This document shows positions 1 through 64,000 of a stretch of 64,000 nucleotides of DNA, piece after piece; position 1 is the first letter of the stretch; every line of letters begins with the position of its first letter. The notes below the pieces were generated by a model, which worked only from the letters and a program-made list of their open reading frames with translations, had not been told where the DNA came from and made no database searches. Source of the stretch: Candidatus Heimdallarchaeota archaeon (GTDB taxonomy: Archaea; Asgardarchaeota; Heimdallarchaeia; JABLTI01); the NCBI GenBank assembly GCA_019058275.1, contig JAHLVW010000062.1, positions 62,001 through 126,000 of the forward strand, read 5' to 3'. The translations under genes were made by a program, and so were the position numbers.

Positions 1-338
1 AATTTGCAACCTAATTTATTAGTATCTGATTCTATATGGAAAATTTCAGGAACCGGAACCATACTTCTCTCTTTAATAGGTATTCCAGTAGCTTTTTTGA
101 CTACAGAGAATTGTCTCATAAGTTCTGCTTCTTTTTCTAATCGGTAAAATTCGTTTTCAACAGTAACTGGTCTAGTTAAAATTTTCATTACATACCTTTT
201 TCCTTCAACTTCAAAACTGTATAGAGTATTTACAGCCAATTTAGTGAGCAATTGTAATTTCATTATTTTATCTGTTTCAAAAATTTCCACAAGAATTGAT
301 TTAATGCTATTTGAAGTTAATTCAGTCACTGTTTCCAC
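1..338 (-). CDS. Aminoglycoside phosphotransferase (APH)-like kinase, N-terminal part; runs off the left edge of the window
   Basis: Open minus-strand frame not in the ORF track: GTG start about 338, translation VETVTELTSNSIKSILVEIFETDKIMKLQLLTKLAVNTLYSFEVEGKRYVMKILTRPVTVENEFYRLEKEAELMRQF...VPVPEIFHIESDTNKLGCK; N..Y.fev.g.ryvmKi...E...l pattern of APH/protein kinase-like fold. Confidence 0.55.
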   Translation of the reverse strand, partial: METVTELTSNSIKSILVEIFETDKIMKLQLLTKLAVNTLYSFEVEGKRYVMKILTRPVTVENEFYRLEKEAELMRQFSVVKKATGIPIKERSMVPVPEIFHIESDTNKLGCK

Positions 339-452
339 CAGTTATCATTCGCGAAAATTATTTTGCTTATGAATTTCAGAGTTTATATTGAAACCTTTTA
401 AAATAAAAAATAATTCTAGAATCTGTAATAAGAAGCTTTTGAGGATTACAAA

Positions 453-1271
453 TTGAAACTGGGCATTTCGTTTACAATGGGGTTTAAGGGAATTAACACA
501 ATTTCAGATTTCCTAGCATTTGCTTATAAAAAAGAATTAGCTGGTGTAGAACTTGTCGCAGAACCACCATTTTGTTTCATTGACAACATGAATGATAAAG
601 ATGTTCAAGATATTAAAAAGCAAGCAGCTAATTTTGGTTTGGAACTCTCTCTTCATGCAACATTCTCAGATGTAAATATCTCAGCTTATAATCCAAATGT
701 AAGAAATTACTTTCTCAATTTAATGAAGCAAAATATTGATTTTAGTCAAAAAATTGGTTCTGAAATTGTTACAATACATCCTGGAGAGCTTAGTGCAGCA
801 GGAGCTTCATTTCCTGATGATGTAAAACGTTTGAATTTTGAATCATTTCAGTTTCTAGCAAAATATGCTGAAAAAAAGTTTGTAAAGATTGGTTATGAAA
901 ATATGCCTATAATGACTTGGAGTCAAATGGAAGAAAGCTATACACCAATATTGATACAATCGATAGTTGACAAAATTAACTCTAAATCATTAGGAATAAC
1001 TTGGGATGTAGGGCATTCAAAAACAACAGAATTCAGTATGGAGGGTTTTGCTAACTCATTTAAGGGTAATTTAGTTCATGTTCATATCCATGATAATACT
1101 GGACCAGGTAAAGGCTGGGTTGATAAACATCTCGAGATAGGTAAAGGAACAATTGATTGGTCGAATCTATTGGGTTTGATAAAAAAACTCGATTATCGTG
1201 GTGTATTAATAATGGAATTAGATAATTGCTCCAAAATTGAGAACTCTTTAGAGTACTTGAAAAATTTGTAA
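453..1271 (+). CDS. Sugar phosphate isomerase/epimerase (AP endonuclease family 2 / xylose isomerase-like TIM barrel)
   Basis: TIM-barrel motifs HATFSDVNISAYN, VTIHPGE, YENMP, WDVGHSK, HVHIHDN; TTG start. Confidence 0.8.
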   Translation: MKLGISFTMGFKGINTISDFLAFAYKKELAGVELVAEPPFCFIDNMNDKDVQDIKKQAANFGLELSLHATFSDVNISAYNPNVRNYFLNLMKQNIDFSQKIGSEIVTIHPGELSAAGASFPDDVKRLNFESFQFLAKYAEKKFVKIGYENMPIMTWSQMEESYTPILIQSIVDKINSKSLGITWDVGHSKTTEFSMEGFANSFKGNLVHVHIHDNTGPGKGWVDKHLEIGKGTIDWSNLLGLIKKLDYRGVLIMELDNCSKIENSLEYLKNL

Positions 1272-1292
1272 CAAAAAATACTTGGGTTTGAT

Positions 1293-1739
1293 CTATCCTT
1301 TTTTGATAAATTCATTAAACCTTTTAAGAATATCCTCTTGGTTGTTTTCTTGTAAGAATTTAGTAAATAGCTTAATTTTTTCAACAGTATCTTTCGATAA
1401 ATCATGTTCCATTATACAACAATCATGATTGGCATCTTCTTCGTTTACACCTATTAATTTTAAGAATTGATTTATCATCTCATGTCTTTCTTTAACATCT
1501 AATGCTATTTTGGAACCCTCTTCTGTCAAAGTAATAGTACTATATTTTTCATAATATACCAAATTGTTGCTTTTTAGTTTAATAATCATCTCAGTAACAC
1601 TTGCTTTGCTAACACCAAGGGATTTAGCTATTTCTGTCACTTGAGCAAATCCTTTATTCTCACTAAGAACAAGAATACTTTCTAAATAATCTTCGATAGT
1701 TGATGTAATTGTTAGAACAGAATCTGTTTTCATACTCAA
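1293..1739 (-). CDS. DtxR/MntR-family metal-dependent transcriptional regulator
   Basis: N-terminal wHTH (EDYLESILVLSENKGFAQVTEIAKSLGVSKASVTEMIIKLKSNNLVYYEKYSTITLTEEG) followed by dimerisation/metal-binding residues (HDCCIMEHDLS). Confidence 0.88.
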   Translation of the reverse strand: MSMKTDSVLTITSTIEDYLESILVLSENKGFAQVTEIAKSLGVSKASVTEMIIKLKSNNLVYYEKYSTITLTEEGSKIALDVKERHEMINQFLKLIGVNEEDANHDCCIMEHDLSKDTVEKIKLFTKFLQENNQEDILKRFNEFIKKG

Positions 1740-1951
1740 TACTAGCTCGCCTAACTGAAATAGATATATGTAGATTATTGTTCTTTTTATCTATATAATT
1801 AATGGATTATATGCTTAAGTGAAAGTGATATTTCAAATAAAAGCAATATGCTAGTATGCAAATAAGTAATAATTTTCATAGGAAAATTTATCTTTATATG
1901 GAATTTTTCTTATCATGAAAGCAATGGAATTTTCATATTAACACAATAATT

Positions 1952-2896
1952 GTGTGGTATGTAGTTTTGAAAGAAGATCTAAAGTGGTTAGTAAAAGAAT
2001 CTAAAAATAAGAATTCAAAGAAGGTTAAAACATTGCAAAAGGATAAAGAAATCAAGATAAAGAAAGTTGGTATTTTAAAATTAGGCAATATTGCTTCTTC
2101 TGTTCTCCTGGAAATGTTATTGGATGAACGTGCAGATCGTCTAGACATTGATATAAAGACAGTATCTTCAGGAGCAAAACTGATTTCGGAATCAATTGAT
2201 GCTGCTTATAAGATATTCTCAAAGCTTAATTTTGACTTAATTATTGTTGCTACTCCTAATGCTTCGCTTAAGGCTCCTTTAAAAATTATTAATAAAATAA
2301 TTGATCAGAAATTACCTCTAATTGTATTAACAGACGTAATGAAGAAAGAAGTAAGAGAAGAACTTGTTGAGAAAAATGTTGGTTACTTAATAATAAAATC
2401 TGATGCAATGATTGGTGCTAGAAGAGAGTTTCTGGATCCTATTGAAATGGCGCTCTTTAACTCTGATCTAATCAAGGTCTTATCAATAGGTGGGGTGTTT
2501 AATCTTATCTATAAGAAAATCGACATGGTTTTAGAACAGCTAATTGCTGATAAGAAAGTAAAATTCCCACAAAAAATTGTTACTTCTAGAAAAGCTGTAA
2601 AATTTGCTGGATTCTCGAATCCCTATGCTGAAGCTAAAGCTCGAGCAGCACTAGAAATCGCTGAAAACGTAGCAAAAGTAAATACAGAAGGTTGTTTCAA
2701 AATCAATGAGCGATTTGAATATATTCCACAAGTCGCAATGGGTCATGAAATGATGAGAATTGCTGCAAAACTTGCAGATGAAGCTAGAGAAATAGAGAAA
2801 TCATTGAATCAAGTAAGAAGATGTCCACATGGTTATGAAGGGGAAATCCAAGATAAACGTACTTTAACTGAAAAACCAGATTCTGGTTACGAATAA
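1952..2896 (+). CDS. mtd: F420-dependent methylenetetrahydromethanopterin dehydrogenase (Mtd)
   Basis: KVGILKLGNIASSVLLEMLLDERADR...GAKL, DAMIGARREFLDPIEMALFNSDLIKVL, AGFSNPYAEAKARAALEIAENVA, HEMMRIAAKLADEAREIEKSLNQVRRCPH match methanogen Mtd along the full length; in-frame TTG at 2033 is an alternative start giving a more typical N-terminus. Confidence 0.9.
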   Translation: MWYVVLKEDLKWLVKESKNKNSKKVKTLQKDKEIKIKKVGILKLGNIASSVLLEMLLDERADRLDIDIKTVSSGAKLISESIDAAYKIFSKLNFDLIIVATPNASLKAPLKIINKIIDQKLPLIVLTDVMKKEVREELVEKNVGYLIIKSDAMIGARREFLDPIEMALFNSDLIKVLSIGGVFNLIYKKIDMVLEQLIADKKVKFPQKIVTSRKAVKFAGFSNPYAEAKARAALEIAENVAKVNTEGCFKINERFEYIPQVAMGHEMMRIAAKLADEAREIEKSLNQVRRCPHGYEGEIQDKRTLTEKPDSGYE

Positions 2897-2913
2897 AGAG
2901 ATGATTAAAAGAA

Positions 2914-3570
2914 ATGCCATTATTGCTTGATGAATTATTTACCTGCCCAAATTGTAGTGTAGTTTTCCAATCAAAAATAGTTGGAAGTTATGACACATTT
3001 GGTAAAAATTATAGTGATTTGTATATTGCAAGCCAAGAGGATCCACAACCAGTTTTACATTTAATTAATATATGCCCAAAATGTGGCTTTGCAGCTTACT
3101 CTCTTGACTTTCGATTTTTTGACATAAGTTTAGATTTAGTTAAAGAATCGATAAAGAAAACAGAGGATTATACTGGCAGAAAAGCAACAGAATTTAATGT
3201 TGGTGATGGATATCTGCTGATAGCTGAGTATTTAGTTAATAAATCCTTAGAGCAAAGAACATCATCTCGGTTACAAGCATGTTATGCTTATAGAGAGCTC
3301 AAAGACAAGAATCTAGACAAAACTAGAAAATTAGTTCTAAAATCAATTGAGGAAATACTACACAGTAAAACATTCAATCAGAATCCTGAAGAGGTTTATC
3401 TTTACCTAGCTGGTGAGATAAATCGCTTGTTAGGTAATAATTTGGAATCATTAGAGTATTTTGAGTTAGCATTGAATAAAGCAACAAAGAATTCTGTAGT
3501 TTCTAAGCTTACACAACATCAATTAACAAGACCTCGCGAAGAAATTCCAAAAGATATCGTTAGACCATAA
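2914..3570 (+). CDS. DUF2225 family protein (zinc ribbon CPNC..CPKC plus TPR-like region)
   Basis: FTCPNCSVVFQSKIVGSY...NICPKCGFAAYSLDF, the DUF2225 pattern. Confidence 0.75.
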   Translation: MPLLLDELFTCPNCSVVFQSKIVGSYDTFGKNYSDLYIASQEDPQPVLHLINICPKCGFAAYSLDFRFFDISLDLVKESIKKTEDYTGRKATEFNVGDGYLLIAEYLVNKSLEQRTSSRLQACYAYRELKDKNLDKTRKLVLKSIEEILHSKTFNQNPEEVYLYLAGEINRLLGNNLESLEYFELALNKATKNSVVSKLTQHQLTRPREEIPKDIVRP

Positions 3571-3708
3571 TTTTCGATAAAATTTGTTTGATACCTTGCA
3601 TTTATTCCTATTAAATAATACTTAAAAGCAATAAAACAATGAAATTTCTGAAAAATCAAGAAAGATTTCACAAATTTCGTGCATATGGAAATTATCTGAG
3701 GATAACAA

Positions 3709-4332
3709 ATGAATGCAATTACAGGTGAGAATATGAGTGTAGCAGATGAAGAAGCATTTTTCAAAATCATAATAGTTGGTGATGGCGCTGTAGGTAAAAC
3801 AAGCATTTGCAATCATATTACAACAAAAGAATTCTTTTCGGATTATCGTTTAACAGTTGGCTGTGATTTCTTCATAAAGAAATTTTATGTAAATAATGTA
3901 AGTGTCACATTACAAATGTTCGATGTTGGAGGACAAGATCATTTTGCTCGTATGAGATCAGCATTTGCTGGTGGAGCAAAAGGTATCTTTCTAGCTTTTG
4001 ATATAACCAGACGAGATAGCTTATTTAATTTAGTTGATTGGTTAGAATCAGTTAAAGATGAATTGGATCCCCGAGCACCAAAAGTACTAGTTGCTACAAA
4101 ATCTGACTTAAACAAAGAAGCTGAAATTTGGAAAGATGATATTGATGGCTTTAAAGAGAAGCTAAAAGTTGATGCTTATTTTGACACTTCCTCATACACT
4201 GGCGATGGTGTTAAAGAAGCATTTGAAGCAATGGCTCTACTACTTATCTCAAAGTATGATGAAGTAGAATATACAAGATCTGCTCAGAAAATGAAATTTC
4301 TTGAAGGATTTTATCCTGGGTTTAAAGCTTGA
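3709..4332 (+). CDS. Ras/Rab-like small GTPase
   Basis: G1 GDGAVGKTS, switch I T (LTVGCDF), G3 DVGGQDHF, G4-like TKSD, FLAFDITRRDSLFNL; C-terminus without a prenylation CaaX. Confidence 0.9.
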   Translation: MNAITGENMSVADEEAFFKIIIVGDGAVGKTSICNHITTKEFFSDYRLTVGCDFFIKKFYVNNVSVTLQMFDVGGQDHFARMRSAFAGGAKGIFLAFDITRRDSLFNLVDWLESVKDELDPRAPKVLVATKSDLNKEAEIWKDDIDGFKEKLKVDAYFDTSSYTGDGVKEAFEAMALLLISKYDEVEYTRSAQKMKFLEGFYPGFKA

Positions 4333-4437
4333 TAGAAAATTCATAAGGAATTTTTCAAGTGAAAAGTTCTTTTTCTTTAGATTTGTAAATTAGAGAAAAA
4401 ATAAAATCAAAGTAGATTTTGGACATCTACTTTTCAT

Positions 4438-5115
4438 TTAATACCCAACATAACTACCGCATTTTGGACAGTACGTTGTTTGTTTATCTATCTCTTCACC
4501 GCAGGTAGAACAAATTGATGACCCTTTAGTTTTTCTTTTATCATCATCTACGATTTCTACTTTTACATCATGCATTTTACCTTGTTTTTTGGCTTTGCGA
4601 ATTGTTTCACTGCTTTTTGCTTGTTGCTGTTTCATTCCTCGTTTATAACGCATTTCAGGGCATTCATTCACAAGTTTTTTCCAGTTACCAAAAGTTATTC
4701 GATACATAACATTAGTTAGGAGACGCCATTCTTCAATAAAGATAAATATTGGAAAAATCAAACCCAGTGAAATTACCAGAAGTAGCCAATTTACAAATGC
4801 TACAATAAACCCGAAATAGACATAGTACATGCTACCGAAATCTCTCCACACTTCATCTTTGTCATGGATTGCACCGTAGAGAAGAGCAGAATTAAAGTAA
4901 ACCCATAAGTATAGTGTTTTTGCTGGTCGACCTCGTCCGAAATATACTACTACGTAGTAGGGGAATAGGACTATATGTGCTGGGAGAGTTATTAAACTAA
5001 ATATAAATGCAACAAGTGGTGCATAGGTAAAATAAGCAAAAACGACTCTTCTAGGTAAACATACTGTTCGTAAAAATGGTAAATTAAGATCGTATCTTTC
5101 ACTTACTTCAGACAT
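4438..5115 (-). CDS. Multi-pass membrane protein with C-terminal zinc ribbon
   Basis: Several hydrophobic segments, then SICSTCGEEIDKQTTYCPKCGSYVGY. Confidence 0.65.
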   Translation of the reverse strand: MSEVSERYDLNLPFLRTVCLPRRVVFAYFTYAPLVAFIFSLITLPAHIVLFPYYVVVYFGRGRPAKTLYLWVYFNSALLYGAIHDKDEVWRDFGSMYYVYFGFIVAFVNWLLLVISLGLIFPIFIFIEEWRLLTNVMYRITFGNWKKLVNECPEMRYKRGMKQQQAKSSETIRKAKKQGKMHDVKVEIVDDDKRKTKGSSICSTCGEEIDKQTTYCPKCGSYVGY

Positions 5116-5177
5116 TTTTCATCACAACTCTTTTTTGAACTTTATCTTATAAAATAGTTTGTAAATAAAGAATAATG

Positions 5178-7571
5178 CTAGTCATTCTGTTGTTCTGTCA
5201 TTATCCTTTTTATAATCCAATCTGGTGATTGATAAATTTTCTTGGATATTTTTTCAAGTTGAGAACTTTCTATTTTTTTTAATATTTTAGCAATTTCTCT
5301 CGCTCGAGTAAAATCAACAACGTCAAATAATCCTATTAGTTCGTTAATAGCAAACTGATCATTTGTTTTAGCTAGAATTATTAAAGCATCCTTGTAAAGT
5401 TCTTCATCAACAGGATGTTCAATTAATTCTTTAATTTCTGTCATTGGTATACTTGCGTTTGATATTTTTAATCCTTCAATTACACTTTCGACAATTGAAA
5501 TCTTTCTAAAATGCTCGCCAAGTTCTGATAACCATTCTTCATCAGAATCATCAATATTTTCCGAATCTGGAAAAATCTCTGAAGGATCATATACATTTGA
5601 ACCGTTAAAGAAATCAGTTTGTTCAGGTAGTTCACTATCAAAATTTTGCAAATCTTCACGTAATTCAATAGGTTTTTGAGCTTTGGAATTTAGTCTATTT
5701 ATCCATCGAGGTATATCTCTATCTGGTAGATTCTTGTCTAATAAAGATATGCTCTCACGAACCTTAGGTGTTGCTCCAATTTCCTTTGTATCTCTAATTT
5801 GTCCTTCTATTGGACTGTCAAAGATTTCATCCACTTCCCATCGAGAATCATAGATTTCATCGATTTCTCCTGCAAGCTCCAGAGTTCCTTCTTCAATTGC
5901 TTGGAAAATTATTTTAATGAACAATGAGATTGCTTCTTGTGAATTTAGTTTGCCTAAAGTGATAATTGCTTCTCGTTGCACGTTCATGAATTGCTCATAC
6001 AAAGCTAAGGAAACCAATTTTTCTTCTATTTCAGGTGTGATAACTGATATTTTTTTAATGCTATTTATAGCTTGAAACTTTATCTTTGGATCGTAATCAT
6101 CTAGTGCTTCAAGAAGAATAGGGATTCCTTCTCCTAATCCAATATTTCCTAAAGCATACAGAGCATTCCAATAGTAAATTTCGTTAAAATCAGCATTGAA
6201 CCATTGGAGAAAATCAAGGTCAAACGATTTGTGAAATGTTGTTAAAAGCTCGTTATTAAAATCATCAATAAAATCAATATCTGAATGATAGGAATTATGT
6301 TCCTGATCCAAAGTGCTTCTCTTTTCAAAATCAACTTGTTGATTAATTTTAGATATAATAAACTCAGCTGAAAGTTTGCCACCAATTTGACTAAGACAAC
6401 TTATAAGTTCAAAATCCTGCTCTTGATCTAGATTGCTATTTTTAGCTATTTCAAGTAAATAATCTTCATATTCATCTAAATTGAAATTTCGAATGATCCT
6501 AAGAGCAAGTATAAAATCTTCATTATGGGGATTTAAAGAGCTTTGAACATATGATTTCAGATATTGAAGAATTTGATTATTTGGAAATTTGTTTAGTTTA
6601 TTCCATGAATTAATAATTTGATCCCTTATATCTTTATTGATTGAATATGGATCAATACTAGTGTATAATTCCTCCAAAGCTATTTTCAAAGCATAGATTG
6701 TTTTGATTAAATCAAAGGAAGGTTCTTCTTTACTCATTCCAAGCAATTTATCAATAATATTTTCTAATTCAATTTCCTCAATTAATTCAAGCTCATATGG
6801 GAGAATAACTGAGATGACATTGATTAGTTTTAAAGTAATTGGCTGTAGAAAATCATCATTTGAATCTACAAATAAAGAGGGTTTAATACCCATCCAAACA
6901 AGTTCTCTCGATAGATAAATGCTTCTTGAAAAGGGAGTAATAAAATCAAATTCTTTTCTTTTATAAAGCCATAGTGCTGCTAATGGATTGCCTTTTTGTA
7001 CTAATATCTTTGCAATGGATAATCTTTGTATTTCATTTTTATTTTGGAAAACAAATTTTGTACTTAGTAGTTCAACTATTCTCTTATTTGTCATTAGTCC
7101 TAAGGTATAGTAAGCATCTTCAAATAAAATATCATAATTAGATATTCTTTCAATTACATCGAAGAACTCATCAATATCAAAATAACCCGCCATTAGCAGG
7201 CCTATTCGTCTTTCTTCTGCTATTGGTGATTTTAATAATCTCTCCACATTCCTAAAAATATGGTCCTCATAAGAGCTGAGATTAATATTACGAAAGAGCT
7301 TAATTAATGCAATAGATAAAGAAATGGAATTACCAATTATATGGGCAAGAGAAAGAATGTCTATAATCATATGAAAATCAAGTTTTGAAGAAATATCATC
7401 TAATATTAATTCAATTTCATATGGAGTAAGCTTGAAATAATTGTCAGTAAATATCTTCCAATTTTCTAAATCATAGGATAGGAGATATTTGTTGACAGCT
7501 TTCTTGTAATCTTTCGATGTAAGTGCAAGCATAACTTCACGAGAATATTTGTCCAAACTTTTTTTCACCAT
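5178..7571 (-). CDS. HEAT-repeat protein
   Basis: Repeated helical units such as LYALGNIGLGEGIPILLEALDDYDPKIKFQAINSIKKI and QREAIITLGKLNSQEAISLFIKII. Confidence 0.7.
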   Translation of the reverse strand: MVKKSLDKYSREVMLALTSKDYKKAVNKYLLSYDLENWKIFTDNYFKLTPYEIELILDDISSKLDFHMIIDILSLAHIIGNSISLSIALIKLFRNINLSSYEDHIFRNVERLLKSPIAEERRIGLLMAGYFDIDEFFDVIERISNYDILFEDAYYTLGLMTNKRIVELLSTKFVFQNKNEIQRLSIAKILVQKGNPLAALWLYKRKEFDFITPFSRSIYLSRELVWMGIKPSLFVDSNDDFLQPITLKLINVISVILPYELELIEEIELENIIDKLLGMSKEEPSFDLIKTIYALKIALEELYTSIDPYSINKDIRDQIINSWNKLNKFPNNQILQYLKSYVQSSLNPHNEDFILALRIIRNFNLDEYEDYLLEIAKNSNLDQEQDFELISCLSQIGGKLSAEFIISKINQQVDFEKRSTLDQEHNSYHSDIDFIDDFNNELLTTFHKSFDLDFLQWFNADFNEIYYWNALYALGNIGLGEGIPILLEALDDYDPKIKFQAINSIKKISVITPEIEEKLVSLALYEQFMNVQREAIITLGKLNSQEAISLFIKIIFQAIEEGTLELAGEIDEIYDSRWEVDEIFDSPIEGQIRDTKEIGATPKVRESISLLDKNLPDRDIPRWINRLNSKAQKPIELREDLQNFDSELPEQTDFFNGSNVYDPSEIFPDSENIDDSDEEWLSELGEHFRKISIVESVIEGLKISNASIPMTEIKELIEHPVDEELYKDALIILAKTNDQFAINELIGLFDVVDFTRAREIAKILKKIESSQLEKISKKIYQSPDWIIKRIMTEQQND

Positions 7572-7821
7572 TAATGCAATGCTAGATTTAACCAGTTATC
7601 TCGCAACGGTCGAAAATGGTTTTAAAATCTTTGGATAGACTAAACATAATTATCGAAGAAAGCAGAAAAGAGCTTCTTATATCGTCTTATATACCTATAA
7701 TTCCAGTAAAAGTTACCTTTATAGAATAAGAGGTCAGATATAATAGTTGACATTCAGTTAATTTGAGAACCAATTCTTATGAAAAAAGAGAAGCAAAAAG
7801 CTCCATTAGAAAAAAACTAGA

Positions 7822-9153
7822 ATGTCTCTAAAAAATATTGGTTTGAACGATTTGAACATTCCAACTTTAAAGTTAAAGGAAGGGAGGAAATACGCACTAT
7901 TCCTAGGTTTAGCAATAGTCAGTATTATGCTCTTAACAATCATTGTTTATGTTCAGTCAAACAACTCTCACTTGCCCCAAATAGAAGGTATAATTGATCC
8001 TGAAGAAGATAATTGGGAAGCTCCAGTTGAAACGTATGATTATAGCTTTATTAGCAGCTTAAAGTTTAAGGATAGAGAAGGTGATTCTGATAATGATGGC
8101 CTAACAGACAAAGAAGAAAAGATTCATTTTTGTAATCCTATGAACAATGATTCAGATTTCGACGGACTTTTAGATGGCGAAGAAGTTCATATATATCACA
8201 CAATACCAATCTCTCCAGATTCGGATAGAGACTATATAATTGATCCACTAGAGATCTTCAAATTCAAAACCAAACCTTTAGATGCTGACACAGATGACGA
8301 TGGTCTTAATGATGGCCTTGAAATTTATCGGTATCATACAAATCCATTTCTGAAAGATTCTGATTTAGACATGTTAGATGACTTTGATGAAGTAAAAGTC
8401 TACTATACTGATCCATCTGATATTGATACTGATTGTGATGGTCTTCTTGATGGCGAAGAAGTTCACATTTACTTTACGGATCCCCTTACAAGAGATACAG
8501 ATGGAGATGGTTGGATAGACTCTTGGGAGGTCAACAAAAATCATAATCCACTGAGGAAAGATAATTGGGATAATATTATAGGTAAATATATTATCATTCC
8601 AAGTGTTTTCGTTATTGTCTTAGTCATTGGTCTATTTGCTTCGGTTGATGTAAAATCAATTAGCTTGTTTAATTTCCGGATCACATATCAACAGAAATTA
8701 CAGACAGATGCTAACCGTCAACTATTGTTTGAGTTACTTACCAAACTTCCTGATAACAAACAGATTAATGTTCAAGAATTTGCTAGAATAATTGGTAAAT
8801 CTGAAGAAGATGTTTGTCAACTACTAAGCAGTATTTTTGAACCAGATGAAGTCGATGATGAACAATTGAAACCAGAAGATTTTATAATTCACACACATTC
8901 AAATCTCCCATCTTTTGATTTCACATGTTTCTATTGTGGAAATCCCATTGATATCAACTCTGATGATTGCAAATTCTGTGATGAATACATTGTAAGATGC
9001 AAAGTTTGCAATATCCCTATAACACACAATGAGTCTTATGCTACTTGTGCGAGTTGTGGCATTGTGGGGAAACCTGAGGACATATACGGTTTCATGTCTC
9101 TAGAACTCATTTGTGAACGATGTATAATGAGTAGCAAGTACATGACTATATAA
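7822..9153 (+). CDS. Thrombospondin type 3 (TSP3, Ca-binding)-repeat membrane protein with C-terminal double zinc ribbon
   Basis: Repeats GDSDNDGLTDKEE, DSDFDGLLDGEEV, DTDDDGLNDGLEI, DTDCDGLLDGEEV, DTDGDGWIDSWEV; TM IIIPSVFVIVLVIGLFA; C-terminal CFYCGNPID..CKFC..CKVCNIPI..CASCG. Confidence 0.8.
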   Translation: MSLKNIGLNDLNIPTLKLKEGRKYALFLGLAIVSIMLLTIIVYVQSNNSHLPQIEGIIDPEEDNWEAPVETYDYSFISSLKFKDREGDSDNDGLTDKEEKIHFCNPMNNDSDFDGLLDGEEVHIYHTIPISPDSDRDYIIDPLEIFKFKTKPLDADTDDDGLNDGLEIYRYHTNPFLKDSDLDMLDDFDEVKVYYTDPSDIDTDCDGLLDGEEVHIYFTDPLTRDTDGDGWIDSWEVNKNHNPLRKDNWDNIIGKYIIIPSVFVIVLVIGLFASVDVKSISLFNFRITYQQKLQTDANRQLLFELLTKLPDNKQINVQEFARIIGKSEEDVCQLLSSIFEPDEVDDEQLKPEDFIIHTHSNLPSFDFTCFYCGNPIDINSDDCKFCDEYIVRCKVCNIPITHNESYATCASCGIVGKPEDIYGFMSLELICERCIMSSKYMTI

Positions 9154-9236
9154 TTTCCCTTTTTTTCTTTATTTTATTTAACTATGCAAGTTTGAATTTT
9201 TGAATAACTTTAAAATAAAACTAAAATAATCACTTC

Positions 9237-10367
9237 ATGGTGTTGCATTTGAAACGAATGGTTATGCTTGCAAGAGAAATAACTAAGAAAGAGATTGATT
9301 TAGGAATCGGAACTGAAAGAAGTAGCACAAGACTATCGCCAATATTCAAAACTCTTAATCTTAACATCCCAATTAAAGATGGGAAACCCTACAAACCTGA
9401 AATTCCTATTAATCCCTTTGAAGGTACACCAATGATGGTGATGCCATTATTGTATATTCCTCATGATGAATCTTATTTGTTTGGAACACCATCAATTTTA
9501 GAAAAAGCAAGCGAACAAACAATAAAACCTACAAAAGCAATTTCTGATCCTGGAAAAGGAACAGGTTCACCTGTAATTGCTGCTTCTTTAACTGCTAAAG
9601 ATGATAATATCTTAATAGTCGCACCTTGTGATCAGTACCTAAGTTCTGCAGTGAAATCTGCTGTAAAGCAAATCTTAGAGAATATGGAGAAGGGTGGCTA
9701 CTCTAGTGGAACACTCTTAACAACCGGGACAAGAAATCCAGCTTTTAGTTATCTTAAAGTCAAAGGTGAAAAAGCAACTGAATTTATTTTAAAGGGAACA
9801 ATTCCTACTGATGATATGATTGCTGAAACAATGGTGGTTTGTATTCGTTCAGATTATTTGAAAAAACAGATTCTTGCAACAAAAGATGCGAAATTAAAAG
9901 ATTTGCAGAAAATATATCCCTATCCTAAAGAAGAGATCATAAAGATACAGAATCAACTTCGAGTAATAAGCATTTTAATTGAAACTTGTAAGGATATTGA
10001 TGAATATCTAAAGACTTGTCCATTCTGTGATTTTTCTAAAGTGATTCACAGGTTGCTAATTTCTGATATGACTTATGCTACAGTTGAATATCAAGAGGAA
10101 TGGGACGATCTTGGTGACTGGCAGAAAGTCTATCGTACACCTATTTATCCAAAGGATGAAAGCAATAATGTTGTTTTTTCTAAATCCGGTTTGTTATCAT
10201 ATGCTGATTGTAAGAATTCGATCATAGCGAATTTCACTGAAAATAAAGTAATTGTTAATGGGCTCGAAAATCGGATATATGCAGTTGGTCCAAGAGGTTC
10301 CATTGATTTACCTCTGGATTTGGATCCACAAATCTTCAAAAAAGAGGTTAGTAAAATTAAGATGTAA
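9237..10367 (+). CDS. Divergent mannose-1-phosphate guanylyltransferase-like nucleotidyltransferase
   Basis: ILIVAPCDQYLSS (sugar-NTase PADH-like), EEWDDLGDWQKVYRTPIYPKDESNNVVFSKSGLLSYADCKNSIIANFTENKVIVNGLENRIYAV resembles the GMP C-terminal region; N-terminal GXGXRXXPXXK signature degenerate. Confidence 0.55.
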   Translation: MVLHLKRMVMLAREITKKEIDLGIGTERSSTRLSPIFKTLNLNIPIKDGKPYKPEIPINPFEGTPMMVMPLLYIPHDESYLFGTPSILEKASEQTIKPTKAISDPGKGTGSPVIAASLTAKDDNILIVAPCDQYLSSAVKSAVKQILENMEKGGYSSGTLLTTGTRNPAFSYLKVKGEKATEFILKGTIPTDDMIAETMVVCIRSDYLKKQILATKDAKLKDLQKIYPYPKEEIIKIQNQLRVISILIETCKDIDEYLKTCPFCDFSKVIHRLLISDMTYATVEYQEEWDDLGDWQKVYRTPIYPKDESNNVVFSKSGLLSYADCKNSIIANFTENKVIVNGLENRIYAVGPRGSIDLPLDLDPQIFKKEVSKIKM

Positions 10368-10374
10368 AAAGTAT

Positions 10375-11499
10375 TTACTTGGAATATTTTGCTAACTTTT
10401 TCAGTGTATATTTTAGAATTCCTTTAAAGAAACGATGTTCACCAAGCTTCTCTTTACAAAATTCAATTAATCGGTTTTCTTTTAGAGCATCTTGCGCTTC
10501 AACTAAAATTTGTTGATAGATATATGCATTATGCATTGCTCTATTTCTAAACCCTTCATTACCACCTAATTTCATTTTCTGTTCTATTTCTTCAAAATTG
10601 GCATTATTACAAATTGGACATGAGCAACAATATTGATCCCATTTAACACTCGTAGTACACATGGTTGTTTTATTAGATACTTTTCTTGCACCAATTTTAT
10701 CTTGATAAACTAAGAAGTATTTAGCATTTATAATCCATGATATACTTTCAATACTATCAGCTCCTGAAAGCAGAAATAATAAGCCTGCAAGTGGGCTCCC
10801 AACACCAAAAAGATGTAGGATTAAATCTTCACTATTGGAATTGAGCTGTTTTCTTCCTTCTATGACTCTGTCTATAATATTGAAGTATCTTGTATGCGAT
10901 GTAGATGATTGTTTCATTTGAGGAACTAACCCACCAATTCCCCATATTTTAAAATCAGCTATTTTCTTTACTTTTGTAAAATATTGTTTTATCTCTTCAG
11001 GATTTATACCATGAAGTACAGGCATAACCTCAATACCATTGTTTATCTGTTCATTTGCTAATTTAATATTTGAAATAGATTTTTTAGCTAGGTCTTCAGC
11101 TTTTTTAAGTGAGAAATCCTGTAGGATAGGATAATCTAAACCTACAGCAATATCTGCTTTTGAAGCTATTTGAAGATTAATGACTTTATTCGGGTCAATT
11201 TCCTCTCCTTCCCCTCGAGAAATAAATTGAAATCCCCCGGAATCCATTGCACAAATTTCATTTTTCAAACCAAGTTCTTTATGAATTCCGTTTTCTCGTA
11301 TTCTCTTTTCAAGTCGTCCATTACGTAATATATCATAAGCATTTGTCATTACAGAAATATTTGGAATGTTCAACCATGGTCTAGGGTTATTATCTCTAAA
11401 AGAATAAGTTAACATCATTGTCGGAGTATGGAAATCCTTAGCGTTTACTTTAGTTATTTTTTCTATTGCTAAACCATTTGACTCCTTAGGTTTCAACAT
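10375..11499 (-). CDS. tRNA-guanine transglycosylase (TGT/TgtA) superfamily paralog, catalytic domain only
   Basis: AMDSGGFQFI, VMPVLHGINPEEIKQY, IWGIGGLVP, HLFGVGSP, zinc site CSCPIC...MHNAYIY; no room for archaeal PUA domains. Confidence 0.75.
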   Translation of the reverse strand: MLKPKESNGLAIEKITKVNAKDFHTPTMMLTYSFRDNNPRPWLNIPNISVMTNAYDILRNGRLEKRIRENGIHKELGLKNEICAMDSGGFQFISRGEGEEIDPNKVINLQIASKADIAVGLDYPILQDFSLKKAEDLAKKSISNIKLANEQINNGIEVMPVLHGINPEEIKQYFTKVKKIADFKIWGIGGLVPQMKQSSTSHTRYFNIIDRVIEGRKQLNSNSEDLILHLFGVGSPLAGLLFLLSGADSIESISWIINAKYFLVYQDKIGARKVSNKTTMCTTSVKWDQYCCSCPICNNANFEEIEQKMKLGGNEGFRNRAMHNAYIYQQILVEAQDALKENRLIEFCKEKLGEHRFFKGILKYTLKKLAKYSK

Positions 11500-11523
11500 A
11501 TTCTTAATCGCCTATATTACAAA

Positions 11524-12108
11524 CTAGTCGTGATTAATCTTTAGAGTATTTTCGATAATAACCCGTGCTTTTGGAAGATTGTAGGTTAGAGGAGGAGCAT
11601 ATTTTATTCTTGAAAGAAGCTCAGTAATATTATACTGTTTACTCTCTTCATTTTGAAATATTTTTCCGAGTGCTTCCTCAAATATACCCCTGTGATGTTT
11701 AGGAAGGATATAGAATGAATACTTATGTGCTTTAATTAGTTTTGGTAAAACATTAGTTAATCTTCTAATGAAAATATCTCTACCTTTCTTCTGCATTTTC
11801 GAAGGTGGAAACTCATACTTAGTAACAGCAGTATCATCAAATTCCTCTGGAACAACAATTGCTGGTTCTGATATAGTATATATTTGACTGATGTCTCTAA
11901 TCTTCAACTTACTATCAAGCATAGCATAAAAAACTCGTCTATAAGGAGATTTGTAGTAGGGTTTGTATTTAGAACAGCTTAGGAAAAAAGCAATTGGTTT
12001 TTCAATTCTTGGAATGTACTCATTTAACATGAAGTTATAGTGGTTAATAAATCTAGGAGCTTGAAATAATTCATCTCCTCCAATGAGAAATTCATCTAGT
12101 GATTCCAT
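11524..12108 (-). CDS. DUF5591 / archaeosine synthase (ArcS)-like domain protein
   Basis: FFLSCSKYKPYYKSPYRRVFYAML...IYTISEPAIVVPEEFDDTAVTKYEFPP, the ArcS-type CSK.KPY.SP / ISE..vVPeE / Y..Pp pattern; 24 bp upstream of the TGT paralog. Confidence 0.6.
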   Translation of the reverse strand: MESLDEFLIGGDELFQAPRFINHYNFMLNEYIPRIEKPIAFFLSCSKYKPYYKSPYRRVFYAMLDSKLKIRDISQIYTISEPAIVVPEEFDDTAVTKYEFPPSKMQKKGRDIFIRRLTNVLPKLIKAHKYSFYILPKHHRGIFEEALGKIFQNEESKQYNITELLSRIKYAPPLTYNLPKARVIIENTLKINHD

Positions 12109-12293
12109 GAGGAAACCTACTTTTTCCTATTTGTACTACATTTACTAGAAACTGTTCTTAAAAAATTAGTGTATAATGAAAGAATCTAAATCTAAAGTAT
12201 AAAATTGGTTTAGAATATAAAAATGAACTCTTATCTTGAATCCTATGCTAATTACTCTAGATAAAAAGTAAATTCTTACAGGATGAAAAGCTA

Positions 12294-13007
12294 TTGTTAG
12301 ACGAAATTCTAGTTATTCGAGAGAGTATACAAATATTCTATTACAATAGAGATCCAAATAGAGCAATGTCTAATGATTGGTATATCTTACAATCGGGATT
12401 TTTCGTAGCCCTATCAGCATTTGCAAATGAGATGAGTGATGATAAACTCAAATATGTAGTTTTAGAAAACAAATTGTACGCTCTCGATGAAGTATCAGAT
12501 ATTCTTGTAATTTTTGGTGACAAAGAAAAAATGACTCAAGAAGTTGTCAGCAAATTACAAGGTGAAATAACGAAAACAGCTAATTATCTTAGCTATATAT
12601 TAGACAAGTATGATTGAGAAACATTTGTTACAAGTCCTTCACAATTAAATGAAATTGCTAACGATTTTGGAGATTATTTAAAACAAGAAGATCTAGTTGA
12701 AGATGATTCACCTTTTGATCCTCATGAATCAAGAAGTATGATGCAGAAATTTATCTTCAAATCAATTGGTTATACACCTGGTCAATGCAATATTGGAAGA
12801 GCAGAACGCCTCAAAAGGCTACTAATAGGAATGATGGGCTTTGTTGCTGCAATTATCTCTGCAATTCTAATCATGTTCTTCAATGGAAATCCTTGGTTTA
12901 TGCTTACTTTAGATGTACCATTAGGGATGGGTTTCTTTAGTCTATATCAATATCTGTTCAAATTCTGCGTTGTTAATGGATTAACTAAAAAATATGATAT
13001 GCATTAA
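12294..13007 (+). pseudogene. Roadblock/longin-like domain plus TM domain protein interrupted by an in-frame TGA (12615-12617)
   Basis: ORFs 12294..12617 and 12738..13007 lie in the same frame; sequence stays open after TGA (ETFVTSPSQLNEIANDFGDYLKQEDLVEDDSPFDPHESRS-MMQKF) with no ATG/GTG/TTG before 12735. Confidence 0.55.
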
Positions 13008-13019
13008 GGAGGATTAAAT

Positions 13020-13193
13020 TTGTCAGAAACTACAAAATTAAAATTACCCAAACCTGAGTTGTTTGAAGGAGAAGTAGATTTCCCTGAAATGATTAAAAAA
13101 GACTTTCATAAAGCAGTTTTGATCCTTTCACTAACAGCTCTTTCAACTATTATTTTAGTCGGTGCATTGTGGGCTTTAGCATTTTTCCTTTAA
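13020..13193 (+). CDS. Small single-TM protein (57 aa), below the ORF track cutoff
   Basis: TTG start with strong upstream AAGGAGG; MSETTKLKLPKPELFEGEVDFPEMIKKDFHKAVLILSLTALSTIILVGALWALAFFL; starts 13 nt after the preceding stop. Confidence 0.6.
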   Translation: MSETTKLKLPKPELFEGEVDFPEMIKKDFHKAVLILSLTALSTIILVGALWALAFFL

Positions 13194-13317
13194 AAAAGGT
13201 AAACCTACTATTACAATTTTTTTGTTACTAGTATTATTTATCTTTTCGAAATACTTTTTTTAAGAAGAGAATCTTTTGTGAACATAGATCTATAATAAGT
13301 ACAATGTTGGAATAAAG

Positions 13318-14322
13318 ATGGCAAAAAAAGTTGCTATTAATGGGTTTGGACGTATAGGACGTAACTTCTACAGAAGTGTGGTTGAAAACTATCCGGAAAT
13401 TGATGTTGTTTCAATTAACGATTTGTTTGAACCGAGATATTTAGCTTATGTACTAAAGTATGATTCGGTTTTTGGGAAATTCAAGGGAACAGTAGAAGCT
13501 ACTGACAATTCTCTGATTATTAACGAAAAAGAAATTCCAGTGACAGCTGAAAGAGATCCAGCTAATTTATCTCATTCAAAGAATGAAGTTGATGTTGCTG
13601 TGGAATGTACTGGTTTCTTTGTAGATAGAGATGGTGCAAAAAAACATCTTGAAGCAGGAGCTAATAAAGTTCTCATAAGCGCTCCAGCAAAGAAACCTGA
13701 TATTACTGTGGTACTGGGTTGCAATGATGATAAACTAACTGATGAGCATAAAATAGTATCAAGTGCTTCTTGCACAACAAACTGTTTGGCACCAATTGTA
13801 AAAGTATTGGATGACAATTACAAAATAATACAAGGTGTAATGACAACAATTCACTCTTATACTGGTAATCAAAATCCTGTAGATACTGGCAGATCAGGTG
13901 ATCCAGTAAAAATGATTCGTGGTAGAGCTTGTGCAGTAAACATTATACCAACATCAACAGGAGCTGCCAAAGCAATAGGAGAGGTTTTCCCACATCTAAA
14001 AGGCAAGTTAGATGGTTTTGCAATGAGGGTCCCAACAGTTAATGGTAGTGTGGTAGATTTGAAAATAAATGTCGAGAAAATTCCTACTATCGAAGACATT
14101 AATAAAGAAATGAAAGCTGCTGCTAAAGGAAGTCTTAAGGGAATTTTGGCTTATACAGACGATCCAATTGTTTCAACAGATATAATTGGTGATCCACATA
14201 GCTCAATCTATTCTAGTATCTGGACTAAAATTGTAGGAAATATGATTTCTGTTGTTAGTTGGTACGATAATGAATGGGGATACTCTAATCGAATGGTTGA
14301 ATTGATTGTAAAATATCTATGA
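13318..14322 (+). CDS. gap: Type I (bacterial/eukaryotic-like) glyceraldehyde-3-phosphate dehydrogenase
   Basis: INGFGRIGRNFYRS, SASCTTNCLAP, TTIHSYTGNQNPVD, STGAAKAIGEVFPHLKGKLDGFAMRVPT, SWYDNEWGYSNRMVELI. Confidence 0.96.
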   Translation: MAKKVAINGFGRIGRNFYRSVVENYPEIDVVSINDLFEPRYLAYVLKYDSVFGKFKGTVEATDNSLIINEKEIPVTAERDPANLSHSKNEVDVAVECTGFFVDRDGAKKHLEAGANKVLISAPAKKPDITVVLGCNDDKLTDEHKIVSSASCTTNCLAPIVKVLDDNYKIIQGVMTTIHSYTGNQNPVDTGRSGDPVKMIRGRACAVNIIPTSTGAAKAIGEVFPHLKGKLDGFAMRVPTVNGSVVDLKINVEKIPTIEDINKEMKAAAKGSLKGILAYTDDPIVSTDIIGDPHSSIYSSIWTKIVGNMISVVSWYDNEWGYSNRMVELIVKYL

Positions 14323-14342
14323 AAAGTGATTTCTCACTTTTC
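14321..14342 (+). terminator. Candidate hairpin terminator after gap
   Basis: GAAAAGTGA-TTTC-TCACTTTTC, 9-bp perfect stem followed by TTTATTTCTT. Confidence 0.5.
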
Positions 14343-14350
14343 TTTATTTC

Positions 14351-14998
14351 TTATTTAGCTGTTGAAACTTTTTTTCTTTGATAAAGAATGACTCCAATGA
14401 CTACACCAGAAATCGGAATCAGTGCTAAAAATGCATAAGGCCATTTAACACTTTTAGTTAATTCACTTGTTCTGATAAATTCAAATTCACCAATTTCCAG
14501 TGTACTTACTAATAAAGGATGGTTATACGCATAAATATGCACTAAAACACCATCATGCTTCCAGTAAGTAGCATTAATGATGAGGGATGAATTAAAGACC
14601 TGAAAACCCCAGTAATCTTTATCTTCGACAATTTCATATCCAAATTCCTGATACTCTATAGCCAATTTATCCCACGTTCGATTTTTTATTAATATACCAA
14701 CGAAGAAAATTGTAGCTGTTGAAAATCCTTCAATAGTTAATTTTGTTTTTAATAGAGGTGGATCGACAATGGAGAATTCTACTTTCATTGTAACATTTTC
14801 TCGAAAAGTAACTGCTCCTAAAGATGCAGTTATTGCAGAATTATTTAGTGCTCTAAAACGATTTATATAGAAATTAAAGTTATCTCCAACTTTAACATTG
14901 TATTTACCAGTAGTATATTGAGGGAATGTTGTAAAAACAAATAGACCTATGATAACATATGAAATAAAGATTGTAATTTTCTTCTTCTTTGTAAGCAA
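14351..14998 (-). CDS. Membrane-anchored extracytoplasmic protein
   Basis: N-terminal hydrophobic segment IFISYVIIGLFVFTTF and C-terminal TM WPYAFLALIPISGVVIGVILYQRKK. Confidence 0.55.
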   Translation of the reverse strand: MLTKKKKITIFISYVIIGLFVFTTFPQYTTGKYNVKVGDNFNFYINRFRALNNSAITASLGAVTFRENVTMKVEFSIVDPPLLKTKLTIEGFSTATIFFVGILIKNRTWDKLAIEYQEFGYEIVEDKDYWGFQVFNSSLIINATYWKHDGVLVHIYAYNHPLLVSTLEIGEFEFIRTSELTKSVKWPYAFLALIPISGVVIGVILYQRKKVSTAK

Positions 14999-15165
14999 AT
15001 TGAACCAACTACCTCAATTAATTTTCTTAACTGTAAATCATTTATTTTTAATGTCTAAAATGTCTTGTTAAATTTTACTATTATATCAAACTTAGTGTTT
15101 GCCTTTGTATAATGACTTATTAATCAAATTGGAATAATAAATTTGTAATTTATTGAAAAAGAAAT

Positions 15166-17271
15166 ATGGTGATTTTATTAATGGGATTAGATAAAATTGA
15201 AAACAAACTAACAAAATCATTTTTTCCCAGAGAGTTTAAGCAATATAAGAGAAACTTGTCCGATGTTGAAATAGCACTGATTAGAAATGCATTTGAAAAA
15301 GCAAACGCTTTGGAAAAATGTGATTATTTCACATTTTGTAAAACGGTTATTTGTGTCTCATTAGATTATCTTGGACAGTATCCTGAGCTTGAATATTTTG
15401 CAGCTGAAATTGCTTATGAAATCAGAAGATTAGATGATTTAGAGTTTATTGTTAGAGTATCAAATAATCCCTATGTTTTGTTACCTCTCGCTAAAGGTTT
15501 AATTGCTAAGAATTCTCTTGGTAGAGCAGCTGCTAATATTAGAATTGTGGAATCTAAAATAAAACCCGATGATTTAGTTTACCAATTGGAATTATATCTT
15601 GTAAAATCCTATTATGCAGTTGCTAATGGAAATCTCACAGATGCACTTTTTCACATTTTAGCAGCAAAAGAATTTCTTAGATCCTCAGAAAACGAACTTG
15701 ATATCATTCAAGCTAATACCTTTGATGCACAAATTTTGGTTGATGAGTGCAAGATATTATTCGAAATGGGTCGTTATGACAAAGTTTTCGACAACGTTAA
15801 TGAAGGTTTAACTTTAGCAAAGAAAATTGGCAATAGACCATTAACTGTATTGTTTGAGATTTTTTATGGAATGTATTTAATAGATTACAAAAGTTCACTG
15901 GATGAAGGAAATCAACATCACTATATAGCTGCATCTATTGCTAGAAAATTAAGGAATCCATATTTAATTGCAATTACACTAGAGACAATAGGTAATAACT
16001 TACAACTACAAAGAAAAATCGAAGAAGGAATCAAATTCTGTAAACATGCAGAGAGATTATATAAGAAAATTGGTGATGAACAAAATCGAATGATAATTGC
16101 TATTAAAATTGCTAATTTGCAAATAGCTTTTGGTAATGTTTCATCTGCAATGAGTATACTTCTGGACTTAGAAACATTAGGCAGTAAAAACCCATTAACA
16201 TATCTTAATTTGGTCTATGCATTTATCAAAATTGACGATTTAGATCTAGCTGAGACTTATCTTGAGAAAACTAAAAAACATTTAAGAGGAAGAGGGGACC
16301 TTACAGGTGAATTTCTATTAATTTACTATGAAGGATTAATAGAATTCCAATCAGGGAATTTCGGTAAAGCAGAAATGCTCTTTGCACATGCACAGGAATT
16401 TGCTGAATTAAATAAATTATCAAAACAAGCTCTAAACGCAAGTCTGCAATTAGTGAATGTTTTGGTCTCAAAAAATATAGCTTTTCCATCAAAAAGAAAT
16501 TTCAAAAAAGCGAAATTTTCTATTGTTGAGCTAAGTAGTCAAGTTAAGAAAGATGAACAATCAATAGAATATAATAATTGTGAATTACTAAAAGCAATAC
16601 TTTTGTTTTCAAATAATAACTACCAAGAAGCAAAAGATATTTTCAAACGATTGGAATCATTCTACTTCTCAATACGTTTATTTGAGAAAATTAGCACTGT
16701 ACAAGAATATCTAGAAAGATTATCTCACCTTGAAGAAATTGGTGCTATAAGCTTAGATAAAACAGAAAGAACTACTAAAGAATTTTCAGAATTTGAAAAA
16801 ACTCCTGCTCCAATACTTCCTCCAAATGTCGAACCCCCACAATCATATATTGAAGATGATGCCAATCCAATTCTCTTACTAATTCTATCTCATGGAGGTT
16901 TGCCAATATACTCCCATTATTTCAGAGAAGGGTTCGAAAATCTAGATGAAACTTTAGTATCTGGGTTTTTAGGAGCAATAGTGTCATTCGCAGAGAAGCT
17001 AGGTGAAAGCAATATAAGACAAACAAGAAGTGGATTAGGTAGGGGTTTCTTACAAGGCATAAGGCATGGTGACTTTGAAATTTTACTTGAGAGAAGTGAA
17101 AGATACCTGATCGCATTAGTCGCAGATCAAGAAAATTATCTAATACGAAAACAACTGAAAAGGTTAGTAGATGAAATAAATGTTCTATTTCTAATAGATG
17201 ATGAACCAATCATTGTATTAGGTGAAAATAACCGTCTCTATATTCAAAGTGTTGTGAATAGGATCTTTTAA
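15166..17271 (+). CDS. TPR-repeat protein with C-terminal roadblock/longin-like domain
   Basis: Multiple TPR-like helices (IANLQIAFGNVSSAMSILLDLETL); C-terminal ILLLILSHGGLPIYSHYF...LVSGFLGAIVSFAEKLG...HGDFEILLERSERYLIALVADQENYLIRKQLKRL. Confidence 0.65.
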   Translation: MVILLMGLDKIENKLTKSFFPREFKQYKRNLSDVEIALIRNAFEKANALEKCDYFTFCKTVICVSLDYLGQYPELEYFAAEIAYEIRRLDDLEFIVRVSNNPYVLLPLAKGLIAKNSLGRAAANIRIVESKIKPDDLVYQLELYLVKSYYAVANGNLTDALFHILAAKEFLRSSENELDIIQANTFDAQILVDECKILFEMGRYDKVFDNVNEGLTLAKKIGNRPLTVLFEIFYGMYLIDYKSSLDEGNQHHYIAASIARKLRNPYLIAITLETIGNNLQLQRKIEEGIKFCKHAERLYKKIGDEQNRMIIAIKIANLQIAFGNVSSAMSILLDLETLGSKNPLTYLNLVYAFIKIDDLDLAETYLEKTKKHLRGRGDLTGEFLLIYYEGLIEFQSGNFGKAEMLFAHAQEFAELNKLSKQALNASLQLVNVLVSKNIAFPSKRNFKKAKFSIVELSSQVKKDEQSIEYNNCELLKAILLFSNNNYQEAKDIFKRLESFYFSIRLFEKISTVQEYLERLSHLEEIGAISLDKTERTTKEFSEFEKTPAPILPPNVEPPQSYIEDDANPILLLILSHGGLPIYSHYFREGFENLDETLVSGFLGAIVSFAEKLGESNIRQTRSGLGRGFLQGIRHGDFEILLERSERYLIALVADQENYLIRKQLKRLVDEINVLFLIDDEPIIVLGENNRLYIQSVVNRIF

Positions 17272-17336
17272 GTAAGAAAAAAACTAATAATGGAAACTTG
17301 ATTAAAAAAATCAAGAATCCAATTATATTACTACAT

Positions 17337-19595
17337 TTAAGAATTACCTGGTAAAACAACTCTCTTTGTTTTTGGAGTGAGTATTGCATTAATAATCTCA
17401 GCATTGATTAACTCCACAAATGCTTGGGAATTACTTATTATTGAGATAACTTCTCCAGAATCATCCAATGTGCCTATAAGTCCTTCTTCCGCATCACGAC
17501 CTATGGCAAAATAAGGTTTCGATGTTGAACTAATTGCTAAAGACTTAAGTTGAATGTTCTCTTTTGACATAAGTTGCTTAATAATATCAGCATTTTTGAA
17601 TGGATCAAAGTCTGAGATAACAATAATTCTGGTTCTAGGATTACTATTTAGCAATGCATTCAAATGTATGTCTTTTATTTCCGGATAGACAAGAGTAACA
17701 GTTGATTTTACTCTATCAAAGATTTCCTTCATTTGAGATAAAGTTGCTTCTCTGCCAAGAATTGTTGTTGTATTAACAATTGGTCTTGGAACATCCTTGA
17801 TCTTACTTGCCAATTCACGGAATGTTAATTCCATATTTGTTAACAATTTCTCTATTGTTTTATTGCTTTCTTTGAATTTGTCACCGTAACCTCTGAATTG
17901 ATTCTTTACGTTAGAAGTTTCAGCAATTATTGTATCCTCTATGCCAGTTTGTGATTGGTCTATGGTTTTATTTACAAGTGTTGCTTGATCTTGGACACAT
18001 TGTATAGCTGTTTGCTTTCCTCTATTAAGAAGTGTTTTCGCTGGCATTTCAATTTTAGCAATTGCTGATTTAGCTCTGTCTTCAGTATCTTTAATGAAGG
18101 CTTTACTCTTTATTTCACTAGAATTGTTTAAAACTCTAATATCATCAATGATTTTTGAGCTTATATTTGTGAAAGCATTTTCTTTTTCTTTGAATTCAGT
18201 TTTAATACTGATAATAGTGGCATCACGAGCTTCCTGATATTTTGTGTTAATGTCAACATTTGTCCTGGAAATTGTTCCAGACATGTTGTTCTTAGAGGTT
18301 TCAAAATCAGTATTAGCTTTAGTGAAGCTATTTGTCAAATCCATGTCAATCTTTTCACCGATTTCAGTCATCTTGCGATTTGTTATATCAACAACTGTTT
18401 TGAGCTCATTACCAAGCCTAACTTCTTTAGATTTGATTTCATCTTTTGTATCGGCTGCACTCTTTTCCAAATTATCCTTTAATTGATTAAAGAGATTTGA
18501 TAAGGCTTCTGTATTGGTCTTGGTTTTTACTGCAACTATGCTCTCAAGTTGAGCATTAGTGTCTGTAAATAGAGTTTCAACATTTCGAGAGAATGATTCA
18601 ATCATTTGCTCATATTCTCTTTTAATACCAGCAATACGTTCACGTATTACTTTTCCGAATTCATCATTCATTTCAGAGATGGAATCAGAAATATTGCGAA
18701 TTCTTTCTTCAAGAATCTGATTAGTTTGTTTGTCATGAACTCCTAACTTAGAGCTAACAAGTTCAATTATACTTGCATAATTTTCCTTTACATTTTGACT
18801 TGTTAAGGTCATATTATCCTTTGCAGAAGCATTGTATTCAGAAAGTGCACGATTGATTTTTTCTTGAATATCAGTAGTAACTTTTTCATAATCACTGAAA
18901 TTATTATCCAATGAAGCTTGTAAAGTACTTTCCATAACAGTAGCAGCTTCTTCTACTTTTGAAGAGGACCCCTCAAATGATCTTGTGATATTCCCTTCAG
19001 ATTCAGCAAGTGAATTGACAATATCACTAGCTGCTGAGCTTATCATATTACCTGCAGCTTCTGTTGTTTCAGCATAATGCTTACTCATCTCTGTTGTTGT
19101 AATAAGAGATAATGATGTAATTGCTTGTTTTTCATCATTCAGAATTTGACTGATTTCTTCGATTAATTTATCAAGTTCTGTTGATATTTCAGTCGATGAA
19201 GCTTCAGTAGAAACTCTAATTTCATCTTTTGCTGAATTAGTAATTTGATGTATATTCTCCTTTTGTTGTTTGACAATTTGATCTAATGTGTCAGATCTCT
19301 CTTGAGCAAAAACATTAATCTCATTTCCAATAGCTTGTATTGACTCAAGGGAATCCTTAGCCTTCTCAGTTAGCGAGACTAAGGGATAAACTGCAGAGAA
19401 CTTCTTAATGATTGCAGGATTAGTGAAAATAAGATTCTTCTCTTTCAGAGCTTCTATACTATTCTCCACTTCACTGATTTTACTATCAATTTGCTCAGCA
19501 ATCTCAGGAATAGATAGTTGTCCTGCAGATAAAAGCAAGAGATAGACTTTTTCCTCAACTGGAGAGAGTTGAAGGTTACTTAAAATTTTAGACAA
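17337..19595 (-). CDS. TrmB-like wHTH regulator with a ~500-residue coiled-coil insert and C-terminal TrmB-type effector domain
   Basis: N-term LQLSPVEEKVYLLLLSAGQLSIPEIAEQIDSKISEVENSIEALKEKNLI; long heptad/MCP-like Ser/Thr/Asn-rich coiled coil; C-term EATLSQMKEIFDRVKSTVTLVYPEIKDI...RTRIIVISDFDP. Confidence 0.65.
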   Translation of the reverse strand: MSKILSNLQLSPVEEKVYLLLLSAGQLSIPEIAEQIDSKISEVENSIEALKEKNLIFTNPAIIKKFSAVYPLVSLTEKAKDSLESIQAIGNEINVFAQERSDTLDQIVKQQKENIHQITNSAKDEIRVSTEASSTEISTELDKLIEEISQILNDEKQAITSLSLITTTEMSKHYAETTEAAGNMISSAASDIVNSLAESEGNITRSFEGSSSKVEEAATVMESTLQASLDNNFSDYEKVTTDIQEKINRALSEYNASAKDNMTLTSQNVKENYASIIELVSSKLGVHDKQTNQILEERIRNISDSISEMNDEFGKVIRERIAGIKREYEQMIESFSRNVETLFTDTNAQLESIVAVKTKTNTEALSNLFNQLKDNLEKSAADTKDEIKSKEVRLGNELKTVVDITNRKMTEIGEKIDMDLTNSFTKANTDFETSKNNMSGTISRTNVDINTKYQEARDATIISIKTEFKEKENAFTNISSKIIDDIRVLNNSSEIKSKAFIKDTEDRAKSAIAKIEMPAKTLLNRGKQTAIQCVQDQATLVNKTIDQSQTGIEDTIIAETSNVKNQFRGYGDKFKESNKTIEKLLTNMELTFRELASKIKDVPRPIVNTTTILGREATLSQMKEIFDRVKSTVTLVYPEIKDIHLNALLNSNPRTRIIVISDFDPFKNADIIKQLMSKENIQLKSLAISSTSKPYFAIGRDAEEGLIGTLDDSGEVISIISNSQAFVELINAEIINAILTPKTKRVVLPGNS

Positions 19596-19792
19596 TTAAA
19601 GAATCTCCTTTCAAATAGTTCCTTTTTTGTATTATTTCTTATTTTTGACTATTAATTAAGCTTTTTTTAGAGCTATATTAATGACAAATCATTATCAATA
19701 GCTACTTTTCGCAAAAAATAGCTGAAAAAGATTCCTAATAATATTTATTTTCATGTAGTGTATTAAGAGCATATTAAGTTTGGGTGTTATAA

Positions 19793-21622
19793 ATGACTAT
19801 ATTTGGGAATACTGGCAAAATACTTGAAGTAAATTTAACGGAAGAAAAAATTAGTACGATCAAACCAGATCCAGAAGTTTACCGAAAATTCATTGGTGGT
19901 AGTGGAATAGCTGCACACATATTATTTGATAGACTTTCCAAAGATCTTGATCCTCTGTCTCCAGAAAATCCTTTAGGTTTCTTCACTGGACCATTATCAG
20001 GAACTAAAACACCAAGTTGCGGTAGACATGTTGTCTGTGCAAAATCACCCTTGACAAACATCTGGGGTGAAGCAAATTCTGGAGGGAAATTTGGTGCTTA
20101 CATGAAGTTTCTTGGATTTGATGGTTTAGTCTTCACAGGTAAAGCTAGTGAACCAAAATCACTGATGATATTTGATAAAGATATAGCCATAGTTGATGCT
20201 GCTTATTTATGGGGTAAAAATGTCTTTGATGTTGAAAAGGAATTAAAACAACGTTTTGAAAAAATTTCTAGTTTTGCAACGATTGGTGTTGCAGGAGAGA
20301 AACAAGTTAAAATTGCTTCAGTAATGAATGATGGTGATAGAGCTGCAGGAAGAACAGGAATGGGTGGAGTTATGGGATCGAAGAACCTCAAAGCAATTCT
20401 TTTGCAATCCTCTACTCGAGATGTTAAAGTAGCAAAAGCAGAAGATCTAAAAGAACTTGGAAAAATCATGAGAAAGGACATTTATGATAATACAGTTGCA
20501 AGAAGATTGTTTGGAACTGCTGCATATGTTTCAGGAGGAATGAAATGGGGAGATGTAGCAGTAAAATATTGGTATAAAGGGCACATGGAAAATACAGAAG
20601 CTTTTGATGGCGCTCAAATGAAGGAAACAATTCTATTAAAAAGGTATCATTGTTACAGTTGTGTCATTGGTTGTGGTAGAATTATAAAAATCGATGAAGG
20701 GAAATATGCATTACCTCAAACAGCTGGTCCTGAATATGAGACCCTTGCTAGTTTTGGAACAAATTTACTAATTGATGATTTGAAAGGAATATCTTACGCA
20801 AATTATCTTTGTAATCATTATGGTATGGATACAATTTCCGCTGGTATGATAGTTGGTTTAGTTTTCCATCTCTTTGAAAAGGGAATTATTCCTAAGAAAG
20901 ATCTTGAGAATGTAGATGCCAAATGGGGTAGCGTAGATGCATTATTTGAGTTACTTAAGAAAATGGCCCATAGAGAAGGTATTGGCGATTTAATGGCTGA
21001 GGGTTCTAATACATTAGCTGAACATTATCACATGCCAGACGAAGCACATACAGTAAATGGTTTAGAATTACCATTTCATGATCCAAGAGCATTTTATTCA
21101 ATGGCTTCCGTGTATGCTACATCCTCTCGAGGAGCTTGTCACAATAACGGTGATGGATATAAAATGGGACTTGGGGTGACAGTCCCTGAGATAAATCTTA
21201 ATTGTGAAGATAGATTTGATGATCTTGAAGGAGCTAGAATTGCTGTAAAAGTTCAGGATTTTAGAGCAGTTTACAATACACTAATTATGTGTCATTTTGC
21301 TATGCCACCTTTCAAAGATACAGTGAAAGCTCTGGAGTATGCAACTGGTTGGGAATATTCCATTGATGATGTAATGAAAGTAGGAACAAGAATTACAAAT
21401 CTAAAACGTCTGTTAAATATAAAAATGGGATTAACAATAAAGAATGATCGTCTGCCAAAAGTAATGTCATATAAGCTTAAGGAAGGTGGAGCTGAAGGAA
21501 GAGTTCCTGATTTGGAATTACAACTAAAAGAGTATTATAACCTAAGAAAATGGGATAACAAAACTGGAGTGCCTATGAAAGATTTGTTAGAAGAAATGGA
21601 CTTATTTGAATACACTACATAA
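19793..21622 (+). CDS. Tungsten-containing aldehyde:ferredoxin oxidoreductase (AOR family)
   Basis: GNTGKILEVNLTEEKIS, GGSGIAAHILFDRL, GPLSGTKTPSCGRHVVCAKSPLT, AAGRTGMGGVMGSKNLKAI, CYSCVIGCGR, late CHF. Confidence 0.93.
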   Translation: MTIFGNTGKILEVNLTEEKISTIKPDPEVYRKFIGGSGIAAHILFDRLSKDLDPLSPENPLGFFTGPLSGTKTPSCGRHVVCAKSPLTNIWGEANSGGKFGAYMKFLGFDGLVFTGKASEPKSLMIFDKDIAIVDAAYLWGKNVFDVEKELKQRFEKISSFATIGVAGEKQVKIASVMNDGDRAAGRTGMGGVMGSKNLKAILLQSSTRDVKVAKAEDLKELGKIMRKDIYDNTVARRLFGTAAYVSGGMKWGDVAVKYWYKGHMENTEAFDGAQMKETILLKRYHCYSCVIGCGRIIKIDEGKYALPQTAGPEYETLASFGTNLLIDDLKGISYANYLCNHYGMDTISAGMIVGLVFHLFEKGIIPKKDLENVDAKWGSVDALFELLKKMAHREGIGDLMAEGSNTLAEHYHMPDEAHTVNGLELPFHDPRAFYSMASVYATSSRGACHNNGDGYKMGLGVTVPEINLNCEDRFDDLEGARIAVKVQDFRAVYNTLIMCHFAMPPFKDTVKALEYATGWEYSIDDVMKVGTRITNLKRLLNIKMGLTIKNDRLPKVMSYKLKEGGAEGRVPDLELQLKEYYNLRKWDNKTGVPMKDLLEEMDLFEYTT

Positions 21623-21699
21623 GATAATAAAGAGAAATTGGAGAAACTATTAAATCCAAGATATTTTGTAGATGTTGATAACAAATAAATACTAGCAAT

Positions 21700-21725
21700 T
21701 TGAGGAAATTGATTTTTTTCCTCAA
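21700..21725 (+). terminator. Candidate hairpin terminator downstream of AOR
   Basis: TTGAGGAAA-N8-TTTCCTCAA followed by TAGTTTTTTATTTTT. Confidence 0.5.
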
Positions 21726-21780
21726 TAGTTTTTTATTTTTAATAGATTAATATCTTTATTAGAATATTCAATTTTTACGG

Positions 21781-23223
21781 GTGCGAATTTTGAAAGATAA
21801 ATATGATGTAATTATTATTGGTTGTGGAATGGGTGGATTGGGTTCTGGCATTATGCTTCAAACTGAAAATTCAGATTTGAAAACCATTATTTTCGAACAA
21901 CACAATATCCCTGGAGGATATGTTACTGGTTTCAAGAGAAAAGGTTACTATTTTGATGGAGGGGCAGAAGGAATTACTAGTGTAGGCGAGAATGGACTGG
22001 TTAAAAAAGCATTAACAGAACTAGGGATTGATTATGAGTTTATACCAATAGAACCATTAGATGTTTATTATTTTGATGATAAAAAGTTCAACTTCTATTT
22101 GGATAAAGAGAAGTTAATTAAAGAAGTTAAAAGGGTCTTTCCAAAGCATTTGGATGGTTTTAAGGAATTTTTAGCTGAATGTGATAGGATCTTTCAAGAA
22201 ATTAGCAGTGGAAATAAAATCCCCGAATATGATAATCTATGCTACCTTGATTTAATTGGAAAATTTGTACCTAATGATTACATAAAGGATGTTTTCAATC
22301 TCTTTTGTCTTTGGTACGGTGCTAAACCAAGTGAAATGCCAGGTGTTTTTGGAGCTATGGTAACTAGAAGTGTAATGAATGGTGGAGTTTACTATCCAAA
22401 AGGTGGTATGCAAGAATTCTCAAACATGTTAAGAGATACCTATACATCTAGAGGTGGAGAAGTAGTTTTTAGTACAATGGCTAAGAAAATACTAATAGAA
22501 GATAACAAGGTAATTGGTGTGGAATTAGAAAATGGTAAAAGAATAAAATGTGATTGGTTAATTTCAAATGCTGACATTAAAAGAACTATTTTGGAGTATT
22601 CAGGAGAGAAGTATTTTCCAAAAGAATATGTTGATTTTATTAAAAATCTAAAATTAACACCATCAGGATTCATGTTGCATTTAGGAGTAGAAATGGATCT
22701 ATCAAACTATCCTTCTCATTTCCAAATAGGAAAAGATTATGCAATTTTAGAAAAAACAAGTAAAGGGCAATTTAAATTATCAAAGTTAGCAGTTAGAATT
22801 CCAGCAAATATCGATCCTGATTTGAAAAATGGTGATAATTACTCGATAGTTGCTTTCATGTTTGCACCCTATGATTGGAAAGATTACTGGCTAGCTGGTC
22901 CTGAGAAAGATAGGGGAATCAAATATAAAGAATACAAAGAGCAAGTTGCTGATGAAGTAATAAGTATCATTGAAAAAGTGATTCTAGGACTAAGAGAGAA
23001 AATCGCTGTAAAGGAATTGGCTACTCCTTTAACCTTTGAAAGATACTTGCAAGTTACAGAAGGTGCATGGTTTGGTTCGCATAAATTCCAAAAGCTTCCT
23101 GATTCAGAGACACCAATAGACAATTTGCTTCTTGTAGGAGCAAGTGTTAGAGGTAGTGGAGCTCCAAGTGCATTAAATCATGGATTTACTGTAGGAGACG
23201 AATTGGCTAAGAAAATCTCTTAA
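21781..23223 (+). CDS. FAD-dependent phytoene desaturase/CrtI-like oxidoreductase
   Basis: YDVIIIGCGMGGLGSGIMLQ dinucleotide-binding motif, HNIPGGYVTGFKRKGYYFDGGAEGIT, C-terminal LLLVGASVRGSGAPSALNHGFTVGDELAKKI. Confidence 0.85.
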   Translation: MRILKDKYDVIIIGCGMGGLGSGIMLQTENSDLKTIIFEQHNIPGGYVTGFKRKGYYFDGGAEGITSVGENGLVKKALTELGIDYEFIPIEPLDVYYFDDKKFNFYLDKEKLIKEVKRVFPKHLDGFKEFLAECDRIFQEISSGNKIPEYDNLCYLDLIGKFVPNDYIKDVFNLFCLWYGAKPSEMPGVFGAMVTRSVMNGGVYYPKGGMQEFSNMLRDTYTSRGGEVVFSTMAKKILIEDNKVIGVELENGKRIKCDWLISNADIKRTILEYSGEKYFPKEYVDFIKNLKLTPSGFMLHLGVEMDLSNYPSHFQIGKDYAILEKTSKGQFKLSKLAVRIPANIDPDLKNGDNYSIVAFMFAPYDWKDYWLAGPEKDRGIKYKEYKEQVADEVISIIEKVILGLREKIAVKELATPLTFERYLQVTEGAWFGSHKFQKLPDSETPIDNLLLVGASVRGSGAPSALNHGFTVGDELAKKIS

Positions 23224-23233
23224 TTTCTTCGAT

Positions 23234-23833
23234 TCAATCTCCTTTTTTCTTTGAAAATCCATAAGCAGCGACTCTGTCTTTTAAATTATAGTAATGGCCA
23301 GTCCCATATGCTAAAGCATCTGATAAGAGTAAGTCTGGACTGCCTTTTTCATCAATCATTGACTCATCATAGTATACTTTTAGTACCTCACCAAATATAG
23401 CATAATGAGTACCTACTTTGTAAATGTGTGTAACTTTACATTCAACATTAATTGGACACTCTTGAATTAGAGGAACATCTACTTCTTTTCCTTTGAAAAC
23501 AGTTAATCCAGTATCTTTGAATTTATCAGTATCTCGACCAGAGACTACTCCAAAATAATCTGCTTCTTTAGTAATAGCAACATTGGGGATATTCACACCA
23601 AAACATTGTGCCTTTTCTATTAATTCATAAGTATATCTTATATCTCTAATACCTACAACGACTGTTACTGGATCAGCACAAATGTTAGCTATCCAAGCAG
23701 CTGTCATAGCATTTGGTTTTCCTTTATCATCATATGCAGATACTAATGCTGCAGGTGCTGGATAAACAGCAGCTCTGGGTTCTTTTTCGACTTTTACCAT
23801 GATTATCACTAGAACATATGTTGAAACAATCAT
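23234..23833 (-). CDS. Flavin reductase-like FMN-binding (flavoredoxin) protein
   Basis: VSAYDDKGKPNAMTAAWIANICADPVTVVVGIRDIRYTYELIEKAQCFGVNIP; likely true start Met12 (about 23800). Confidence 0.85.
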   Translation of the reverse strand: MIVSTYVLVIIMVKVEKEPRAAVYPAPAALVSAYDDKGKPNAMTAAWIANICADPVTVVVGIRDIRYTYELIEKAQCFGVNIPNVAITKEADYFGVVSGRDTDKFKDTGLTVFKGKEVDVPLIQECPINVECKVTHIYKVGTHYAIFGEVLKVYYDESMIDEKGSPDLLLSDALAYGTGHYYNLKDRVAAYGFSKKKGD

Positions 23834-23982
23834 ATTGATAATTTTTGTGTAAAAAAACCAAAACGTTGTTTTTTCTATGGTTCAAAAAAAGTGAACCAAG
23901 TGTAATGTTTAGTTTTTTAGGTTGTTTCATCCTATTGTTTCCTTGAAACAGAAGAGAGGTATCCAAAAAAGGAGCAAATAAA

Positions 23983-25377
23983 ATGAAACAAATAAAATTA
24001 ACCAAAAAAGCATCAACAACAGTAGTACTCTCAGTTATTATTGGATCAATAATAGCTGGCGCTATTGTAACAGGAACTCTACTAGCTAGAAATCGTAAAA
24101 ATAATGACTACATTACATTTCAAGAAGCTATAGATATTGCAAGCGCCATACCAGAAGTTGCTGCATTTATTGAAGAGAATGATATCAATTCTGTTTCAGC
24201 AAATCGATATGAAGAGAAATGGATAGTGGAGTTTTTTGATGATAACTTCAATTATACTGAAGATGTCTATTGTTGGATGAATTACGCTTATGTTGAAATT
24301 GATGCATTAACAGGCGAAATTCTCTATTATGAAGTATTTAATCCTTCAGAACCAAATTATATAGAACAAGAGATAATAGCTATTGCCAATGCAATACCCG
24401 AGATAGTATTTTGGATTGAAAACCAAGGAGGAGATATTACAATTTCTGCTTGGTATGATGGCTATGAACTCTGGTATGTTGATTATTGGTCAGATGCAAT
24501 ACGAACATATCCTTTCGTAATCATATCTAATAGAAATGGTTCTGTTGTTTACTATGAGATTTATGATCCTCTAGAGAATGCCAACCATACAACAGAAGAA
24601 ATTATTGAGATTGTTGAATCATTGGGAATTGTACAGACTTGGATTACTAACAACCCAGAATATGGCAGAGATATCAACTACTATGATACTATTTGGTTTG
24701 GTAATTGCTCATTACAAAGTAGTCTGGGTTTAGCGAAAACGAATCTTGTAGAAGTAAATTACATCAATTTAACTGGTGGTATCTGGATAGTTGATTATTG
24801 GGCATTAGATAATCCATATGATAATTGGCTTTCAGTAACTATTGATGACGAAACTGGCGAAGTTGCAGAGATTAGACAGAGTTTAATACCAACCTTAACT
24901 GAACAAGAAGCTATTGCAATAGCAGAATCACAACCAGAAGTTAGTGCATTCTTAGCTGGTCTAACTTCATACTCAATTAATGTTTGGTTTGATAGCTTCT
25001 ATGGTTATTGGAATGTCTTCTTTGAAAACGATTTCAATTATCAAGAATATGCTACAGTAGACATAATTGATGCAACTGGAGAAATTTTCTACTACTATAT
25101 TAACGATTTACCAGATCCAAATTTGACAGGTGAAGAAGCACTAACAATTGCACTAGCTGAACAAGAAGTTCAAGACTGGATCAGTACTATTTCTGAATAT
25201 GAAACTTACATTGGATTCTTTGAAGGACTCTGGAATGTTGATTTCGTTATTGACAATAGGACCTTAGCAGATGGTTTAATTCCACAAGATGGAATAATCG
25301 GTATAAGTGTAATTATTGATGATGCTACTGAAGAGGTTGTTGAAGTCAACTATATTATAATGGAAGAAATTTCATAA
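23983..25377 (+). CDS. Secreted/membrane-anchored protein with five PepSY-like repeats
   Basis: N-terminal TM VVLSVIIGSIIAGAIVTGTLLA; repeats starting TFQEAIDIASAIPEV, IEQEIIAIANAIPEI, TTEEIIEIVESLGIV, LTEQEAIAIAESQPEV, LTGEEALTIALAEQEV, each ending in a W.V....(a)tGei.yy strand. Confidence 0.6.
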   Translation: MKQIKLTKKASTTVVLSVIIGSIIAGAIVTGTLLARNRKNNDYITFQEAIDIASAIPEVAAFIEENDINSVSANRYEEKWIVEFFDDNFNYTEDVYCWMNYAYVEIDALTGEILYYEVFNPSEPNYIEQEIIAIANAIPEIVFWIENQGGDITISAWYDGYELWYVDYWSDAIRTYPFVIISNRNGSVVYYEIYDPLENANHTTEEIIEIVESLGIVQTWITNNPEYGRDINYYDTIWFGNCSLQSSLGLAKTNLVEVNYINLTGGIWIVDYWALDNPYDNWLSVTIDDETGEVAEIRQSLIPTLTEQEAIAIAESQPEVSAFLAGLTSYSINVWFDSFYGYWNVFFENDFNYQEYATVDIIDATGEIFYYYINDLPDPNLTGEEALTIALAEQEVQDWISTISEYETYIGFFEGLWNVDFVIDNRTLADGLIPQDGIIGISVIIDDATEEVVEVNYIIMEEIS

Positions 25378-25602
25378 AAATTAGTCAATACCAATAACAA
25401 CCTCAAGAATTAATTAGCCACCACCCCAAATGAAAGTTTGAATAAGTTGGAGAGTAGGATAAGAAATTCTATCTTATGTGAGATATTATAGACAATCAAG
25501 CTAAAGAATTTCTAATCTACTCTTCTAATATTTTCTTTAAATGGAAAATTATCAGTCTTAAAGAAACCCCTAATATTAACGATTGAGAGAATAATATAGT
25601 GA

Positions 25603-27003
25603 GTGGGATTAGAAGTGAAAAGAAGTTTCAAGAAATTATTACTATTGATACTCTTCATTATTAGTTTAATCTCAGCTCATGCTGTATTTGCAATTTATAT
25701 TTCGGATTCTTTTTTAACTACAAACAATGTCACAGAGAAACGATTTTCATCTTTTGAAAGTCAATTAATTAAAACTGATACATTAAATGATATCGTTACA
25801 GTAAAAGTTACTTGCTATTTACACTTAAGAACAGCACAAGTACAATTAGATATTGATTTCTTGGGTGCAGATTTTAATCAGATCAAAACAAAAAATGGCT
25901 TTTATACTACAATAGAAGAAATTTCCATCTTTGGAGATATCCGAAGTGTACAAGTTATTGAATCAGGAAGTATAGAATTAGAACATAGTGAAATTATTGA
26001 TAGTAATAGTACTAGAATTCAATTCACACTTTCATCTGATATTCCTATTGGTTTCACAAGGAATGTTAAGATAACCTACATTCAAGATACAGATGATTTT
26101 CTTACCTTTTATAATTATCAATTAGGAGTTGATTGGTTAAGACGTATTGGGAATCAAAACGTGATAATTATTTGTGATAAAGGAATTTCATTGATGAATT
26201 GTTTACCTTCACCACATTCCATTTCAACTGTAAGTGATAAATTAGTACTATCTTGGCTCGAGGCAAATCGCTATAGTTTCTATGCTAATGTAAACTATAC
26301 AAGTCTAGTTGAAATAGATGATTTGATCATTTCACCTCATGAGTGGGACATAGGAAGAGCAAGAAAAGATAGTAAACCTTTGGAAAAGGTTTTTGCGATA
26401 ACTAATTCTGAAAATCAAAAATTAGATGGTACAATAATAAAACCTGATTGGGTTGAAACAAATCTTACTGATTGGGAATTAAATATAGGTGAAACCATTT
26501 ATTTGAAGGTAACAATTGATAGATCAATATCAAGAAATTGTGATTGCAATGTATCTTTACAATGTTCTATAGCGTCTTTTCCTGTAAATATTGAAATATC
26601 TGGTTTTGTTTCTACCATTTCAATTGCATCAATTATTGCAATTGCTTTATCATCTGCTGCTTTAGTTGGTTTGTTAACCTTTGAAATAATGTATTATTAT
26701 CGAAAAAGAACAAAAGGTAGAGAACTGGAATTAGCAATGGAAACCTATGTAGTAGATTTAATTGAAAATATTGATCTTGATAAATGGAAAGAAATACTAA
26801 CTGAGAGGGAATTTACTATTTTTCAAATTATTCTTGATAAAAGGGAGCTTACACAAGCAGATTTAGTAAGACAAACAACTTTGTCCAAATCTACAATATC
26901 TAGAGCAGTTGGTAGGTTAGTAACTAAAGGTTTGGTCAAAAAAGTGAAATATGGTATGAGTAATGTTATATCATTAGAAACTGATTTCTTCAAAAATAGT
27001 TAA
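25603..27003 (+). CDS. Membrane-anchored protein with extracytoplasmic beta domain and C-terminal cytoplasmic wHTH
   Basis: Signal/TM LLLLILFIISLISAHAVFA; TM IASIIAIALSSAALVGLLTFEIMYY; wHTH LTEREFTIFQIILDKRELTQADLVRQTTLSKSTISRAVGRLVTKGLVKKVKYG; GTG start. Confidence 0.65.
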   Translation: MGLEVKRSFKKLLLLILFIISLISAHAVFAIYISDSFLTTNNVTEKRFSSFESQLIKTDTLNDIVTVKVTCYLHLRTAQVQLDIDFLGADFNQIKTKNGFYTTIEEISIFGDIRSVQVIESGSIELEHSEIIDSNSTRIQFTLSSDIPIGFTRNVKITYIQDTDDFLTFYNYQLGVDWLRRIGNQNVIIICDKGISLMNCLPSPHSISTVSDKLVLSWLEANRYSFYANVNYTSLVEIDDLIISPHEWDIGRARKDSKPLEKVFAITNSENQKLDGTIIKPDWVETNLTDWELNIGETIYLKVTIDRSISRNCDCNVSLQCSIASFPVNIEISGFVSTISIASIIAIALSSAALVGLLTFEIMYYYRKRTKGRELELAMETYVVDLIENIDLDKWKEILTEREFTIFQIILDKRELTQADLVRQTTLSKSTISRAVGRLVTKGLVKKVKYGMSNVISLETDFFKNS

Positions 27004-27069
27004 TCTCTTTTTTAAAATTTAAAATAACATTTTAATTGAATATATTCAATATTATATTGGGGAAAGGCT

Positions 27070-28482
27070 TTGATAAAATGTAAAAGAGAGTTATGGCTCA
27101 GTTCAATTTCATTTTTATTTATTGTACTGATTTTAACAAGTGGATTTTCTAAAACTATGCAGTTAAGTAATTCGAAAATTATTCATAATAAACAACCTGA
27201 GAATAATCAACCATCAATAAATAATTTGATATCTATTGAAGCTTCTAATAAATTAATTATTGACAATGAAAAAGCATACCTTTTTGATTGGGCGAGAATA
27301 AACGTTTTTGATTTGAAAAATCCAAAAAGTCCAAAATTTCTTGTTAAAATTGATGATTTGCTTTTTTATTATCAATCAGTTATTGATATTGAAGATTCAA
27401 TATTATACTCGTTAAAAATTGAAAAATTTAACAATTCATTTATTTTTTGCTTAAATGCTAACAATTTAAGTGATATTAGTAATCCATCTCAAACAACAAA
27501 GAATGTTTTATTTGAATGTGAAATTCTAAATATTGAAGATTGTAACATTTTTGTTAAAGATGATTTATTAACAGTTGTATTTTTCTCTGAATATAATTGT
27601 AATTACAATGTTAGTATAATTAAAATCAATTTTATGGATAAGTTAAATCCTTATCTAATAAGCAATAGTACTGTGCAATTTAATTTAGATTATAATTTCT
27701 CAAATCCAAAATTATATACCATTTATAACAAGCACAATTCAATTATCACTGATGATTCAGTATATATCTGGAGTCAATATTATTATTATGAAGAGAGTGG
27801 CTCTAGAAGAACAATCCTTTACGGATTTTTAAAGCACTTAGATTTAACTAATGTTTCATCTATAACTCAAAACGAGTTGTTGAATTTTAATGACAAATAT
27901 TATGAAAATATCCTGAAAAATGATAATCATTTGTTTTTCTTACGAGAAGATGGTTTTGATGTCTACAATGATTCGAGTTTAAATGATAATGAAAAGTTAT
28001 CTAGTTTTACTGCTAATGATACACCAAATTTATGTCTTTTTCACGACTCAATACTTTTTCTTTTATGTTGGGAATCTGTAATTGTTCTAAATATTTCGGA
28101 TATAATAAATATAAAAAAGATCGATAGATATAATTTAGTAGGTGGGGATAAACCAGGTCAATTTACAGATGGTTTATTTGAAAATAACTATCTGTATCTG
28201 ACAAAAACAGCATATTTTCATTATGAAAGAACTTATTTTTTCTTTGAAGTGGAAGAAAACTATCACATTAGCAAAGTTTATCCTAATGGTATAATTTTAT
28301 CTTATGATTTTAAAGTAAATGTATTACCATTTATCATTATAACAGGCATAATCATAGGTTGTTTGTTTGTCATTGTTTTACCTGCAACAGTGTTGATAGT
28401 TTATTCAATAAAGAAGAAAAGGAAGGTCATTACTAAGGATGCTGAATTAGCTGTAGCAATTTCAGATACAAGTGAAAACTAA
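27070..28482 (+). CDS. Membrane-anchored beta-propeller-like (LVIVD-type) surface protein
   Basis: N-terminal TM; blades such as ARINVFDLKNPKSPKFLVKI and VIVLNISDIINIKKIDRY; C-terminal TM FIIITGIIIGCLFVIVLPATVLIVYSIKKKRK. Confidence 0.5.
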   Translation: MIKCKRELWLSSISFLFIVLILTSGFSKTMQLSNSKIIHNKQPENNQPSINNLISIEASNKLIIDNEKAYLFDWARINVFDLKNPKSPKFLVKIDDLLFYYQSVIDIEDSILYSLKIEKFNNSFIFCLNANNLSDISNPSQTTKNVLFECEILNIEDCNIFVKDDLLTVVFFSEYNCNYNVSIIKINFMDKLNPYLISNSTVQFNLDYNFSNPKLYTIYNKHNSIITDDSVYIWSQYYYYEESGSRRTILYGFLKHLDLTNVSSITQNELLNFNDKYYENILKNDNHLFFLREDGFDVYNDSSLNDNEKLSSFTANDTPNLCLFHDSILFLLCWESVIVLNISDIINIKKIDRYNLVGGDKPGQFTDGLFENNYLYLTKTAYFHYERTYFFFEVEENYHISKVYPNGIILSYDFKVNVLPFIIITGIIIGCLFVIVLPATVLIVYSIKKKRKVITKDAELAVAISDTSEN

Positions 28483-28486
28483 TATT

Positions 28487-29110
28487 TTACTCTTTTATTT
28501 CAAAATACTTTTGCTTATAATATCTCGAGTAAATTACTGCTGCAGGATTGTGTGTTGTTACTCTATCTTTCACAATTAGAATTGTTGTTGGAGCTTTTGA
28601 ATGTTTATTGAAGTTTATGTCATGTCCTATGCATAAACCCACAACAATATTTAGATCTGTTTCTTTGGAGTTCAGAAAATAAGCTTGCCCAACTGGGTTG
28701 CATCCAACTTCCTCTGCAGTAGAGAAAGTATCTTCATCAGGTATATCAAGTTCCTTTTTCTGTAAAGTTCCTATTGTACATATTCCTGTTACAACTTCAA
28801 AGTTATTCTTCTCAAGAATTTTAGTTAATACTTTAGCTTCTGCTTGTAAACCTATACAAAATGCTATACCCAATCGTTTATATCCCATTTTATTTGCGAA
28901 AACAATTAATTCCTTGACTCTAGGCCATTTCATATATCCAGTGACTTCTACATGAGCTGCTGTTTGAGATATTCTTCTTATATCTGGTTTTTCATATTCC
29001 TTCCTTGCTTCATCAAACACTGTTTGATCATCAACGGATGGGCATCTATTTGGTGCTTTTTTCAAATCATTCTCTTGACATGCTAGTATTGTACATTTTG
29101 AGCATTGCAT
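28487..29110 (-). CDS. DUF1847 family metal-binding protein
   Basis: CSKCTILACQENDLKKAPNRCPS, GIAFCIGLQAEAKVL, GLCIGHDINFNKHSKAPTTILIVKDRVTTHNPAAVIYS. Confidence 0.75.
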   Translation of the reverse strand: MQCSKCTILACQENDLKKAPNRCPSVDDQTVFDEARKEYEKPDIRRISQTAAHVEVTGYMKWPRVKELIVFANKMGYKRLGIAFCIGLQAEAKVLTKILEKNNFEVVTGICTIGTLQKKELDIPDEDTFSTAEEVGCNPVGQAYFLNSKETDLNIVVGLCIGHDINFNKHSKAPTTILIVKDRVTTHNPAAVIYSRYYKQKYFEIKE

Positions 29111-29130
29111 TTACATTTCCCTCATGAAAT

Positions 29131-31217
29131 TTAAATTAGATATTCCTCAACAATTTTAGTAATTTGATAATCTCGATATTCGTTTATTTCAACTACACTA
29201 TGATCTATTTTCTTAAAGAATTTTTCTTGGTGTAGTTTGAAAGCTAATTCACGAAGTTTTTCTCTTAAAAGAAATGTTTCTCTCGAGACAACAAGTGCTA
29301 TAAAACTCTCTGTACCAGTTTCTAACATAATTGATATGTCTCCATGATCTATTAGCTTTAATCCACCTTCTTTTGCTTCAAGAATAGTTTGACCCATAGT
29401 ACGGATTGCTGAAAGCAATCCTGAAAGTAGATTTGGATCTATTCTTTTCTGTTCACCAAATTCCTTTTGGTAGAATGATAATCCAGTTTTCTTTGAGATA
29501 ATATACAATGCTTTTATTTCAGCTTCAACTGTTTTTGGTTTAGTTACACTTTCGAAAGAAATAGTGTTACGAATAGATTGGTTTATTCTAGTGAAAATTC
29601 TAACAAGTATGCTTTTCTTTTACAATTTCCTTTAGTTGATTTCTTGCTTCTTGTTCCTTTTCAGGTAAGTTTAATTCTTTGGCTAAATTGATTGCTTCAT
29701 CTAATACTTTCTTATTATCCTTTTGCTGGTTATTCATAGACAGAAGTAAACTTTGTAAGATAAACACATCAATTAAAACCAATTTGTAGTCTTGCTCTAT
29801 ACATAATTGCCTTGTATCTTCTATTTTTCTTAATGCATTTGCAATAAGTATAGACTCATTTGTCTTCCTATATCGAAGTAAATCAATCTCTGCAAGCTGA
29901 AGTTTGGCATTAACAATTATCTCGAGTAAATTGTTTTCATAAGCAATTTCCAAAGCATCTTGCAAGAATTTACTTGCTTCACCTAAATTTGATTGTCTTG
30001 CAGATAACCTGACTTTTTCTAAGAAATACTTTGGATGATTCATTGGTCAGATTAGCTTCATTAATATCAATTAACGCTTCATCTAATATCTTATCAGCAT
30101 CATTAAATTGATCAAGATTTTCATATATATCAGCACGACACAAATCTAGTGTAATCTTAATTTGTGGTGGAATAGGCACTTTACTTTTGTTAAGGTTTTC
30201 TAAAGCAATTTCTGAATTAGATAAAGCAAGTTTTGGATTACCAAAATCAAGATGAAGGTGAGCAATATTTGTTTCAGAAGCAACAATATAAAGAGAAATA
30301 TTAGCTTTCTTTGAATTCTCTAATGCAATGTAGAAGTATTTCATAGCACTCTCAATATCACCCATATTTCTGTAGATAAAGCCAATATTATTGGCACTAA
30401 TTGCTAGCTGCACCTCATTTGCTAATATTTGAGAAAATTTGAAGTGTTCTTCAAGATACCCAAGACCATCTTTCAAATTCCCACTTTCAATCAGACAAAG
30501 AGCAGTATTATTCAATAATCTATTCAGCAAATACCTGTTTTGATTTTTCCTAATAAGATAGATTAACTCATTACCTATAGTCGCACCCTCTTCCAAATTG
30601 CCCTCTCTTCTTCTCAAATTGATTAATATGGACTTTCCTAATGCATATGCTTCAGTAATTGCTATTAGTAGATTATCATCAGTAGAATATCTATCACACA
30701 ATTCCCTGTAAAGATGAGTAAAATTCTCTATTTCATTTGGAATCTTATCAAAATCTTGTGAGTAATAATAAAATAATAATCGATTTGCATTAGCTAATAA
30801 GAAGTTATATGGATCAATATGCTGAGATAGCTCATTTGCTTTCTCTATTATTTTTTTTACTTCATCAAATTTTCTTTGTGAAATTAGAGTATAAGCTTCT
30901 ACATTAAATAAACCTGGATGTAAATCATCCAACGACACTATCTCGAAAACTTTGTTATATTTTCCTTGAATCTGATAAGCATTAGCAGCTAAAAATAAGA
31001 ACTCAGAATTTCTGGTAATTATTCCTTTTCTTTCGTAAAGTTCAATTATTCCATCTAGAAAGTTCTTAAGCTTATCCACCCCACTTTTGGAAATCTTTTG
31101 AACATGTGTAATAATTGCTTCTCTGAAGTTATCTTCTAAACGCCAATAATGTACGAGTAATTCATTGGGCCAAAGGTTTAGTATTTCCATTTGCTTAACC
31201 ATAGAAATTGAATGCAT
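29131..31217 (-). pseudogene. Frame-disrupted paralog of the TPR/roadblock-like protein at 15166..17271 (three ORFs, two frameshifts)
   Basis: ORFs 29979..31217, 29600..30043 and 29131..29508 together span about 695 codons versus 701 aa in the paralog; C-terminal YIISKKTGLSFYQKEF...LLSGLLSAIRTM...HGDISIMLETGTESFIALVVSRETFLLREKLREL aligns with the paralog. Confidence 0.7.
29979..31217 (-). CDS. N-terminal TPR-repeat portion of the disrupted gene
   Basis: TPR units, e.g. NNIGFIYRNMGDIESAMKYFYIALENSKKANISLYIVASETNIAHLHLDFGNPKLALSNSEIALE. Confidence 0.6.
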   Translation of the reverse strand: MHSISMVKQMEILNLWPNELLVHYWRLEDNFREAIITHVQKISKSGVDKLKNFLDGIIELYERKGIITRNSEFLFLAANAYQIQGKYNKVFEIVSLDDLHPGLFNVEAYTLISQRKFDEVKKIIEKANELSQHIDPYNFLLANANRLLFYYYSQDFDKIPNEIENFTHLYRELCDRYSTDDNLLIAITEAYALGKSILINLRRREGNLEEGATIGNELIYLIRKNQNRYLLNRLLNNTALCLIESGNLKDGLGYLEEHFKFSQILANEVQLAISANNIGFIYRNMGDIESAMKYFYIALENSKKANISLYIVASETNIAHLHLDFGNPKLALSNSEIALENLNKSKVPIPPQIKITLDLCRADIYENLDQFNDADKILDEALIDINEANLTNESSKVFLRKSQVICKTIKFR

Positions 31218-31298
31218 ATATTTTGTTTCAACTAGAAATAATAGTTTTATGTTTGATGTGAAGAAAAGAAAAAATTACAAACTGAGTTTGTGTTTGCT

Positions 31299-32114
31299 TC
31301 ATATTGGTTTCGTTTTTAGATTGGTTATATCTCTAATAATTGTTACAACCTTTTTTGTTTCACCATTTGTTACTTGTACAGGAATAGCTTGAGATTGAAA
31401 CCAACGGACCATATTCTCAATTGGCAAATGGTATTCCATTGTAACAATAGTATTCTTTTCTATAGCTTCAATACAATGTGATAAAAAGAAATCAGCTTGA
31501 CCTTTGGGAAAAATTTCATCGAATTTTATACCAATAATTTCTGCTTTTGGTTTATATAGAAATCTATTATCTACATTTGGTGAAACAAATAGGATTCTTC
31601 CTTCTTCATTTACAATCATAATGAGTGCATCGAATGTATCAAAGAATTCTCGAAATGTCTCAACTTCTTTTTCAATGGTCTTATATTCAGAACTTTGAGT
31701 TGATTCACTATCTACCACTTTCAAAGATTCTTGAAAAATTCCTCTAATGAAAATCGTGTCACCATCAATATCTGCTTTAATACTTGAATTCACGAGCATT
31801 GGATTGCCATCTTTCCTTTTTAGAAGAAATTGCTGATTATTAACTACTAATGATCCATTTTTAGTTATACGTTCAAGAATTTGTATATTATCTACAGTCA
31901 TCTCAGGATTCATTAATAATTCAAAAATATTAAATTCTGAATCAAGTTTCTCTTTAGGTAAAATCATACCAAATAATTCTTTAGCTACATTATTTAGATA
32001 ATTAAATTTCCCCATTTTGGATGAATATGAATATTCTAATTCAAAAATTGCTACCGGAATATTTTCCAGCAAATGGCTAAGGTCATCGAAATTTATATTC
32101 AGTTCTTTTGTCAT
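31299..32114 (-). CDS. PAS-domain protein (two PAS-like domains, no kinase)
   Basis: FEFREFFDTFDALIMIVNEEGRILFVSPNVDNRFLYKPKAEIIGIKFDEIFP...TVTMEYHLPIENMVRWFQSQAIPV; first PAS-like half LENIPVAIFELEYSY. Confidence 0.7.
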   Translation of the reverse strand: MTKELNINFDDLSHLLENIPVAIFELEYSYSSKMGKFNYLNNVAKELFGMILPKEKLDSEFNIFELLMNPEMTVDNIQILERITKNGSLVVNNQQFLLKRKDGNPMLVNSSIKADIDGDTIFIRGIFQESLKVVDSESTQSSEYKTIEKEVETFREFFDTFDALIMIVNEEGRILFVSPNVDNRFLYKPKAEIIGIKFDEIFPKGQADFFLSHCIEAIEKNTIVTMEYHLPIENMVRWFQSQAIPVQVTNGETKKVVTIIRDITNLKTKPI

Positions 32115-32240
32115 TTAAACTCTCTTCACAGACTATCGTTTTATTTAAATTTATATGTCGTGGAAATTGAAAAATCTTTCTCAAAATAAAGAAAAAAAGA
32201 GAAAAATGGCTTGAATTATACCATTTTCTTAGCAATTGTT

Positions 32241-32543
32241 CTATTTTCGTATTTTACGTACTAGAATAGGAACAGCTAAAAAACCTAATGCAATGAAAGT
32301 GATAAACCATTCATATCCTGGTAGACCTGCTCCTGGACCTAAAACAAAATCCCCTAAATTGTAATTTTCTAATTCAATGTGATAATCTAATTCAAGAGAT
32401 ATATCCTGTCCAGTATGTGTACCATCAGCTAATGATTTTAGTTTCAAACTTTGCATAACACCTGAAGCTAGATTGTAAACAATTTTGAATTGATGTTCAA
32501 TGTCATAATTGAAAATGTATGTACTTGCTGTATAATCCATCAT
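32241..32543 (-). CDS. Short surface-protein C-terminus with LPGYE-TM-basic tail (possible remnant of a larger gene)
   Basis: GPGAGLPGYEWFITFIALGFLAVPILVRKIRK; no signal peptide on the 100 aa ORF. Confidence 0.4.
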   Translation of the reverse strand: MMDYTASTYIFNYDIEHQFKIVYNLASGVMQSLKLKSLADGTHTGQDISLELDYHIELENYNLGDFVLGPGAGLPGYEWFITFIALGFLAVPILVRKIRK

Positions 32544-32817
32544 TGAACAACTAAAGAAGGCACATGAAATACTCTCTCGTTAATCTATAGAAAATTGATT
32601 TGGGACTTTGCGATTTTGTTAGAGTTACAAAGTCACTATAAAGCTTGGCTAAGGGATAGCATAGTTACTACTCACTGAGCATACTCAATGAAAAGACTTT
32701 TTTACTGAAAAAAACCATTAATCAGCAATAGGTCTTAATATATAGATCTAACAATATACAGGGCTAACATCCAATGCAACAAGCAATTTTTGATTTAATG
32801 ATAATGGACGATGAAGC

Positions 32818-34251
32818 ATGATTAAGAAAATAGTTTTTCTTGAACCGAAAACTGAAAAAAAGCATATATATTCTAAATTTGATCTCCCAAGACTCGGCAA
32901 TATTATTTTAGCAACCATTATGAAGAACAAGAACTGTGATGTTAAAGCTTATTTCTTGGAGGAAAGTGAAATTTACAGTCGATTTGATGGTAATCTTATG
33001 GTTGATTTGATGGCAATCTCAACAATTACTGCAACTGCATTAGTTTCATTCCGACTTGCTGATTACTTTAGATCGAAAGGAATCAAGGTTGTTATTGGAG
33101 GACCACATGTCACATTCAACCCAAAAGAAGCTTTAGAACACGCAGACTTTTGCATTATGGGAGAAGGGGAAAAATCTTTACCTATGCTTGTTGATGCTTT
33201 AAATAATCAAACATCATTAAAAGAGGTCCCAGGTTTAGCATGGAAAGATGATCATAAGGAAATTATTATTAATGAAATAGCCAAACCGATAGATAATTTA
33301 GATTCTATTCCTTATCCAGACTTTACCCTCCTTGACTCAGGTGGTAAAGTCAAGAGCATCGGTAGTGGTGGAAGGAAAGATATAATACCTATTCAAACTT
33401 CGAGAGGATGTCCTTTTGGATGCACATTTTGCTCAGTAACGCCAATGTTCGGAAGGAGATTTAGATATCGAAGCGTCCAGAATGTAATTGGAGAGCTGAA
33501 AAAGTATAATCCAAAAAAACACTCCATATTTTTTTACGATGATAATTTCACTTCAAGTGTAAAGAGAGCCAAAGAACTCCTAAGAGAAATGATTAGATTA
33601 GGACTAAATTTTAGATGGTCCACTCAGGTTAGGACGGATGTTGTTAAGGATCCAGAGCTCTTAGACCTTATGGTAAAAGCGGGTTGTAGGCTTCTTTATA
33701 TTGGCTTTGAATCGATCGATCCAGAAGCACTAAAAGAAATGAAGAAGCACCAATCTGTTGAAGAAATTAAATGGGCTATCAAGGAAATAAGAAAGAGGAG
33801 GATTCATGTCCATGGAATGTTTGTTTTTGGCTTTGATGTCGATACTCTCCAAACATTGCGGGCTACCGTAGATTTTACTATCAAAGAAAAGATTGATACT
33901 GTACAATTTCTCATTTTGACTCCGTTTCCGGGTACAGAATTCTATTCTAGAATGGAGGATGAAAACCGACTCATAGATTATCAATGGGATGAGTATGAGG
34001 GACATCACGTGAAGTTCCTTCCAAAGAAAATGTCAGTGTGGGAACTTCAACAAGCACAGATTGAAGCACATAGGCGCTTCTATACCATTAAACAAGTGAT
34101 TTTAAGATTGTTGAGAGGTCGTATCCAGGCTTTTTTTATTGGTATTTATGCCAACCAGCTCAATAGGAAATGGGTAAAATGGGAAAGTACATACTTAAAA
34201 GGGCTTAAAAGCTTTAATGGAATCAAGAAAATCTTAGCAGTGATGATCTAG
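32818..34251 (+). CDS. B12-binding-domain radical SAM protein
   Basis: B12-binding N-terminus VVIGGPHVTFNPKEALEHADFCIMGEGE; radical SAM QTSRGCPFGCTFCSVTPMFGRRFRYRS. Confidence 0.88.
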   Translation: MIKKIVFLEPKTEKKHIYSKFDLPRLGNIILATIMKNKNCDVKAYFLEESEIYSRFDGNLMVDLMAISTITATALVSFRLADYFRSKGIKVVIGGPHVTFNPKEALEHADFCIMGEGEKSLPMLVDALNNQTSLKEVPGLAWKDDHKEIIINEIAKPIDNLDSIPYPDFTLLDSGGKVKSIGSGGRKDIIPIQTSRGCPFGCTFCSVTPMFGRRFRYRSVQNVIGELKKYNPKKHSIFFYDDNFTSSVKRAKELLREMIRLGLNFRWSTQVRTDVVKDPELLDLMVKAGCRLLYIGFESIDPEALKEMKKHQSVEEIKWAIKEIRKRRIHVHGMFVFGFDVDTLQTLRATVDFTIKEKIDTVQFLILTPFPGTEFYSRMEDENRLIDYQWDEYEGHHVKFLPKKMSVWELQQAQIEAHRRFYTIKQVILRLLRGRIQAFFIGIYANQLNRKWVKWESTYLKGLKSFNGIKKILAVMI

Positions 34252-34978
34252 AGAAACAAAAGTAAAGCTGACAATAAAAACAATAGCTTGAAAATAGAAA
34301 CCAATTAGCAAGTGTTATCTCATAGTATTCTATGTACCAGTCAAAAATCATGTTTCCGCCACTTTCAGCATAATTTCCTTCCATTGTTAAATCTTGGAAA
34401 CCTGTCTCAGTTTGTATTTCACTAATAGCAGATTCATCAGCAAGATTTTCAAAACCTTCAAAATAGTCAGTATCCCAGAAAGGTAGAATAATCAAACCAG
34501 TACCTTCTTCCACTGTATCTTCTATCAAGTTCCAAGCTATATTACCATAACCCTCAAATAATATTATAGGCTGGAGCATCTGAATTGCTAAACCAAAAGC
34601 ATCACCAAAAAGACTTGATTGGTAAGTTTCTGTATATAATCCAGATGTGATATTCCAGTCTACATTATTTGCTTCATCAACAGCTGTTATTTCAACTACC
34701 ACCTGTGTACCTGAAGAAAAAGAATGACCATCTAAAATGTACCCATCACCAGAGGCACTATTTGAATCAATTGTAACATCAATACTGGCAGTAATTATGT
34801 CATATGTATATGTCATACCTGAAGAAATTTGATAATCAGCTCTAACCATTATTGGTGTAAAAATCACAAAAATTATAATTAGACATAAAAAGAATTTCTT
34901 CAACAAATTTACTCTCCAAATAATTATAATATACAATATCTTATACAAAGAAAAAAGTAGTTGCGACAATATTAGCAT
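34223..34978 (-). CDS. Secreted protein with signal peptide; C-terminus looks frameshifted
   Basis: N-term FFLCLIIIFVIFTPIMVRADYQISSG; after DWYIEYYE composition becomes ANWFLFSSYCFYCQLYFCFSRSSLLRFS while another frame encodes LVSIFKLLFLLSALLLFL. Confidence 0.45.
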   Translation of the reverse strand: MLILSQLLFSLYKILYIIIIWRVNLLKKFFLCLIIIFVIFTPIMVRADYQISSGMTYTYDIITASIDVTIDSNSASGDGYILDGHSFSSGTQVVVEITAVDEANNVDWNITSGLYTETYQSSLFGDAFGLAIQMLQPIILFEGYGNIAWNLIEDTVEEGTGLIILPFWDTDYFEGFENLADESAISEIQTETGFQDLTMEGNYAESGGNMIFDWYIEYYEITLANWFLFSSYCFYCQLYFCFSRSSLLRFS

Positions 34979-35075
34979 TTCATCAATTACTTAGCTATTT
35001 CATCTTAACTTGGACAAATTTTAATAAACATAATTGTAATACAAAAAAGAATATAATAAAACGAGTGGAAGAATA

Positions 35076-37199
35076 ATGGCTGTTGTGGTACCATTAACTC
35101 TAATTATAGCTTTAGTGATTGGTGTACTTTCAATAATAGTAGCTATAATTTTCAGTATATTAATATTAAGAGAAGATCCTGGGAACGAAAAAATGGTCGA
35201 AATTTCAGGATACATCGAAGATGGAGCCAAAAAATTTCTTTGGGTTCAATATCGAATATTGTCAATATTTGTACTAGTTTTATTCGTGGTTATCTTACTA
35301 TTTTTACCATCCGATTTAACATCAAATAATGTTCCAGTTATCAGTGGCGATATGAACTGGGAGCAAGCTATAGCTTACATTGTTGGATCCGTTGCTTCAA
35401 TGTTTGCAGGATGGTTAGGAATGATCATTGGTGTGAAAGCAAACACTCGTGCAGCTCAAGGTTGCACAAAAAGCATAGACAAAGGGTTTGATGTTGCTTT
35501 CTTTGGTGGATCTGTAATGGGCCTTGCTGTTGTAGGTTCAGCACTTATTGGAATATCAGTAATCTATTGGATATTTCAAACCCCAGCAGTTGTTTTGGGT
35601 TTCAGTTTTGGTGCCAGTACCATTGCATTATTTATGAAATGTGGTGGAGGAATTTACACAAAAACAGCAGATGTAGGTGCAGATTTGGTAGGAAAAGCAG
35701 AATATCAGTTGCCTGAAGATGATATTCGAAATCCTGCAACAATAGCTGATAATGTTGGTGATAACGTAGGTGACATTGCAGGAATGGGAAGTGATCTTTT
35801 TGATTCATATGTTGCATCAATACTGGCTGCAATGATTTTGGCTAATCTTCTAATGTCAGGTGCAAGTGACGCTGTAAGGGGCACTTTTATTATATTTCCT
35901 ATTATTTTATCCTCAGTAGGATTGATTGCTTCTCTAATCGGTATATTGTTGATAAAAGCATTGAAAACAAAAGATCCTGGAAAATTACTTAATTTTGGAA
36001 CTTACATTGCAACTTTTATCTTTGCTGCACTAGGTGCACTATTTGTTTGGATTATGATATTAACAACAGACGGAATTACCGATGCACAGATCGTAAGGAT
36101 GTGGAAGGATTATGCATGTGTGGTCATTGGTCTTCTGAGTGGTGTACTCATAGGGTGGACAAGTGATATCTTTACTAGAGATGATAAAGCTCCTACAAGA
36201 AATATTGCTCGGTCAGCTCAAGAAGGTGATGCAGTAGTTATTCTCTCAGGATTTGCTTATGGTATGTTGAGTGTTGTTCCACCAGCACTTGGAATAGCTG
36301 TAGCTATGTCTCTTTCTTATTTCCTTGATGGTGTGTTTGGTGTTGCTATGGCTGCTGTTGGTATGTTAGCAATCGTAGGAACTGTTGTTTCAAATGACGC
36401 TTATGGACCTATAGTTGATAATTCAAGAGCAATAGCTGAACAAGGAGGTCTAGGAGAAGAAGTTATTCGAATAGCTGATAAATTGGATTCTGCAGGAAAC
36501 ACTGCAAAAGCTATAACAAAAGGTTTCGCAATTGGTGCTGCAAATTTGGCAGTTTTTGCTTTACTGTTTTCTTATGCTGAAGATGTTGGTGTAGATTTTA
36601 CTATGGATCTATTGAATATGAACATCTTAATTGGAGCATTTCTGGGTGTAGTAGCTCCTGTACTATTCTCTGCATTGTTAATTTTAGCAGTTCAACGAAA
36701 TGCTGCAAAAATGGTTGATGAAATCAGAGATCAATTTGAAAATAATCTCAAAATACTGGAGGGTAAAGAACCTCCTAATTTCCATAGTACTATTGAAATT
36801 GCAACAAAAGGAGCTCTAAGAGAATTAATTCTTCCAAGCATAATATCAATCTCATTCCCAATTTTGGTTGGTGCTATTTTTGGTGTCGCTGCGTTGGGAG
36901 CCTTTTTAGTAGGAGCGATTCTCTCAGGTTTTGTTTTTGCAATATTTATGTCTAATGCAGGAGGAGCATGGGATAATGCTAAGAAATGGATAGAAGATGG
37001 TAATCTGGGAGGAAAAGGCACTGCTACTCATAAAGCATCGATCACTGGTGATACAGTTGGTGATCCATTTAAGGATACTGCTGGTCCAAGCATTAATACT
37101 CTACTAGTTGTTATGGTTCTTACTGCAACCATCTTTTTGGGCTTGCTTCTACTGATTAATGGTGGAGCAGGTTGGCTGGGTCAATTTCTAACTCCATAA
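35076..37199 (+). CDS. hppA: Membrane-bound proton-translocating pyrophosphatase
   Basis: DVGADLVGKAEYQLPEDDIRNPATIADNVGDNVGDIAGMGSDLFDSY; DSAGNTAKAITKGFAIG; C-terminal GDTVGDPFKDTAGPSINTLL. Confidence 0.96.
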   Translation: MAVVVPLTLIIALVIGVLSIIVAIIFSILILREDPGNEKMVEISGYIEDGAKKFLWVQYRILSIFVLVLFVVILLFLPSDLTSNNVPVISGDMNWEQAIAYIVGSVASMFAGWLGMIIGVKANTRAAQGCTKSIDKGFDVAFFGGSVMGLAVVGSALIGISVIYWIFQTPAVVLGFSFGASTIALFMKCGGGIYTKTADVGADLVGKAEYQLPEDDIRNPATIADNVGDNVGDIAGMGSDLFDSYVASILAAMILANLLMSGASDAVRGTFIIFPIILSSVGLIASLIGILLIKALKTKDPGKLLNFGTYIATFIFAALGALFVWIMILTTDGITDAQIVRMWKDYACVVIGLLSGVLIGWTSDIFTRDDKAPTRNIARSAQEGDAVVILSGFAYGMLSVVPPALGIAVAMSLSYFLDGVFGVAMAAVGMLAIVGTVVSNDAYGPIVDNSRAIAEQGGLGEEVIRIADKLDSAGNTAKAITKGFAIGAANLAVFALLFSYAEDVGVDFTMDLLNMNILIGAFLGVVAPVLFSALLILAVQRNAAKMVDEIRDQFENNLKILEGKEPPNFHSTIEIATKGALRELILPSIISISFPILVGAIFGVAALGAFLVGAILSGFVFAIFMSNAGGAWDNAKKWIEDGNLGGKGTATHKASITGDTVGDPFKDTAGPSINTLLVVMVLTATIFLGLLLLINGGAGWLGQFLTP

Positions 37200-37545
37200 T
37201 ATTATGGAAAGCTCAACCAAAATTTTTCTTTTTTTTAGCTTCTTCTTTTTTTGGATATATCATTTAATTAAGGCATAAAAGAATCAAAAGGGATCATGTA
37301 AACTTAAATGGAGAGAAATAATAAGAAAAAGGATTTTATTGATTTCTTCTTTACAAAAATTTTTTATAAAAACTTCTGATATATTGAGTAGAAGGATATT
37401 TGTTGCTAAAATTACATTGATTTAAACTAGGAATATAGTTTTACCTTGGAGGGGTATCTTTCAAAATTAAATTCTGCTTTAAATGTTAGCTTAAATCGTA
37501 AGTTAATCAGTAAACACTACATTAAATCTAGGAGATAGATATTTA

Positions 37546-38565
37546 ATGAGAGTTGGTATACCCAGAGCATTGATGTATTATAAATTCGCAGACATGTGGG
37601 TAACATTTTTTCAAGAATTAGGTGCAGAAGTTATTATTTCTCCCAAAACAACAAAGAAGATAAAACAAGAGGCTGTAAATATAGCACCTAATGAGGATTG
37701 CTATTCTACAAAACTGTATTATGGTCATGTAATGGCCATTAAAGATCAAGTTGATTATCTTTTCATACCTAGATATGGTGCAAGCGATAAAAGGTATGTT
37801 GGTTGTCCGAAATTTATTGGCTTGGCTGAAGTTTTAAGATCTATGTTTCCTAACTTGCCACCAATAATTATGCCACATTATAATACTGCTAAAGGTAGAG
37901 ATGGAAAATTAAGCTTCTTCTTCAAAGCTATGAAAATAGGATCAATGTTTACAAAAAATCCCTTTAAGAAAATCAGAGCTCTTCGTTTAGCTTTGAAAAA
38001 ACACAATCAACACAAAAAGGATTTGGTAATTGATGAAAAGACCCTTTACAAATGGGAGCAATCAGAATTATTCTTGAATGATCCACCAAATTCTAATCAT
38101 GGTAAGAGACAGTTAAAAATAGCATTAGTTGGTCATTCTTATGTGTTAAATGATCCTTATGCATCGTTAGATATTCGTACAATATTAAAAGAACAAGAAG
38201 TGGACATAATTACCTCTGAACAAATGCCTAGAGAATTAATTGAAAAACAAATGGACAAACAGAATTTCCAACTATATTTTTACTATGAAAGAGAAATTTT
38301 AGGAACAATAATGCATTTCCTAGAGAGCAAGACTGTTGATGGAATAATCCATATTATGGTTTTTAGCTGTGGACCAGATTCCATAGCTGGAGAAATGGCT
38401 GCAAGATTTTCAAATAGAAATCCTGCGGTTCCTTTACTTCAATTAGTTTTTGATGAATTAACAGCAGAAACTGGATTGAAAACAAGGATTGAAGCATTCA
38501 TAGACATGCTGAGAAGAAGTATAGATGCGCAGATAACATTCCAAACTACAAAAGTGCATGTCTAA
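37546..38565 (+). CDS. DUF2229-type acyl-CoA dehydratase activase-associated protein
   Basis: RVGIPRALMYYKFADMWVTFFQELGAEVIISPKTTKKIKQEAVNIAPNEDCYSTKLYYGHVMAIKDQVDYLFIPR. Confidence 0.75.
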   Translation: MRVGIPRALMYYKFADMWVTFFQELGAEVIISPKTTKKIKQEAVNIAPNEDCYSTKLYYGHVMAIKDQVDYLFIPRYGASDKRYVGCPKFIGLAEVLRSMFPNLPPIIMPHYNTAKGRDGKLSFFFKAMKIGSMFTKNPFKKIRALRLALKKHNQHKKDLVIDEKTLYKWEQSELFLNDPPNSNHGKRQLKIALVGHSYVLNDPYASLDIRTILKEQEVDIITSEQMPRELIEKQMDKQNFQLYFYYEREILGTIMHFLESKTVDGIIHIMVFSCGPDSIAGEMAARFSNRNPAVPLLQLVFDELTAETGLKTRIEAFIDMLRRSIDAQITFQTTKVHV

Positions 38566-38622
38566 ATGGAGGAAAATATTTAATCAAATAAAAACAAGAG
38601 AAATACCCAAGGGAGCATCACT

Positions 38623-39720
38623 ATGTCAATTTCATTTCCACATGTCGGAAGTTTTACTTATGTAATGGAATCTATAGTTCGAGAGATGGGTAGAACGGAT
38701 GTAGTAGTTCCAAACAAACCTACAAACAAAACTAAGCAGCTTGGTTCTCGTCATTCACCTGAATGGATCTGTACTCCATTCAAAATGCTTTTTGGATCCT
38801 TCATTGAGGTATTAGAACGCGGTGCATATGAATTAGTAGGAACCTTGTTTATTGATTATTGTAGATTGGGTTACTATACACCTATTTATGAACTAATCTT
38901 AGAGGATTTGGGTTATGATTTTGAATTTCTATACTTGAATTTTGATAACCCTATTGGTTTCATACAAGAGATGAAAAGGCGTACAGAGGGACTAACATAT
39001 CTACAAACATTTAGAGCATTCCAAATTGGGTGGATAAAAAATCGATACATAGACATCGCAGATAAATGTCTTTACAGCTATCAAGCTGTTGAACTAGAAA
39101 AGGGTGTATCACAAAGAGTTGCTGAAAAAGCTTATAGATTAATTGTGGAAACCAGGGGAATGAGAAACATCAGAAAATTGAGAAAGATTATTCCAAAGAT
39201 GTTTGAAGATGAAGTAGAAATCGATAAGAAAGCTGATCCACTGAAAGTAGTAGTTCTTGGAGAATTATACGCAGTAGTAGAACCATCAATCAATCTAGAT
39301 GTTATGACTAAATTAAATGAACTTGGAGTGATTTCTCATACTCCTATCACATTTTGCAGATGGATAGATATCGGATCAAGAGCAAATCCATTCAAAAGAC
39401 CTAGTTTTAAGACTGCAGTTAAAAAAGCAAAACCTTATGTAGAATATAGACTTGGTGGAAAAACGCAGGAATCTATAGGTTATTCAATCATGTATAAGGA
39501 AAAAGGTTGGGATGGTGTTATTCATCTTTATCCCTTTACATGTATGCCTGAAATCATTTCTCGAAGTATAATACCTCAAATTAGTCGTGAATATGAAATA
39601 CCAATTCTCTCACTAGTATTAGATGAGCATACTGGTGAAACGGGATTAAAAACTAGATTAGAAGCGTTTATTGATTTAATAGAACGCAAAAGGAAAGTCA
39701 ATGGTGATAACATAAAATGA
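38623..39720 (+). CDS. DUF2229 / 2-hydroxyacyl-CoA dehydratase-like protein, second subunit
   Basis: SFPHVGSFTYVMESIVREMGRTDVVVPNKPTNKTKQLGSRHSPEWICTPFKMLFGSF; C-term TCMPEIISRSIIPQISREYEIPILSLVLDEHTGETGLKTRLEAFIDLIERKR parallels the C-terminus of the preceding ORF. Confidence 0.7.
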   Translation: MSISFPHVGSFTYVMESIVREMGRTDVVVPNKPTNKTKQLGSRHSPEWICTPFKMLFGSFIEVLERGAYELVGTLFIDYCRLGYYTPIYELILEDLGYDFEFLYLNFDNPIGFIQEMKRRTEGLTYLQTFRAFQIGWIKNRYIDIADKCLYSYQAVELEKGVSQRVAEKAYRLIVETRGMRNIRKLRKIIPKMFEDEVEIDKKADPLKVVVLGELYAVVEPSINLDVMTKLNELGVISHTPITFCRWIDIGSRANPFKRPSFKTAVKKAKPYVEYRLGGKTQESIGYSIMYKEKGWDGVIHLYPFTCMPEIISRSIIPQISREYEIPILSLVLDEHTGETGLKTRLEAFIDLIERKRKVNGDNIK

Positions 39721-39742
39721 AATTTATGTAAGGTGTTAGAAA

Positions 39743-40717
39743 ATGAAAAATAAAGTAGACAAGTATTTTCTGGGAGTTGATGTTGGCTCAATTAGCACAA
39801 ATCTAGCTGTGATAAATAATTCAAAAGAACTAATCGAATCAGTTTATATTAGAACAGAGGGCAAACCAGTCAATTCTATTCAAAAAGGCATTAAATTGAT
39901 GAAGGAAAAAATCGATAATGGGATAGAAATATCAGGTGCTGGATCAACTGGTAGTGCGAGACAATTAACCGGAGTGATAATTAGTGCTGATATTGTCAAG
40001 AATGAAATAACTGCTCACGCTTTAGCTTCTTTGCATTATAATCCAGAAATACAAACTGTAATTGAAATCGGAGGGCAAGATAGCAAAATAATAATCATAA
40101 GAAATGGTGTTGCTGTGGATTTCGCGATGAATACAGTCTGTGCAGCAGGAACTGGTTCATTTTTAGATATGCAAGCCTCACGACTGGATATACCAATTGA
40201 ACAATTTGGTTGTTTGGCATGTAAATCAAATAATGCTGTTTCTATTGCTGGACGTTGTACAGTTTTTGCAGAAAGTGACATGATACACAAACAACAATTG
40301 GGTCATTCAACTGAAGATATAATTAAAGGTTTGTGTGAAGCATTAGCTCGAAATTATCTTAACAATGTTGGTAAAGGAAAGGATATTTTACCACCTATTA
40401 TGTTCCAAGGTGGAGTGGCTGCGAACGAAGGAATGAAGGAAGCATTTGAAAAATATCTTGGGCATAAGGTAATAATTCCAGAATATTATGACGTTATGGG
40501 TGCTATTGGTGCAGCAATTTTGGCTCAAGAAGAGATTATTAAACGTCCAAGAAAAACAAAATTTGTTGGATGGAATTTACCAGATTTGGATTTTAAAACA
40601 GTTGGTTTTGAGTGTAGTGACTGTTCTAATGCTTGCGAAATTGTTGAAATAATGAAGAATGGTGATGTTATAGCAAGATGGGGTAGCAGATGTGGTAAAA
40701 GAAACATGATTGATTAG
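39743..40717 (+). CDS. BadF/BadG/BcrA/BcrD (HgdC-type) ATPase, 2-hydroxyacyl-CoA dehydratase activator family
   Basis: LGVDVGSISTNLAVI, GAGSTGSARQLTGVII, EIGGQDSKIIIIRNGVAVDFAMNTVCAAGTGSFLDMQASRL, PIMFQGGVAANEGMKEAF. Confidence 0.9.
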   Translation: MKNKVDKYFLGVDVGSISTNLAVINNSKELIESVYIRTEGKPVNSIQKGIKLMKEKIDNGIEISGAGSTGSARQLTGVIISADIVKNEITAHALASLHYNPEIQTVIEIGGQDSKIIIIRNGVAVDFAMNTVCAAGTGSFLDMQASRLDIPIEQFGCLACKSNNAVSIAGRCTVFAESDMIHKQQLGHSTEDIIKGLCEALARNYLNNVGKGKDILPPIMFQGGVAANEGMKEAFEKYLGHKVIIPEYYDVMGAIGAAILAQEEIIKRPRKTKFVGWNLPDLDFKTVGFECSDCSNACEIVEIMKNGDVIARWGSRCGKRNMID

Positions 40718-40790
40718 TTTCGAATGCTAAAAATACTTAATGTGTACTGGAAGAAATTCAAATAAATACCAGTACCTGTAAAAAGAACTG

Positions 40791-41048
40791 GTGTTATTTA
40801 TTATTTTAATTCGTCAACTTAGTACAATAAAAAGTGAACCAGTAACTAATTATGGTTCAACAAAAACAAATATTCAATGGCTTATTAGCAAAGAACAAGG
40901 AGCTCCAAGATTTGCTATGAGACTTTTCACTTTAAAACCTGGGGCAAATATAGGCATTCATAGTCATCCAGAAGAACATGAAATCTATATCGTACAAGGT
41001 GAATGTGCTCTTATCTCTGAGGATGGAACAAGAATATATTATTTTTAA
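40791..41048 (+). pseudogene. Cupin-domain protein, N-terminal half only
   Basis: NYGSTKTNIQWLISKEQGAPRFAMRLFTLKPGANIGIHSHPEEHEIYIVQGECALISEDGTRIYYF*; second cupin motif missing. Confidence 0.75.
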
Positions 41049-41066
41049 GCTATATTTATCTTAAGG

Positions 41067-41098
41067 GAAGAATAATAAAGTATTCTTCTTTTTTTTAA
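41067..41098 (+). terminator. Candidate intrinsic-type terminator after the truncated cupin
   Basis: GAAGAATA-ATAAAG-TATTCTTC stem followed directly by a T run. Confidence 0.5.
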
Positions 41099-41118
41099 AA
41101 TGAATGGTGATTTAATAG

Positions 41119-43830
41119 ATGAAAAACAGGAATCTATTTACAATTTTCTTTAGAAGATATTTCACAAAAATAATTCCTTCCTTTATTGTAAGCTTTATGA
41201 TTTTTTGCATAATTGGAGCGATTTCAATACTGGTCGCACATCAATCAAATCTAGCATTCAAAGAAGCAATTTCAAATGGATATTCCGATTTAGATGGTAA
41301 AATATCATCACCAGGAGGATTTGAGGATCTAGATTTAGAGGATATTCCTTTAAAACTAAGTAATATATCAATAGATTCTAACCTTTCTGTTTGTTTTAGC
41401 GTAATCATTGCTGTCAACATAGTTGCAGAGAATAATGAAACTTTTACTATTCCTTTTTTTGGTCTTGATGATAATCTATTGACTAGAATGAACATTTCAG
41501 ATAGGAATTCAATTGTAACTAGAATGGACCAAGACTTGATTAATGTTTCCTCGATAGATGATAGCTCAAAAAACTACCAAATATCAATAAATGAGAATGA
41601 GAGTATAGTCAATGATTGGCTATTTTCAAGCATAATTAGAAAAACCCAAAGTTATTATAGTCTCCAATTAAAACATGATAAATATAATTACAGAAAATAT
41701 TTTCTAATGGGAAATCTAAGTTTTTGTATTGAGGTTGCAAAGGAATTAGAAATTACTGAAGCTAATGTAGGTAGTTTTTTCTATGGTTTTATTGATGAAA
41801 GTATTTTAGAGAATTTCTCTCCTGAAGAAGTACTTGACATAATAGATCAATATGAAAAAAATCTTTATTTGGAATTAGTTAGAATTGGAATAGACCCTGA
41901 TTACATAAGTATTTCTTCTTCAATAGATATAGATATACATAATACGTTGGTTTCAATTTATAGTGATATATATGATATACAATTGTTGTCAATTCCAAAT
42001 ATAGTACTTATATTCCTGCTAATTTTTACAATAGACGTAGGAGTTAATGGAATATTGAAAAGCCTAAGAAAGAAACTTTGGTTAAAAGGTTTCTCAGATA
42101 GAAAAATAAATACAATGTTCTTTATTATTGAGATTATTCCAGATTTGGCAGCATTTTTGTTGTCTATGCTTCTAGTTTTATTACTTGGACAAATTCTAAA
42201 CATAACAAATTTACTTAATATCACATTTGTAAAAACATTAGGTCTGACTTTTATAATCATCATTCTCTGTAAAGTTATTAATTTCTTCTTTCTAAACAAG
42301 ACTAAAAGAAATGGTACAACTGAAGAATCAGTTTCCAAAAGATTGTCTGATAGAACTCTCAATATTGTTAAAATTTCAAGTATTGTCTTATTGATGCTAG
42401 TTGTTTTTATGCAAATTGCTCGAGTATTTACTTCTCTTTTTTGGTTTCCACTTATTAACGGGTCAACAAAAATAATTTTCGATGTATTTACAGCGATAAT
42501 ATTACTTTTGATTATCATAATTTTATTTTCTTCTAAGTTTAAAGGGAAATCTGTTTTTTCTAAACAAAGTAAATTAAGAAATCTTTTCAAAAGATTGTTT
42601 ACAAATGAAAAGAAGAAGATTTTAGCTCAACAATTAATAGTTTTTAGCTTCTATTTATTATTGACATTTATGATTGTTAATTATCAAGCAATGAGTGTAT
42701 ATTCAAATAGAAATGAAAATATTTTTGATATAGAAATTACTTATCATGGTTCACAAGATACGGGTATAGATCTTTCTCAGATTCAGAATGTAACTACTGC
42801 TTTACCAGAAGTAAAAAATATGAGTCTTGAAGATAGATTAGATGCTAATGTAATTTTTGATTTAAAACAATGCAAGTCTAGAATTTGTGCAATAAATACA
42901 TCTATTTATTCAGAAAAGGATCTTGGTTGGAATCATTTTATAGGTATAACAGGCGATTCAAATAGGAATATTCTTAGCCAGATGAATAATGGAACTATTA
43001 TCATTAGCCAAAAACTAGCAGAAGAAATAGGTGCAAGAGTTGGTGACTATATTACACTAGATGATGAAGATTTTCTAATAGGAAATGGGACTGGTGTAGA
43101 TGTTATTATCGAAAACCTAGAAGTTGTAGGAATTTCTGATATGTTACCAAAACTTCACGGGAATGTTTATTATTCAAATCCTTGTGCTATTATTGATTTT
43201 AAAATAGTTGATGATTTAAGAAGAAATCTGAATTCAACAAGAATCGCTCAAACACTCAGATTTGATCTTGAATATGAAACGGAAAATGAAACCTTAATTC
43301 AAATTTTGCAAAGTCAGACTTTAGACTCTTTTATAGAAATATTGAATTTGGATTTATTGCCTTATGTTTTTATTACTATTAATTCAGCTTCTTATAACAA
43401 TCCTTCAAATGTAGGTCCTTCCTACTATGATATCTATTTAAACTTTCTAAGGTTCGAAATTGCTTTCGAGATTATTTTTTTGCCAATAATAACACTAATA
43501 TTCAATAAGAAAATTCTTAGCTCTATAAATTCAAAATTCCAAATTTTAGGTTCTCGTGGATTTGATGACAAATTGATGAGGAGACATTATAGAAAAGAGG
43601 TATTCTCTTCAATTATTGCAGGAAATATCCTTGGAATTGTTATTGGAATAACTGTCTGTTTAATGAAACTTAGTTATAGTTTACCTAGTTTATTTCTAAT
43701 TGGAAACTTTAGTATTTTAATTGAAGCAGCAATTTTAATTTTATTATCAATTATTATTGGATTAGGAACTTTGGGAATGCTGAACATAAGTCTTAACAAA
43801 AATCTAAAAACGCTAAAAGATGGAGGTTAA
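41119..43830 (+). CDS. FtsX/MacB-like ABC transporter permease
   Basis: N-terminal TM, large extracytoplasmic domain, three-TM clusters, second FtsX half (ISQKLAEEIGARVGDYITLDD) and LGSRGFDDKLMRRHYRKEVFSSIIAGNILGIVIGI. Confidence 0.8.
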   Translation: MKNRNLFTIFFRRYFTKIIPSFIVSFMIFCIIGAISILVAHQSNLAFKEAISNGYSDLDGKISSPGGFEDLDLEDIPLKLSNISIDSNLSVCFSVIIAVNIVAENNETFTIPFFGLDDNLLTRMNISDRNSIVTRMDQDLINVSSIDDSSKNYQISINENESIVNDWLFSSIIRKTQSYYSLQLKHDKYNYRKYFLMGNLSFCIEVAKELEITEANVGSFFYGFIDESILENFSPEEVLDIIDQYEKNLYLELVRIGIDPDYISISSSIDIDIHNTLVSIYSDIYDIQLLSIPNIVLIFLLIFTIDVGVNGILKSLRKKLWLKGFSDRKINTMFFIIEIIPDLAAFLLSMLLVLLLGQILNITNLLNITFVKTLGLTFIIIILCKVINFFFLNKTKRNGTTEESVSKRLSDRTLNIVKISSIVLLMLVVFMQIARVFTSLFWFPLINGSTKIIFDVFTAIILLLIIIILFSSKFKGKSVFSKQSKLRNLFKRLFTNEKKKILAQQLIVFSFYLLLTFMIVNYQAMSVYSNRNENIFDIEITYHGSQDTGIDLSQIQNVTTALPEVKNMSLEDRLDANVIFDLKQCKSRICAINTSIYSEKDLGWNHFIGITGDSNRNILSQMNNGTIIISQKLAEEIGARVGDYITLDDEDFLIGNGTGVDVIIENLEVVGISDMLPKLHGNVYYSNPCAIIDFKIVDDLRRNLNSTRIAQTLRFDLEYETENETLIQILQSQTLDSFIEILNLDLLPYVFITINSASYNNPSNVGPSYYDIYLNFLRFEIAFEIIFLPIITLIFNKKILSSINSKFQILGSRGFDDKLMRRHYRKEVFSSIIAGNILGIVIGITVCLMKLSYSLPSLFLIGNFSILIEAAILILLSIIIGLGTLGMLNISLNKNLKTLKDGG

Positions 43831-43835
43831 TAGAA

Positions 43836-44498
43836 ATGACATATATAATCATTGAATCATTATACAAAATCTATCAAGGAACTGTTGAAACAGTTGCTCT
43901 AGAGAATTTCAATGAGAAAATCGATAAGGGTGAAGCTGTTGCTATTGCAGGCCCTAGTGGAAGTGGGAAAACAAGTCTTCTGTCTTGTATTGGTGGTGTT
44001 TTGAAACCAACAAGTGGAAGAATACTGATAGATGGTATTGATATCACCAAATTATCGGATGATGAGTTAGTTGATTATCGCAGAGATCAAGTAGGATTAA
44101 TTTATCAAGATTTTAATCTAATTGATGAATTTTCGATCTATGAAAATGTTGTTTTACCTATGCTAATAGCAAAAAAAACCAAATCAGAAATTGAAGCACG
44201 CGCTAATGAACTTTTAGAAGCATTAGATATTCAACGTTACATAAAAACTTTTCCAAATTACCTCTCAGGAGGTGAAAAGCAAAGGGTTGCTATTGCTGTA
44301 GCTTTAGCAAACGATCCGGATATTATCTTAGCTGATGAACCTACAGGAAATCTTGATTTAGCATCACGAGAGAATGTTATAGATATACTCACCACCAAGT
44401 GTAAAGATCTGAATAAAGCTCTTCTGATTGCTACCCATGATCCATTTATAATGAAAAAAATCGATCGTATAATTGATTTGCCAAAATTAATCAGGTGA
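43836..44498 (+). CDS. ABC transporter ATP-binding protein (LolD/MacB type)
   Basis: Walker A GPSGSGKTS, Q-loop YQDFNLIDEFSIYENV, signature LSGGEKQRVAIA, Walker B DIILADEPTGNLD, H-loop ATHD. Confidence 0.95.
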   Translation: MTYIIIESLYKIYQGTVETVALENFNEKIDKGEAVAIAGPSGSGKTSLLSCIGGVLKPTSGRILIDGIDITKLSDDELVDYRRDQVGLIYQDFNLIDEFSIYENVVLPMLIAKKTKSEIEARANELLEALDIQRYIKTFPNYLSGGEKQRVAIAVALANDPDIILADEPTGNLDLASRENVIDILTTKCKDLNKALLIATHDPFIMKKIDRIIDLPKLIR

Positions 44499-44505
44499 TT
44501 CCTAT

Positions 44506-46839
44506 TTGAAAATATCATTGCTCTTCCTTAGGAGATATTGGAAGCTGTACTCTCAGCATTTCTTTTATATATTACTAAGTATACTGATAGTTTCTACACC
44601 AGCAATTGGAGGAGCAATTTTTGATAAATTAACAATTGCAAGTTTTTTAAATGCCCAAAATAATGACCTTGAAATTTCAAATGATTTGGAATTAGGATAT
44701 TCAGCAACTAATATTTCAGATTTAGAATCAGTTATTCTTGATTTGTCTAATTATAGTGAACAATGGAACAAATATTTTTCAAATTATTCATTGTTGTTAA
44801 TATCAGATTATGAAGTCAATAATTTAACTTTTACAATTGGAATTGATTTTTCAATAAGTTCAACTAATTTAAAAAATGCTAATTTTCCATTACACCAATT
44901 TAATTATTTTAATAATAACATATCTTTAGAGAATTTTCTTGCAAGCTCTGAAATACCTTTTGAGGTATCATTAATTTTTAGCTATGATTTTTTCCAAACT
45001 CTGGACCTTACAGCTCTTAGAATTATGTCTAAAGTATCATATATAGGTCAAATCATTGATTTTAACACAAAAAAAATTAGATCACCTGAATCATATTTGA
45101 AATTTATTGAGGAGTTACTCGATAAAATAGATTATTATTTATCGACTAATAATATTCCTCTTTACAGCTCAAATGAAGAAAGTTCTTTTCAGATTGAAGA
45201 CATTATTTTTTACAAGAATCAGTTCGACTCTTTAATTTTGTTAATTTCATTAGTCACACTAATTATTACAATTTGGCTAAGTGAATTCTTTAGTGATAAT
45301 TTCTCAAAAGAAATTAGGAGAAAAATTGACAAATTATATATAAGAGGTTTAGAACACAAAAGAGAAAAGATTATTTCAGTTTTCATTCCATTAATTGTTG
45401 ACTTGTCCTGTTTTCTTTTTATTGGAATAGTATTACTTGTTACAAATATCATAATAAGCTTGGATTTTCTCTTGACAATTATTATCATAGGCATTTTTTT
45501 AATTTTGCTTATTTACAGGAATTATAAGAAATACAGTAAATCAGATCAAACAATTTTGAATTCTAAATCAATAATTTTATTTGTATTAATATTGGCGATA
45601 GTCTCAATAACACCTATTTTACTAAGGCAATTCATCTTTACTCTCATCCCAGATACCATCTATTCATACATTATACTCTTCTCTCAAGCAATTCAATATT
45701 TCATTATTACATTGCTTATAGCGGAAATATTCATCAAGAAAATTGCTACTAGACTATTTAGTAAATTTGGGATAAAAAATCTCATTAACAAATTATTCAA
45801 TAAAAGGGAATACGTTTTTCGACAGTTATTTCATTCAACATTGCTTTTAATATGGGGCTCTACAGTAGTAACTGGCGGTTTTCAAACTTTCTCTACTAAC
45901 TATAATCTAAATTTTGGGATGGAATATCCAACAGATTTAGTGATTTCTACTGATGTTTATTTATTTAATATTTCATCTATACAAAATAATGACAATTTTT
46001 CTTCAGTTATACCAATATCTCATACACAAGAAAGTTTCTTTTTAAACTATGATCTTTATTTAATGAATATTTCAGTAATCCAAAAGCTAATACCTAATCT
46101 AAAGAAATACTATGGTTTATCTAAGCTAAAAGAAGGTATATCCTATATGTCAAAAGATTTTGCTAAAGAATTTAATTTTGTTGATGGAGAATATTTTCCA
46201 ACTAAAATGGGAGAAAATGAATCATCTGTATATATTGACCAAGAGATTAAGATTATAGATTATTTTCCATTTGTAAAGAAAATTGAAAATAGACCATTTA
46301 TTGTTTCATCTTTTAATTTGCAGTATAGTAACATAACTAGAGTATCAAAACTTTATTTGAATATGAATAATGAAATCAATAAAAGTGTAGCAATAGAATA
46401 TTTAGAACAACAATTAGATATATCTGTTCAGGAAATTGATATGCCTATTTATGTGAATTATAATTTTCTTATTGGTATCTTTCAAGCCTATTTTATATTA
46501 GTATCTTTAGCTATAGTTTGGTTAAGCATAAAACAATTATTAGCAAAAATACGGATTCCAATGAAAACATTTTATCAGAGAGGAATGTCAATTAGGCTTA
46601 TCAAAAAAAGGCAATTTAATAACTTAGCTTTAGTACTATTAATTTCAGCTCTATTGGGTGTTTCATTAGGAATTCTCTTTTTGTTTCTTCAGCTACCAAC
46701 TGCTGTGTACACTATTCATCAATATTATCCTATACAAATCACTTTTTGGTATAGTTTATTATTTATTCCAGTCTTACCACTACTATATGATTATACTATT
46801 ATTACTCAAAGGAATTTTCATTTCTCAAATAATACTTAG
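44506..46839 (+). CDS. FtsX-like ABC transporter permease
   Basis: Starts 8 nt after the ATPase; same TM/extracytoplasmic layout; RGLEHKREKIISVFIPLIVDLSCFLFIGIVLL and QRGMSIRLIKKRQFNNLALVLLISALLG. Confidence 0.75.
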   Translation: MKISLLFLRRYWKLYSQHFFYILLSILIVSTPAIGGAIFDKLTIASFLNAQNNDLEISNDLELGYSATNISDLESVILDLSNYSEQWNKYFSNYSLLLISDYEVNNLTFTIGIDFSISSTNLKNANFPLHQFNYFNNNISLENFLASSEIPFEVSLIFSYDFFQTLDLTALRIMSKVSYIGQIIDFNTKKIRSPESYLKFIEELLDKIDYYLSTNNIPLYSSNEESSFQIEDIIFYKNQFDSLILLISLVTLIITIWLSEFFSDNFSKEIRRKIDKLYIRGLEHKREKIISVFIPLIVDLSCFLFIGIVLLVTNIIISLDFLLTIIIIGIFLILLIYRNYKKYSKSDQTILNSKSIILFVLILAIVSITPILLRQFIFTLIPDTIYSYIILFSQAIQYFIITLLIAEIFIKKIATRLFSKFGIKNLINKLFNKREYVFRQLFHSTLLLIWGSTVVTGGFQTFSTNYNLNFGMEYPTDLVISTDVYLFNISSIQNNDNFSSVIPISHTQESFFLNYDLYLMNISVIQKLIPNLKKYYGLSKLKEGISYMSKDFAKEFNFVDGEYFPTKMGENESSVYIDQEIKIIDYFPFVKKIENRPFIVSSFNLQYSNITRVSKLYLNMNNEINKSVAIEYLEQQLDISVQEIDMPIYVNYNFLIGIFQAYFILVSLAIVWLSIKQLLAKIRIPMKTFYQRGMSIRLIKKRQFNNLALVLLISALLGVSLGILFLFLQLPTAVYTIHQYYPIQITFWYSLLFIPVLPLLYDYTIITQRNFHFSNNT

Positions 46840-47176
46840 TGATTGTTTTTTAAAAATGAAAAAAATTAATAGATAAAGTCTAACTATTCTTTTGTAAGCT
46901 TTGTTCGAGCGTTCACACTAAAAACATTTTCTTTTTGTTTTTGATGTTATTTTTTGTTTTCATATAATATGATAAAATCCCAGCGAAATACAGAAAGACT
47001 CTTTCCTATACTCTTGGTTTATGATTTATTTAATCAGTGGTTTCCTATTCATATTCTCGTCTTCAAAGAATTTTTTCAGTGCTTCACTTTCGTAAAGTTC
47101 CTGATACTTTCGTGTCTTAACCATAGTTAATACCTTATTTTTTGCATAAATATACAAAGAATTCTGAGTTTATAAA

Positions 47177-47386
47177 TTAAGTAAAGCTACCTTCGTTCAT
47201 CCAGAAGAACATAAAATTCACATTGTTCAAGGGGAATGTGATTTAATTTCGGAAGATGGGACAAGAACCAAAGTAAAAGCAGCTGATTCCATTTACGTCC
47301 CTCCAGATGAAAAACATGGGTACGAAAACACTGGTTCTGAAACACTCAAATTCATTTGTGTTATTCCACTTCTAAAAAAAGAATGA
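47177..47386 (+). pseudogene. Cupin-domain protein, C-terminal half only (no start codon)
   Basis: Not in ORF track: ...SKATFVHPEEHKIHIVQGECDLISEDGTRTKVKAADSIYVPPDEKHGYENTGSETLKFICVIPLLKKE*; complements the N-terminal half at 40791..41048. Confidence 0.75.
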
Positions 47387-47421
47387 ATATGATGAAATAA
47401 AAACTATCTATTCATCATTTC

Positions 47422-48774
47422 TTATTTCCAATTTTTAAATTCATCAATAACAGTGATAATCATTTTCATTCCATCTATGAAATCATCAATGTAAATATTC
47501 TCATTTGGTGCATGTGAATTAGTATTAGGATGTCCACAACCTAATGAAACAACTGGCATATGATCACCAAAAAGGTACATCGGACCAGAACCACCTGAAG
47601 TTGATTGAATTGTTGCTTCATGATCATAGACTCTTTTGTTAGCTCTTTTACAGAGTTTTACAAAATCATTATTAACATAGGTTTTAGATGGTGGATAACC
47701 ATTTGACCAATCGAATGTTAAATCGCTAAATCCATTATCATCAAGGTATTTTCGAAGATTCTTGAGTATTTTCTTAGGATCTTGGTTTTTAACTAATCTA
47801 AAGTCAATCTTTGCTGAGGCTTGTTTAGGAATGACTGTTTTTCCTCCTTCACCTTGCCAACCAGCTGTGAAGCCACAGAGATTACAAGTTGGTTTAGTAA
47901 AGTATGCTACTTTTGCTTCATCATCATTCATACCATAACGGTATTCATCAATGCCAAAGTGTTCTTTTGTTTCTTTAGGATAATTATTGTATTTTTCAAT
48001 AACCTCTAGCTCTTCTTTAGTTATCTTTTCAATGTCATCATAGAAATGAGGTACGAGGATTTTTCCATCTTTATCCTTTAAAGAGTTAATAGCTTGTAGC
48101 AATCTTTCACCAGCATTTGGTAAGTGTGTTGCATTTGCGGAATGCGAGTCAATATCCATTTGCTTTACAGAAAATTGTACATAAAGTATCCCTTTAACGC
48201 CTAGAATGAACTCCTGGAAGCCTTCACGGTTACTACCTCCAAATTCCCAAATACAACCATCAACATTCTTAAAGAAATCAAGATCTTTATCAAAATAATT
48301 TGTGAGATTTTTACTACTACTTTCTTCCTCGGTTTCTATTACAAATTTAATATTGCATGGGAGTTCTAAACCAGCATCCAACCAAGCTCTAACAGCATGA
48401 ATTCTACAAACAATTTCATCTTTGTTATCTGCTGTTCCTCTACCAAACATTCTTCCATCTCTGATACTTAGTTCAAAGGGAGGAGATTCCCATAAATCAA
48501 AAGGTTCCGCAGGCTGAACATCAGCATGATCATAAATCATCAAAGTTCGTTTTGCACCTACATCCATCAAACCTGTAACAACAGGTCCTCCACCAGTTTC
48601 ATGAATTTTAGTTTCAAAACCATTTTCCTTCAATAGTTTAGCTGAGAATTCAGCAGCTTCAACCAAAAATTCTTCCTTAGCAGAAACTGAAGGAATAGCT
48701 ATAAACTCAGCTAAATCCTTTATAGCTTTGTCCTTTCTTTCTTCTATTAATTTGTAAATTTTATCAAGTGACAA
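47422..48774 (-). CDS. M20-family metallopeptidase/dipeptidase
   Basis: TLMIYDHADVQPAEPFDLWESPPFELSIRDGRMFGRGTADNKDE, ETEEESSS, GGSGPMYLFGDHMPVVSLGCGHPNTNSHAPNENI. Confidence 0.93.
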   Translation of the reverse strand: MSLDKIYKLIEERKDKAIKDLAEFIAIPSVSAKEEFLVEAAEFSAKLLKENGFETKIHETGGGPVVTGLMDVGAKRTLMIYDHADVQPAEPFDLWESPPFELSIRDGRMFGRGTADNKDEIVCRIHAVRAWLDAGLELPCNIKFVIETEEESSSKNLTNYFDKDLDFFKNVDGCIWEFGGSNREGFQEFILGVKGILYVQFSVKQMDIDSHSANATHLPNAGERLLQAINSLKDKDGKILVPHFYDDIEKITKEELEVIEKYNNYPKETKEHFGIDEYRYGMNDDEAKVAYFTKPTCNLCGFTAGWQGEGGKTVIPKQASAKIDFRLVKNQDPKKILKNLRKYLDDNGFSDLTFDWSNGYPPSKTYVNNDFVKLCKRANKRVYDHEATIQSTSGGSGPMYLFGDHMPVVSLGCGHPNTNSHAPNENIYIDDFIDGMKMIITVIDEFKNWK

Positions 48775-48852
48775 AATAAAATCATCCTTTTGCGTTTTGT
48801 TTCTATAAACGCATGAGCATTAATTAATTTTGGTACTTTCTTAGAAAAACAA

Positions 48853-49092
48853 TTAATTGAAATATAGTTCTTGTCCTCCAACATCGATAGCTGATAATGA
48901 CCATCCACTTATTGTTATTGGATTCTGTCTTATATCAATACCCAAAGTTGTTCTTGGATCTTTCATAACTGGTTCGCCAGTTTCTAAATAACGTACTAAT
49001 GTAGTTTTACCTGCTCCTGAAGCTCCTAAGATAACCAAGCTTGCTTTGAGCTCTACCTTTTTTTGTCCAAAAAGTTTTGAAAGCCAACTCAT
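48853..49092 (-). pseudogene. Truncated Arf-like small GTPase (G1-G3 only)
   Basis: LVILGASGAGKTTLVRYLETGEPVMKDPRTTLGIDIRQNPITISGWSLSAIDVGGQELYFN* stops after G3; G4 (NKxD) and G5 absent. Confidence 0.65.
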
Positions 49093-49182
49093 GTTATTAC
49101 CTTCAGTAGTTTCAGTAAAGAAAGTATAACAAAATGGATTAATAAATTAATTCCTAAAAAATAAAGATTTTAGAAATGAAAA

Positions 49183-50757
49183 TTATTCATTTCTAATTGT
49201 TATATCTCCAGAAAATGTTGCAATGTTATAGATATATTGAATGGTTTTCTCATCGAAATTTGCTGTTTTGTAGTATTCTTGTTCATTTGGTAAAACAATA
49301 TTTCCAGTAGTTGTATCTGTAGTGACTTCCACTCCAACATCTAATTCGCTCATTAAATAACTAATATCAATAATGCCAGATGAAGAATCAATATCAAAAG
49401 TTGCTGTATGATTAATCAATGGAATGGATTCTGGATAAAGATCTAAAACAATATCACCTGAAAAGGTCTCAATAATCCAAGAAATATTATTGTAAAAGGT
49501 TACGCCAATACAATTTACAGTTATAGAACCTGAACTACTATCTAATGCTATATCGCTAAGATAAATATCAACAAACTCTTGGAAATCAACTATTATATCA
49601 TCTGAAAATGTAGTAATTATTAAATCAGAAGCATTAAAGATACTTGAATGGTCAATACCAAAATTAATGTGGCCTGAACTTGAAGAAATTGTGAAATCAT
49701 CTAAATTTATATCAGTGTTATCTTCAAAAACAATTTCAATATCACCTGAAAATGTTTCAGCGATGAAGCTTGTTGAATCAAAATTTAAACAATGAAGGGA
49801 ATAAAAGTCAATACTTCCAGAGCTAGTTTTTAATTTGAAGGTTGAAGTGATGATCTCTGCATAAGATCCTATTTGCATTTCAATATCTCCTGAAAAAGTT
49901 TCAATAGTAAAGTTAAGGGAGTTCACAAGGAGATTATTAGATGCAAAGAAATTAATCCTGCCTGAGCTAGAGTAGATTGATACTGCAGCATTTGTAGTGA
50001 TATTTGTGTATGCTCCTAGATTGACATCAATATCACCTGAAAATGTTTCAATATCTAGTTTCCTGATTTCAACATTAGGAGTATCAATCATGCTAATATC
50101 AATATAACTTGAAAATGATTTCAAATTATATTCAATTGCTATTGCTGGATTTATAGTTATATAGAGCTCATGACGAATTGAAGTTTTGTCCCAATAATTA
50201 AATTCATCTTCAGCAAAGGAAATTGTTGTTCGATTGTTAATCATATTTTCTGAAAAGGACTTAGCATCAGTGATGTTAGCTTGGGATTGACCATAAACTT
50301 CAATGGTGACTGATAAAAGAGTGGATAAACTATTATCATGTTTTATTCTTATGTCCCCTTGAAACATATCCAGATTTAATTCGATAATCTCTGTTGTTTC
50401 AGAATGATATGTGTAGTAAAGATCACCCATGTAGTAATAGGTCTGGGTACTTCGAGTTGAAAAGTAAACAATAGGTGTAATTATCCCTATTGATGTAATT
50501 ATTATAAAACTAATAATTAAGATGGAACTTAGTTTCCTTCCTTGAATCTTCTTAGGTACAGGTTCATAATCAGTAATGGGTTCTTGATGTAGTTTCCTTT
50601 TTTCTTCAGTAGATTCTTTTACTTCCTCAATGATTCCACCACAATTATGACAGAAACGTGAATTATCATCTATTCTTGCTCCACAATTTTTACAATATCT
50701 CATGAAAACACCAATTTTGTCTTTAGTTACTACTGGAGTAGTGACATATATATACAC
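49183..50757 (-). CDS. Zinc-ribbon, TM-anchored protein with DUF4097-like beta-solenoid repeats
   Basis: RYCKNCGARIDDNSRFCHNCGG, TM ILIISFIIITSIGIITPIVYFS, alternating TFSGDI and SSSGxI turns; likely start Met19 (about 50703). Confidence 0.7.
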   Translation of the reverse strand: MYIYVTTPVVTKDKIGVFMRYCKNCGARIDDNSRFCHNCGGIIEEVKESTEEKRKLHQEPITDYEPVPKKIQGRKLSSILIISFIIITSIGIITPIVYFSTRSTQTYYYMGDLYYTYHSETTEIIELNLDMFQGDIRIKHDNSLSTLLSVTIEVYGQSQANITDAKSFSENMINNRTTISFAEDEFNYWDKTSIRHELYITINPAIAIEYNLKSFSSYIDISMIDTPNVEIRKLDIETFSGDIDVNLGAYTNITTNAAVSIYSSSGRINFFASNNLLVNSLNFTIETFSGDIEMQIGSYAEIITSTFKLKTSSGSIDFYSLHCLNFDSTSFIAETFSGDIEIVFEDNTDINLDDFTISSSSGHINFGIDHSSIFNASDLIITTFSDDIIVDFQEFVDIYLSDIALDSSSGSITVNCIGVTFYNNISWIIETFSGDIVLDLYPESIPLINHTATFDIDSSSGIIDISYLMSELDVGVEVTTDTTTGNIVLPNEQEYYKTANFDEKTIQYIYNIATFSGDITIRNE

Positions 50758-50869
50758 CTTTTTCTATTCAAAATTGGAAAAAATATGGTTCAAATAGAAA
50801 TTTCCATGATAAATGTAAATTAGTTTCAAAGTTTCCTCTTTTAAACCTCTAAATTGTAATTAGTAATAT

Positions 50870-51280
50870 TTAATCTGGTTTTTCCTTTAAGTGTTGTATT
50901 TTTTTTACTATTAGCTCTAAATCTTCATGATATTTAGGAATCTCCATAGCTAGTGCTTTTAATAGAAGTAATTTCTCTAATGATATAATCAAATAATTTT
51001 CTTTTACTATTGCATTTTGATTTAGATCAAAATAATTATGCCAGCGTATTGTCTTCCAAATCTCGAAATCATAGATACAGACACCTTTGTCTCCAAAAAT
51101 ATCTTTTAAATTATTAGGGTATTTTTTAGCTAATTGAACATAATCATCTTTTATAACAATAATATCATTATCATTTCCTGCTTTCCTTAAACCATAATAT
51201 TCCATTGCTTTTCCTCCAACTAGCAATGGTTTCTTGATGAATTTGTAGTTTAATATTTCAAGGTTTAATTCCATCATCAA
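50870..51280 (-). CDS. Nucleotidyltransferase-like protein (MNT/AbiEii-like fold, tentative)
   Basis: KKPLLVGGKAMEYYGLRKAGNDNDIIV (GG.A..yGLR...D.Di.v pattern) and helical tail SLEKLLLLKALAMEIPKYHEDLELIVKKI; start overlaps the stop of the upstream gene. Confidence 0.45.
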   Translation of the reverse strand: MMMELNLEILNYKFIKKPLLVGGKAMEYYGLRKAGNDNDIIVIKDDYVQLAKKYPNNLKDIFGDKGVCIYDFEIWKTIRWHNYFDLNQNAIVKENYLIISLEKLLLLKALAMEIPKYHEDLELIVKKIQHLKEKPD

Positions 51281-51978
51281 TCCTCAGTTGATCTTAACAT
51301 ACCTATCATTTGCTTCAAATCATTTGGATTGTCAAGAATTTCTATTAATGCTTTTTCTGGGTCTTTTTGATTTTCTAGAAATCTTGTTGTTAACATTAAA
51401 AGATCTCCTTTAAAACCAATAACTCCATGAATAGGCATTCCACCTATGCTTGAAACTTCTTTTACAGCAATATGATCTGCAGGTAGTGTAATTACTTTAT
51501 CTGATGTCGATTCCTCAAATGCTATTGTTTTGCATGGAAGATTTTCATCCCAGTTACCTAAAGCTGTCAAATAGCTTTTACCAAGTGCTAAATATATGAA
51601 ATCAGGATTCTCTTTCTCGATAATTTCTTGATAATCATTAGGGATAGTTAGCATATTTGCACGGTTGATAAGCTCTTCTTTTCTCATTTCAGTGAAACTG
51701 CATTCATATGGTGGCATCATATCATTTTCATTAACGATACCAAATCCTGCAGATACAATATAGTATCCAACATCAAACATTTTTCTCAAATGTCTTACAG
51801 CAGCATTTACACTGATATTAAGTGAACCTCGATACATGTCTTTAGCTTTATGCTTTTCTGTAAAATTCGGTAGATAAGCTTTTCTCATTTCCTTGGAACT
51901 GATTTGTTGACATGTAGGTTGATTTGGATAGGAAACTGCTTTTCTCTTGCTACATGAAGCGAATACTAGTATTTTCAT
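51277..51978 (-). CDS. DUF6884/YaaA-like CSKxK-motif protein
   Basis: FASCSKRKAV...KAKDMYRGSLNISVNAAVRHLRKMFDVGYYIVSAGFGIVNENDMMPPYECSF. Confidence 0.55.
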   Translation of the reverse strand: MKILVFASCSKRKAVSYPNQPTCQQISSKEMRKAYLPNFTEKHKAKDMYRGSLNISVNAAVRHLRKMFDVGYYIVSAGFGIVNENDMMPPYECSFTEMRKEELINRANMLTIPNDYQEIIEKENPDFIYLALGKSYLTALGNWDENLPCKTIAFEESTSDKVITLPADHIAVKEVSSIGGMPIHGVIGFKGDLLMLTTRFLENQKDPEKALIEILDNPNDLKQMIGMLRSTED

Positions 51979-51984
51979 TTTTAT

Positions 51985-52851
51985 TTATACACCCGTTTCT
52001 TTATTATGCAGATCTAGCGTCGAGGTTACTAAATCTACTAGTTTCCTTGCAAAAGGATTATCCATATTAATACTAAATAAGTGCTCATTGGCAATAGTTC
52101 TTTTTACCTTTACTAATTCTTGTATATCTAATTCTTCCAAATAAGAGTTTACCATCATTAGAGGTATTTTCACTTCATTTGACAATTCTTGTGGAGAGAG
52201 TGTTTTCTTCGTAGCTAGTAAAGTAAAGATGGCTAGTCGATTTCTATTAGAGATGATTTCAAGTTTAGCTGGTTCCATTTTTACTTTATCATATACTTTT
52301 TTCTCTTTTTTCACTCGATCTAATGCAAATTGTTTTGCTCGTTCTAGTGCCTTTTCACTATTTTCTACAAGATAGACTAGTTGTAATGAACGCATTTTCT
52401 GAAATGTTGTTTCTAATGATGTAAAAACTTCAGATGAAACTCCACCAGCTTTTGAGTATATCACTACATGAATTCCTAAATCCACTGCAAGAGATATTTG
52501 TATCCTTGTTTCGTTTCCCCCACCAATTGCAATCAAACAGTCACAAGAATAGACAAATGACCAGCTATATTCACTTCCGATTATTGTTGTAGCAACTGTT
52601 ACATGAGAATCTTGATTCCCAACATCTTTGTAGTTTCCTGGAACAATATTAACATTTATTCCTCCAGCATCATTGACTCCTTTTGTAATAGCTTCTGCTA
52701 CACCTGTTGCTCCACTTACAAGAACTGCTATATTCAATGTTCTTCCTAAAGCAAAACCCAATTTGTATGAGAAATCCCAAGTATCCTTATCTTGTTCATT
52801 ATTCATATCAAGTGTTTTGCTGCCTACAACAGATATCTGAAGTTTTCTCAT
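51985..52851 (-). CDS. SLOG (LOG/TIR-like Rossmann nucleotide-sensor) domain protein with C-terminal winged helix
   Basis: ISVVGSKTL...LGFALGRTLNIAVLVSGATGVAEAITKGVNDAGGINVNIVPG...SCDCLIAIGGGNETRIQISLAVDLGIHVVIYSKAGG; wHTH ISNRNRLAIFTLLATKKTLSPQELSNEVKIPLMMVNSYLEELDIQELVKVKRTIANEHLFSI. Confidence 0.7.
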   Translation of the reverse strand: MRKLQISVVGSKTLDMNNEQDKDTWDFSYKLGFALGRTLNIAVLVSGATGVAEAITKGVNDAGGINVNIVPGNYKDVGNQDSHVTVATTIIGSEYSWSFVYSCDCLIAIGGGNETRIQISLAVDLGIHVVIYSKAGGVSSEVFTSLETTFQKMRSLQLVYLVENSEKALERAKQFALDRVKKEKKVYDKVKMEPAKLEIISNRNRLAIFTLLATKKTLSPQELSNEVKIPLMMVNSYLEELDIQELVKVKRTIANEHLFSINMDNPFARKLVDLVTSTLDLHNKETGV

Positions 52852-52950
52852 GGATAGTAGACAAGAAACAAAGTATTTGTTTTTTTCGATTGAGATAGTT
52901 TGCTATTCTAATTATGGATTTATAAGGACAATTGATTAATACTTGATGAA

Positions 52951-52967
52951 TGTTAGTTTGTCTAACA
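52951..52967. promoter_or_regulatory. Inverted repeat in the divergent SLOG/HD promoter region
   Basis: TGTTAG-TTTGT-CTAACA, 31 bp upstream of the HD gene ATG. Confidence 0.3.
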
Positions 52968-52997
52968 AAATTAAAAACATAATTTACAGGGATTAAA

Positions 52998-54320
52998 ATG
53001 ATAGTTCGAGATCCTGTCCATGGTGACATTAAATTCACTGAAAATGAAGCTCAAGTTATTGATTGTCTAGAAGTTCAAAGACTACGTGGTGTCAAGCAAT
53101 TAGGTACAACCTACTTGGTCTATCCAGGAGCATTACACACAAGATTTGATCATAGCTTAGGAACAGCTTACTTGTCCAAAATTATCATACAAAACATCAG
53201 AAAGAATGGATTTGAGATCGATAATGAAACAGAAGAACTTGTTTCAATTGCAGGAATAATACATGACATTACACATGTGCCTTATGGTCATACCTTTGAA
53301 GATGAAAGAAAAATCTTTCAAAGACATGACAAAAGTGATAATTTTAAAAATATTCTAGCAAGTGGACAGATTGGTGATTTATTAAATCAATTGGGTTACG
53401 AAACTAAATTGCTAAAAATGCTAACCCAAAAAGAAGATCCTACAATAAAATCCCGGGAAGATCCCTGGATGGGACAGATAATTAATGATACTATCTGTTC
53501 AGATTTACTAGATTATATTAGAAGAGATTGTTATTACACAGGCATTAACAAGAATTATGATAATCGAGTATTCAGCTATTTCATTGTTGAAGATGGAAAA
53601 TTAGTTCTTAATTTTGTGAAAAACAAAATGGAACGATCTGATGCCAGATCTGAAGTTCTTCATCTTTTACGATTAAGGTTCTTCCTTACTGAAAGAGTTT
53701 ATTTCCATCATGCAAAACTATCCTCTGGAGCAATGATCTCAAAAGCTGTAGAATTAGCAGTAATAGCTGGTCAACTTACTCGAGAAGGGCTCTACAAGTT
53801 AAATGACTGGACGTTATTTAGATTCCTAATAGGTGAACCAGATCCAAAACCAGTTGATTCTCCAATTCGCAAACTGATAGAACGTGTTCAAAACAGACAA
53901 TTATTAAAACGTGCTTATGTCCTATCAAGCGCAACCTTAAGTTCTAGGAAGAGTCGTGAGGATTTCATTCAGAAATTTAATCCACCAACAAATGAAAGAG
54001 AACAAGTAGAAGATATGATTATTGATCGTCTAAAAAATATTACAAAAGATAAAACCATCAATAAAGCAGATGTCATTATTCATTGTTTAAGCTCATCTTC
54101 CCTGAAGGAAGCAGAGGTTTTAATCAAAAACAAAGAGAGAAAAATTGTTCAACTTAATGTACGTCCCCATCCATCAGCTGATATTAAGGTTATTGAGGAT
54201 GCTTATGAAGATTTATGGCGTATGTATGTTTTTGCTAATCCTAAATATGCTAAAGAAGTAGGAAAAATATGTGAAGAAACCTTCGGACGAGATAATGAAT
54301 ATTCACCCAAAAAAATGTAG
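52998..54320 (+). CDS. HD-domain phosphohydrolase, SAMHD1/dGTPase-like
   Basis: VRDPVHGDIKFTENEAQVIDCLEVQRLRGVKQLGTTYLVYPGALHTRFDHSLGTAYL, GIIHDITHVPYGHTFEDER, DLLDYIRRDCYYTG. Confidence 0.9.
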   Translation: MIVRDPVHGDIKFTENEAQVIDCLEVQRLRGVKQLGTTYLVYPGALHTRFDHSLGTAYLSKIIIQNIRKNGFEIDNETEELVSIAGIIHDITHVPYGHTFEDERKIFQRHDKSDNFKNILASGQIGDLLNQLGYETKLLKMLTQKEDPTIKSREDPWMGQIINDTICSDLLDYIRRDCYYTGINKNYDNRVFSYFIVEDGKLVLNFVKNKMERSDARSEVLHLLRLRFFLTERVYFHHAKLSSGAMISKAVELAVIAGQLTREGLYKLNDWTLFRFLIGEPDPKPVDSPIRKLIERVQNRQLLKRAYVLSSATLSSRKSREDFIQKFNPPTNEREQVEDMIIDRLKNITKDKTINKADVIIHCLSSSSLKEAEVLIKNKERKIVQLNVRPHPSADIKVIEDAYEDLWRMYVFANPKYAKEVGKICEETFGRDNEYSPKKM

Positions 54321-54335
54321 TTTAGTTATTGAATG

Positions 54336-55274
54336 CTACTTGTCTATCTTTCTGTCAATATCATTGTAGAGATCATTAAGGTGTATTTTGTATTTACCTA
54401 AATTTCCACCAAAATTACCTGCAGATATTTTCAGAACACCTTTAGATTTTACACCTACTTTTATTGCTAAACTCATAGCTTGTTTGACATCAACCATTGT
54501 TAGACCATTAATAACAATTTCAGGAATGCTAACAACACCCTCAGGAACAAGGCTCTCATCAATTTCCGTTCGCAAAGATGGACAGTATTGATGATTAGTT
54601 GTAGGTCCAATTTCAGGATGAGGTTGTCCTTTATAGACAGTTTTCGATCCTGCAGAGCAGATAGCGAAAGGAGTAACGATATTTTCTACATGTATTAAAG
54701 TATCAACTATTTTCTTACCAACTTTTAGGGCATTTTTCTCAGAATCGCACATCAACCAGATATTTCCACCAGATATGCCTGTTGTGTAACCAACATGACG
54801 TTCTATAAACCAATCACCCATCATTAAAGGGATTTTTATCATCTTACGATCAAATAATTCAACATCAGATTGGTAAACATCACCACAATAACCGACATTT
54901 TCCATTAAATCAAACTTGTCTTTAGATTCCAAGGCATTAAACACAGTTGTTGTGGGGATTACTAAAATACCTTGTCTAATTCTCAAACCAAGTTCTTTGT
55001 AGAATTTCTTCAAACTTTTCTCAGGATTTTCTGGATTCCACTCACCCCAAATCTGAGCAATAAAACCTGGGTTTTTATCGGGTGTTTTATCTCCTTGCAA
55101 CCATCGTTCTAAGCCTGCTTCTGTACGTCCTACAACTATTGATGGTAGTGCAGTACTTTGTGCTACTGTATAGTGCATAAGCTCTTCATCGCGAAGTGTT
55201 ACTAACAATCGAGTAACTATTCCTTCAAAAGCTTCGCAGTAAGTGTCTTCTATTTCTACTCCTTCAAGCATCAT
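54336..55274 (-). CDS. ftr: Formylmethanofuran:tetrahydromethanopterin formyltransferase (Ftr)
   Basis: GVEIEDTYCEAFEG, GDVYQSDVELFDRKMIKIPLMMGDWFIERHVGYTTGISGGNIWLM, YCPSLRTEIDESLVPEGVVSIPEIVINGL, VLKISAGNFGGNLGKYKIHLNDLY. Confidence 0.9.
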   Translation of the reverse strand: MMLEGVEIEDTYCEAFEGIVTRLLVTLRDEELMHYTVAQSTALPSIVVGRTEAGLERWLQGDKTPDKNPGFIAQIWGEWNPENPEKSLKKFYKELGLRIRQGILVIPTTTVFNALESKDKFDLMENVGYCGDVYQSDVELFDRKMIKIPLMMGDWFIERHVGYTTGISGGNIWLMCDSEKNALKVGKKIVDTLIHVENIVTPFAICSAGSKTVYKGQPHPEIGPTTNHQYCPSLRTEIDESLVPEGVVSIPEIVINGLTMVDVKQAMSLAIKVGVKSKGVLKISAGNFGGNLGKYKIHLNDLYNDIDRKIDK

Positions 55275-55368
55275 GAGATGAAACCTTCACTATTTATCCA
55301 TGTGCAATAATGTCATTGAAAAAGATTTTGCTGGTAAAAAATGTTGATTGGTAAAATGAATTTAATTT

Positions 55369-56139
55369 CTAGTTTGTTTTTGGTTTTAGTAATCCAATAA
55401 ATTCTGCTTCCTCAGCTATATTATCGACTGTTATTGGATCATATTTCTCAATTAAATGAATGGAATTTGTTCCATAGATTAAATTATCTCGAGCATTATG
55501 AAACATTGCTTTAGTATCTTCCAGATCCTTCTCTTCAACTAAAGTGTCTTTTGGTAAACCAACGCATAGTAACGGTATCTCTGGTTGAAGTACACATTCA
55601 GCTGTTCCCAATTTTTTTAATGTTAAATTATACTGCTTATGTATTTTTTTAGCACCATCTCTCTTGAGGAATTTAAACAATACAAAATAAGTGTCAAATG
55701 TCTTCTTACGTCAAATAAACATTGTTATTGGAAATGCTAAGACTAAGAGGAAAGCAAAAATCCATAAGAAGAACCATGGAAAGCTCATCATAAATTTCAA
55801 ACCAGCATCCTCTTTAATTCTCTTTGATGAACCAATGAGTACGACCTCTTGTAAACCAGGTACCTTTTCTCTATTCATCAATTCAATAATTAAACTGCCA
55901 CCTAAACTATGACCACACAAAACAAAAGGTTCCTTTTTTGGCAAATTAGCTTTAAGTTTAACTAAATGAGAATCACTATCAGTACATGTTTCATCCCATC
56001 TAATTACCTCTACATTATCTTCACCAAATCTCTTGAGATAATCAGGATATTCTCTTCCAGAACCACCAAATCCAGTTGCAATTATAACTCTAGAATCACA
56101 TTTAAGTAGTACATGTTCTTTTCCAGCTTCTTTTCCCAA
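55369..56139 (-). pseudogene. Alpha/beta hydrolase interrupted by an in-frame TGA (55711-55713)
   Basis: ORFs 55711..56139 (VIIATGFGGSG, LCGHSLGGSL nucleophile elbow) and 55369..55680 (IPLLCVGLPKD..., NSIHLIEKYDP catalytic-His-like) share the same frame; open readthrough RKKTFDTYFVLFKFLKRDG. Confidence 0.65.
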
Positions 56140-56215
56140 ATTCTCTTCCTCATATGGTTAGTTTAAGTTATAAATTCATATAATTGATACTGGTTTTGCT
56201 TTTATGATTTCATTA

Positions 56216-57523
56216 TCATCTTTTGTTTTTTGGTTTTCTTCGCATGTTGTATTTTCTCGCCATTTGCATAGAGTTGATCATTGGTTCAATTTCAACATCT
56301 GTTTCTAATTGGCCAAGCATATTATCATCAATAAATAACGGATTTTCTGCATACATTGTACCTGCAAATAAATCTGGAGTATACTCTCTTCCTCTCCATG
56401 TTATCTTCTTTTTTATCACAAGTTCTAAAGCAGAAACACCAAGTAATATGCAAAAAAATACGAATACGATTGGATAAAACGTATATGTAACCCACTGATG
56501 TGCTCCTTTTTTATTCCAATAGATGAAAACAGACAAACCACATAGAACATAGGCTATCGAAGTTACAAGTATATATGGCCAAGTTGCATAGTTTGCTGCT
56601 AAACCTACAGCAACTGGTGCAAGCATACCCCAAAGGTACCAAAGTAATGCTCCAGTAATATTTCGTGGATGAGTCAATTTTGTACCTGGAAACAAGCATT
56701 TCTTCCAACCATTCCAACATTGTTTTGGAGAATCTGGATACATTCTTGTGTACACAAATTTTGTACCATCTATGAAGAATAATCGTTTTAATTTTGTTTT
56801 AACAACCCTTGCTAAGGCAAGATCCTCAACAATAGAACCCTTTAAAAATTCATGACCACCAAATGCTTCATAATCTTTACGTTTAAATAACATGTATTGA
56901 CCTGAAGCAGTATAGCTTTTGGGTTTATTTGGATTGTTAACGCTGTTTTTACCACCATATGTTAAATTTGAAGCAAAATAAAATACCGGATTGATACTTT
57001 CCCACCAGCTTTTGATACGCTGGAAAGGAAATACACTTACTAATGCTGCATTTCTTTCCAATGCAACTTTCATGAAATGTTTTAATGAATCTGGTGTATG
57101 TTCTGTATCTGCATCTGCAAAAAGCAAATAGTCTCCTTTTGCTTGCTGATATCCTAGATGGCAACCATAGTTCTTACCAATCCAGCCTTGAGGTAAGGTT
57201 TCATCTACAATTACTTTATCAATAAATGACTTAGCCATCTCTATAGTTCTATCACTTGATCCTCCATCTGAGACAATTATTTCAAATTTAGAGTAATTAA
57301 GCTCTTTCAATGACTGTAAACAAACAGCGATATTATTCTCCTCATTGTAAGTAGGAACAATGATACTTACAAATGGTTGTTCAAAATCATCATCTAGTGG
57401 AGTTCTAGGTAAGATGCCCTTTCTACCACTAATAGTTAGAAAAAAATAGAATAATGAAAAAAATACTAGCACAGCATATATGCTGCCAGCTATAATTAGG
57501 AATAGTGTGATTACTGATGCCAT
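56216..57523 (-). CDS. Membrane-associated GT2-family glycosyltransferase
   Basis: FVSIIVPTYNEENNIAVCLQSLKELNYSKFEIIVSDGGSSDRT, DYLLFADADTEHTPDSL, SIVEDLALARVVK; TM segments at both ends. Confidence 0.9.
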   Translation of the reverse strand: MASVITLFLIIAGSIYAVLVFFSLFYFFLTISGRKGILPRTPLDDDFEQPFVSIIVPTYNEENNIAVCLQSLKELNYSKFEIIVSDGGSSDRTIEMAKSFIDKVIVDETLPQGWIGKNYGCHLGYQQAKGDYLLFADADTEHTPDSLKHFMKVALERNAALVSVFPFQRIKSWWESINPVFYFASNLTYGGKNSVNNPNKPKSYTASGQYMLFKRKDYEAFGGHEFLKGSIVEDLALARVVKTKLKRLFFIDGTKFVYTRMYPDSPKQCWNGWKKCLFPGTKLTHPRNITGALLWYLWGMLAPVAVGLAANYATWPYILVTSIAYVLCGLSVFIYWNKKGAHQWVTYTFYPIVFVFFCILLGVSALELVIKKKITWRGREYTPDLFAGTMYAENPLFIDDNMLGQLETDVEIEPMINSMQMARKYNMRRKPKNKR

Positions 57524-57815
57524 ATTATCGAATCTCCTGATTACAATATGCTAGATTTACCTTCTGCATACTTTTACTGATAAACTTCCTTTATTCTGTT
57601 TAATACCAAACCTATGCCCTTGAAGTTTATCACATTGTTGAATCTCTAAGAGTTTACTTAAGCAATTAGCAATTGCTTATTTATAATTTTTCAGTAATTA
57701 GATTCTTTGAGTAGATGTATTATTTTATGTTTATAAAATATTCTGAATAAAATTTCTTTATGATTAGAATTATAAAGAGAGGATTATAATTAGTTCAAAA
57801 GAGGAAGTATATGTT

Positions 57816-58514
57816 ATGTTTTCATTTGGTTTAAACTCAAGAAAGTGGATAAAATCTGCACAAAAAACTGAAAAGCAAACCAAAAACTATTCAAAAGTTG
57901 CTTATGATACTTGGACGAATGTAATTAATCACTATGATGTTGATATCAAGATTTTTCTTGAAGAAATTGCTGAAAAGAGAGCAGAATATGAGAACTCATT
58001 GGTTTTTATGGAAATGCTTGCCTTCATGAAAAGGTTGGCTAATGTTCAAAATCTAGCTGTTTGGGGATTCTATCACTCAGCACTATTAGAATTACGATTT
58101 CTTTTGGAAACAACTACTTTAGCCTTTTATTTAGATCATCAATTACCAAATACCGATACTGCTGAAAAGTTGAAATTAATGCAGAAGCACAAAGGTGAGC
58201 TTTGGGGTACGAGATTAAGAAGACGAGCATATATGTATGACAAGCCATTTGGTGAAGAAGTTGAAAAAGTTGTTCAAGCTATAAATAATTCCATAGATGA
58301 ATACATGGTAGATAAAACAGTTGAAATGTGGGAAGAATCCAGTTTACCATTTAGTGAAAATGACTTTAATGAATGTGTTTTTCATACGAAAAATGCAACT
58401 GCATTGATAATTAGGCATTTTACAAAAACATTATTCAATTTCAAATATAATGGTGAATTGATAGTTACTTACAAGGATGAAACTCAAACTGAAACAAAGC
58501 AATTGGAAGAATAG
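57816..58514 (+). CDS. Hypothetical helical protein
   Basis: Complete ATG ORF in a coding-like frame, no recognised motif. Confidence 0.5.
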   Translation: MFSFGLNSRKWIKSAQKTEKQTKNYSKVAYDTWTNVINHYDVDIKIFLEEIAEKRAEYENSLVFMEMLAFMKRLANVQNLAVWGFYHSALLELRFLLETTTLAFYLDHQLPNTDTAEKLKLMQKHKGELWGTRLRRRAYMYDKPFGEEVEKVVQAINNSIDEYMVDKTVEMWEESSLPFSENDFNECVFHTKNATALIIRHFTKTLFNFKYNGELIVTYKDETQTETKQLEE

Positions 58515-58572
58515 AAATCTAATTACATTTTGTAAAATTATGAAAAATCCTCGAATTTTTCTGACTTTTTAA

Positions 58573-60000
58573 TTGAAAAAAAATTTAAACTACAAATTAA
58601 TAGAATTGAAGAAAGGGTGTAATAGAAAAATGAAGTTCGAAAGAATAGTTTCTAAAGGGATTTCTAGTAATTCTTACTTTATTGCTGCAGATAATGAAGC
58701 AGCTGTGATTGATCCTAGAAGAGATGTTGATATTTATCTTGAGTTCGCGCAAAAATATAACGTAAAGATAACTAAGATTTTTGACACTCATAGAAATGAG
58801 GATTTTGTAAATGGATCGCCACAATTAGCTTACTTTACCGATGCTAAAATCTATCATGGACACAAGCTTGATTTTAAATATGGCGAACCTGTAAAAGAAG
58901 ATGATAAATTTCAAATAGATGAACTAAAGTTTGAAATCCTAGAAACACCCGGACATACACCTGAAAGCATTTCTATATTACTTAAAGCAGAATCAAATCC
59001 TACAAAACCTTTCATGATATTCACTGGAGATACTCTTTTTGCAGGGGATGTAGGTAGAATAGATTTTTATCGTGATGCAAAGAAGCAATTGGAAGCAGCT
59101 AAATGGCTTTATAAAAGCATATTTAATAAAATCCTAAAATTAAATGATGGAACTATAGTTCTTCCTGCTCATGGAGCAGGTTCAATCTGTGGAGGGGGTA
59201 TAACTAGTTTACCCTTTACTACAGTGGGATATGAGAAATTAACAAATCCAATGCTTCAATTGAAAAAGGATGAATTTATTGATTACAAATCGAAAGAGAA
59301 ATTCGAAATTGCTCCTAATATGTCTATACTTGAAAAATTCAATTTAGAAGGTGCACCAATTCTAAAAAGTAGTATACAACCCAAAGCACTAACCATTGAT
59401 GAGGTTAAAAATTTCATGCAAGAGGGAGCTCAAATTATTGATGTTCGAGAGCCCGAAAGCTATGCAGGAGGTCATATTCCAAATACTATTAGCATCTGGA
59501 AAAATGGATTACCAACATATGCATTATGGTTTTTGAATTATAACGATCCCATAGTACTTATCAAAAGCACTCATCAAGATGTAGATCAAAGTGTCAGATA
59601 CTTGATCAGACTTGGTTTTGATAAAATTGTAGGTTATTTGCGAGGTTTTCGTAATTGGTATATGAAAGGAGAGAAATATGAGGAAACATTGGTTTGGTCT
59701 GTGCACGATCTAAAAGAACATCTTGATGATGATCTTTATGTTCTAGATGTTAGAACAAATCATAACGTAGAAGAGAATGGCAAAATAAAGGGATCACATA
59801 ATGTGTTCTTAGGGAATTTACCAGAAAAGATATCAGAAATTCCTAAGGATAAGAAAATTGCTGTTTATTGCGATTCAGGATTTAAGACATTTTCAGGTGT
59901 TAGCTATTTGCTAAAAAATAAATTCAAAGATGTTATTGGTGTTTTCGGAAGTATGAGTGCTTGGAAGAATGCTGGGTATCCAGTTGAAGATGACAAATAA
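58573..60000 (+). CDS. MBL-fold hydrolase with two C-terminal rhodanese domains
   Basis: IFDTHRNEDFVNGSPQLA, ETPGHTPESISILL, FTGDTLFAGDVGRID, LPAHGAG; rhodanese IIDVREPESYAGGHIPNTI and AVYCDSGFKTFSGVSYL (second has the active-site Cys); likely start Met20 (about 58630). Confidence 0.87.
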   Translation: MKKNLNYKLIELKKGCNRKMKFERIVSKGISSNSYFIAADNEAAVIDPRRDVDIYLEFAQKYNVKITKIFDTHRNEDFVNGSPQLAYFTDAKIYHGHKLDFKYGEPVKEDDKFQIDELKFEILETPGHTPESISILLKAESNPTKPFMIFTGDTLFAGDVGRIDFYRDAKKQLEAAKWLYKSIFNKILKLNDGTIVLPAHGAGSICGGGITSLPFTTVGYEKLTNPMLQLKKDEFIDYKSKEKFEIAPNMSILEKFNLEGAPILKSSIQPKALTIDEVKNFMQEGAQIIDVREPESYAGGHIPNTISIWKNGLPTYALWFLNYNDPIVLIKSTHQDVDQSVRYLIRLGFDKIVGYLRGFRNWYMKGEKYEETLVWSVHDLKEHLDDDLYVLDVRTNHNVEENGKIKGSHNVFLGNLPEKISEIPKDKKIAVYCDSGFKTFSGVSYLLKNKFKDVIGVFGSMSAWKNAGYPVEDDK

Positions 60001-60105
60001 GCAAAAGAACTCAAATTATAACTAATAAACTTTCAAAGTCATGTGAATCTTATAAATCGAAATAATAATATATGCAATTTGTAACTAAAATATAAGCGAA
60101 TCTGA

Positions 60106-60456
60106 ATGAAACAAATTAACATAATAACTCAGGAGGGCTCTGGGATTACAAATAGTAAACTAAAAGATGAAATAAGTAAAAGATGTCCAAATCCACAATC
60201 ACCATGTACAATTATCTTTAGAATTGGTGAAAATCTTCAATCATTCAATGCTGTTGTAGATATATTTACAAAGAAAGGATTTATTGTCCAAGAATTCGTT
60301 GATGACTTTATGTGTGTTTTATCACGTGAAAAAGATGTAATAAATGAATCTGTAAAAATAGAGCGCAATCAAGTACAAATCCAAGCATGGAAAGATACAC
60401 TATTAGATTTGTGTGATGATTTAGCTGATCATTGCAAGGAATTTGTAGGCAACTAA
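60106..60456 (+). CDS. Hypothetical protein
   Basis: Complete ATG ORF, followed by a strong hairpin. Confidence 0.5.
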   Translation: MKQINIITQEGSGITNSKLKDEISKRCPNPQSPCTIIFRIGENLQSFNAVVDIFTKKGFIVQEFVDDFMCVLSREKDVINESVKIERNQVQIQAWKDTLLDLCDDLADHCKEFVGN

Positions 60457-60462
60457 TTCGCC

Positions 60463-60495
60463 TTGAAAAACTAGTTTATACTACTAGTTTTTCAA
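60463..60495 (+). terminator. 13-bp perfect inverted repeat downstream of 60106..60456
   Basis: TTGAAAAACTAGT-TTATACT-ACTAGTTTTTCAA. Confidence 0.55.
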
Positions 60496-60562
60496 AAGCT
60501 TACGTTAGATTTATTTTAGGAACATCAAATAAATTTGAATATATATAGCAAAACCTACATAG

Positions 60563-61054
60563 ATGAAAATTGGAGTGTGTATTTTAAATTTGAATACAGA
60601 TGAAATTGTGTTTAAAATAAACAACACTGATAACAAAATGATCTTCTTGACGGGTATCTTTGAAGGATTTTCTGCTTACAATTTAGCTATTGATAATAAT
60701 TATTCTTATTTAGATTTCAATTCATTTCTAAAAGAAAATAGAATTGATTCAGAACATTTCAAATCCTCTGATGCTTCAAGAACAACAGGAATAATAATTA
60801 GTATAGATCAATGGACACAAAAGACAGCTTACAAAGAACAAAAGGCAACAATAATTATTGATGGATTTGACCCAAAGAAAATACCTGATCTATTAACCAA
60901 GAGTTTATTGATGCAAGATTTACTTTACTTATCAAAAAACAATGCTAAACTTAAAGCCAATTTAGTCTTTATTATTGATGAAAAAAACGGCGCATTAGAA
61001 GAACAAATACTGCCTAAAATTCTAACTAATAGTCATATCATAAATCTTGCTTAA
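60563..61054 (+). CDS. Hypothetical protein
   Basis: Complete ATG ORF, no recognised family. Confidence 0.5.
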   Translation: MKIGVCILNLNTDEIVFKINNTDNKMIFLTGIFEGFSAYNLAIDNNYSYLDFNSFLKENRIDSEHFKSSDASRTTGIIISIDQWTQKTAYKEQKATIIIDGFDPKKIPDLLTKSLLMQDLLYLSKNNAKLKANLVFIIDEKNGALEEQILPKILTNSHIINLA

Positions 61055-61109
61055 AACATTCATGGTTTCATAACTTTGGTAAAATAAAGTAAATAGATAT
61101 GATGTATAA

Positions 61110-61913
61110 ATGAAAGATCAAGAATTAAGTAAAATTAAAACATTTCAAACAAAGATTTTTGACTGGTGGAATACAAACAAACGCGAATTTCCCTGGAGAG
61201 AAACCACAGATCCTTATTTTGTTCTGCTTTCTGAAGTTATGCTGCAGCAAACACAGGCTACAAGGTCTATTGAGAAGTTTAAGCAATTTGTCGAGTCATT
61301 TCCAACAATTGATAGTTTAGCTGAAGCTCAAAAATCTGAGGTTCTAAAACAATGGTCTGGATTGGGTTATAATAGAAGAGCACTGTGGTTACAAGAAGCA
61401 GCAAAACAAATAATTGAGTTGGGAGATTTTCCTAAGTTTCCTGAAGCATTACAAGCTTTGAAAGGTATAGGCCCCTATACAGGAAGAGCAATATTGATTT
61501 TTGCTTTTAATTATGATTTATCAACAGTTGATACAAACATAAGAAGGATTTTGATAGCAGAGGGATTTGCTTCTGAGACTAATACAGAGAAAGAACTTTA
61601 TGATATAGCATTCAAAATACAACCAAAAGGGCGTTCAAGAGATTGGTATAGTGCTTTAATGGATTATGGTGCTACTGTACTAACAGCTGCAAAAACCGGA
61701 ATAAAACCTGTAACAAGCCAATCAAAATACAAAAACTCGAAGAGATTCTTTAGAGGTAAGATAGTTAAATTACTAACAATTCGAGAGAAAGCAACAAAAA
61801 ATAGGATCAGTAAAGAATGTAAAATACCAATAGTTGAAATTGACACGATTTTAGAGAAACTAGTTTCAGATGGTTTAATAAAAAAAGAAAGAAAAAGCTA
61901 TTCTTTGCCATAA
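61110..61913 (+). CDS. MutY/Endo III-family (HhH-GPD) DNA glycosylase without Fe-S motif, plus C-terminal wHTH-like tail
   Basis: WWNTNKREFPWRETTDPYFVLLSEVMLQQTQATR, WSGLGYNRRALWLQEAA, LKGIGPYTGRAILIFAF, STVDTNIRRIL; no C-X6-C-X2-C-X5-C. Confidence 0.88.
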   Translation: MKDQELSKIKTFQTKIFDWWNTNKREFPWRETTDPYFVLLSEVMLQQTQATRSIEKFKQFVESFPTIDSLAEAQKSEVLKQWSGLGYNRRALWLQEAAKQIIELGDFPKFPEALQALKGIGPYTGRAILIFAFNYDLSTVDTNIRRILIAEGFASETNTEKELYDIAFKIQPKGRSRDWYSALMDYGATVLTAAKTGIKPVTSQSKYKNSKRFFRGKIVKLLTIREKATKNRISKECKIPIVEIDTILEKLVSDGLIKKERKSYSLP

Positions 61914-61926
61914 AAAGGAAAAAAAG

Positions 61927-61948
61927 AATGATGATAAAAATCATCATT
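61927..61948. terminator. Shared hairpin between convergent genes
   Basis: AATGATGAT-AAAA-ATCATCATT, with a T-rich tract after it on the minus strand. Confidence 0.45.
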
Positions 61949-64000
61949 TGACTTGTGCAAGGATTGACTCTAATTCTGATAAAATATCATTAAACCCTAA
62001 TTTCCTACACATTTTGATATCATGTTCGATTCTTTCTTTTATAGTACGAATATCTTTTGAAGTAACAATAGATGATTCTTTTTTATCTAGCCACGAATAG
62101 TATTCATCGATGTTTTTATCTAACATTGAACGAGAAGTTAAGTAGACACGATTACCTTCTAAAGTAAATCCTTTAGCTTCAGAGAATTCATTGATTGTTT
62201 GCTTTACTTCTCCTCTGTTTAGTTTCTTGTCTAGATAAGTGGATATCTCCTTAACAGTTAAGCTTTCAACACCAGAATCTCTTTGTTTTGCAAGGTAACG
62301 AAACATTTTCTGTTCGGGTTGTGTGGTCCAATAAATAGTAAAGAACACTCCTAGAAGTACAATAATACCAACTGCAATTCCTCCACCAATAGATACATAG
62401 ATCATTCTCAACCTTTGGTCAGGATTACTATTTGGATTGTTTGGATTAGTTCCAGCAGTGACTTCATCTAAATCTGATGCTCCATCACCATCAGAATCTA
62501 ATCTATTTGGATTTGTGAAATAGGTTTTCACTTCTTCTCCATCTAATAAGCCATCGTCATCGCTGTCTGCGTCTAAAGGATCAGTATTTGCTGCCATTTC
62601 TTCTATATTCGTCAATCCATCAACATCATAGTCTTCATTTGCATCAGCGAGAGAGGCATTAGTTCCAGCTTCAACTTCCCATTGATCACCCATACCGTCA
62701 GAATCCGTGTCTGAGTTGTGTGGATTGGTTCCTGCTTGATATTCTTCTACATTAGACAATCCATCGGAGTCATCATCAAAGATACCATCCTCAACAAGAG
62801 GATCAAAGAGATTGTCGACTTCCCATCCGTCAGACATTCCATCATCATCTGTATCACTTTTAGTTGGGTTAGTACCTAACAGATATTCTTCATAATTAGT
62901 AAGACCATCTAGATCATAATCAAGAGTAGCATCATCTTCCAATGGATTTGTATTATAGGTGATTTCCCATGCATCAAGCATTAAGTCACCATCTGTATCG
63001 TCGTTATTAGGATCGGGATGAACGTATCCAGTAGAATTTGCACCAGGATTATTTGTTTTATATAAACCGTAAACTTCTTCATAATCACTTAATTGATCAT
63101 TATCAGAATCACTATTGTTAAAATCTGTAAATAAATAACCTGTTAGATTTGCATCCGGATGATAGGGATTGTATATACCTAAAACTTCTAGACCATCACT
63201 TAATTGATCAGCATCCGTGTCATCACTTAAAGGACTATTTGTTGTTATCCAGCCAGTAGCATTAGCATAGGGATGATCTGGTGTATAATAGCCGAGAATT
63301 TCTTCTCCATCATTTAAACCATCAGAATCTGAATCATATGCATTCGGTCTTATGCCACCTATTAATCCTTCCGAATAGTTATATTCAAAATAATTGGTTA
63401 AACCATCACTATCTAGATCTAGATTAGCATCATCGCTTAATGGATCAAGTGTATAGTACACTTCATAGAAATCACGCATACCATCTGTATCTGTGTCATT
63501 TGATAAAGGATTAGTTCCCAAAGCGATTTCTTCTCCATCTTTTAATTGGTCATCATCGGAATCAGAATCGGTAGGGTCTGTGAAATAGGTATAAATCTCG
63601 ACATAATCATCCAAACCATCGGAATCTGAATCATCATTCATAGGATCTGTATAAAATCCATCTACTCCTAAGAAAGCTTCTTCAGAATCATAAATTGTAT
63701 CACCATCTGTGTCATTGTTTAAAGGATCTAAACCATAGAAATAGTCGTTAGTTGCGTATTTGTTATTTGGAGAATGTAAACCATAGAATTCAATACCATC
63801 AAGTAAGGTGTCGCCATCTGTGTCTGCGATTAATGGGTTAGTAAAAACATCATTAATCTCATAACCATCGTACAATAAGTCACTATCATTATCGAGTGAA
63901 ATGACCTCTAACCCATCAATACCATCTGATAGGTAAGCGAATTCATCTCTTGCTGTGATACCTAAACCGTCTCCACCATCATTGAATCGTCCACTGAATT
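61944..64000 (-). CDS. Large TSP3-repeat surface protein with TM and C-terminal wHTH-like domain; N-terminus beyond window edge
   Basis: Many DSDxDGLxDxxE repeats; TM IYVSIGGGIAVGIIVLLGVFFTIYW; frame stays open past 63875 to 64000 (FSGRFNDGGDGLGITARDEFAYLSDGIDGLEVISLDNDSDLLYDG), so the ORF-track start is internal. Confidence 0.85.
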   Translation of the reverse strand, partial: FSGRFNDGGDGLGITARDEFAYLSDGIDGLEVISLDNDSDLLYDGYEINDVFTNPLIADTDGDTLLDGIEFYGLHSPNNKYATNDYFYGLDPLNNDTDGDTIYDSEEAFLGVDGFYTDPMNDDSDSDGLDDYVEIYTYFTDPTDSDSDDDQLKDGEEIALGTNPLSNDTDTDGMRDFYEVYYTLDPLSDDANLDLDSDGLTNYFEYNYSEGLIGGIRPNAYDSDSDGLNDGEEILGYYTPDHPYANATGWITTNSPLSDDTDADQLSDGLEVLGIYNPYHPDANLTGYLFTDFNNSDSDNDQLSDYEEVYGLYKTNNPGANSTGYVHPDPNNDDTDGDLMLDAWEITYNTNPLEDDATLDYDLDGLTNYEEYLLGTNPTKSDTDDDGMSDGWEVDNLFDPLVEDGIFDDDSDGLSNVEEYQAGTNPHNSDTDSDGMGDQWEVEAGTNASLADANEDYDVDGLTNIEEMAANTDPLDADSDDDGLLDGEEVKTYFTNPNRLDSDGDGASDLDEVTAGTNPNNPNSNPDQRLRMIYVSIGGGIAVGIIVLLGVFFTIYWTTQPEQKMFRYLAKQRDSGVESLTVKEISTYLDKKLNRGEVKQTINEFSEAKGFTLEGNRVYLTSRSMLDKNIDEYYSWLDKKESSIVTSKDIRTIKERIEHDIKMCRKLGFNDILSELESILAQVK

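Follow-up and report, generated by a model that had tools for sequence, protein, structure and literature searches.

The locus lies in a 64,000-nucleotide stretch of a Candidatus Heimdallarchaeota genome (the window; G000:C55:62001-126000, where G000 is the host genome), and coordinates below are those of the window unless a locus is named. A gene encoding a SLOG (LDcluster4) domain fused to an ArsR-like winged helix-turn-helix (wHTH) domain (51985-52851, minus strand) is followed, after a 6-bp gap, by a gene for a DUF6884 protein related to YaaA and DpdC (51277-51978, minus strand), which overlaps by 4 bp with a gene for a small nucleotidyltransferase (NTase)-like protein (50870-51280, minus strand). 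Facing this array is a plus-strand gene for an HD phosphohydrolase (52998-54320), a candidate dNTPase of the SAMHD1/EF1143 type. The HD and SLOG-wHTH genes diverge across 146 bp (52852-52997), so this region must hold both promoters. Orthologues of these ORFs show purifying selection, indicating that these are real genes, and the ORF coordinates agree with the strands, overlap, gap and divergence reported in the first-pass annotation. Its domain assignments for the SLOG, wHTH, DUF6884 and HD regions were likewise recovered by Pfam, PDB and Foldseek comparisons, whereas the NTase assignment is plausible, with weak matches.

The SLOG domain of the fusion protein occupies residues about 3-146, with a helix extending to about residue 182, and matches Pfam LDcluster4 (PF18306; 3.1e-15, 56.5 bits against a cut-off of 26.3), a family matched by 7/7 SLOG-wHTH orthologues. 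Its best sequence relatives in PDB are the TIGR00725/molybdenum cofactor carrier-like SLOG proteins (1rcu, 2iz5), which belong to the same SLOG fold family; a profile search matched 1rcu at 2e-11. Unlike these proteins, the fusion scores under the cut-off of the TIGR00725 model (3e-19), has a wHTH domain in addition and shows no GTxxE motif. The winged helix (residues about 195-280) gives a weak Pfam match (HTH_20, 0.0047), and in Foldseek searches the modelled C-terminus (residues about 200-280, pLDDT about 65-88) resembles ArsR-family repressors in PDB, namely PagR (TM-score normalised to target 0.80), NolR and CzrA. The C-terminal domain is accordingly modelled as an ArsR-type winged helix; the SLOG half of the model, which was of low confidence and built on a thin alignment, was left uninterpreted.

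The glycine-rich loop of the SLOG domain sets the fusions apart. The LOG catalytic motif GGxGTxxE is absent and is replaced by GGGxETxxQ in 7/7 fusions, in contrast to the 22/22 stand-alone Asgard SLOG proteins examined, all of which carry GTxxE. The glutamate of GTxxE is the catalytic residue of LOG phosphoribohydrolases; given its replacement, LOG chemistry has probably been lost from the fusion and ligand binding kept. The motif does not support a LOG-type phosphoribohydrolase identity, and the substitution suggests that the fusion is a sensor rather than a LOG-type enzyme. Outside the genus, the SLOG relatives stand alone, as proteins of about 160-210 aa. No fusion turned up in the other relatives among 147 searched, and across 228 Asgard genomes of the phylum the winged helix was found in no SLOG fusion beyond the genus. 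When 84,980 species genomes were scanned with genus-derived patterns, which limit sensitivity, only the genus matched. The architecture recalls that of the CARF-wHTH proteins of the Csa3 type, in which a Rossmann-type ligand-binding domain also precedes a winged helix and which are predicted to be direct transcriptional regulators (PMC4012209). However, the Asgard fusion has a SLOG (LDcluster4) domain instead of CARF, along with an ArsR-type winged helix; no CARF family is among the Pfam or PADLOC matches of the protein, and no CRISPR or cas genes were found beside its gene.

The HD protein matches the Pfam families HD (PF01966; 6.6e-8) and HD_assoc_2 (PF19276; 7.6e-16) and, in PDB, 9mr6 (4.6e-31), 2hek (2.5e-28) and SAMHD1 (1.3e-22). 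It carries the full motif set of the SAMHD1/EF1143 (2o6i)/2hek enzymes, that is, the H...HD...D metal site and the active-site histidine, and its PDB sequence matches range from 1e-15 to 5e-31. Residues H52, H89-D90, H93, H98 and D169 are invariant in the 9 genomes of the genus and, by equivalence to SAMHD1, are the metal and catalytic residues. The protein is probably a metal-dependent dNTP triphosphohydrolase; it differs from SAMHD1, EF1143 and 2hek in being a genus-specific archaeal paralogue of predicted activity that is paired with a SLOG regulator. Identity is 71-95% within the genus, about 33% or less over the length outside it, and likewise about 33% or less to the second copy of the host (contig C61). 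Several relatives outside the genus, as well as the C61 copy, adjoin genes that we read as Hef-like helicase or UbiD/UbiX-like, the neighbour of the C61 copy being Hef-like. The HD gene is present at one and the same site in 9/9 genomes of the genus, with dN/dS of about 0.04-0.12, comparable to that of the housekeeping neighbour FTR, and such constraint and positional stability are more in keeping with nucleotide homeostasis than with a defence gene of rapid turnover.

The pairing of the two genes was assessed in the nine genomes of the genus (G000-G008). FTR, HD and SLOG-wHTH occur together, with HD and SLOG-wHTH divergent, in G000, G002, G003, G004, G005, G007 and G008 and, up to the contig end, in G006, so that both genes of the pair are present in 8/9 genomes. 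The stable unit in the genus is the SLOG-wHTH/HD pair next to FTR. In the ninth genome, G001 (L078:1219-1834), HD is intact and the SLOG gene is cut to 32 codons by an in-frame internal deletion, which joins the first 20 residues (MRKLQIAVIGSKSLDLNNEQ) directly to the C-terminal VRKFLQLI. The deletion coincides with a short direct repeat, the copies of which are AATGAACA in the N-terminal part and, close to the end of the intact G007 gene, AATGAGCA. The event has the look of a natural deletion, although the assembly may be in error. Because G001 keeps HD, DUF6884 and the conserved promoter block described below, HD does not need SLOG. Further out, the locus is flanked by housekeeping genes whose synteny is conserved (FTR, M20 peptidase, H+-pyrophosphatase, EndoIII-like), and a scan of ten neighbours turned up no other credible defence gene. 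PADLOC matched a 'type II nicking endonuclease' at 61110-61913, but Pfam identifies this protein as EndoIII-like, of the HhH-GPD repair type, and it was not counted as defence. Conserved synteny is confined to the genus and takes in FTR and other genes besides, so adjacency counts for little as independent evidence of the pairing. The window also encodes a 79-aa N-terminal fragment of an Arf-like GTPase (48853-49092); the orthologue is 191 aa long in G003 and G002, so the copy in the window looks truncated or frameshifted.

Alignment of the divergent regions reveals a conserved block, AATTGATTAATACTTGA (52930-52946, plus strand), within which 12 bp, AATTSATTAATA, are unchanged in 9/9 genomes. 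The 17-mer AATTSATTAATANTTGA has an exact match in 7/9 genomes, in each case here and nowhere else, and G008 and G005 have near-matches at the same intergenic site. Elsewhere, single-mismatch matches are of the same order as with a reversed-pattern control, and no regulon is claimed. The block lacks clean palindromic symmetry, and its ATTAATA core resembles an archaeal TATA element. It could serve as an operator or as the core promoter of HD (a possible TATA region), and its retention in G001, which lacks an intact SLOG gene, fits either alternative.

The DUF6884 protein scores over the Pfam cut-off (PF21818; 3.8e-8, 34 against 30) and matches the PADLOC DpdC models at 1e-8. It shares with YfjM, YaaA and DpdC the CxxxK and SAxxG motifs, here CSKRK and VSAGFG; CxxxK and LSAxxG are motifs of the DUF6884 family, which the Pfam authors tie to DNA binding or repair (PMC11701544), and dpdC genes are reported to carry the same Pfam domain (PMC11888242). 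In contrast to DpdC in Dpd systems, no DpdA partner was found for the DUF6884 protein of the window: no DpdA-like gene was matched in G000 (about 93% complete), which led us to reject Dpd membership, and the rest of the genus yields weak matches at best (top 1.5e-7), as expected for an ordinary TGT. The gene lies downstream of SLOG-wHTH on the same strand in G000, G002, G003, G005 and G004 (there spanning two contigs) and is adjacent but inverted in G001, G007 and G008; its place in the SLOG operon is therefore not constant.

Outside the genus, DUF6884 relatives are linked to an unrelated protein of 293-295 aa and an alpha/beta-hydrolase-like gene. In six genomes, DUF6884 is adjoined by a 263-295-aa protein with the motif CKGLRSIN (L086:6242-7123; relatives in L082, L083, L085, L087 and L088), and the one such protein scanned had no Pfam match. 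In two genomes, DUF6884 lies beside a true DpdA homologue (G042, L149:6170-8997, PADLOC 1e-97; G019, L084:2817-8075, 1e-107), in what is possibly an archaeal Dpd-like DNA modification locus. In G042, the DUF6884 and DpdA genes overlap by 4 bp, and the same DUF6884 protein continues into a region resembling a separate protein of other genomes. Within the genus, a DUF6884 paralogue on contig C26 of G008 (L080:918-7602) is found in a restriction-like context, beside two DNA-methyltransferase-like genes and an AIPR/AbiU-like protein whose N-terminus weakly matches the Mrr type.

The NTase-like protein has no Pfam match of its own. Among its 12 homologues, six touch the DUF2204 nucleotidyl transferase family (best 0.018) and one touches AbiEii (0.0065), all below cut-offs. 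It resembles MNT/AbiEii/DUF2204 nucleotidyltransferases in its GG...DxD...E pattern (G22 G23, D37, D39, E73), invariant in the 12 homologues, and in a C-terminal K/D motif; unlike MNT and AbiEii systems, it has no recognised HEPN or AbiEi partner and scores under all cut-offs. With such weak matches despite the invariant pattern, an NTase identity is plausible, not proven. A structure predicted from the single sequence (pLDDT 45) was discarded. The gene behaves as an optional passenger. It is intact in 2/9 genomes of the genus (G000, G004); G002 retains a truncated remnant containing a stop, and no copy was found in the close sister G003, where the other proteins of the locus share 93-96% identity with those of the window. 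Relatives 49-59% identical occur in ten genomes of another family as unlinked single genes with unrelated neighbours; the neighbours are DUF6884 and a zinc-ribbon protein in the window and vary in the 10 other loci (read as ORFs, a minority also by profile scan).

We put at roughly even chances that the SLOG-ArsR fusion is a one-component regulator of the genus-specific dNTPase, the two divergently transcribed genes forming a two-gene unit. The fusion would repress the shared promoter region (the HD promoter, the SLOG promoter or both); the SLOG domain, without the LOG-type catalytic glutamate, would bind a nucleotide-derived ligand without cleaving it, and the ligand would alter the grip of the winged helix on DNA, such that repression is relieved or strengthened and HD output follows the cell's nucleotide state. 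DUF6884 and NTase, whose genes were placed beside the pair in some species, would be accessory or separate. The dNTPase activity, the repression, the class of ligand and which promoter is controlled are what we infer here. The first-pass annotation had already proposed the fusion as a ligand-responsive repressor; the ArsR-like fold, the ETxxQ motif and the genus-wide pairing support such a role, with the divergent HD gene as the likely target. The role would most likely be nucleotide homeostasis rather than proven immunity. More tentatively, the pair could be an Asgard lineage's own dNTP-pool switch, a nucleotide-sensing SLOG-ArsR factor with a dedicated dNTPase, possibly used against viruses.

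It is also possible, if somewhat doubtful, that the SLOG-wHTH protein is purely autoregulatory or controls other genes, in which case HD would be an independent neighbour and the conserved block just its core promoter. The persistence of HD and the block in G001, the TATA-like core and a genus-wide synteny that takes in the unrelated FTR all agree with such independence, but the fusion and the HD paralogue are both genus-restricted and have stayed in their facing arrangement while rearrangement affected the cluster's other side. It is quite improbable that SLOG, DUF6884 and perhaps NTase form a Dpd-like set for nucleic-acid base modification or repair, with HD incidental: the DpdC scores of DUF6884 and its position next to true DpdA in G042 and G019 point that way, but no SLOG was seen at the DpdA loci, and G000 has no detectable DpdA-like gene while the rest of the genus has the weak matches noted above.

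The first-pass annotation had joined all four genes in one antiviral module, in which SLOG would sense an infection signal and de-repress a dNTP-depleting HD enzyme together with the DUF6884 and NTase genes. The SLOG, dNTPase and NTase families do occur in defence, the four genes are tightly packed in the window, and the DUF6884 paralogue of G008 adjoins AIPR/AbiU-like and DNA-methyltransferase-like genes. Nevertheless, we regard this module as unlikely. Within the genus, its membership dissolves with the loss or decay of NTase and the inversion of DUF6884 in 3/9 genomes; HD shows no patchy gain and loss and is as constrained as FTR; the locus lies among housekeeping genes and in no defence island; no NTase was found in viral contigs; and HD reaches 22.8 bits against a cut-off of 400 on the anti-phage dGTPase model NF041026. 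Linkage across Asgard genomes had also been expected, with scattered homologues named as the finding that would speak against it, and outside the genus the homologues are indeed scattered among unrelated genes. Nothing shows that the locus is a defence system.

SLOG domains are usually treated either as enzymes or as sensors of conflict systems. The parts of the locus are already known, whereas a SLOG-ArsR fusion facing a dNTPase-type gene appears undescribed as far as the literature searched shows, the 2015 survey of SLOG systems lying outside that search. If the fusion does regulate HD as proposed, a SLOG domain in Asgard archaea has become the sensing part of a transcription factor that serves a SAMHD1-type enzyme. 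The pair would then offer a small case in which nucleotide-responsive control of dNTP breakdown can be tested directly, with G001 as a ready natural knockout of SLOG-wHTH.
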